Part shown: positions 1 to 30,138 of the stretch, piece by piece | How the letters are laid out: every line of letters begins with the position of its first letter | How positions within the stretch are numbered: the first letter of the stretch is position 1 | DNA from: Enterocloster bolteae | Lineage (GTDB): Bacteria; Bacillota_A; Clostridia; Lachnospirales; Lachnospiraceae | DNA: 30,138 bases | NCBI GenBank assembly: GCA_021769025.1 | Contig: JAETTS010000001.1 | Location: forward strand, 1-30,138 | Reading direction: 5' to 3' | The notes under the pieces: generated by a model | Database searches by the model: none | Told to the model about the DNA's origin: nothing | What the model saw: the letters and a program-made list of their open reading frames with translations, nothing else | Program-made: the position numbers and the translations under genes

Positions 1-591
1 AGCAAACTGTCATCCTGTCCCAAATACGGGGCCAATGAGGAGGAGGCAGATGCAGTGGGAATGCGGCTTACGAAAGACTATTCCAGGATCATGGAGGAGA
101 TTGATAAAAAGTATCCTGAGATGAAGTTCATGCCAGGAATCGGAACCTTCTCCTGGTATATTGCCGTGGGCAACGGAACAGGAGCCAGTGCAGACGGAAG
201 GCTTGCCGCAGAGCAGGTGGCAAGCAACTTTTCACCTTCGGCAGGTGCCATGACAAGGGGAATCACCGGAGCTCTTTTATCTTTTACGAAGATGAATCTG
301 GATGTGATACCTTTGGGTTCTCCTTTGGATCTTGGAATGTCGGAGCAGTATGTGAAAGGCCAGGAGGGAACCAGACGGCTTGTAGGGATCATGGATACCT
401 TTGTGGAGATGGGAGGCAATCTTTTGACCATCAGTGTGGCGGATGCCCATATTTTGAGAGAAGCCCAGAAGAACCCGGAACAATACAAGGATCTCAGGGT
501 GAGGATGGGAGGCTGGTCTGCCTATTTTACTATGCTTAGCCCAGAGCAGCAGGAGCATCATATCAGGAAAGCGGAGGCCGGCTTTTTCTAA
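1..591 (+). CDS. Glycyl radical enzyme (pyruvate formate-lyase family), C-terminal part
   Basis: The frame is open from the first base, so the start and the catalytic cysteine lie upstream of the window. The visible 196 residues are the C-terminal end of a glycyl radical enzyme: a CPKYG segment followed by an acidic stretch near the beginning, and the glycyl radical loop RVRMGGWSAYF at about 496-528, where the glycine at 511-513 would carry the radical. The common form of this loop is RVxGYS; the MGGWSAYF version and the HHIRKAEAGFF ending point to a less common subgroup. Enzymes of this family do radical dehydration, decarboxylation or C-C and C-S cleavage after activation by a radical SAM activase, which is not in this window. 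The substrate cannot be read from this fragment. DhaK- and DhaL-like genes follow after 24 bases, suggesting that a keto-sugar or similar product is phosphorylated. The family call is firm; the reaction is unknown. Confidence 0.9.
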   Translation, partial: SKLSSCPKYGANEEEADAVGMRLTKDYSRIMEEIDKKYPEMKFMPGIGTFSWYIAVGNGTGASADGRLAAEQVASNFSPSAGAMTRGITGALLSFTKMNLDVIPLGSPLDLGMSEQYVKGQEGTRRLVGIMDTFVEMGGNLLTISVADAHILREAQKNPEQYKDLRVRMGGWSAYFTMLSPEQQEHHIRKAEAGFF

Positions 592-615
592 ATTTGGAAA
601 GGAAGGATAAACCAC

Positions 616-1611
616 ATGAAAAAGTGCATGAATCACAGTGACGATTTTGTAGATAACAGCCTGGACGGGATCTATAAGGCCCATCCGGGATTTTATGAGA
701 AGGGAAACGGAAATACCAGGGCACTGATCCACAGAAGCAAGGTTCCGGGAAAGGTAAGTATTATCACAGGAGGAGGCTTTGGCCACCTGCCCTTATTTTT
801 AGGGTATGTTGGGGAAGGATGGTGCGACGGTGCAGCGGTGGGAAATGTATTTACCTCTCCATCCTGCGAGGCAATCCTGGATACTGCCCGCAGCGTAGAA
901 CATGAACAGGGGATCCTGTTTCTCTTTGGCAACTATTTTGGGGATAGCATGAATTTTCAGATGGCATCTGAGATTTTGGAGATGGAAGGAATACAGACAG
1001 CCACGGTGAAAGGATTGGATGACATTGCTAGCGCCTCAAGGGAGGAGTACAAGAAGCGGAGAGGAATCGCCGGTATTGTATACGCATACAAGATAGCCGG
1101 CGCAGCGGCGGCTAAGGGATCCTCCCTGGAAGAAATTCGGGATTTAGCGGAACGAGTGATCCAGAATACAGCTACATACGGGGTGGCGTTTTCTTCCTGT
1201 ACCCTTCCAGGAGCCCAAAAACCGGTGTTTGAGATCGGCGATGAGGATATGGAGATCGGCATGGGGATTCATGGAGAGCCAGGAGTGAGACGGCAGAAGA
1301 TAATGGAGAGCCATGAGATCGCAAAGGAATTGTGTACAGCTATAGTTAAGGATCTGGAACTAAAGGCCGGGGATGAGCTCTCCGTTTTGGTCAATGGGCT
1401 TGGGATGACCAGCAGAGAAGAATTATATATTTTGTATAATGATGTTGCAAAATATCTGGAAGGTCTGGGCCTAAAGACAGAGAAGGTTCTGGTAGGAGAA
1501 TATGCCGCCTCTCTGGAAATGGCTGGCTTGTCCGTAAGCATCCTAAAGTTGGATAAGACGATGAAAGAGCTTTTGTGTGCACAGGCGTATACGCCATTGA
1601 TTCATTTTTAA
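616..1611 (+). CDS. DhaK-like dihydroxyacetone kinase substrate-binding subunit (DAK1 domain)
   Basis: A 331-residue stand-alone DAK1 domain protein. DhaK binds a short ketose covalently as a hemiaminal on a histidine and presents it to the nucleotide-binding DhaL subunit. That histidine is visible as H219 in GMGIHGEPGVRR, and the general acid/base pair is present as H57 and D110 (in GNYFGDSMNF). The usual GSGHEPAH loop reads GFGHLPLF here (residues 54-61), so the substrate pocket has changed around a preserved catalytic histidine. The ATG at 616 follows an AAGGAAGGA ribosome binding site. It lies 24 bases after the glycyl radical enzyme and 15 bases before the DhaL-like gene, so they are probably one operon. 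The substrate may be dihydroxyacetone or another ketose such as a tetrulose; the altered loop argues against assuming the former. Confidence 0.88.
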   Translation: MKKCMNHSDDFVDNSLDGIYKAHPGFYEKGNGNTRALIHRSKVPGKVSIITGGGFGHLPLFLGYVGEGWCDGAAVGNVFTSPSCEAILDTARSVEHEQGILFLFGNYFGDSMNFQMASEILEMEGIQTATVKGLDDIASASREEYKKRRGIAGIVYAYKIAGAAAAKGSSLEEIRDLAERVIQNTATYGVAFSSCTLPGAQKPVFEIGDEDMEIGMGIHGEPGVRRQKIMESHEIAKELCTAIVKDLELKAGDELSVLVNGLGMTSREELYILYNDVAKYLEGLGLKTEKVLVGEYAASLEMAGLSVSILKLDKTMKELLCAQAYTPLIHF

Positions 1612-1626
1612 TATTCAGGAGGAATT

Positions 1627-2271
1627 ATGGAATCATACGGAATAAAAGATGTAGAGAATCTGTTCTTAAGTCTATGCCGTATTTGTCGGGAGAACCAGGA
1701 GTCATTTACGGAGGCGGACAGCAGGCTGGGAGACGGTGATATGGGAATTACCATAGGAAAAGGCGCGGCAGCGGTTGAGAGAATCCTTCATGACAGAGAG
1801 ATAAAAGGAAATGAAACAGAAGAGATGTCAAAGCTGTTTATGGATTGTGCCATGGAATGGAACCGATGCGCCCCGTCCACCCTGGGAACCCTGATTAGTT
1901 TTGGGATGATGGCTGTGGGGAAAGAATTGAATCACAGAAGCCATATAGAAGAAGACGAGATACCAGGATTGGTGAAGCTGTTTGCAGATACCATAGCAAC
2001 CAGAGGAAGCGCCAGGACAGGAGACAAAACCATATTGGATGCCCTTTATCCCTATGTGGAAACCTTACGATCTTGCTATGAGGATACCAGGGATCTGTCG
2101 GAAGCGTTGGAAAAAGCAGCCGAGGCGGCCAGACAGGGGATGGAACGGACGAAAGGGATGATAGCCAGAACAGGAAGGGCAAGCTGGCTGAATACCAGGA
2201 ACATGGAGTATCCGGATGCAGGCGCTGTCCTGATGGCAACCGTAGGGACCAGGCTGGTCGGACAGGAATAG
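1627..2271 (+). CDS. DhaL-like kinase nucleotide-binding subunit (DAK2 domain)
   Basis: A 214-residue DAK2 domain protein, the usual size of DhaL. The Mg-nucleotide-binding aspartates are visible as D31, D36 and D38 in EADSRLGDGDMG, and the helical-barrel motif PSTLGTLISFGMMA follows near residue 80. DhaL binds ADP/ATP and transfers phosphate to the ketose held on DhaK. In PTS-dependent systems it is recharged by DhaM; in others it uses ATP directly. No DhaM is visible, so the phosphate donor cannot be decided. The ATG at 1627 has an AGGAGG site six bases upstream. It is the last gene of the operon, and a hairpin lies downstream at 2297-2346. The family is certain; the substrate follows that of the DhaK partner. 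Confidence 0.88.
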   Translation: MESYGIKDVENLFLSLCRICRENQESFTEADSRLGDGDMGITIGKGAAAVERILHDREIKGNETEEMSKLFMDCAMEWNRCAPSTLGTLISFGMMAVGKELNHRSHIEEDEIPGLVKLFADTIATRGSARTGDKTILDALYPYVETLRSCYEDTRDLSEALEKAAEAARQGMERTKGMIARTGRASWLNTRNMEYPDAGAVLMATVGTRLVGQE

Positions 2272-2296
2272 AGTTTTACAAGAATTGAATCCAAAA

Positions 2297-2346
2297 AATG
2301 GGCGGAATGTATGTACAGTACATTGCATAGACGCATTCCGCCCATT
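2297..2346 (-). terminator. Hairpin terminator for the MocR gene, between convergent genes
   Basis: A 13-base inverted repeat (2297-2309 and 2334-2346, core GGGCGGAATG/CATTCCGCCC) encloses a 24-base loop that itself holds the palindrome ATGTACAGTACAT. On the minus strand the hairpin is followed by a run of six T, as in an intrinsic terminator of the gene ending at 2350. On the plus strand there is no T run, so it can at most weakly end the dhaL transcript. Confidence 0.7.
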
Positions 2347-2349
2347 GAA

Positions 2350-3747
2350 TTACCACTCCACAAACACGTTACCCAATCTCCTTACCGCCTCCCGGAGCGC
2401 TGTCTCATCCATATCGCAGTAATTGAGAACCATCACTCCCTGATACCGCTCCTTCTCTTCCCCACAGAACTCAGAAAGGCAGGAAATATGGATTCCCTGC
2501 TGTCTTGCGCCCCATTTTATCTCTGTATCGGTCAGAGAGGTATCGACTTTTACCAGTAAGTGAGTCCCGCTTTTCCCACCCATGATGTCTGTCACAGGAA
2601 GCAAGGAAGACTGGCGGATGATCCCTATAAGAAGCTCCCCTTTTCTCTGATAATATTTCCGCATCCTGCTTAGATGCCGCTCGAAATATCCGTTGTCAAT
2701 AAAACTTGCCAAGGCATACTGTTCGCAGCTGGAAGCAGAATTGGAGTAAAAATTAGCTTTTTCCACATATCGCGCCATTAGCTTTTCTGGCAAAATCATG
2801 TAACTGATGCGTATGGATGGTGCCAGAGTCTTGCTGAATGTGTTCATATAAATGACTCGATGATTCTCGTCCATATTCTGCAAAGGGGCAATCGGCCTGG
2901 AATGGTAGCGAAACTCTGAATCATAATCATCTTCAATGATGTACCGTTCTGAGTTTTCTCTGGCCCATTCCAATATTTCCAACCGTCTTGTGGCAGACAT
3001 CACCGTACCCAAAGGATAGTGGTGCTCCGGGGAAACATGAACCACAGAGGCACTGCTTTTTTTAAGGCTTTCCATGCTGATTCCCTTTTCATCCATATCC
3101 ACATAAGTCCATCCAAGCCCACACTCTTCAAAAATTTTTGGAATCTTTCGATATCCGGGATTTTCCACCCCATACACGGAAGCCTTTGGCAGTATTTTGA
3201 TCAGACGACTGTACAGATATTCAATGCCTGCCCCGATGACGATGCATTCCGGTGATACCGTCATACCTCTGGAACGGTACAGATAATCTGCAATGGCCTG
3301 CCGAAGTTCCTTAACCCCCAGAAAATGGGCCCTCCGTACCAGTTGGCTGTCATACTGGCTTAAGATCTCCCGCATGACCTTTCTCCATGTGGCAAATGGA
3401 AACTGATCATAGACCACCTGATTCGCTGTGAAATCTGCAAACCACGGTTCCTCCACATAGAATCTGGGCTGAGGGGCAAGATTCTGCTGTGTCTCGGACA
3501 CTGTACCCACATCTGCCACAAAATATCCTCTCTTCTCCTGGGAAGTTAAATATCCCTCCACCAGAAGTTGATCATAGGCATTCATGACCGTTCGCACACT
3601 GATGCCGTTATCCTTAGCCAACTGTCGCTTGGACGGCAACTTTGCCCCAGCGGCCAGGCGGCCTCTCTGAATATCCTTTTTTAGGCACCTGCATAAATAT
3701 TCATATAAAGTCAGCTGCCCTTTCTTTTCAAAATCATATCTCACCAC
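2350..3747 (-). CDS. MocR-type transcriptional regulator (GntR winged helix fused to an aminotransferase-like domain)
   Basis: A 465-residue protein of typical MocR/PdxR length. Residues about 11-80 form a GntR winged helix (GAKLPSKRQLAKDNGIS, then VRTVMNAYDQL). Residues about 100-460 form a fold-type I PLP domain with IIEDDYDSEF around residue 270 and the PLP-lysine motif NTFSKTLAPS, in which K306 would form the internal aldimine. MocR proteins sense PLP or amine/amino-acid ligands and often control the divergent neighbour. Here that neighbour is the SDR/NTF2-like pair starting 169 bases away on the other strand, so it is the inferred target. The start is GTG at 3747, with AAGGA about nine bases upstream; the next codon is also GTG and cannot be excluded. 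No key motif is missing. Confidence 0.9.
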   Translation of the reverse strand: MVRYDFEKKGQLTLYEYLCRCLKKDIQRGRLAAGAKLPSKRQLAKDNGISVRTVMNAYDQLLVEGYLTSQEKRGYFVADVGTVSETQQNLAPQPRFYVEEPWFADFTANQVVYDQFPFATWRKVMREILSQYDSQLVRRAHFLGVKELRQAIADYLYRSRGMTVSPECIVIGAGIEYLYSRLIKILPKASVYGVENPGYRKIPKIFEECGLGWTYVDMDEKGISMESLKKSSASVVHVSPEHHYPLGTVMSATRRLEILEWARENSERYIIEDDYDSEFRYHSRPIAPLQNMDENHRVIYMNTFSKTLAPSIRISYMILPEKLMARYVEKANFYSNSASSCEQYALASFIDNGYFERHLSRMRKYYQRKGELLIGIIRQSSLLPVTDIMGGKSGTHLLVKVDTSLTDTEIKWGARQQGIHISCLSEFCGEEKERYQGVMVLNYCDMDETALREAVRRLGNVFVEW

Positions 3748-3916
3748 AATCTGGTATCCTTATATTTATTTGAATTGGTCATTTCTTTGATATCAGATAT
3801 TAGTATAATAGAAGACAGATACTTTGTAAAGAGAATGTACTCTCACGAAATCAGGAACACAAAATCAGGAATAAAGAGATTGCGAGAGTATATGAAAAGC
3901 AACAGGAGGATTTCAA

Positions 3917-4708
3917 ATGGGCGTATACGCAATTACAGGAGGCTCCAGCGGAATCGGTGCCAAAACCGTGGAGCTTTTAAAAGCAAAAGGACACCAGGTC
4001 ATTAATATTGATTTGAGAAAGTGTGACATTGAGGCGAACCTTGCCATGCCAGAAGGCCGTCAGAAAGCAGTTGACAGGCTGCATGAGTTACAGCCAGGCG
4101 GATTAGACGGCCTTATCTGTTGTGCCGGTGTGTCTGGTGCCTGTGGGAACTTAAAACTGATCATATCCCTCAACTTTTTCGGAACCATATCTATTGTCAA
4201 AGGAGTCTATGATCTTTTAAAGAAAAAAGGCGGTACCTGTGTGGTTACCTCCTCCAACACCATCTCCCAGGGCGCTGCCCGGATGGATCTGGCTGATTTA
4301 TTAAATAACAACAATGATGATGAACAGCGCATCTTAAACGTTGTCTCAAAACTAGACGAGACCAACTTGAGCGTGGGAAACAGTATCTACGTGGCGACCA
4401 AATATGCCATTGCCAGATGGATGCGCCGTCATTCTGCCACCTATGCGGCAAACGGTGTCCGTATCAATGCTGTAGCCCCAGGTAACGTTCACACTGCTAT
4501 GACCGCTACCATGTCGGCAAATGCAAAAATGGCATTAAATGCCTTGCCGATCCCCACAAAATATGGAAAGGAGACACTGATGGATTCTGAAGAAATTGCT
4601 TCTGTCATCGTGTTTCTTTCCTCCGAAGAAGCAAAAGGAGTCAATGGTAACGTGATGTTTGTGGATGGTGGTACCGATGCGCTGCTAAACACGGAGAAAG
4701 TTTATTAA
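3917..4708 (+). CDS. Short-chain dehydrogenase/reductase, 3-alpha-hydroxysteroid dehydrogenase/carbonyl reductase-like
   Basis: A 263-residue classical-type SDR. The nucleotide-binding motif TGGSSGIG is at residues 7-14, an aspartate ends strand beta 2 (D32, in NIDLR) and suggests NAD(H), and the catalytic set is serine at 112/113 (VVTSSNT) with Y158 and K162 (YVATK). The usual NAG motif reads CAG near residue 70. The short beta-2 region, the insertion between strand 5 and the tyrosine, and the ending GGTDALLNTEKVY resemble, from memory, the Comamonas 3-alpha-hydroxysteroid dehydrogenase/carbonyl reductase; this is a similarity judged by eye, not a substrate assignment. The ATG at 3917 has AGGAGG upstream. 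A TATAAT at 3804-3809 could be its -10 box, though the -35 is poor. The next gene follows at once, and a MocR regulator is divergent. The substrate is unknown. Confidence 0.85.
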   Translation: MGVYAITGGSSGIGAKTVELLKAKGHQVINIDLRKCDIEANLAMPEGRQKAVDRLHELQPGGLDGLICCAGVSGACGNLKLIISLNFFGTISIVKGVYDLLKKKGGTCVVTSSNTISQGAARMDLADLLNNNNDDEQRILNVVSKLDETNLSVGNSIYVATKYAIARWMRRHSATYAANGVRINAVAPGNVHTAMTATMSANAKMALNALPIPTKYGKETLMDSEEIASVIVFLSSEEAKGVNGNVMFVDGGTDALLNTEKVY

Positions 4709-4720
4709 ATGGAGGATACT

Positions 4721-5053
4721 ATGAGACCCATCGAACAATTTATAGAAATCATGGAAAATAAAGATTATACAGCCTTGGGCCGGCTGTTTACAGACGACGG
4801 ACACTATTGTGACTATTGCCCTAACGGTACTGCCCAACATGAGTACCATCTGTACGGAAAAGAAGCCATCTCCATGTTTTTCCGCAACAAATTCCTATTC
4901 CGCCAGTATGCCATCATGGAAGCAGCTGTCTTAGATGACCGCCATGCAGAATTTATTGCCTCTTTTGGTGGATATAATATCATGGCCATTGTCACCCTGC
5001 AGCAGGTCTCCGGTGACGGCCATATCCGCCGCCTTACGGTTCGGCCTAAGTAA
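4721..5053 (+). CDS. Small NTF2/SnoaL-like fold protein
   Basis: A protein of about 110 residues with the order expected of an NTF2-like cone fold: an N-terminal helix (PIEQFIEIMENKDY), the LFTDDGHYCDY turn, a YGKEAISMFFRNK helix, then three or four beta strands ending VSGDGHIRRLTV. SnoaL, ketosteroid isomerase and BaiE-type enzymes share this fold. Alignment by eye to ketosteroid isomerase puts D31 at the catalytic aspartate position, but the catalytic tyrosine is a phenylalanine (F7) and the second aspartate appears to be missing, so isomerase activity is not supported. The start at 4721 is preferred over the in-frame ATG at 4709 because the bases between them hold the GGAGG site. It directly follows the SDR stop codon and is probably translated together with it. 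Fold call fair; function unknown. Confidence 0.7.
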   Translation: MRPIEQFIEIMENKDYTALGRLFTDDGHYCDYCPNGTAQHEYHLYGKEAISMFFRNKFLFRQYAIMEAAVLDDRHAEFIASFGGYNIMAIVTLQQVSGDGHIRRLTVRPK

Positions 5054-5068
5054 AAACAAAAAAATAAA

Positions 5069-5105
5069 GACTGAATGGGGATGCCCCGGGCATCCCCATT
5101 CAGTC
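5069..5105. terminator. Bidirectional hairpin terminator between convergent genes
   Basis: Two perfect 18-base complementary arms (5069-5086 and 5088-5105, with core GGGGATGCCC) sit between the stop of the NTF2-like gene (5053) and the stop of the minus-strand gene (5108). The minus-strand side is followed by a T-rich stretch, the complement of the A-rich 5052-5068; the plus side has only a short TCTCTTA. It should work best for the minus-strand transcript. Confidence 0.8.
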
Positions 5106-5107
5106 TC

Positions 5108-5839
5108 TTAAGCCATCACGTCGATACTTCCCATATCCATCATGGTGCCTCCGTCAATCCCCATGCTGCTCAAATCTCCCAGTGCGGCCCCATCAAGAGA
5201 CAGTCCGCCCTCCATGGCTCCGCTTAAGCTGTTCATGATCTCCTGATTATTGTCTTTTCCATCCTGGGCCAATTCCTTTAAGGCGTACTCCCGCTCTTCC
5301 CTGCGCCGTTTTTTCTTACGGGTAGCGATCTCATTGCGAAGCAGTTCTTCCTTTTCCATGTCATTGGTTTTTTCCGCCCGTTTCCGACGCATCTCAAGCT
5401 GCTCTTCCTTGCTTAAATGCTTCAGCTTTTTATTGATCTTCTTGATCAGCTTTTCCACACGACGGATCATCTGGGCGATCTTCTTCTGATCTTTTTCATT
5501 GCTGGAAGCGTAGGTCATCTTCAGATTAAGCAAAGCGCGGGTGGCCTTCGAAGAAACCTGTTGTACATCAAGCCTTGTCTCAGCTCTGGCCAATTCCGCC
5601 GCAAGCTGTCCTACGGAATCCTTAGGCTTGGAAGCACTCATGTTAAACTTGTTGGAATCGTCAGCCTTTTGGCTTTTCAAAGCCTCCAAGGAAGCAAGGA
5701 ACGTATCGGTATCTTCATCGTTTTCTATCCGGTTGTCAACGGCCTTTTCCTCTTCCTTCTCAGCGGCATCATCTGGCAGGGCGGCGGTATATCCGGTCTG
5801 ATTGGCAGTCACCCGCCAACTTTGTGCTGTAACTTTCAT
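5108..5839 (-). CDS. Unrecognised charged, coiled-coil protein with a sigma-D-type promoter
   Basis: A 243-residue protein whose family I do not recognise. The N-terminal 90 residues are polar and acidic (for example AAEKEEEKAVDN) and probably disordered. Residues about 95-190 are strongly charged and helical with long K/R/E runs (KKINKKLKHLSKEEQLEMRRK), which suggests a coiled coil. The last 50 residues are rich in glycine, methionine and serine (SLSGAMEGGLSLDG), ending DVMA. There is no signal peptide and no membrane segment. The ATG at 5839 has AAGGGGG upstream. It is monocistronic: a terminator follows and a sigma-D-like promoter precedes it at 5898-5924. The second sigma-D-preceded gene (7406-8038) also has a polar N-terminus and ends in MA, so the two may act in the same process, perhaps motility. 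Function unknown. Confidence 0.75.
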   Translation of the reverse strand: MKVTAQSWRVTANQTGYTAALPDDAAEKEEEKAVDNRIENDEDTDTFLASLEALKSQKADDSNKFNMSASKPKDSVGQLAAELARAETRLDVQQVSSKATRALLNLKMTYASSNEKDQKKIAQMIRRVEKLIKKINKKLKHLSKEEQLEMRRKRAEKTNDMEKEELLRNEIATRKKKRRREEREYALKELAQDGKDNNQEIMNSLSGAMEGGLSLDGAALGDLSSMGIDGGTMMDMGSIDVMA

Positions 5840-5897
5840 AAAATAAGCCCCCTTAAAAACAAACAGTTAAAACATTTCAATACTCTTCTAATGTTAT

Positions 5898-5924
5898 ATA
5901 TCGGCTTATTCCTGTAAAATATTA
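5898..5924 (-). promoter_or_regulatory. Sigma-D (sigma-28) type promoter for the coiled-coil protein
   Basis: Read on the minus strand, TAAT is followed by exactly 15 bases and then GCCGATAT. The Bacillus sigma-D consensus is TAAA-N15-GCCGATAT, so the -10 box matches 8 of 8 and the -35 box 3 of 4. The -10 box lies about 58 bases before the start codon at 5839, a normal leader length. The same element occurs in front of the gene at 7406-8038. Confidence 0.8.
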
Positions 5925-5990
5925 TGGAGTCTTCTTGGAATTATGAGAATATGGAATGAAATTGGAAGCCGTATACGACATTGCTGCCTG

Positions 5991-6019
5991 TTGTATTTCC
6001 GGTAGTTTCCGATTATAAT
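5991..6019 (+). promoter_or_regulatory. Sigma-A type promoter of the small protein/sirtuin/DUF951 operon
   Basis: TTGTAT at 5991-5996, a 17-base spacer and a perfect TATAAT at 6014-6019, 45 bases before the ATG at 6064. The -35 box is weak (3 of 6), but spacing and -10 box are ideal. The region 5840-6063 otherwise holds only this promoter and the divergent sigma-D promoter. Confidence 0.6.
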
Positions 6020-6063
6020 ATAAGAAAAGTGCTGGTAACCAAGAGAGAAGAGGTGAGTTGTAT

Positions 6064-6321
6064 ATGATCCAACTAAAAGGAGTTATGGGGATTCCACTTT
6101 TGAAAAAAAGTAAATTCACCGGCAGTGAAGGGGCACTGCGTTTTGTGCTGGAAAAACATTCAGATGAGGAAGGGGAACGCCTGGCAGCTGTATGTTGGAA
6201 GGGGGAGTTCTGCTCAGAAGCAACTCCGGAGGAGGAAAAAACAACGGAATATTTTCCGTTTACAGCAGAAGGCGTAGAGCAGGCGGAGAAATGGCTGAAC
6301 CAGCAGTGCAGGGAGATTTGA
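6064..6321 (+). CDS. Small unrecognised protein upstream of the sirtuin
   Basis: An 85-residue soluble protein I cannot assign. The N-terminus is basic (QLKGVMGIPLLKKSKFTG), the middle holds a CWKGEFC segment with two cysteines four residues apart, and the C-terminus is an acidic helix (FTAEGVEQAEKWLNQQ). There is no signal peptide or membrane segment. The ATG at 6064 is preferred over the TTG at 6058 because AGAGGTGA is then about eight bases away. It lies 21 bases before the sirtuin gene and behind a TATAAT promoter, so it is probably the first gene of that operon and could be a partner or regulator of the deacylase; that link is inference from position only. Confidence 0.65.
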   Translation: MIQLKGVMGIPLLKKSKFTGSEGALRFVLEKHSDEEGERLAAVCWKGEFCSEATPEEEKTTEYFPFTAEGVEQAEKWLNQQCREI

Positions 6322-6342
6322 GAGGAAAGGAGCAGCAAAACT

Positions 6343-7059
6343 ATGACAGAGATTGAGACTTTAAAGCAGTGGATAGAAGAAAGCGATAACATTGTATTTT
6401 TCGGCGGAGCGGGGGTATCTACGGAAAGTGGGATCCCTGATTTCAGAAGCCAGGACGGGCTTTACAATCAGGAGTATGATTACCCTCCCGAGACCATTAT
6501 CAGTCACAGCTTCTATATGAGCAATCCCAAAGAATTTTACCGTTTCTACAAAAATAAAATGATCATTACCACGGCAAAGCCCAATGGTGCCCATCTGGCT
6601 CTGGCAAAGCTGGAGAGGGAAGGGAAGCTAAGGGCGGTGATTACTCAGAATATTGACGGGTTGCATCAGATGGCCGGAAGCAAAGAAGTGTTGGAACTTC
6701 ACGGTTCCATCCATCGGAATTATTGCACAAGGTGTGGGAAGTTTTACGGACTTAAGGCGGTGGAAGAGGCAAGGGATATTCCTGTCTGTAAATGTGGAGG
6801 GATCATCAAGCCAGATGTGGTGCTCTATGAAGAAGGGCTGGATCAGGAAGTCCTCCAGAAGTCTGTGGGCTATATCCGCCAGGCTGACATGCTGATCGTA
6901 GGCGGAACATCCTTAACCGTATATCCGGCGGCAGGGCTTATTGACTACTATCAGGGGCAAAAGCTGGTTCTCATCAACCGATCCGCCACCGCCAGGGATG
7001 CCAATGCGGATCTGGTGATCACGGATCCCATTGGGCAGGTGTTTCAAGCAGTGGTGTAG
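6343..7059 (+). CDS. NAD-dependent protein deacylase (Sir2/CobB family)
   Basis: A 238-residue sirtuin that removes acetyl or longer acyl groups from protein lysines while consuming NAD and making nicotinamide and O-acyl-ADP-ribose. All hallmarks are visible: GAGVSTESGIPDFR (residues 22-35) for NAD binding, TQNIDGLH (101-108), the catalytic H120 in LELHGS, and a zinc ribbon of C128, C131, C149 and C151 (CTRC and CKC). The length matches bacterial sirtuins, without extra domains. The ATG at 6343 follows AAAGGAG. It sits between a small unknown protein and DUF951 in one operon. Whether it is a deacetylase or removes succinyl and similar groups is not clear: I did not find an unambiguous Tyr/Arg pair of the desuccinylase type after the PDFR motif. 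Confidence 0.95.
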   Translation: MTEIETLKQWIEESDNIVFFGGAGVSTESGIPDFRSQDGLYNQEYDYPPETIISHSFYMSNPKEFYRFYKNKMIITTAKPNGAHLALAKLEREGKLRAVITQNIDGLHQMAGSKEVLELHGSIHRNYCTRCGKFYGLKAVEEARDIPVCKCGGIIKPDVVLYEEGLDQEVLQKSVGYIRQADMLIVGGTSLTVYPAAGLIDYYQGQKLVLINRSATARDANADLVITDPIGQVFQAVV

Positions 7060-7101
7060 ATGTTGAGGGTACATAAACCATGCCCGGAGGAGGAAACCAT
7101 T

Positions 7102-7287
7102 ATGGTATATGAAATCGGAGATATTGTAAAATTAAAAAAACCCCATCCCTGTGGCAGCCACGAATGGGAGGTTCTCCGTGTAGGAGCAGACTTCCGTCTG
7201 AAATGCACAGGATGCGGCCATCAGATCATGGTGGAGCGGAAACTGGTAGAGAAAAATACACGAGGCATACGCAAACCAGAAAATTAA
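7102..7287 (+). CDS. DUF951 family small protein
   Basis: A 61-residue protein with the DUF951 pattern: an N-terminal GDIVKLKKPHPCG, then SHEWEVLRVGADFRLKC, then CTGCGHQIMVERK. The cysteines (HPCG, KCTGC) suggest a small zinc-ribbon-like beta barrel. Family members are widespread in Firmicutes, often near ribosomal or replication genes, and may bind nucleic acid; the role is not established. The ATG at 7102 is chosen because GGAGGAGG lies just upstream; the frame extends to 7060 but those codons include the ribosome binding site. It is 42 bases after the sirtuin and closes the operon, followed by two hairpins. Confidence 0.85.
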   Translation: MVYEIGDIVKLKKPHPCGSHEWEVLRVGADFRLKCTGCGHQIMVERKLVEKNTRGIRKPEN

Positions 7288-7291
7288 AAAG

Positions 7292-7312
7292 TGCCTTTCT
7301 GATAGAAAGGCA
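7292..7312. terminator. Hairpin downstream of DUF951
   Basis: A nine-base stem (TGCCTTTCT/AGAAAGGCA) with a GAT loop five bases after the DUF951 stop codon. There is no proper T run on the plus strand; on the minus strand it is followed by CTTTTTAATTTT. It probably acts together with the next hairpin as a shared end for the converging transcripts. Confidence 0.5.
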
Positions 7313-7317
7313 TACAA

Positions 7318-7353
7318 AAAGGGCTGAAGCACATCCATGTGCAGCAGCCCTTT
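7318..7353 (-). terminator. Terminator of the second sigma-D-preceded gene
   Basis: A nine-base stem AAAGGGCTG/CAGCCCTTT is extended inside by GCACAT/ATGTGC with small symmetrical bulges. On the minus strand the hairpin runs into TTTTTGTATG, giving an intrinsic terminator about 50 bases after the stop of the gene ending at 7406. Confidence 0.75.
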
Positions 7354-7405
7354 GGCTTACCTCGTGCATCAGAATTTACATCCAATCCTGCGTACACGCG
7401 ACAAA

Positions 7406-8038
7406 TTATGCCATAGCGCCTACGCCCTGCTTTGCATAATAATCATCAAACAGCTTATTGACCGCCTCATGGGTCTCGCCAGAGATGGAAGGAAGTTCTC
7501 CGCCCCAGGCAGCGCCTGCCTGCTCGAATCCCTTCTCAACAGCAGCCTGCATCTTCTTCATGGTCTCAACATCGTCTCCGGCCAATGCCTGAGCGAAATC
7601 AAAGATTCTCTGAGAAGTCTGCTTTACACCCCAGAAACCATCTTCGGAGATTGCTTCCTGGGCTTCCGCCTTGGTCTTTTCATCCACCGTATAGTTGCCG
7701 CTTGCCATCATCTTCCAGAAATCATCACCCTGTGCCTTGGAAGCGGTGATGCCCTGCTTCTGGAACATCTGAGTCATCATGTTGGTAAAGCGGGACATCT
7801 GATTGTTCAGATCATCCTTTAAACTCTGTACCAATGCAGCACGGTCAGACTTGCTCATCTTGGTGATATCTGTGTCTTTGCTAAGCTCAACCTTATCCAC
7901 ATCAGGAGTCTCAGCCTTGGCGGTATCTTTCTTAGAAGAAGCCGCTGCAGCATCTGTTGTGGAAGCGGTAACATGGGTCTGCTGTACAGACTGGCTATAC
8001 TGCCGGGCGACAGCATCATAATTTGTATTTAACTGCAT
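7406..8038 (-). CDS. Unrecognised soluble protein with a sigma-D-type promoter
   Basis: A 210-residue protein of unknown function. The first 60 residues are polar and low in complexity (SVQQTHVTASTTDAAAASSK) and probably disordered, as in proteins exported without a cleaved signal. The rest looks helical: DRAALVQSLKDDLNNQMSRF, an FTNMMTQMF segment, and a C-terminal AAVEKGFEQAGAAWGGELP followed by a helix ending FDDYYAKQ. The GFxxA...GG pattern recalls DUF5610-type domains, a weak impression only. The ATG at 8038 follows GGAGGAATTCAT. A sigma-D-like promoter (8094-8120) and a terminator (7318-7353) make it monocistronic. Like the gene at 5108-5839 it may belong to the motility regulon; no flagellar gene is visible nearby. 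Confidence 0.78.
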   Translation of the reverse strand: MQLNTNYDAVARQYSQSVQQTHVTASTTDAAAASSKKDTAKAETPDVDKVELSKDTDITKMSKSDRAALVQSLKDDLNNQMSRFTNMMTQMFQKQGITASKAQGDDFWKMMASGNYTVDEKTKAEAQEAISEDGFWGVKQTSQRIFDFAQALAGDDVETMKKMQAAVEKGFEQAGAAWGGELPSISGETHEAVNKLFDDYYAKQGVGAMA

Positions 8039-8093
8039 ATGAATTCCTCCTTATAGAACTATAAATAAACATTGGAAAATTTATCTATCTACT

Positions 8094-8120
8094 ATATCGG
8101 CACAAACCGTCATTATCTTA
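8094..8120 (-). promoter_or_regulatory. Sigma-D (sigma-28) type promoter
   Basis: On the minus strand TAAG is followed by 15 bases and then GCCGATAT, against the Bacillus consensus TAAA-N15-GCCGATAT: 8 of 8 in the -10 box and 3 of 4 in the -35 box. The -10 box is about 56 bases before the ATG at 8038, nearly the same distance as in the promoter at 5898-5924. Confidence 0.82.
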
Positions 8121-8193
8121 ACAGCAGGAATCCTCGTTTTGTGAAAATTTTGGCGACTTTTTTGTTTTCTGGACTGTGTTGGGAGTGTATTCA

Positions 8194-9159
8194 TTACCAG
8201 GCTCTGTCCCAACTTTCGATGGAAGATGATGCCCGTCCGGGCCAGCCCAGCTGCTCCGGGGAGGGCGGTATAAACCGGCTGTGCCTGCCAATAACCCGTA
8301 TACCAGAAGAGTCCAGCGTTATCACAGCGAACAAAGGATCTTCATAGGGGGCTACAAACTCCAGGCTGGGATGTTGCTGGTGAATCGCCTGGGCATAATG
8401 TTGTGCGGCAAAGGCTGTCCCCATCCAGAGATTGGAGATGCTGTTGACTGTGTAGTACAGCACCCCTTCATATTCTTGCAGGTCATCGATATGGATATGG
8501 CCGTTCAGGCACAGACGTACTTTTTTACGTTCTTTGTTTGCCCTGGCAAGAACTGCCTGAAAAGCCTGTACGTTTTTTATGCCTCTTCTGCAAGGAAATA
8601 ACGGCTGATGGGAGCAGATGACGGCAGGCTCATCACTTGCCGTAAGTTCCTTCTCAAGCCAGCAAAGTTGGTCATCGGAAAGGTAGGGGAGGTCACCGGT
8701 CTCAAAATACCCGCCCCGGTCATAATCCCGCACAGTCCCATCCCGATCCCGATAGAAGCTGGAATCCAGCACAAGGAAATGCCATCCGTTTATATGCCAG
8801 GCATAGTAGCTGCGGCTCAATCCATACGCATCCAGAACTGCCTGCTTTGTACAGAAATCCATCTCATGATTCCCCAATACATGATATGCAGGCTTCTCAA
8901 ACTTGTTGAAACGATGCAGAACCTCCAGCTGTGGTTCCTGGGGATGGGCCAAAGCCAGACGAAGATTCACAGGAAGCGCCTGAGGAGAGCATAAGGAAGT
9001 ATACGCCGGCACAGGGTAAAGAAAATCTCCCAGAGACAGGATAAAATCCACATTGGCAGCCCGTGCGGCATCCAGAAACCCATCCACACGCCGGCTCCCG
9101 TCGTGCATAATGTCCATGTGAAGATCTGCCATTACGGCAAAACATAAGGGTTGTTCCAT
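8194..9159 (-). CDS. Calcineurin-like metallophosphoesterase
   Basis: A 321-residue cytoplasmic protein with the full set of dinuclear-metal phosphoesterase motifs in order: ADLHMD, LSLGDF, VLGNHEMDF, SHQPLF and NGHIHIDD. There is no signal peptide. The HINGWHFLVLDSSF segment between the third and fourth motifs is typical of the family that includes cyclic-nucleotide and nucleotide phosphodiesterases and many uncharacterised enzymes. The start is ATG at 9159 with GGAGGA five bases upstream; the longer frame from TTG at 9171 would consume that site. It lies 15 bases behind the MBL-fold gene and is probably in the same operon, so the two hydrolases may act on related phosphorylated compounds. 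Substrate unknown. Confidence 0.88.
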   Translation of the reverse strand: MEQPLCFAVMADLHMDIMHDGSRRVDGFLDAARAANVDFILSLGDFLYPVPAYTSLCSPQALPVNLRLALAHPQEPQLEVLHRFNKFEKPAYHVLGNHEMDFCTKQAVLDAYGLSRSYYAWHINGWHFLVLDSSFYRDRDGTVRDYDRGGYFETGDLPYLSDDQLCWLEKELTASDEPAVICSHQPLFPCRRGIKNVQAFQAVLARANKERKKVRLCLNGHIHIDDLQEYEGVLYYTVNSISNLWMGTAFAAQHYAQAIHQQHPSLEFVAPYEDPLFAVITLDSSGIRVIGRHSRFIPPSPEQLGWPGRASSSIESWDRAW

Positions 9160-9174
9160 AAATTCCTCCAACGA

Positions 9175-9885
9175 TCAATGATGTGGCATTTGTTTCATGC
9201 AACAGCCAAAGCCTTCGTGTTGTAACGCTTCAAAAAGATCATCATGAAAGTGCATGGGATAGACATGCTGCCGCAAGGCCGGAGGAATAACCTTACACAG
9301 ATAGGACAGGCTGCCGTGGGAATTGCCTTGTTCTTCAAGGAAGGTTGCATCTTGATAGAGTTGTTGGATCGTTCTGCAGAGAAATGCCTCTAAGATGTCC
9401 GGCGGCAATCGACGTGCATCGCCACTATAATAAAAAGAACCAAAACTGCCGGTGACATGGTAGCCATAACAGGGGATTTTTGGATGATGATCCACAGGGA
9501 CGGCATGGCAACGGATACCAGAAGGCAATACCATATCCATACCTTGCAGAAACCGATAATCTTCCTGACAGATTCCAAAACAGGACATCCAATAGGTGAT
9601 ATCTTCACAGGGAAAACATAGGGTAACTGGTTTTCGCTCCACATCATGCATATAGGAGATCAAGGTGGGCAAGCTGCCTATATGGTCAGCATGGCTATGG
9701 GTGATCAGCACGGTGATATCACGACAGCATTCCAGGAGAGTGCTCTGCCGTATACGGGTGAAACTATTTTCTCCGCAGTCAAGAAGAAACAGATGGCCGC
9801 CTGTCTGAAACCACGCGCTTGTATTTCCCAGATCAGGGCGGTAGGCGCAGCCGCAGCCTAAAAAATTCAAGATCAAGATCATTCC
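9175..9885 (-). CDS. Metallo-beta-lactamase fold hydrolase
   Basis: A protein of about 236 residues with an N-terminal NFLGCGCAYRPDLGNTS strand-loop, LLDCGENSF, the zinc motif ITHSHADHIGS, a second-shell VDHHP, FYYSGDARR and a late YPMHFHDD. This arrangement resembles RNase Z/phosphodiesterase-like MBL proteins rather than true beta-lactamases. It is cytoplasmic. The start is uncertain: ATG at 9885 fits the usual family N-terminus, but its AAAGGGGG is only one base away, so TTG at 9879 (seven-base gap) is possible; an ATG at 9981 in the same frame lacks a clear ribosome binding site. It is the first gene of a probable two-gene operon with the phosphoesterase. Substrate unknown. Confidence 0.82.
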   Translation of the reverse strand, partial: GMILILNFLGCGCAYRPDLGNTSAWFQTGGHLFLLDCGENSFTRIRQSTLLECCRDITVLITHSHADHIGSLPTLISYMHDVERKPVTLCFPCEDITYWMSCFGICQEDYRFLQGMDMVLPSGIRCHAVPVDHHPKIPCYGYHVTGSFGSFYYSGDARRLPPDILEAFLCRTIQQLYQDATFLEEQGNSHGSLSYLCKVIPPALRQHVYPMHFHDDLFEALQHEGFGCCMKQMPHH

Positions 9886-10046
9886 CCCTTTTATACTGTT
9901 ATGAATCGGCACATACAGATCAATGAGAGCCTTTGCTTCATGCTGCCGGCCAGAATTCACTATATACTGTAACGGATTCATACAAGGAATACAATCCTAA
10001 AAAAAGGACAATTTCTGCACTTTTCTGGCCAGGAAATGATTGCCTA

Positions 10047-10075
10047 TTGACAAACACAACTGACAATTTTAGTAT
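10047..10075 (+). promoter_or_regulatory. Candidate promoter for the sensor kinase gene
   Basis: A perfect TTGACA at 10047-10052, a 17-base spacer and TAGTAT at 10070-10075. A second overlapping candidate is CTGACA at 10060 with TATATT at 10084. Both lie within 85 bases of the GTG at 10130. The gap 9886-10129 otherwise shows only the start region of the divergent MBL gene. Confidence 0.55.
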
Positions 10076-10129
10076 CATTTTAATATATTTATGTGAAATT
10101 TTGTTGTTTCATTGAGGGGAGATGGTGTT

Positions 10130-11926
10130 GTGAAACCGAAAAAGGCGCGTCCGCTTAAGGTGATGCTTCTTGTCTACTTTATGGCAACAATGTTGGTTTT
10201 CTGCTGTATCATCGGTTTGTTGGCCGTATTTGCAACCCAATCCGTAGTCAGAGCCAATACGATCGCACACTACTCCGCCACGACGCAGTATGTGGGAAAA
10301 AATATTTCCCGGGAACTGGAAGATATTCAGGATATCTGCAATTACATGTTCGTAAACAGTGATGTAAAGACCCTTATTGAGAATGCCGAGGCGAAAAACT
10401 ATGCGTATGTCCGTGCGGTAGATAATCTGGATCGAATGTTAATGCAGAATGTCATGTCCAACGTTTACAGCAATCTTACGGCGATGATCATCTTCGACCA
10501 AAACGGGATCGTCTACCGGTTTGTGGGAGATTCGTGGCTGGGAAGAAACGTTGACCATGGAGCGCTGATTGACAGTGAAGAATACAGGACTGCAGCAGAC
10601 ACCAGCCGCATGGTTATATCCACACGCGATTTTTTCACCGGTGTCTATGGAGAGGAAAGCACCAGCATTTCTGTGGTCCATTGCGTCATGGACGGGCATT
10701 ATGACCACGTGATAGGGGGGATGTTGCTGCTGTTTGATATGGAACTGGTGGATCTCCCTATACTAGAGCAGGGAGAAGAGGAACGCTTCTCCTCCTATCT
10801 GTTAAATGAGGAGGGGATTGTGTTAAACAAGGCCGACTATCCGCTGCCAGACGGTGTGTTGCAACTTTTGCCAGGATTTCAGAGTACGGAGGAAGCGGTT
10901 CTTTACAGAACTTTGGAGGACTTCGATGTCTTTCTATACCCGATTCCCCGGCAGAGATGCTACATGGTATTTTTGATTGCACCCAAAGGGATCTTATCTG
11001 AAAATGGGAGGCTATTGGCTGTTGTGATTGCCGCCCTGGCATCCGGAGTTCTTATGTCGTTGGTTTTGTGGCACTCCATGAACCGGCGGGTGGTGCGTCC
11101 CATTGTTCAGATACGTGCTTCCTTAGACAAGGCGCGGGATGGCAGGCATCTGCCGATTGTCACCGAGCACGGGGGAGAGATTGAGGAGATCGAAAAGCTG
11201 GTTTCCAGCTACAATCGAAATGTGAGGTATATTGATGAGTTAGCCGGACGGTTGATAGAAGAGAAGACCCGATACAAAGATTTAGAGTACAAGGCCCTTC
11301 AATCCCAGATCAATTCTCATTTTATCACAAACACATTGAATGCGATCCGTTGGCTTGCAATCATACAAAAGGCTACTAACATCAAAGAAATTATCGATGC
11401 ATTTTCCCGTCTGCTGAAGAGCACCTGGCAGGGAATGGAACATGACACTACCATTGAAAAAGAACTGTCCAATGTTCAGGACTATTTGTTTATCCAACAG
11501 ATCACCCATTCCTATAACTGTGAAATCTTTTATGATGTCGCTCCAGATCTTATGAATGCGCCCTGCGCAAAGTTTATTCTTCAGCCGTTGGTGGAGAATG
11601 CCTATTTTCACGGAATTGCACCAAAGGGAGGTGTTGGAACCATATGCATCAGCTGTCAGCCAGAGGCAAATCACAGAATCCGGATCCAGGTAACCGATGA
11701 CGGAGTGGGGATGGACCAGGAGACGCAGGCCTCGGTGCTCCATTCTCCGGAGAATGGCAATCGGTTCAACGGAATTGGCATCAGCAATATCCACCAGCGC
11801 CTGCGGTTGAAATACGGGGAAGAGTATGGAATTTCCATTGAAAGTGAACCGGGAAGCTACACAAGGATGACGGTTGTCATACCGTTTCTTGACAACAAGG
11901 AGGAAAAGGAAGAAAGGGATGTATAA
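10130..11926 (+). CDS. YesM/LytS-type sensor histidine kinase
   Basis: A membrane sensor of about 598 residues. An N-terminal membrane helix (VMLLVYFMATMLVFCCIIG) and a second at about 295-315 (LLAVVIAALASGVLMSLVLW) enclose a large extracytoplasmic domain. A HAMP-like segment (RRVVRPIVQIRASLDKARDG), the phosphoacceptor box and an ATPase domain with LVENAYFHG, TDDGVGMD and GIGISNIHQRL follow. The box reads QINSHFITNTLN, with histidine near residue 397; the usual form is QINPHFLYNTLN, so the proline and the LY pair are changed. The GTG at 10130 is chosen for the AGGGGAG eight bases upstream; TTG at 10112 is the alternative. It overlaps the response regulator by eight bases and probably senses the sugar handled by the downstream transporter. 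Confidence 0.92.
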   Translation: MKPKKARPLKVMLLVYFMATMLVFCCIIGLLAVFATQSVVRANTIAHYSATTQYVGKNISRELEDIQDICNYMFVNSDVKTLIENAEAKNYAYVRAVDNLDRMLMQNVMSNVYSNLTAMIIFDQNGIVYRFVGDSWLGRNVDHGALIDSEEYRTAADTSRMVISTRDFFTGVYGEESTSISVVHCVMDGHYDHVIGGMLLLFDMELVDLPILEQGEEERFSSYLLNEEGIVLNKADYPLPDGVLQLLPGFQSTEEAVLYRTLEDFDVFLYPIPRQRCYMVFLIAPKGILSENGRLLAVVIAALASGVLMSLVLWHSMNRRVVRPIVQIRASLDKARDGRHLPIVTEHGGEIEEIEKLVSSYNRNVRYIDELAGRLIEEKTRYKDLEYKALQSQINSHFITNTLNAIRWLAIIQKATNIKEIIDAFSRLLKSTWQGMEHDTTIEKELSNVQDYLFIQQITHSYNCEIFYDVAPDLMNAPCAKFILQPLVENAYFHGIAPKGGVGTICISCQPEANHRIRIQVTDDGVGMDQETQASVLHSPENGNRFNGIGISNIHQRLRLKYGEEYGISIESEPGSYTRMTVVIPFLDNKEEKEERDV

Positions 11927-13544
11927 GGTATTGATCGTAGACGATGAGATGCTGGCCAGAGTTGGGATAAAATCACTTATTTCCTGGGAAAAGGAGGGGT
12001 TCACCATTGTAGGGGAAGCGGATAATGGGGAAAAGGCGTTAAGCGAGATAGACAGGCTTAAGCCGGATATTATCATCACCGACTATAAGATGCCTATCAT
12101 GGATGGGATCCAGCTGCTGCTTCGCTGCAAAGAGAAGAAGATTCCGGCGGCCTTCCTTGTGTTGAGTGCATACAGTGACTATGAATATGTCCGAAGCACA
12201 TTGAAAAACGGAGCGGTGGATTACCTTCTGAAGCTGGAACTGGAGCCGGACAGCCTTTTACAGGCGCTTTATAAGGCGGCTGAACAGGTTCGGAAAGAAC
12301 AGGCCAAGGAGACACAACTTTTTCCCGCCGGCGACCTTTCAGAAAGCAGCATCCGCCATGCATACCGGCAGCTGATCAATGGATGCAGCATAGCACAGGC
12401 TGAAGTCTGCCGCAGAGAGATTGAAGAGGAGGGAAATCTTCCTGCGGGGCCCCTGGCCCTGGCGGCGTTTCATATTTTAAGCATGGAGAAAAATGAACTG
12501 CCAGCCCCCCAATTTGCAGACACTGTGGGGCCTATGATCAACGTAATAAAAGAAATTGCCTGGTCTTATACCCAGGCGGTAACCTTAAGCCTCCATCGGG
12601 ACGGTGTAATCTGCACAATATTTGACTGCGCAGATGCCATGGATTGTGTAAACATCATGACTTCTATGGCGCTGCGGGTAAGGGAAACCATACACTATCT
12701 GTTTAACTATAGGACGTTTATCGGCTGCAGCCTTGTGAAAAACAGTCTGGGTGATCTAAACAGCGCATGGGTGGAGGCATCCAACTCCATGCATAAGGCA
12801 GAACTGTACAATATGGATGTGTGTATGACATCAATGCCGGAGTCTGCGAAAGCCGGAATTGTTACGATGGAAGATTTACTGGCTCCAATCGCTCAGGCAG
12901 TTGAAACCATGAACTACAGGGCCCTGAAGGATGCGCTCCGGGATGTCTGCGCCTACATTTTGGATGAGAAGAAAGCGGATCCCCAGTATCTATGTGGTGT
13001 CTGTTGCCTGCTCATGTTTCAGCTTAGCAGCCTTAAGAGACGGATGGGATTCGATGAGGCTCAGGTCATAGAAAGCCAGCAGATTCTGCAACATCAGCTG
13101 CGGATCCTTTCCGGTCGGGAGAGCGCGGTTGCCTTTGTGCAAAAGGCCGACCTGGAGTTTAAAAAGCTGATGGATGGAGACAACGAATATCCTGTCATAG
13201 CTAGGGCGAAGGAGTATGTGGAAAAACATTTCAAAGAGGACATTTCCCTGGAGGAGGTAGCTGCATATGTATCCCTCTCTGCCAATTACTTTTCCAAGCT
13301 GTTTCACAGGCGTACCGGAAAACGGTTTACAGCCTACCTTACAGATAAAAAGGTAAATGCAGCCAAGGCCCTCCTTTTGTCTGGCAATAAAAACGTTGGG
13401 GAGATTGCAGCCGAACTGGGCTTTGATAATTCCACATACTTTTCTAAAGTGTTTAAAAAGGCAACAGGAATCACGCCTCAGGCATATCAGCAAGGACAGC
13501 ACAAAAATATACAGATTGACGAAAAATGGCAGGACGGTCTTTAG
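11919..13544 (+). CDS. YesN-type response regulator with AraC DNA-binding domain
   Basis: A 541-residue regulator. The receiver domain is at about 1-120, with the acidic pair in VLIVDDEM, the phosphoacceptor D55 in IIITDYKMPIMDG and a lysine near 106 (LLKLELEPD). The middle 300 residues are the poorly conserved linker typical of YesN. The last 100 residues carry two AraC helix-turn-helices (ISLEEVAAYVSLSANYFSKL and VGEIAAELGFDNSTYFSKVF). The ATG at 11919 lies inside the end of the kinase gene, giving an eight-base overlap (ATGTATAA) and probable translational coupling. It should activate the transporter genes that begin 138 bases downstream, as in other YesMN-controlled sugar uptake loci. No domain is missing. 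Confidence 0.94.
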   Translation: MYKVLIVDDEMLARVGIKSLISWEKEGFTIVGEADNGEKALSEIDRLKPDIIITDYKMPIMDGIQLLLRCKEKKIPAAFLVLSAYSDYEYVRSTLKNGAVDYLLKLELEPDSLLQALYKAAEQVRKEQAKETQLFPAGDLSESSIRHAYRQLINGCSIAQAEVCRREIEEEGNLPAGPLALAAFHILSMEKNELPAPQFADTVGPMINVIKEIAWSYTQAVTLSLHRDGVICTIFDCADAMDCVNIMTSMALRVRETIHYLFNYRTFIGCSLVKNSLGDLNSAWVEASNSMHKAELYNMDVCMTSMPESAKAGIVTMEDLLAPIAQAVETMNYRALKDALRDVCAYILDEKKADPQYLCGVCCLLMFQLSSLKRRMGFDEAQVIESQQILQHQLRILSGRESAVAFVQKADLEFKKLMDGDNEYPVIARAKEYVEKHFKEDISLEEVAAYVSLSANYFSKLFHRRTGKRFTAYLTDKKVNAAKALLLSGNKNVGEIAAELGFDNSTYFSKVFKKATGITPQAYQQGQHKNIQIDEKWQDGL

Positions 13545-13566
13545 GCGCAGGGCAGGAGGAGAGAAG

Positions 13567-13668
13567 ATGCGCTTAATCAGGCAGGTTTTGCCACTTTTGT
13601 TTCTTTACCGGAAACCGGGTTTTGAAGTAGAATTATTGTACAAAAAAGTACAAGAGGTACTTACATGA
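13567..13668 (+). CDS. Candidate 33-residue small protein upstream of the transporter
   Basis: A short open frame (starting MRLIRQVLPLLFLYRKPGF) with a strong GGAGGAG site five bases before its ATG, between the response regulator and the binding-protein gene; its stop lies 14 bases before the next ATG. It has a hydrophobic stretch and basic residues. It could be a small membrane peptide or an upstream frame affecting translation of the lipoprotein. It also contains the inverted repeat TTGTAC-AAAAAA-GTACAA at about 13635-13652, so it may instead be a regulatory stretch that happens to be open. Low confidence as a gene. Confidence 0.3.
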   Translation: MRLIRQVLPLLFLYRKPGFEVELLYKKVQEVLT

Positions 13669-13682
13669 AGGAGGAATACGAT

Positions 13683-15083
13683 ATGAGGAAGGTTACGGCA
13701 TATGTTCTATGTGCAGCGCTATTGGCCAGCCTGACAGGGTGTGGGGGAGCAGGCTCGGGCAGTGGAGGAGCAGGTTCAGACAACAAGGATTCTGCGAAAG
13801 GCAATACCGAGTCAGGAGCAGCAGCCGGTGTTGAGACCAGCCTGGCTTCCGATAACAAAGATTCAGAGGGTTCGGCCAGCCAGCCGGTTACCATCACATT
13901 TATGAACTGGGGGATGGCAGAGAACACGACAATTCCGGCATTTGAGGCAATGATTGCAGCGTTCAATGAGTCTCACCCGGATATTCAGGTAGAATCCATA
14001 GCGGAAGCATACAACTCTTATCTGGATCAGACTTTGATTCTGAATGCCAGCAAGGAGATGCCTGACTGCCTTCAGGTTCATAACTCCATGTTCAGTGCCA
14101 TGGTAAGCGCTGGCGCGCTGGCAGACATAGATTCTTACATTGAAGAGGATGTGAGAAAGGATTTCTACGGAAATCTGATGGATGCGCTGAATTATGACGG
14201 AAGGCAGCTGGGGCTTCCATGGGCTCCATCCTCCGAAGTGCTGTACTGCAACATGGAACTTCTGGACAAGGCAGGATTTGATAAGGTGCCGGATACAATG
14301 GCAGAGCTTCGTGATATGGCAGCAGCGGTCACTGCTTTGGGAATGGATGAAAACGGCAACACCATCTATGGGCTTGGACTTCAGACAAAGGCCATGGACA
14401 GTTCCGGCTTCTACTTTTTGCCGTATCTGTGGAATTATGGCGGAGACATGTGTGATGAAGAGGGCAACATAACCATTTATTCCCCGGAAAGTATGGAGGC
14501 ATTTGATTTTGTGAAAGGCCTTGTGAATGACGGGATTACGCCGGTAGGGCAGGAGATCAAGGATCTGCGCAACATGTTTGCCAACAATCAGGTGGCATTC
14601 ATTGTAGACACCGCGTTCGGCTACGCGGCAATTCAGAATATGGCTGCCAACAGGGAGGAATTCGATGCCCATACAAAGCTTTGCGCTATCCCCAGTGACA
14701 CGGGTACACCCATCAATTTCTTTATTGCCCACAATCTGGCGGTGTCCCAGCAAAGCGAACACAAGGAGGAGGCCTACACATTTATTCAATGGCTTAGCAG
14801 TGCGGAGGCAGTGGAGATTTACAACACGTATTCGGCTAATATCATGCCCAGCCGTACCAGCGTGGAGGGACTTGCCTACTACTCTGCACCGGGAAATGAA
14901 TACACACAGGTATATATTGAAGAGCTGCCGAAAGCCCGGGCCCTTCCGGAAAAATTCTCCGGTTTCAAGGCCAGTATGCTGGACATTGCCAATGCCTTGC
15001 AGCGTATTATCATCAATCATGAAGATACGGCATCGGTAGTAAGCGATTTAGAGGAACAGCTTAAGACAGACTACGTAAAATAG
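13683..15083 (+). CDS. ABC transporter sugar-binding lipoprotein
   Basis: A 466-residue extracellular solute-binding protein of the UgpB/MalE-like (family 1) type. A signal peptide (MRKVTAYVLCAALLASLTGC) ends in the lipobox LTGC, so the mature protein is anchored through a lipidated cysteine. A Gly/Ser/Ala-rich linker of about 45 residues follows, then the binding domain (VTITFMNWGMAEN at its start, LGLPWAPSSEVLYCNMELLDKAG in the middle). The ATG at 13683 has GAAGGAGG upstream; an in-frame ATG at 13665 would place that site inside the gene. It is followed by two permease genes. The ligand is probably a mono- or oligosaccharide; the sequence does not say which. Confidence 0.93.
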   Translation: MRKVTAYVLCAALLASLTGCGGAGSGSGGAGSDNKDSAKGNTESGAAAGVETSLASDNKDSEGSASQPVTITFMNWGMAENTTIPAFEAMIAAFNESHPDIQVESIAEAYNSYLDQTLILNASKEMPDCLQVHNSMFSAMVSAGALADIDSYIEEDVRKDFYGNLMDALNYDGRQLGLPWAPSSEVLYCNMELLDKAGFDKVPDTMAELRDMAAAVTALGMDENGNTIYGLGLQTKAMDSSGFYFLPYLWNYGGDMCDEEGNITIYSPESMEAFDFVKGLVNDGITPVGQEIKDLRNMFANNQVAFIVDTAFGYAAIQNMAANREEFDAHTKLCAIPSDTGTPINFFIAHNLAVSQQSEHKEEAYTFIQWLSSAEAVEIYNTYSANIMPSRTSVEGLAYYSAPGNEYTQVYIEELPKARALPEKFSGFKASMLDIANALQRIIINHEDTASVVSDLEEQLKTDYVK

Positions 15084-15096
15084 GAAGGAACGTCAT

Positions 15097-15990
15097 ATGG
15101 TAAAAGAGAAGGATACACGTTTTGCTGTTCTTTGCATTCTGCCTGCGTTCATTGGGGTTGGCCTTGTTGTGCTGGCCCCTATTTTGAAAGCCATATGGAT
15201 GAGCTTCACGGATTATAAGCTAACCAGTGTAAAAGCGCCTGAGTGGAATGGGTTTGCCAATTACAGAAGCCTGTTTTCAAGCGGAGAAGCAGGGGCCTAT
15301 TTTGCCGTCACACTGATGTTCATCTTTCTGGTGGTTTCGGTTCAGTTCCTCATTGCACTGGCGGTGGCGTTACTTCTGAACGCACGCTTTATCAAAGGAA
15401 GAAATGTGATGCGGGCCCTGTTTATGATCCCGTGGACCATTCCCTCAGTGGTGACCGCCCTTCTGTGGTCCTGGATGCTGCACTCTCAATATGGCGTATT
15501 CAACTGGATTCTGTATCATATGGGGCTGATCGACAACATCAATCTGGTCTGGACCTCCAGCAACACCCTGGCATTGCCCAGTGTTGTGCTTGCCTGTGTC
15601 TGGCGGCAGACTCCGTATATGATGGTCATGCTTCTGGCAGGGCTCCAGAGTGTGCCTTATGACTTGATGGAAGCAGCGCGTGTTGACGGAGCAGGCAGCT
15701 GGCATACCTTTGCCCACATTTTGCTTCCATCTATCCGGCCGGTGATTGATACCTCCATCATGGTGGCAATCATCAACAATTCCCAGATGTTTACCATCAT
15801 TTATAACATGACAGGCGGCGGCCCCATGGGTCGCACGACGACGTTTTCCGTTGGAGCCTATTTAGAGGCATTTATAAGTTATGATTTTGGAAAAGGCTCG
15901 GCCCTTGGGGTTGTGTGGCTGGTCTTTTTGGGAGTGTTTGTCTTTCTGTACAGGCGGTATTCCGACAAGAAGACAAGCAGCTACATGTAG
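15097..15990 (+). CDS. ABC sugar transporter permease (MalF/UgpA type)
   Basis: A 297-residue permease with six predicted membrane helices, the first being LCILPAFIGVGLVVLAPIL. The EAA loop that contacts the ATPase is visible as EAARVDGAGSWHTFAHILLP about 80-100 residues from the end. The length is typical of a UgpA/LacF-like subunit without the long MalF insertion. The ATG at 15097 has AGGAAGGA upstream and lies 13 bases after the binding-protein gene. It forms a heterodimer with the next permease. No gene for the nucleotide-binding subunit accompanies it; in Gram-positive bacteria such transporters often share an MsmK/MsmX ATPase encoded elsewhere. Confidence 0.94.
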   Translation: MVKEKDTRFAVLCILPAFIGVGLVVLAPILKAIWMSFTDYKLTSVKAPEWNGFANYRSLFSSGEAGAYFAVTLMFIFLVVSVQFLIALAVALLLNARFIKGRNVMRALFMIPWTIPSVVTALLWSWMLHSQYGVFNWILYHMGLIDNINLVWTSSNTLALPSVVLACVWRQTPYMMVMLLAGLQSVPYDLMEAARVDGAGSWHTFAHILLPSIRPVIDTSIMVAIINNSQMFTIIYNMTGGGPMGRTTTFSVGAYLEAFISYDFGKGSALGVVWLVFLGVFVFLYRRYSDKKTSSYM

Positions 15991-16002
15991 AGAGGAGGCA
16001 AA

Positions 16003-16836
16003 ATGAGAACGAAGACACTGAAAAAGATTCTGGTATACGGGTTTTTGATCCTGTTAATCGGAATGTTCCTATTCCCTGTGTACTGGATGGTAATCGCATC
16101 GTTTAAAGACAACAGCGTGCTGATCTCATGGCCCCCTGATTTTTCCCTTTCCTTTTCCAACCTGGACAATTATAGGACGATGTTTGGCAATGCAAAATAT
16201 TTGGGGTACTTTAAGAACAGCCTGATCACTTCCGCCGGCTCTGTGGCAATCAGCCTGATGGTGTCTGTGCTTGCGGCTTACGGGTTTTCCCGTTTTCAGT
16301 TTAGGGGGAAGAATCTTCTCATGACCTCCCTGATGAATATCCAGGTCTTTCCGGTGACGGTGATCATTATCTCCCTGTTTACATTTTACTCCAAATTAGG
16401 GCTTCAGAGTACATATCAGGGGCTGATTCTGGCTGATTTGGTGTATTCCTTGCCATTTACGGTGTGGTTTTTGAAGGCATTCATCGATACGGTTCCGGTC
16501 TCTCTGGACGAGGCGGCCAGGATCGACGGATGCTCCAGGCTTCAGGTGCTTTGGCAGGTGATCCTGCCTGTGGTGCGGCCGGGGTTGATTGCCATCAGCA
16601 TTTATACGTTTTTGTATTCCTGGGATGACTTTGTATTTGCACAGATTATAATGAAGAAAGAGACGATGAAGACATTGCCTGTAGGTATGGCCAGCAGTTT
16701 TATCGGGGAATTTATTTTTGACTATGCAGGTATGATGACATTGTCTGTGCTGGCATCTTTGCCGGTGGTGGTGGCGTTTATATTTGCGGGTAAGTATATG
16801 GTGGAGGGGCTTACTAGTGGGGCGGTGAAGGGGTAG
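16003..16836 (+). CDS. ABC sugar transporter permease (MalG/UgpE type)
   Basis: A 277-residue permease, the second half of the transporter. A first membrane helix (ILVYGFLILLIGMFLFPVYW) is followed by the periplasmic-side loop typical of MalG (IASFKDN...), further helices, and the EAA loop DEAARIDGCSRLQVLWQVIL. The ATG at 16003 has GAGAGGAGG upstream and lies 12 bases after the first permease. It is the last recognisable gene of the operon; no ATPase gene and no glycoside hydrolase follow. The end (GGAVKG) is the usual C-terminus of this family. No clear terminator follows directly. Confidence 0.94.
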   Translation: MRTKTLKKILVYGFLILLIGMFLFPVYWMVIASFKDNSVLISWPPDFSLSFSNLDNYRTMFGNAKYLGYFKNSLITSAGSVAISLMVSVLAAYGFSRFQFRGKNLLMTSLMNIQVFPVTVIIISLFTFYSKLGLQSTYQGLILADLVYSLPFTVWFLKAFIDTVPVSLDEAARIDGCSRLQVLWQVILPVVRPGLIAISIYTFLYSWDDFVFAQIIMKKETMKTLPVGMASSFIGEFIFDYAGMMTLSVLASLPVVVAFIFAGKYMVEGLTSGAVKG

Positions 16837-16919
16837 GATTGAAGGGATATTTAGGGGAGATGAGAGATGTCGGTGGGGGGAGAGGGTGGATAAAAGGTTT
16901 GTTAAAAGGTTCGCTCCGG

Positions 16920-17050
16920 AGCTACGTTGTTGGCGGAGCAAAGGGGTGAACGGCAGAGTTTGGGAATGATACTGATCAATTCGTGCATTTCTTTTTGGGT
17001 CAATGCTTGCCGTTTCTTAATGAATATTTGTATATGGCGATAACGTAGCT
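16920..17050. repeat. Nested inverted repeats in a gene-poor 412-base gap
   Basis: The gap 16837-17249 holds no convincing gene before the rpsF promoter. Inside it AGCTACGTT (16920-16928) pairs perfectly with AACGTAGCT (17042-17050), and nested within these AACGGCA (16949-16955) pairs with TGCCGTT (17008-17014); GCATT and AATGC form a small inner stem. The minus strand is open for 61 codons across it, in a basic, unrecognised sequence. It could be a remnant of a small mobile palindromic element or a structured transcript. The bases 16837-16900 are purine-rich and show nothing. Confidence 0.4.
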
Positions 17051-17145
17051 TGGAGAGGGGATTCTTAACTAAACGGCATTGGTTCAAGGATTATCTGAAC
17101 GATTCCCTTTTCAGAAAAAATTCATACAAGAATTGACAGAATCCC

Positions 17146-17174
17146 TTGCATTTTAAGGAAATTTCTGTTACAAT
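17146..17174 (+). promoter_or_regulatory. Promoter of the rpsF-ssb-rpsR operon
   Basis: TTGCAT at 17146-17151, a 17-base spacer and TACAAT at 17169-17174. A better -35 hexamer, TTGACA at about 17133, is too far away to pair with this -10 box. The element lies 76 bases before the rpsF start, leaving a leader of about 70 bases. Confidence 0.6.
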
Positions 17175-17195
17175 AACTTTCCGTGACACATCAAT

Positions 17196-17240
17196 CCTTG
17201 CTCTCGGAACTGAAAACGAGGGCCAGAGACCATAAGGAGG
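17196..17240 (+). promoter_or_regulatory. Candidate structured leader of rpsF (possible S6/S18 autoregulation)
   Basis: GCTCTCG (17200-17206) pairs with CGAGGGC (17217-17223) around a ten-base loop, and CCTT (17196-17199) can pair with AAGG (17234-17237), which is part of the AAGGAGG ribosome binding site of rpsF. Leaders bound by S6:S18 are known upstream of rpsF in many bacteria. I see the hairpin and the partial masking of the site; that this is the known S6/S18 motif is inference. Confidence 0.4.
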
Positions 17241-17249
17241 TAAGAAACT

Positions 17250-17537
17250 ATGAACAAATATGAGTTAGCTGTTGTTCTTAGCGTAAAACTCGAAGATGAA
17301 GAGAGAGCTGCTGCCATTGAGAAGGTAACGGGATACATTACCCGTTTTGGCGGTACTGTGACCAACATTGATGAATGGGGCAAGAAGAGACTTGCCTATG
17401 AGATTCAGAAAATGAAAGAGGCATACTACTACTTCATTCAGTTCGAGTCTGATTCCAACTGTCCAAACGAATTGGAGTCCCATATTCGTATTATGGAACC
17501 GGTGATCAGATATTTATGCGTAAGACAAGATGCATAA
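17250..17537 (+). CDS. rpsF: 30S ribosomal protein S6
   Basis: A 95-residue protein with the S6 pattern: MNKYELAVVLSVKLEDEE at the start, VTNIDEWGKKRLAYEIQKMK in the middle and YFIQFESD and VIRYLCVRQD at the end. S6 binds the central domain of 16S rRNA as a dimer with S18 in the platform of the small subunit. The ATG at 17250 follows AAGGAGG. First gene of the classic rpsF-ssb-rpsR operon, with ssb 22 bases on. The short C-terminal tail without glutamate repeats is normal for Firmicutes. Confidence 0.98.
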   Translation: MNKYELAVVLSVKLEDEERAAAIEKVTGYITRFGGTVTNIDEWGKKRLAYEIQKMKEAYYYFIQFESDSNCPNELESHIRIMEPVIRYLCVRQDA

Positions 17538-17559
17538 CAGATAAAGAAAGCGTGATCGA

Positions 17560-18015
17560 ATGAATAGAGTAATCCTAATGGGTAGATTAACCAGAGATCC
17601 GGAAGTAAGATATTCCCAGGGCGAGAGAACGATGGCCATTGCAAGGTATACCCTTGCTGTAGACCGGAGAGGCCGCAGAGGCCAGAGCCAGGACGGAAGC
17701 GAGCAGACGGCGGATTTTATTCCCTGTGTGGCATTTGACAGGGCCGGGGAGTTTGCTGAGAAGTATTTCCGTCAGGGAATGCGGGTTTTGATTTCCGGAC
17801 GCATTCAGACTGGAAGTTATACCAACAGGGATGGACAGAAAGTTTATACAACGGAAGTGATTGTAGATGACCAGGAATTTGCAGACAGTAAGAATGCTTC
17901 TGCAGGCGGCGACAGCTACCAGCCTGTGTCAAGGCCGACTCCGGCCAGCGCCATCGGCGATGGATTTATGAATATTCCAGACGGCGTTGAGGACGAAGGT
18001 CTTCCGTTTAACTAA
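17560..18015 (+). CDS. ssb: Single-stranded DNA-binding protein
   Basis: A 151-residue SSB. The OB fold covers about residues 1-105 ([20 protein letters not shown], then [32 protein letters not shown] and [20 protein letters not shown]). A flexible linker and the acidic tip DEGLPFN follow; the tip recruits partner proteins, and here one asparagine follows the usual final phenylalanine. It binds single-stranded DNA as a tetramer in replication and repair. It lies between rpsF and rpsR in their conserved operon. No clear strong ribosome binding site was seen beyond AAAGAAAG, so translation may depend partly on coupling to rpsF. Confidence 0.97.
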
Positions 18016-18062
18016 ATATCACGGATCGTTGGGTTATCGATTATAGAAGGAGGTTGCAGACC

Positions 18063-18332
18063 ATGGCATTCAATAAGAATGATAAAGCTGACGGCGCTAA
18101 GGTCAGAAGAGGCGGCGCGATCCGCAGAAGAAAAAAAGTTTGTGTGTTCTGTGGTGAGAAGAATGGCGAGATCGATTACAAGGATACAAACAAGTTAAAG
18201 AGATACGTATCGGAGAGAGGCAAGATTCTTCCGAGAAGGATCACAGGAAACTGTGCGAAGCATCAGAGAGCATTGACAGTTGCAGTTAAGAGAGCACGTC
18301 ATCTGGCGCTGATGCCATATACGATGGAGTAA
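18063..18332 (+). CDS. rpsR: 30S ribosomal protein S18
   Basis: An 89-residue S18 with a basic N-terminus ([14 protein letters not shown]), the [19 protein letters not shown] core that contacts 16S rRNA, and the ending HLALMPYT. C and H residues (VCVFCGE and GNCAKHQ) form a zinc-binding C-plus type site. The ATG at 18063 is chosen because GAAGGAGG lies eight bases upstream; the frame extends three codons further. Last gene of the rpsF operon, followed by a strong terminator at 18340-18370. Confidence 0.98.
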
Positions 18333-18339
18333 AGGGATG

Positions 18340-18370
18340 GGACTGCTGCGATCCGCAGCAGTCCTTTTTT
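18340..18370 (+). terminator. Intrinsic terminator of the rpsF operon
   Basis: An 11-base perfect stem (GGACTGCTGCG/CGCAGCAGTCC) with a three-base ATC loop and six T, eight bases after the rpsR stop codon. Confidence 0.95.
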
Positions 18371-18405
18371 GTACCATAGGAAAGTGTGTCCTATGATACA
18401 AAAAA
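18365..18405. repeat. A/T-tailed inverted repeat overlapping the rpsR terminator T run
   Basis: TTTTTTGTACCATAGGA (18365-18381) is complementary in 16 of 17 positions to 18389-18405 around a seven-base loop. Its first six bases are the T run of the rpsR terminator. The hairpin could form in a read-through transcript, or end transcription coming from the other direction. Confidence 0.55.
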
Positions 18406-18435
18406 GTGACCTAAGGATCGCACTGTGGCGGAAAG

Positions 18436-18497
18436 GAATCATGACGTTTAAGCGACCCGCCGCAGGCGGAGAGGCCTGCGGAGCAGGATTCTTTTTT
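18436..18497 (+). terminator. GC-rich hairpin with a T run upstream of gdpP; alternative foldings
   Basis: CCGCAGGC (18460-18467) pairs with GCCTGCGG (18474-18481); the outer GAATC (18436-18440) pairs with GATTC (18487-18491), directly followed by six T. A second hairpin, CCGCC-GCA-GGCGG (18457-18469), is mutually exclusive with the first. It could be a terminator of a short transcript or a conditional attenuator before gdpP. Confidence 0.5.
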
Positions 18498-18538
18498 ATA
18501 TTTGGAAATTCAAAGTCATGGACTTGAAGCTTTTCTTA

Positions 18539-18547
18539 TGGTATACT
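18539..18547 (+). promoter_or_regulatory. Extended -10 promoter for gdpP
   Basis: TGG-TATACT forms an extended -10 element (TGnTATACT) about 66 bases before the gdpP start; no good -35 box is present. It would let gdpP-rplI-dnaB be transcribed independently of the hairpin at 18436-18497. Confidence 0.4.
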
Positions 18548-18612
18548 GGGAACACTTAAACGAGTCATACCGAAAGCAGAGCACAATTCGGTGCCTCCAG
18601 AGGAGAAAGCCT

Positions 18613-20655
18613 ATGAATAAGAAAAAGAAAGTAAAGGGCCAATTGGGAATCTATCTGCAATGGCCTCTGATCTTAGGGACATTGGTGGTCCTTATGAATG
18701 TGGCGGCAGGAGCTGTCAATATAACAGCCGGCCTGGTCATATGCCTGTTTACCCTGGTATATCTGGCCATAGCAATCTTTCTTTATGTCTACAAACGAAA
18801 GCGGCTGTTGGCCGGTCTGGTGGAATTCTCCGCGGACTATGCCTGGGTGCAGAAAAAACTGTTGTCAGATCTGGATCTTCCCTATGCGATGACCGATGAC
18901 ACTGGCTATATTTTATGGACCAATGACCGGTTCGCAGAACTGATGAAGGGAGATAACAGTAGTGGGCGCACCTTACCATCTATGTTTCCGGGAATCACAA
19001 AAGATATGCTGTCAAGCTTAAAGGAAAGCACCAGCCTGCACATTTCCTTTGGAGAATCAAAATACCGTATGGATCTGAAGCCAGTGATGATGGAGCCGGA
19101 TGAGCAGGCCGCAGAGTTTTTGGAGGCAGGCCAGAAAAGTTCGCTTTTTGCCGTGTATCTGTTTGACGAGACTGAAATTCTGCAGTACAAACAGGAGATT
19201 GATGATCAGAAAATGGTAGCCGGCCTGATCTATCTGGACAATTATGATGAAGCCTTAGAGAGTGTGGAGGAGGTTCGCCGTTCTCTCCTCATGGCTCTGA
19301 TCGACCGAAAGATCAACAAATATATCTCGGGAATGACCGGAGTGGTGAAAAAGCTGGAGAAGGACAAATATTTTTTTGCTATCAAGCAGCACTATGTGCC
19401 GGAGATGCGGGAACAACGCTTCTCCATTCTGGAAGAAGTAAAAGCAGTAAACATTGGCAATGAGATGTCCGTGACATTAAGCATTGGCCTTGGCATGAAC
19501 GGCGGATCCTATGGGCAGAACTATGAGTTTGCCCGTATGGCCATCGATATGGCCCTGGGGCGCGGAGGCGACCAGGCGGTGATCAAGAGCGCCGAGAAGA
19601 TTGAATACTTTGGCGGAAAATCTCAACAGCAGGAGAAGACCACCCGAGTCAAGGCACGAGTCAAGGCCCATGCTTTAAGAGAGTTAATGGAGACCAAGGA
19701 TCGCTTGCTGATCATGGGCCACAGACTGGGGGATGTGGACTCCTTTGGAGCGTCTGTAGGTATCTACCGGATCGCAACAGCCCTGGACAAGAAGGCACAT
19801 ATTGTGATTAACGAAGTGACTTCATCGGTTCGCCCTGTGATGGAGCGGTTTGTCAACAACCAGTATCCGGATGACCTGTTTTTAAACGGAGAGCAGGCGG
19901 CAGAGCTGGTAGATGCCAATACCATCCTTGTGGTGGTGGACGTGAACCGTCCAAGCATTACGGATGCGCCTCAGCTTCTCCAGATGGTAAAGACCATTGT
20001 CGTGCTGGATCACCACAGGCAGAGCAGCGAGATCATAGACAACGCGGTGCTATCCTACGTGGAGCCCTATGCTTCTTCCGCCTGCGAGATGGTGGCGGAG
20101 GTGCTGCAGTACATTGCAGATGATATCAAGATCAAATCCCAGGAAGCAGATGCCATGTATGCTGGTATTGTAATCGATACCAACAATTTTAACAATCAGA
20201 CAGGAGTTCGTACCTTTGAGGCAGCCGCTTACCTAAGGCGTTGCGGTGCAGATATTACCAGAGTCAGAAAGCTGTTTCGGGACGACATGGAGAACTATAA
20301 GGCCAGAGCCCAGGCAGTCAACCAGGCAGAGGTATTCGAGAAAGCCTTTGCTATCAGCGAATGTCCCACCCAGGGCATTGAGAATCCAACGATTGTTGCG
20401 GCCCAGGCGGCCAATGAATTGTTGGAAATTAAGGGAATCAAGGCTTCTGTGGTAATGTCTAAGTATAATGGAATGATCTACCTAAGCGCCCGTTCCATAG
20501 ATGAGGTCAATGTACAGGTGATGATGGAGCGTTTAGGCGGCGGTGGCCATCGTGCTATGGCGGGAGCCCAGCTGAAAGGAGTTTCCATTGACGAGGCAAA
20601 GCAGAAACTGAAAGAAGTAATCAAAGAAATGATAGAAAAAGGCGAAGTCAGCTAA
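18613..20655 (+). CDS. gdpP: Cyclic-di-AMP phosphodiesterase GdpP
   Basis: A 680-residue membrane protein with the full GdpP plan: two N-terminal membrane helices (residues about 10-55), a PAS-like domain (LPYAMTDDTGYILWTND), a degenerate GGDEF domain, and a DHH/DHHA1 phosphodiesterase. Metal ligands are visible in MGHRLGDVDS, VVVDVNRPS, VVLDHHRQSSE and GIVIDTNNF, and the DHHA1 motif is GGGGHRAMAGAQ. It hydrolyses c-di-AMP to pApA and so affects osmolyte and wall homeostasis. The ATG at 18613 has AGGAGAA upstream; the frame runs back to a TTG at 18502, but that stretch is leader. rplI and dnaB follow closely in the usual Firmicute order. Confidence 0.96.
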   Translation: MNKKKKVKGQLGIYLQWPLILGTLVVLMNVAAGAVNITAGLVICLFTLVYLAIAIFLYVYKRKRLLAGLVEFSADYAWVQKKLLSDLDLPYAMTDDTGYILWTNDRFAELMKGDNSSGRTLPSMFPGITKDMLSSLKESTSLHISFGESKYRMDLKPVMMEPDEQAAEFLEAGQKSSLFAVYLFDETEILQYKQEIDDQKMVAGLIYLDNYDEALESVEEVRRSLLMALIDRKINKYISGMTGVVKKLEKDKYFFAIKQHYVPEMREQRFSILEEVKAVNIGNEMSVTLSIGLGMNGGSYGQNYEFARMAIDMALGRGGDQAVIKSAEKIEYFGGKSQQQEKTTRVKARVKAHALRELMETKDRLLIMGHRLGDVDSFGASVGIYRIATALDKKAHIVINEVTSSVRPVMERFVNNQYPDDLFLNGEQAAELVDANTILVVVDVNRPSITDAPQLLQMVKTIVVLDHHRQSSEIIDNAVLSYVEPYASSACEMVAEVLQYIADDIKIKSQEADAMYAGIVIDTNNFNNQTGVRTFEAAAYLRRCGADITRVRKLFRDDMENYKARAQAVNQAEVFEKAFAISECPTQGIENPTIVAAQAANELLEIKGIKASVVMSKYNGMIYLSARSIDEVNVQVMMERLGGGGHRAMAGAQLKGVSIDEAKQKLKEVIKEMIEKGEVS

Positions 20656-20679
20656 AGAAGAGACGAGGAGGAGACGATA

Positions 20680-21126
20680 ATGGAGATTGTTTTATTAGAA
20701 GATGTAAAAACTCTGGGGAAAAAGGGCCAGGTTGTCAAGGTAAATGAAGGTTACGCCCGGAATTTTATTTTGCCCAAAAAGCTAGGGGTGGAAGCTACAT
20801 CAAAAAATTTGAATGACTTAAAGCTTAAGAAGGCCAATGAAGAGAAGATCGCAGCCCAGCAGCTGGCAGCGGCAAGGGAACTGGGAGATAAGCTGGAAAA
20901 AGCATCGGTGACCCTGGCCATCAAAGCAGGGGACAACGGAAAAGCGTTTGGCTCCGTATCAAGCAAAGAGATTGCCAAGGCAATTGAAGACCAATTAAGC
21001 CTGGATATTGACAAGAAGAAGCTGGTGCTTCCAGAACCGTTAAAAACCTTTGGAACTCATGAGGTGCCGGTAAAGCTTCATAAGGATGTGACAGCAAAGC
21101 TGGCGGTTAAGGTAGTAGAAGCGTAA
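20680..21126 (+). CDS. rplI: 50S ribosomal protein L9
   Basis: A 148-residue L9 with the signature [20 protein letters not shown] and [17 protein letters not shown], a long connecting helix (about residues 42-75), and a C-terminal rRNA-binding domain ([16 protein letters not shown]...[13 protein letters not shown]). L9 binds 23S rRNA at the base of the L1 stalk. The ATG at 20680 has GAGGAGGAG upstream. It sits 24 bases after gdpP and 10 bases before dnaB, in one operon. Confidence 0.98.
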
Positions 21127-21136
21127 GGAGAATACC

Positions 21137-22483
21137 ATGGATGAAGCCCTCATAAAGCGGGTACTCCCTCACAGCATTGAGGGGGAACAATCGGTCATCG
21201 GTTCTATGCTGATGGACCGGGAGGCCATCATCGCCGCTTCTGAGATTGTCACGGCAGATGACTTCTATCAGCACCCCTATGGCATTATGTTTGAGGCGAT
21301 GGTTGAACTGTTTAACGAAGGAAAACCAGTGGATCTGGTGACGCTCCAGGATCGATTGAAGGAGAAGGATGTACCGCCAGAGATTTCCAGTCTGGACTTT
21401 GTCCGGGATATCATTACCACGGTGCCTACATCAGCCAATGTGAAATCCTACGCCACCATTGTAAAAGAAAAGGCTGTGTTGCGGAGGCTGATCCGGATCA
21501 ACGAGGAGATTGCCAACACCTGCTATCTGGGTAGGGAGCCCTTGGAGACCATTTTGGCAGACACAGAAAAGAAGATTTTTGACCTGCTCCAGAATCGGAA
21601 TTCTGGAGAGTTTGTTCCGATTCGCCAGGTGGCTTTAAATGTGTTGGAGAACATAGAGAAGGCATATAGGACCAGGGAGACAGTTACAGGAGTTCCCACA
21701 GGGTTTCACGATCTGGATTACAAGACATCAGGGTTTCAGCCCTCTGACCTGATTCTTCTTGCTGCCCGTCCCTCCATGGGCAAGACGGCATTTGTCCTGA
21801 ATGTGGTGGATTATGTGACGGTGAGAAGGGGAATACCATGCATGGTATTCAGCCTTGAGATGTCCAAGGAACAGCTGGTAAACCGTATGCTGTCCATGGA
21901 ATCCAATGTAGATACCCAGAAACTGCGGACAGGTACTTTGACAGATTCGGATTGGGACGCTGTGGTGGAGGGGGTTGGAGTCATTGGCAGTTCCACTCTG
22001 ATTATTGACGATACTCCCGGGATTTCTGTCACAGAGCTGCGTTCCAAATGCCGAAAGGTTAAGCTGGAACATGGGCTGGGTATGGTGATTATCGATTACC
22101 TTCAGTTGATGACAGGAAGCGGGAAAAACGGTGACAACCGTCAGCAGGAGATCTCTGAGATCTCCCGTTCTCTGAAGGCTCTGGCCAGGGAGTTAAAGGC
22201 TCCGGTTGTGGCTCTGTCCCAGCTGAGCCGTGCCTGTGAGACCAGGGCGGATCACCGCCCTATGCTTTCAGACCTTCGTGAGTCAGGCGCTATCGAGCAG
22301 GACGCGGATGTCGTTATGTTTCTGTACCGGGATGATTATTATAATAAAGATTCTGAAATGAAGGATATCGCGGAGGTCATTATTGCCAAACAGAGAAATG
22401 GTCCTATTGGAACCGTGAATCTGTTGTGGATGCCTCAGTTTACGAAGTTTGTCAATGCGGTCAGACAGCCGGAACAGCATTGA
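21137..22483 (+). CDS. dnaB: Replicative DNA helicase
   Basis: A 448-residue DnaB-type hexameric helicase (called dnaC in Bacillus). The N-terminal helical domain (LPHSIEGEQSVIGSMLMDRE) covers about 1-150, then a linker and a RecA-like ATPase: Walker A LAARPSMGKTAFV near residue 215, Walker B MVIIDYLQLM, and VVALSQLSRACETR. The end MPQFTKFVN is typical. It unwinds DNA ahead of the replisome. The ATG at 21137 has AAGGAG upstream. Last gene of the gdpP-rplI-dnaB operon, ended by a hairpin with a T run at 22524-22576. No intein or insertion is present. Confidence 0.98.
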   Translation: MDEALIKRVLPHSIEGEQSVIGSMLMDREAIIAASEIVTADDFYQHPYGIMFEAMVELFNEGKPVDLVTLQDRLKEKDVPPEISSLDFVRDIITTVPTSANVKSYATIVKEKAVLRRLIRINEEIANTCYLGREPLETILADTEKKIFDLLQNRNSGEFVPIRQVALNVLENIEKAYRTRETVTGVPTGFHDLDYKTSGFQPSDLILLAARPSMGKTAFVLNVVDYVTVRRGIPCMVFSLEMSKEQLVNRMLSMESNVDTQKLRTGTLTDSDWDAVVEGVGVIGSSTLIIDDTPGISVTELRSKCRKVKLEHGLGMVIIDYLQLMTGSGKNGDNRQQEISEISRSLKALARELKAPVVALSQLSRACETRADHRPMLSDLRESGAIEQDADVVMFLYRDDYYNKDSEMKDIAEVIIAKQRNGPIGTVNLLWMPQFTKFVNAVRQPEQH

Positions 22484-22523
22484 CATACTGACACAAAAGA
22501 CAAACACTACGAAATTTCTGTCA

Positions 22524-22576
22524 AAATACCGGAAACCAGATTTGCAGACAGCACTGGGCCGGTATTTTTTTATTTT
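22524..22576 (+). terminator. Intrinsic terminator after dnaB
   Basis: AAATACCGG (22524-22532) pairs with CCGGTATTT (22559-22567), with an inner CCAG/CTGG extension, followed by a T-rich tail. Confidence 0.85.
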
Positions 22577-22682
22577 TTAATCATAATATTTATTCTTAAG
22601 TCATATGATGTTAATAAGGTATGGACATGCACACAGAATGCAAAGAAGGATTGTGTTATTATGAACCAAAGGAGAGGATCAT

Positions 22683-23471
22683 ATGGCGGAGATACGTTAT
22701 TTGATATCAGATGCAGCCAAAAAGGTAGATGTGGAATCCCATGTTCTTCGATATTGGGAGGATGAGTTGGAAATGCAGATTCCAAGAAATGAGATGGGAC
22801 ATCGGTATTATACGGATTACCAGATCCGCTTATTTCGTCAGATAAAGGAACTGAAAGAGAAAGGATACCAGCTGAAGGCAATCAAAGGTGCCTTAAATAA
22901 AATGTCAGGCGGGATGAATGACATCATCATTGCCGAAGATTATATGGAGGAAGATATGAAAGCAGCCTGGAAAGAGAGCCAAATAAGAGAGGGGCATATG
23001 AAGGAGAGGCAGACAAAAGAGAAAGAAAAGGAAGGGGAAAATGCCTGTAAAACGGAGTCCGAAGCTCAGGAGATAAGCCTTGAGACAGCCGCTCCCATAC
23101 AGCCGTTTAAGACAGCCGATATAACGTCTGAGAAGATGGCGCAGCTTCAGAGCATCATGAATCATATCATTGGACAGGCTATGGAAGCCAACATGGAGAG
23201 GATCAGCAAAGAAATAACAAAAGAGGTCAGTGAAAATGTCAGCGAGACCATCAGTGAAAATGTCAGTGAAAATGTGACCGACCGGGTGATGAAAGAAGTG
23301 GAGTATCTGCTTCGTGTCAATGATGAGAAGGAAGAAGAGCGGTTCAAGCAGTTGGATGAAACCATACGGGCCTATCAGAAAAACGGAAGAGGGAGAGCGG
23401 AAGCAGCGGCAACGAAGATGCCCTTTTTCAAAAAGAAGAAATTTGGAAAAAGCGGGAAGAAGCTTTTTTAG
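22683..23471 (+). CDS. MerR-type DNA-binding protein with a repeat-containing coiled-coil tail
   Basis: A 262-residue protein. Residues about 5-75 form a MerR winged helix (RYLISDAAKKVDVESHVLRYW, HRYYTDYQIRLFRQIKELKE), recalling the MerR-like domain of chromosome-associated proteins such as RacA. Residues 95-155 are charged and probably disordered. Residues about 180-200 contain near-repeats of SENVSE (ENVSETISENVSENVTDRV), encoded by short tandem repeats at 23224-23275, inside a predicted coiled coil. The tail is very basic (FFKKKKFGKSGKKLF). There is no ligand-binding cysteine cluster. The ATG at 22683 has AGGAGAGG upstream. Monocistronic, convergent with the C26 peptidase gene. A structural or nucleoid-related role is possible; unproven. 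Confidence 0.8.
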   Translation: MAEIRYLISDAAKKVDVESHVLRYWEDELEMQIPRNEMGHRYYTDYQIRLFRQIKELKEKGYQLKAIKGALNKMSGGMNDIIIAEDYMEEDMKAAWKESQIREGHMKERQTKEKEKEGENACKTESEAQEISLETAAPIQPFKTADITSEKMAQLQSIMNHIIGQAMEANMERISKEITKEVSENVSETISENVSENVTDRVMKEVEYLLRVNDEKEEERFKQLDETIRAYQKNGRGRAEAAATKMPFFKKKKFGKSGKKLF

Positions 23472-23518
23472 AAACCATAGGGCCCTCTGCCTGGCAGGGA
23501 GCCCCGTGATGGAACGGA

Positions 23519-24229
23519 TCATCCGCATGCTTTTACAAAATGTGAAAACAGGCTGGCAGCGGATGGATCCTGACCCCATAGATACTCCGGATGCCATTGA
23601 ACGCCAACCAGAAACGGATAGTCTGGCATTTCTATGGCCTCGATGAGCCCATCCGGCCCAGTACCGCTTACGATACATCCGGCGGCCAAGTCTTTAACAG
23701 CCTGATGATGCATGCTGTTTACCTTGATGCTTGAAGACTGACAGATACTTGCCAACCTGGTTCCAGGAACGATGGATACAGAGTGGGACGGGGTAGCATA
23801 AGGAAACGGCTGCTTGTGGGCAATGGGGAAGGCTTGGGGAAACTGGCTGGGAAGATCCTGGTATATGGTGCCTCCCAGACCGATATTGATCAGCTGGATT
23901 CCGCGGCAGATACCTAGAATCGGCTTTTTCGCTTCCATAACAAGACGCAAAAGGGTTAATTCCAGAGAATCCCGTTTGTCTGACACCTCTCCGCAGTGTA
24001 TATGGGTCTCCTCTCCAAACAAAAAGGGATGGACATCCGGGCCGCCGGTGAAAAGGAAACCGTCCAGCATGGAAACCAATTGCTTCAGATCCGGCTCTTC
24101 CAACTCTAGTGGCAGGACAACCGGAGCGCCGCCGGCTCCTTTAACGGCACCTAAGTAAGTATTTCGCATAGAGATATCGTTGGTATGGATGTCATGGGAT
24201 GGGGTTAAGCCAATGAATGGTCTGCTCAT
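23519..24229 (-). CDS. Class I glutamine amidotransferase-like hydrolase (peptidase C26, PuuD-like)
   Basis: A 236-residue protein of the gamma-glutamyl-gamma-aminobutyrate hydrolase family. The nucleophile is C108 in LGICRGIQLIN, and the His-Glu pair is H213/E215 in GVQWHPEYLW. TGGPDVHPFLFGEE near residue 61 and NSMHHQAVKDLA near 171 are also characteristic. PuuD cleaves gamma-glutamyl-GABA in putrescine breakdown, but many members act on other gamma-glutamyl compounds, and no other putrescine gene is nearby. The ATG at 24229 has AGGAGG upstream. A GC-rich imperfect hairpin (about 23481-23506) lies between its stop and the MerR-like gene. Cytoplasmic. Confidence 0.9.
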   Translation of the reverse strand: MSRPFIGLTPSHDIHTNDISMRNTYLGAVKGAGGAPVVLPLELEEPDLKQLVSMLDGFLFTGGPDVHPFLFGEETHIHCGEVSDKRDSLELTLLRLVMEAKKPILGICRGIQLINIGLGGTIYQDLPSQFPQAFPIAHKQPFPYATPSHSVSIVPGTRLASICQSSSIKVNSMHHQAVKDLAAGCIVSGTGPDGLIEAIEMPDYPFLVGVQWHPEYLWGQDPSAASLFSHFVKACG

Positions 24230-24258
24230 AAAGTCCTCCTGGATTTTGTTTCATGAAA

Positions 24259-24294
24259 ATAAATGCCTCTTCCTGTTATGGAAGAGGCATTTAT
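24259..24294 (-). terminator. Terminator of the ferredoxin gene
   Basis: A perfect 15-base stem (24259-24273 with 24280-24294, core TGCCTCTTCC) with a six-base loop. On the minus strand it leads into a short T-rich tail. It lies 19 bases after the ferredoxin stop codon and also separates that gene from the C26 peptidase gene. Confidence 0.85.
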
Positions 24295-24312
24295 GTATTT
24301 GCGGATTATAAA

Positions 24313-24483
24313 TTAAGCCTCGCTGATAGCGCCGGTTGGGCAAGCAGCCTCACAAGCACCACAATCGATGCAAGTATCTGCGTCAATCACATACTGGGAA
24401 TCACCCTGAGAAATTGCATTAACTGGGCACTCGCCTTCACAAGTACCACAAGATACACAAGCATCACTGATAACACGTGCCAT
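24313..24483 (-). CDS. 2[4Fe-4S] clostridial-type ferredoxin
   Basis: A 56-residue ferredoxin with two cluster motifs, CVSCGTCEGECP and CIDCGACEAACP, in the classical CxxCxxCxxxCP spacing, and internal twofold symmetry. The N-terminus is MARVISDA. It carries single electrons at low potential, for example between pyruvate:ferredoxin oxidoreductase, hydrogenase or radical enzymes, in the cytoplasm. The ATG (24483-24481) has AAGGAGG nine bases upstream. It is monocistronic, with a perfect hairpin terminator at 24259-24294. The gene is short and easily missed by length filters. Confidence 0.97.
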   Translation of the reverse strand: MARVISDACVSCGTCEGECPVNAISQGDSQYVIDADTCIDCGACEAACPTGAISEA

Positions 24484-24593
24484 GGTTATTACCTCCTTAT
24501 ATTCTATGCATTTGCTATCATTCTATACTATAATCCGGAAATATTCAAGTGGAAATTGTAGGCGCAATTGTACAAAATTGAAAGCAATATTAG

Positions 24594-24607
24594 TTAGTTT
24601 AAACTAA
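24594..24607. promoter_or_regulatory. Perfect 14-base palindrome upstream of the DUF1858 gene
   Basis: TTAGTTTAAACTAA is a perfect palindrome with no spacer, 39 bases upstream of the -35 box of the DUF1858 promoter and in the gap to the divergent ferredoxin gene. It has the form of an operator for a dimeric repressor that could control either gene. Confidence 0.4.
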
Positions 24608-24645
24608 TGAAAGGAGAATGTCAGATTTGGGAAGAAAATTCGGCC

Positions 24646-24674
24646 TTGCCAAGCGTAGAGAAAAGTATTATAGT
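24646..24674 (+). promoter_or_regulatory. Promoter of the DUF1858 gene
   Basis: TTGCCA at 24646-24651 (5 of 6), a 17-base spacer and TATAGT at 24669-24674 (5 of 6), 33 bases before the ATG at 24707. Confidence 0.75.
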
Positions 24675-24706
24675 AATATACAGTACGGATAAAGGAGGAA
24701 ATACTA

Positions 24707-24907
24707 ATGCAGATTAGTAAAGATATGTTGATCGGCCAGATGGTTCAGATGGATGAACTGATTCCGCAGATGCTTATGTCAGCTGGAATGCATTGTCTGG
24801 GATGCCCGTCCGCTCAGGCGGAGAGCCTGGAGGAAGCCTGCATGGTTCATGGTATCGACTGTGATGATCTGGTATCCAAGATGAATGAGGTTCTGGCCAC
24901 ACGCTGA
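24707..24907 (+). CDS. DUF1858 redox-disulfide domain protein
   Basis: A 66-residue protein made of one DUF1858 domain, also called the hybrid-cluster-protein-associated redox disulfide domain. The motif [20 protein letters not shown] holds a CxxC pair, and [10 protein letters not shown] follows. Such domains may carry a reversible disulfide or a metal and are common near ferredoxins and redox enzymes in anaerobes; the exact function is unproven. A hybrid cluster protein gene is not in the window, but the 2[4Fe-4S] ferredoxin gene is divergent. The ATG at 24707 has AAAGGAGG upstream, and the promoter at 24646-24674 is strong. Monocistronic, with a bidirectional terminator after it. Confidence 0.88.
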
Positions 24908-24923
24908 CCAGTATCAAAGATGT

Positions 24924-24959
24924 AAAAAGGGGCTGTCCAAACCGGGACAGCTCCTTTTT
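24924..24959. terminator. Bidirectional terminator between the DUF1858 gene and mecA
   Basis: A 15-base stem with one mismatch (24924-24938 with 24945-24959, core GGCTGTCC/GGACAGC), an A run on the left and a T run on the right, so it can end transcripts from both sides. Confidence 0.88.
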
Positions 24960-24968
24960 CAGTTATGT

Positions 24969-25709
24969 TCAGATACGCCTAAAAACCTGGAGTGCCTTAT
25001 CTTTACAGATGATCTCATAGTGCTCTGTATAGTAAGCTTCACTGGCATATTCATGACGGATCTTCGTCCCGTAGTCAGACAGAATGTTGCAGACCCGGCT
25101 GAATGATAAATTATCGGATCCTTCTTCCTTGACTACCAGATAATATTGGAATGTACCTGGCTTTTTATATAGTGTATTCACTCCATCATATAAATCCCCA
25201 CAAGCCCTGGCAGCAGCAGAAACATGGTCTAAGCTGCTGAAAGAGTAGATGCGTACAGGAGATACCAGGCTGGAAGAAGAGTCCGAATCCGTAGGTTCAC
25301 CTTCCAGGGAGGAACGCTCATCCTGGCCTGAAGAGGGAAGTCCTAAAAGCTTGGCCAATCCGTCCGCCCCTTCCAGCAGCTCACTGGCCAACTGGGACAA
25401 TGCGTCGGTTCCCTCCTCGGAATAAGGCGAAAACTTGGAAAACCGGGTATCCAGCTCATCCGGGTCTTCGATCTTGGTGATAACCAACATGACGCTTTCA
25501 TTGGACAAGGGAATGGCTTCTACCATAAGCGGAATATCTTCGGCCTCGAACCCAACCTCACTGGAAGCTTTCTGGATCATCTCCCGAAACAAGTTGCGCG
25601 CCTTCTCGCTTCCATATGCCAGTTCCCTTAAGTTTAAATTCCTTACGCTTAGATCAAAACTGGTCAGAGTGCAGCGAATCTGATTGTCATTGATGCGTTC
25701 TATTTTCAT
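24969..25709 (-). CDS. mecA: Adaptor protein MecA
   Basis: A 246-residue MecA. The N-terminal substrate-binding domain starts MKIERINDNQIRCTLTSFDL and contains LAYGSEKARNLFREMIQKA; the middle (about 100-155) is an acidic, poorly conserved linker; the C-terminal domain (FSSLDHVSAAARAC, then TLYKKPGTFQYYLVV and YASEAYYTEHYEIIC) is the ClpC-binding part. MecA delivers specific proteins to the ClpCP protease, classically the competence regulator ComK in Bacillus. The ATG at 25709 has AAAGGAAG upstream and a good promoter further out at 25773-25801. Monocistronic. Its targets in this organism are unknown. Confidence 0.94.
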   Translation of the reverse strand: MKIERINDNQIRCTLTSFDLSVRNLNLRELAYGSEKARNLFREMIQKASSEVGFEAEDIPLMVEAIPLSNESVMLVITKIEDPDELDTRFSKFSPYSEEGTDALSQLASELLEGADGLAKLLGLPSSGQDERSSLEGEPTDSDSSSSLVSPVRIYSFSSLDHVSAAARACGDLYDGVNTLYKKPGTFQYYLVVKEEGSDNLSFSRVCNILSDYGTKIRHEYASEAYYTEHYEIICKDKALQVFRRI

Positions 25710-25772
25710 AGGATCACTTCCTTTGCAGAAAAAGTAGTTTTACCATTATCTTAAAAGTGAATAAAATAATGC

Positions 25773-25801
25773 AATATAAATATACTATATAATACGGTCA
25801 A
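25773..25801 (-). promoter_or_regulatory. Promoter of mecA
   Basis: On the minus strand TTGACC (5 of 6), a 17-base spacer and TATATT (5 of 6), about 63 bases before the mecA start. The gap 25710-25959 is AT-rich. For the divergent kinase gene only a weak TTGCAT-N17-TAATAT (25859-25887) was seen. Confidence 0.7.
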
Positions 25802-25959
25802 ATAGCAATTACTATGTACACTTTTTTATGAAAAATTTATGGAATTTCAAATTTGCCATTGCATAAAAGAGGAATTTGTATTAATATATGGTCTATAAGA
25901 GATGATGTTGAGAAAGAAATTGAGGAAAATGGTTAAAATGTTGGAAAGGAGGCGAGTGA

Positions 25960-27390
25960 ATAGAAGACGCGATTCTGTTTGGGAAATACCGTCTGCTCCG
26001 CATCTTAGGAAGAGGAAGGAGTGGTACCGTATACCTTGCCCACCATTTGGAACTGGATGAGTACCGGGCCATTAAGGAAGTACCAAAATCCGATGTCTGT
26101 TATCAGCGGTTTCGGAAGGAGGCACTGCTACTTAAGCGGCTGCGGCATCCTGGCATTCCCATTGTATATGATTTAGAAGAAGAATCTGATTGTAGTTATC
26201 TTATTGAAGAGTTTCTGGAAGGAGACTCACTCTATGACCTGATGAAAAGAAAAGGTCATCTGAACCAGGACACAGTGATCCGTTATGGAATCCAGATCTG
26301 TGACTTGGTACATTATCTGCATTCCGCAGAAGAATTCCCTATCTTGTATCTTGATTTACAGCCAAGAAATTTATTGTTATGTCATGAGCAGATAAAATTA
26401 TTGGATTTTGACCACGCAGATACGCTAAAAGAGGCCAATCAATCTCCCAGCCGCTATGGGACACCTGGTTACTGTGCACCAGAACAGCAGGGGGAAGAAG
26501 AACTGGGGATATACACCGATGTATATCAGATTGGAGCAGTGTTGGCATTCTTACTGACTGGGCACGGACAGACAGAAGGACAGAAAACAGAATTGAAAGG
26601 GCGTTTGGGAATCATAATCCGCAGGTGTCTTCATACGGACAGAAAGAAACGATACCAATCTGCTCTTGAATTAAAGCAGGATCTGGAAGAACTGCTTACG
26701 AAAACAGAAGGAGTCAGACAACATCAGCAGACATCTCTTATAATCGCTTTTGCCGGGGCCCATGCAGGCGCGGGTACGACCCACTTGGCCATTGGGCTTT
26801 GCGCATATCTGACAAGGAACGGATACCAATGCCTGTATGAAGAGTGGAATCAGTCCAACCATGTGCGTTGCATGGCGGAAACCTTAAGAAAGGAGACAGA
26901 TTCCTATGGCATTTATACGGTGTTTGGCCTTCCGATGAAACCCCGCTATGGAAAGGCGATTCATATGAAGCCCTGCACCTATCCGGTTGTGGTCAGAGAC
27001 TATGGAAGTGATTGGAATAAGTTGGCCGATACGGAAGAGTGTAGCCTATGGTTTTTTATAACAGGAGGAAAGTGGTGGCAACAGAAAGAAGGGGAGGAGG
27101 CAATTGACTGTCTGAGGGAGAGAAGAGAAGCCCTCCGTATGACAATTATCTATAACCATGTTGTTCAGGGGGCGGTAAAAAAGATGCCGGGAGAGTACCG
27201 TTGCCTGCGGGCACCGGAATTTACCAATCCTTTTTTACGAACCCAGCAGACAGACTCCTTTTACCGCATGTTAGCGGAAGAACTTAAGCTCCTGTTAAGG
27301 ACAGAAAAAAACGGGAAACTATGGGAATCAATCAAAGGCGTATTTGGAAAAAAAGAACAAGAAGTATCTATGAACCGTCACAGATCATAG
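25960..27390 (+). CDS. Divergent Ser/Thr protein kinase fused to a lysine-less P-loop domain
   Basis: About 476 residues counted from ATA at 25960. Residues 1-245 are a kinase domain: glycine loop LGRGRSGTVYLA (16-27), ATP lysine K39 (YRAIKE), catalytic D132 and N137 in YLDLQPRNLL, and GTPGYCAPEQ. The usual HRDLKPEN reads YLDLQPRN and DFG reads DFD, so activity may be altered. Residues about 258 to the end form a MinD/CpaE-like domain in which KGGxGKTT is replaced by HAGAGTTH, losing both lysines. The start is unusual: the glycine loop is preceded by an in-frame TGA at 25957, so only ATA, ATT or CTG are available after AAAGGAGG. The next gene overlaps by 70 bases and is a paralogue of the C-terminal domain. 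Role unknown. Confidence 0.85.
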   Translation: MEDAILFGKYRLLRILGRGRSGTVYLAHHLELDEYRAIKEVPKSDVCYQRFRKEALLLKRLRHPGIPIVYDLEEESDCSYLIEEFLEGDSLYDLMKRKGHLNQDTVIRYGIQICDLVHYLHSAEEFPILYLDLQPRNLLLCHEQIKLLDFDHADTLKEANQSPSRYGTPGYCAPEQQGEEELGIYTDVYQIGAVLAFLLTGHGQTEGQKTELKGRLGIIIRRCLHTDRKKRYQSALELKQDLEELLTKTEGVRQHQQTSLIIAFAGAHAGAGTTHLAIGLCAYLTRNGYQCLYEEWNQSNHVRCMAETLRKETDSYGIYTVFGLPMKPRYGKAIHMKPCTYPVVVRDYGSDWNKLADTEECSLWFFITGGKWWQQKEGEEAIDCLRERREALRMTIIYNHVVQGAVKKMPGEYRCLRAPEFTNPFLRTQQTDSFYRMLAEELKLLLRTEKNGKLWESIKGVFGKKEQEVSMNRHRS

Positions 27391-27938
27391 GGGTGATTGG
27401 ATCCGGGCGAGGTGTGGGCGTAACCCATTTCAGCGTTCTGACATCCAACTATCTTTGCAGCGGGCGGGGAGAAAAAACAGCGGTTCTGGAGTGGAATCAT
27501 CACGGCGACATGGCAAGGCTTGGAAATGCCTGTACGGAAGCAGGACAGCAGGAGACAGTTTATCAGATTCAGGAGGTTGATTTTTATCCCGAAGCCGATG
27601 AACTTTGCCTGGCAGAATGTCTTCGGAACCGGTATCAGAAAATAGTCATTGATTTTGGAGCAATACAGGAACTAAAAAGCGCAGAACTTTTGCGCTGCCA
27701 TAAAGTATTTTTTATTCTTTCATTCAGCGAATGGCAAAAAGGTGCATTTGGGGAGACGGATACATGGCAGGAATGGGCCATAAAAAATGGCTGGCAATGC
27801 CTGGCTGCGTTTGGCAGTGAGGAATCCAGAATACAATGGAATAAACGGCGCAAACCCACCGTGCTTCGCATTCCCTTTTCAGTAGATGCATTTACAGTCA
27901 CAAAAGAACAAGCGGACTGGATGAAACGGTTGATGTAA
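27321..27938 (+). CDS. Degenerate P-loop (MinD/CpaE-like) protein, paralogue of the kinase C-terminal domain
   Basis: A 205-residue protein. IIGVIGSGRGVGVTH (about residues 22-36) occupies the Walker A position but has valine where the P-loop lysine should be and ends in TH. It shares with the kinase C-terminus, in the same order: GxGxTH, an EWN after the second strand, a Walker-B-like VIDFGA (VVRDYG in the kinase), and a closing LRxP...F...T...Q pattern. It is therefore a paralogue and, like the fused domain, probably binds no ATP in the normal way. No signal peptide or membrane segment. The ATG at 27321 lies 70 bases inside the kinase gene and has only a weak GGGA, so coupled translation is likely. 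Similar domains occur in pilus and secretion loci, but none is visible here. Confidence 0.75.
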   Translation: MGINQRRIWKKRTRSIYEPSQIIGVIGSGRGVGVTHFSVLTSNYLCSGRGEKTAVLEWNHHGDMARLGNACTEAGQQETVYQIQEVDFYPEADELCLAECLRNRYQKIVIDFGAIQELKSAELLRCHKVFFILSFSEWQKGAFGETDTWQEWAIKNGWQCLAAFGSEESRIQWNKRRKPTVLRIPFSVDAFTVTKEQADWMKRLM

Positions 27939-27959
27939 TGGAAATGGTAAATTAGACAA

Positions 27960-28007
27960 CTCCGCTTCCAAGTGATGTGTCACAAACCTTCAGGGAAGGA
28001 AGCGGAG
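27960..28007. repeat. Inverted repeat between the P-loop gene and the small protein gene
   Basis: CTCCGCTTCC (27960-27969) and GGAAGCGGAG (27998-28007) form a perfect ten-base stem around a 28-base loop that contains a GTGA/TCAC inner stem. No T run follows, so it is not a standard terminator; it ends 12 bases before the next gene's AGGAGAG and could affect translation or transcript stability. Confidence 0.5.
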
Positions 28008-28026
28008 AAATCAGGAGAGTGGGAAA

Positions 28027-28254
28027 ATGAAAAAACGGTATCTGAAAGAAGATCAGAAAAAATATATTAATGGGTTAAAACGGTATGAGTCAAAGGGAAT
28101 ACCAGTCTATATTGACGGAGAACAGCCCAAGGATAGTGATTGGGAGAAAATATTTCAGATACGGGAGGACGGTTTTTTTTACATGTGCGATTATGTAGGG
28201 TCAGGGGACGGAAGGCTGAAAGAGATTCACTTTGACCTGGTATACAACCGATAA
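28027..28254 (+). CDS. Small unrecognised protein
   Basis: A 75-residue soluble protein with a basic N-terminal half (KKRYLKEDQKKYINGLKRYE) and a C-terminal half rich in aromatic and acidic residues (DWEKIFQIREDGFFYMCDYV, then KEIHFDLVYNR). No signal peptide, membrane segment or known motif. The ATG at 28027 has AGGAGAG eight to nine bases upstream. It is the third gene after the kinase and may belong to the same transcript, with a hairpin in between. Function unknown. Confidence 0.65.
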   Translation: MKKRYLKEDQKKYINGLKRYESKGIPVYIDGEQPKDSDWEKIFQIREDGFFYMCDYVGSGDGRLKEIHFDLVYNR

Positions 28255-28372
28255 AATAAGATTGTTGGAAAAACGGGAGCTCTGGGAGTATCATTTTCCG
28301 TCTGCAGCCAAAGACAGGGCATGGGATAGGGGTTCTTTTAATAGAAACTTAAGATACAAGCTGCAGAAAATA

Positions 28373-28400
28373 TGGTATAATCTCGACAGAGATTATACCA
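28373..28400. promoter_or_regulatory. Perfect 12-base inverted repeat containing TATAAT, upstream of the GH18 gene
   Basis: TGGTATAATCTC and GAGATTATACCA surround GACA. The left arm contains a perfect TATAAT (28376-28381), but the -35 at 28353 (GATACA) is weak. It may be a promoter with an operator over the -10 box, or simply a hairpin. The gap 28255-28528 also holds the structured stretch at 28405-28477. Confidence 0.45.
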
Positions 28401-28404
28401 GCGC

Positions 28405-28477
28405 TGATTTGCTGTCCGACGAAGGAGGACAAAGTCATTGGCAAATCATGTGCATCCCCCGGAAGGAGTACGTCCGG
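28405..28477 (+). other. Predicted structured leader of the GH18 gene
   Basis: TGATTTGC plus TGTCC (28405-28417) pair with GGACA (28427-28431) and GCAAATCA (28441-28448), giving a 13-base stem with one nine-base bulge and a nine-base loop. CCGGA/TCCGG (28459-28463 and 28473-28477) form a second stem. GGAGGACAA occurs twice (about 28424-28432 and 28476-28484). It does not match a riboswitch I recognise. Confidence 0.4.
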
Positions 28478-28528
28478 AGGACAATAAAACAATTTGGTAA
28501 GAATGGAAATTACGCAGGAGGATTCAAT

Positions 28529-30138
28529 TTGAAAAAAAAGCTGATCCCATATTTGATTGTTGTGGGGCTGATCGTCTTAATCGTGGCAGGTACACTGGGG
28601 GTACGGATCCTGCAAAGGTACATTCCTACAAAGGAGCAGGCGGATATCAGCCAGCTCCTCGGTGTGGAGGGAGAGAAGACCGCAATATATCTTAACGATG
28701 AGCTGCAGGAGGAACAGGGAATTACCAGGGACAATCAGACTTATCTTCCGATTCAGTGGGTGAATGAGCAGCTGAATGAAAAATTTTATTGGGACGAAGT
28801 AGAGAAACTCCTGGTTTACACGCTTCCGGATGCCATTGTCTATGCGGACAGGAGAACCATGGGAAGTGAGGGGAAGCCTCTGATTTTAGTTGAGGGCGAT
28901 GAGATCTACCTTTCCGCTGGCCTGGTTGGCAACTACACGGATATCCATACGGAAGTGTACAATACACAAGAATATAAACGCATTTATATCAACCGTTCCG
29001 GACAATCCTGGCAGCTGGGAGACGTTAAGAAGAAGACAGCAGTAAGGGAACTGGGAGGAATCAAAAGCCCGATTATTACAACCCTTGAAAAGGGGGGGAA
29101 ATTCCGGATTCTGGAACAGATGACCGAGTGGTCCAAGGTTCGCACGGAAGATGGATTTATTGGCTATATTCCCAATAAGCGGATGAATGAGACATGGACG
29201 GAGAGACAGACAGACCTGTTTGTTGAGCCCTTGTACAGTTCCATTTCTCTGGACGAAAAGATTTGCCTGGCTTGGCATCAGGTGACTACAGCAGAGGCCA
29301 ATGGGGCATTGGAGGAGCTGATAGCCAACACCAAAGGGGTCAATGTCATTGCCCCCACCTGGTTTGCGCTTACAGACAATGAGGGAAGCTATCACTCGTT
29401 TGCCGATCAGTCCTATGTGGATCTGGTTCATGACAAAGGGATGCAGGTTTGGGCTGTCCTGGACAATTTTAACCGTGGGGAGAATGTGAAGTCTGAGGTA
29501 CTATTTGCCAGGACATCTGTGAGAAAGGAACTGATCGCCCATCTGATAGATGAGGTAAAGCAATACGGGATAGATGGAATCAATCTGGATATCGAAGGAA
29601 TCAAGCCGGAGGCTGGTCCCCACTATGTTCAGTTTATCCGTGAACTTTCTGTATCCTGCCGCAAGGAAGGGATTATTTTGTCGGTGGATAACTATGTTCC
29701 CTCGGCATATACGTCGTTCTATAACCGCGCAGAGCAAGGGAGAGTGGCAGATTATGTGATTATTATGGCCTATGATGAGCATTATGCCGGCGGGGAAGCT
29801 GGTTCGGTCTCATCGTTAGCCTATGTAGAGAAAGGAATTCAAGATACCATTCATGAGGTTCCCAAGGAAAAAGTGATCTGTGCCATCCCATTTTACACCA
29901 GGGTATGGACAGAAGACGGAGACGAGACAACTTCTTCTGCTCTTGGCATAGCGGCTACTGGCAGCTGGATCGAGGAGAACCAGGTTAAGCTGTATTGGCA
30001 GGAGGAACTGGGGCAGTATTACGGGGAATTGGAGACGGAGGAGGGCCTTAAGCTTATCTGGGTAGAAGATGAAACTTCTCTGGGGCTTAAAATGGAACAG
30101 ATTAGGGAAGCGGATCTGGCCGGCGTGGCTTGCTGGAA
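28529..30138 (+). CDS. Membrane-anchored GH18-family hydrolase with SH3-like domain (partial, 3' end missing)
   Basis: 537 residues are visible and the frame is still open at the window end. MKKKLIPYLIVVGLIVLIVA is a signal anchor. Residues about 40-145 resemble a copper-amine-oxidase N-terminal-like domain (TYLPIQWVNEQLNEKFYWDE), about 165-220 an SH3-type domain (KKTAVREL, then EWSKVRTEDGFIGYI), and about 245 onward a GH18 barrel. The catalytic motif DGINLDIE holds D354 and the acid E356, followed by VIIMAYDEHY. Proteins of this layout cut peptidoglycan or related glycans and are common in spore-forming Firmicutes, for example the SleL/YaaH type. The start is TTG at 28529, six bases after AGGAGGA; an in-frame ATG at 28448 lacks a ribosome binding site. 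Substrate unproven. Confidence 0.88.
   Translation, partial: MKKKLIPYLIVVGLIVLIVAGTLGVRILQRYIPTKEQADISQLLGVEGEKTAIYLNDELQEEQGITRDNQTYLPIQWVNEQLNEKFYWDEVEKLLVYTLPDAIVYADRRTMGSEGKPLILVEGDEIYLSAGLVGNYTDIHTEVYNTQEYKRIYINRSGQSWQLGDVKKKTAVRELGGIKSPIITTLEKGGKFRILEQMTEWSKVRTEDGFIGYIPNKRMNETWTERQTDLFVEPLYSSISLDEKICLAWHQVTTAEANGALEELIANTKGVNVIAPTWFALTDNEGSYHSFADQSYVDLVHDKGMQVWAVLDNFNRGENVKSEVLFARTSVRKELIAHLIDEVKQYGIDGINLDIEGIKPEAGPHYVQFIRELSVSCRKEGIILSVDNYVPSAYTSFYNRAEQGRVADYVIIMAYDEHYAGGEAGSVSSLAYVEKGIQDTIHEVPKEKVICAIPFYTRVWTEDGDETTSSALGIAATGSWIEENQVKLYWQEELGQYYGELETEEGLKLIWVEDETSLGLKMEQIREADLAGVACW

Follow-up and report, generated by a model that had tools for sequence, protein, structure and literature searches.

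The question raised by this locus is which cellular process is served by two uncharacterised genes, each preceded by a near-perfect sigma-D-type promoter. The window, i.e. the whole stretch of 30,138 nucleotides that was analysed, contains both open reading frames on the minus strand, at 5108-5839 (243 aa, hereafter P1) and at 7406-8038 (210 aa, hereafter P2), as had been indicated in the initial annotation. Neither protein displays a Pfam or NCBIfam match above cut-off, and NCBIfam likewise returned no match for seven of their relatives and partners. The gene located between them on the plus strand, at 6343-7059, encodes a SIR2-family protein (Pfam match, 3.3e-51), in agreement with the unrelated sirtuin previously described, and by present evidence lies outside the P1/P2 system. 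Hairpin terminators had been proposed for both genes and were found: P1 ends in a strong intrinsic terminator on the minus strand at 5066-5108 (20-bp stem followed by a T run, -36.6 kcal/mol, equally stable in 0/200 shuffles), and P2 is followed by a probable terminator on the same strand at 7315-7352, consisting of a GC-rich hairpin and a T run, and by a second hairpin with a T run at 7292-7312. An Rfam search of the window returned no match.

The putative promoter of P1 occupies positions 5898-5924 of the minus strand and reads TAAT-A-TTTT ... GCCGATAT; that of P2, at 8094-8120 of the same strand, reads TAAG ... GCCGATAT and is devoid of the TTT element. In both cases the spacer is 15 nt, the -10 box is matched at 8/8 positions and the -35 box at 3/4 positions of TAAA, the A being absent at position 4. 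The distance to the start codon is 58 nt for P1 and 55 nt for P2, consistent with the figure of about 57 bases given earlier. The sigma-D consensus is given in PMC3865298 as TAAA-N13-16-GCCGATAW, and PMC3720852 describes sigma-28 promoters with TAAA and CCGATAT upstream of Eubacterium and Roseburia flagellins. The two elements resemble the late flagellar sigma-D (sigma-28) promoters of Bacillota in their TAAA-like -35 box, spacer of 15, -10 box GCCGATAT, position 55-58 nt ahead of the start codon and conservation upstream of relatives; they differ in the TAAT or TAAG of the -35 box.

Such short elements might resemble a promoter by chance or be bound by another factor. The GCCGATAT box alone is indeed present in three exact copies in the window, its occurrences with at most one mismatch are unremarkable (25 observed for 20.96 expected), and TAA-N16-GCCGATAT with two mismatches allowed is found at chance level (9 observed for 7.24 expected), so that the weight is carried by the exactness and the position of the sites. 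The exact arrangement TAA(T/G)-N15-GCCGATAT, searched on both strands, matches the window exactly twice, both times on the minus strand, whereas the mean for TAA-N16-GCCGATAT in dinucleotide-preserving shuffles is 0.01 and none of 100 shuffles reaches two. Exact two-box sites also recur before relatives across several named genera with varying flanking sequence. A chance origin of both sites was rejected on the shuffles, and the explanation as a whole, other factor included, is considered extremely improbable.

In order to evaluate conservation, sites upstream of relatives were scored over 15 positions. The contig scan of genomes retained 80 of 193 confirmed relatives, 20 further P2 regions were hand-picked from 102 genomes for spread, and ten loci dropped at the open reading frame picking step (nine of the 80, and L130) were added back. 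With a threshold of 12/15, chosen after the data were seen, a sigma-28-type site is present upstream of 83/101 P2 genes versus 15/821 other open reading frames used as controls; the count was 73/91 before addition of the ten loci. When at least 7/8 matches in the -10 box are also required, the figures become 82/101 and 7/821. Since the controls include genuine sigma-D genes the test is conservative, and since the relatives are not independent of each other the p-values are descriptive; after removal of sequences at least 75% identical, 30/44 P2 genes still score 12 or more. Fifteen of the 18 P2 genes scoring below 12 belong to the remoter relatives, and several low-scoring ones closely follow another gene on the same strand. 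Conservation is partial for P1, where 6/18 relatives reach 12/15 (rows L101-L107 being excluded as duplicates of L115-L121), and is weaker for the remote ones. A strict sigma-D pattern applied to six related genomes yielded 24 sites, 2-6 per genome, versus 2 for a reversed control pattern. One site always precedes P2 (6/6 genomes) and another precedes P1 in 5/6 genomes, i.e. 11/24 sites for the two genes, while two precede flagellins.

The distribution of the genes was then compared with that of the flagellar apparatus. Among 250 genomes of one family, of unstated completeness, FlhA or FliA/sigma-D is found in 102/102 genomes with P2 and in 23/148 without it (p 1e-47), and all 13 P1-bearing genomes possess both FlhA and FliA/sigma-D (p 8e-5). 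The sigma-D gene itself is present in 101/102 P2-bearing genomes of the family and in 10/10 in another count. Schaedlerella arabinosiphila DSM 106076 is one commensal in which P1, P2 and flagellar genes are found together. Conversely, P2 is found in 101/124 FlhA-bearing genomes of the family, the remaining 23 being without it by the profile used. Phylum-wide co-occurrence is uninformative because FlhA is found in 209/249 sampled genomes anyway.

The initial annotation had envisaged that, in a non-motile organism, a sigma-D regulon could have been reused for a non-flagellar purpose, and none of the open reading frames listed for the window, seven of whose proteins were scanned against Pfam, stood out as a flagellar gene. 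This possibility was rejected on the family co-occurrence, as in none of the P2- or P1-bearing genomes are FlhA and sigma-D both missing; the strict pattern moreover also marks flagellins in the related genomes. Reuse without flagella is therefore regarded as highly unlikely. Promoter conservation and FlhA/sigma-D co-occurrence instead support the late motility and chemotaxis regulon as the probable place of both genes. The most plausible reading, to which a probability of about 0.82 is attributed, is that P1 and P2 are under sigma-D control and have a flagellar role.

The two proteins are distinct. A comparison of P1 with P2 gave an hhalign probability of 0.4%, which rules out paralogues. As claimed, both are probably disordered at the N-terminus (pLDDT below 50 for residues 13-44 of P1 and 1-54 of P2), and no hydrophobic N-terminal core, as expected of a signal peptide, was seen on reading the sequences. 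The long low-confidence N-terminus begins in both with a conserved segment. A start of the form M[KRQE][IV] occurs in 100/120 listed relatives of P2 and 102/120 of P1 versus 47/907 controls, the rows being related sequences. The listed relatives are the best 120 of 2742 matches for P2 and the best 120 of 172 for P1, and a third listing gives the best 120 of 153. The common MA ending is real in both window proteins. It was dropped as a clue, being seen in only 16/120 listed relatives of each, and is probably incidental; SIDITV or SIDISV ends 56/120 listed P1 relatives and is thus commoner. No known fold was recognised for either model: searched with Foldseek, the PDB contained no structure matching at E 0.001 or better; VIA-align returned only weak helical matches for P2, an outcome that extends to the families listed there; and profile searches of PDB sequences were uninformative.

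The P2 model displays a helical domain at residues 63-204. An alignment to a DUF5610-like group covers residues 68-202 (hhalign A5 versus A6, 99.8%, E 4.9e-28), DUF5610 (PF18433) being a family of unknown function. Among the three A6 members scanned, P0310 and P0359 exceed the DUF5610 cut-off and P0323 falls below it. P2 differs from DUF5610 proteins in its N-terminus and has no Pfam match, the gathering score not being reached (a distant relative in L133 obtains 15.6 bits for a cut-off of 26.4), and is therefore a remote relative of DUF5610 and not a filed member. In the phylum sample the Pfam DUF5610 model matches 1/249 genomes and the A6 profile 13/249; one genome (G403) carries a DUF5610-like gene yet is absent from the FlhA matches. 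Eight DUF5610-like regions were read, mostly of only 2-4 kb, two of them beside flagellar genes: there the gene adjoins flgB in a flagellar cluster, in genomes that look closely related. The P1 model contains a long-helix region at about 76-211 between low-confidence N- and C-terminal segments. Longer proteins contain a match to this region in their C-terminal part, and two out of four of them scanned carry DUF6033 (PF19498, function unknown); P1 resembles DUF6033 proteins in that part and differs from them in lacking the domain itself, for which no Pfam match was obtained. Neither DUF5610 nor DUF6033 was mentioned in the literature searched. Thirteen P1 regions were read, with flagellar genes within a few genes in two and within about 6-8 kb in three more; one remote relative adjoins fliW-DUF6470-flgL-flgK-flgN-flgM and another sits, by eye, among flagellin genes.

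Flagellar-type promoters, together with the co-occurrence of the relatives with flagellar genes and the flagellar neighbours of some of them, suggest that P1 and P2 are probably accessory flagellar components that have so far been overlooked. Sigma-D (sigma-28/FliA) would guide RNA polymerase to the single promoter before each gene, both proteins would consequently be made together with flagellin after completion of the hook-basal body, and their products would act as flagellar accessory proteins. As to the site of action, we tentatively favor, at somewhat less than even odds, export by the flagellar type III apparatus via the disordered N-terminus, the proteins then acting on or at the filament or hook. 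A comparable described system is that of the Campylobacter Fed proteins (flagellar co-expressed determinants), likened here by description, the export of P1 and P2 being putative.

Ranked next, and a serious possibility, is that both proteins belong to the same regulon and remain in the cytosol, either as chaperones of late export substrates or in the regulation of flagellar assembly or of chemotaxis. Flagellar chaperones are helical, as is most of the P2 model; proteins with FliD_C similarity adjoin some distant P2 genes, as a substrate beside its chaperone; and two DUF5610-like genes each sit before a gene resembling FlgN (17.6 bits for a cut-off of 30.5 in one case, by eye in the other). 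Cysteine, unusual in typical filament proteins, is moreover present in 72% of the best 120 listed P2 relatives. On the other hand, the long N-terminus with its conserved first segment is atypical of small chaperones, and P1 and P2 are each solitary in the window with no partner gene adjoining. Cysteine content and N-terminal residues do not separate exported from cytosolic proteins among known flagellar proteins, represented by 1-5 sequences per class.

Under the flagellar reading, P2 would be a widespread and probably abundant flagellar component of unknown function, neither it nor P1 belonging to a named family above cut-off. Its codon adaptation of 0.755 is the highest of the genes compared (the value of the RR gene being left out), below three ribosomal reference genes only. 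Interest in the flagella of gut commensals of this group stems from their pro-inflammatory flagellins (PMC3720852). A broader proposal, speculative and rather doubtful as yet, is that flagellated Lachnospiraceae possess a sigma-D set of unrelated, unrecognised proteins exported via disordered N-termini, comprising P1, P2, small proteins with FliD_C similarity and two or more other families. If true, these gut commensals would, through their late flagellar regulon, deliver a small secretome to the filament or to the host.

The two minus-strand open reading frames for which the initial annotation had proposed sigma-D (sigma-28, FliA) promoters and hairpin terminators, P1 (5108-5839, 243 aa) and P2 (7406-8038, 210 aa), were both confirmed in the window. 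The two-box element TAA-N16-GCCGATAT, in which GCCGATAT is the -10 box, occurs exactly twice in these 30 kb for an expectation of 0.01, once upstream of P1 (5898-5924, minus strand) and once upstream of P2 (8094-8120, minus strand), 58 and 55 nt from the respective start codons, and each gene is then followed by a hairpin terminator. Octamers resembling the -10 box are not rare within the window when taken alone, and two-box matches allowing two mismatches are found there at chance level. Published work describes a TAAA-N13-16-GCCGATAW sigma-28 promoter driving late flagellar genes in Bacillota (PMC3865298) and sigma-28 promoters of such form in front of Eubacterium and Roseburia flagellins (PMC3720852). 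The initial annotation was right in its observation and largely right as to its meaning.

An alignment of P2 was scanned against genome contigs and 80 loci were kept of 193 confirmed. A TT(T/A)AnTTTT-N10-GCCGATAT site is present at equal spacing upstream of many of the 80; in eight of them no octamer resembling the -10 box was found within 400 nt upstream. Upstream sites were scored on 15 positions of the sigma-28 consensus, using a threshold of 12 and control ORFs drawn from the same loci. Scores of at least 12 were obtained for 73 of 91 P2 genes, 15 of 821 controls and 6 of 18 P1 genes, and for 83 of 101 P2 genes over all 80 loci, 20 remoter regions and the window. When at least 7/8 matches in the -10 box are required, the counts become 82/101 for P2, 7/821 for controls and 6/18 for P1; after collapsing P2 genes at least 75% identical, 30 of 44 still score at least 12. 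Six of the 15 high-scoring controls have at least 7/8 in the -10 box; these genes are uncharacterised or FliD_C-like, and four of them come from regions that also carry flagellar genes or from the P1 region L118. Conservation upstream of P1 relatives is mixed: among the six closest fetched loci, GCCGATA(A/T) is found in four, GTCGATAT in one and neither in one, and the remoter, longer relatives in the regions read mostly lack the site. The expected conservation of the element holds for P2 and only in part for P1.

The strict pattern TWWNNTTT-N11-GCCGATAW was also scanned in six P2-bearing genomes, yielding 24 sites versus 2 for the reversed control pattern. P2 lies behind six of them (one per genome) and P1 behind five (in five genomes), so that together they account for 11/24; the Schaedlerella genome has only two strict sites, one for each gene. 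The other sites precede two flagellins (recognised by blastp and by eye), one CTP-transferase/oxidoreductase protein, one probable chemotaxis receptor (also by eye) and, in five cases, uncharacterised ORFs (L145, L150, L156, L157, L159); the last four have no convincing gene behind them. The L157 and L159 ORFs look like one family (about 412 aa, starting MEI.P..G.R.EK), found in two genomes behind strict promoters on the matched strand. A further uncharacterised family, whose members have about 310 aa (start ...SLNTYTQNMKMQMKW), has a strict or near-strict promoter (L156:53-1015 and L037:4825-5748, both minus strand).

In the one family surveyed, relatives occur in genomes with sigma-D or flagellar genes, in line with the check that had been proposed. 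Among 250 genomes of the Schaedlerella genome's family, P2 is present in 102, FlhA in 124, P1 in 13 and FliA/sigma-D, searched at E 1e-45, in 124, of which 123 pass the cut-off. FlhA or sigma-D is found in all 102 P2 genomes, each singly in 101 (the exceptions, G207 and G043, have sigma-D and FlhA, respectively), and both are found in all 13 P1 genomes; 23 FlhA genomes are devoid of P2. FliA and FlhA were likewise present in 10/10 genomes picked for bearing P2, one of which, the Schaedlerella genome, is also in the survey and another of which (G002) has a broken extra FlhA copy. P1 shares a contig with flhA in 4 of its 13 genomes, about 18-27 kb apart.

The predicted structure of P2 is of low confidence to residue 54, a segment that is probably disordered, and helical at 63-204; the model has no match among solved structures. 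Profile alignment relates the helical part to a DUF5610-like group (99.8% probability, E 4.9e-28), with members named from Desulfitibacter, Tissierella, Sporosarcina and others, two of three scanned members passing the Pfam cut-off. In L167, the DUF5610-like gene has a flagellin-FliS-FlaG-FliD group on one side and, on the other, a FlgN-like gene with flgB, flgC, fliE, fliF and fliG behind it; in L174 it precedes a similar FlgN-like gene and flgB. Only the L167 FlgN-like gene (under cut-off) and flgB were Pfam-scored, the others being named by reading sequences, and since both loci look like Desulfitibacter this placement amounts to little more than a single observation. Six other DUF5610-like regions, most only 2-4 kb long, displayed no flagellar neighbour. 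In more remote Lachnospiraceae, a small protein of a FliD_C-similar family often adjoins P2. Among ten proteins scanned with Pfam, those of L135, L115 and L117 pass the FliD_C cut-off, which L126 misses by 0.3 bits; L126 and L135 adjoin P2, and other P2 neighbours match these by blastp (similarity by either method in L070, L074, L126, L127, L128 and L135). The FliD_C-similar proteins of L115-L118, near flagellar genes or receptors, all have sigma-D-type sites. Weak EF-hand matches were seen in proteins adjoining P2 (L125:3881-5275 and L131:1823-3043, plus strand), the latter gene having a sigma-D-type site and ending 16 nt upstream of P2. A long P1-like gene adjoins P2 on the opposite strand in L051, L055, L056 and L058, and chemotaxis-receptor-like genes (by eye) lie upstream of P2 in L056.

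P1 is predicted to form long helices (76-211) with low-confidence segments on either side. Comparison of P1 and P2 shows no homology, and their kinship was rejected. Longer P1 relatives have an additional N-terminal region, which is DUF6033 (over cut-off) in L168 and L171 and matched no family in L172 and L173; no mention of DUF5610 or DUF6033 was found in the literature searched. Thirteen P1 regions were read (L115-L121, L168-L173). P1 relatives lie beside fliW, DUF6470, flgL, flgK, flgN and flgM (Pfam) in L168 and among flagellin genes (by eye) in L173, flagellar or FliD_C-like genes lie about 6-8 kb away in L115, L116 and L117, and the remaining regions showed no recognisable flagellar gene next to P1; receptor-like genes (by eye) are nearby in L118 and L171. 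A sirtuin gene is found beside P1 in the window (6343-7059, plus strand) and in L117 (4696-5421), 65% identical and differently oriented.

The promoter sequence, its conservation, the co-occurrence and, for some relatives, the flagellar neighbours are established here; P1 and P2 are probably made together with flagellin and probably serve the flagellum. Their export is a tentative reading, to which slightly less than even odds are given. It is favoured by N-termini that are of low confidence and whose first segment is conserved (an M[KRQE][IV] start in 100/120 P2 and 102/120 P1 relatives, the best 120 listed for each, versus 47/907 controls), by the low cysteine content of the listed relatives (0.0035 and 0.0021 per residue versus 0.0144) and by the high codon adaptation of P2 (0.755), and disfavoured by the cysteine kept in 72% of listed P2 relatives and by the chaperone-like genes adjoining two DUF5610 genes. 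A regulon of this kind is already known, and P1 and P2 would be widespread members of it without an assigned function.
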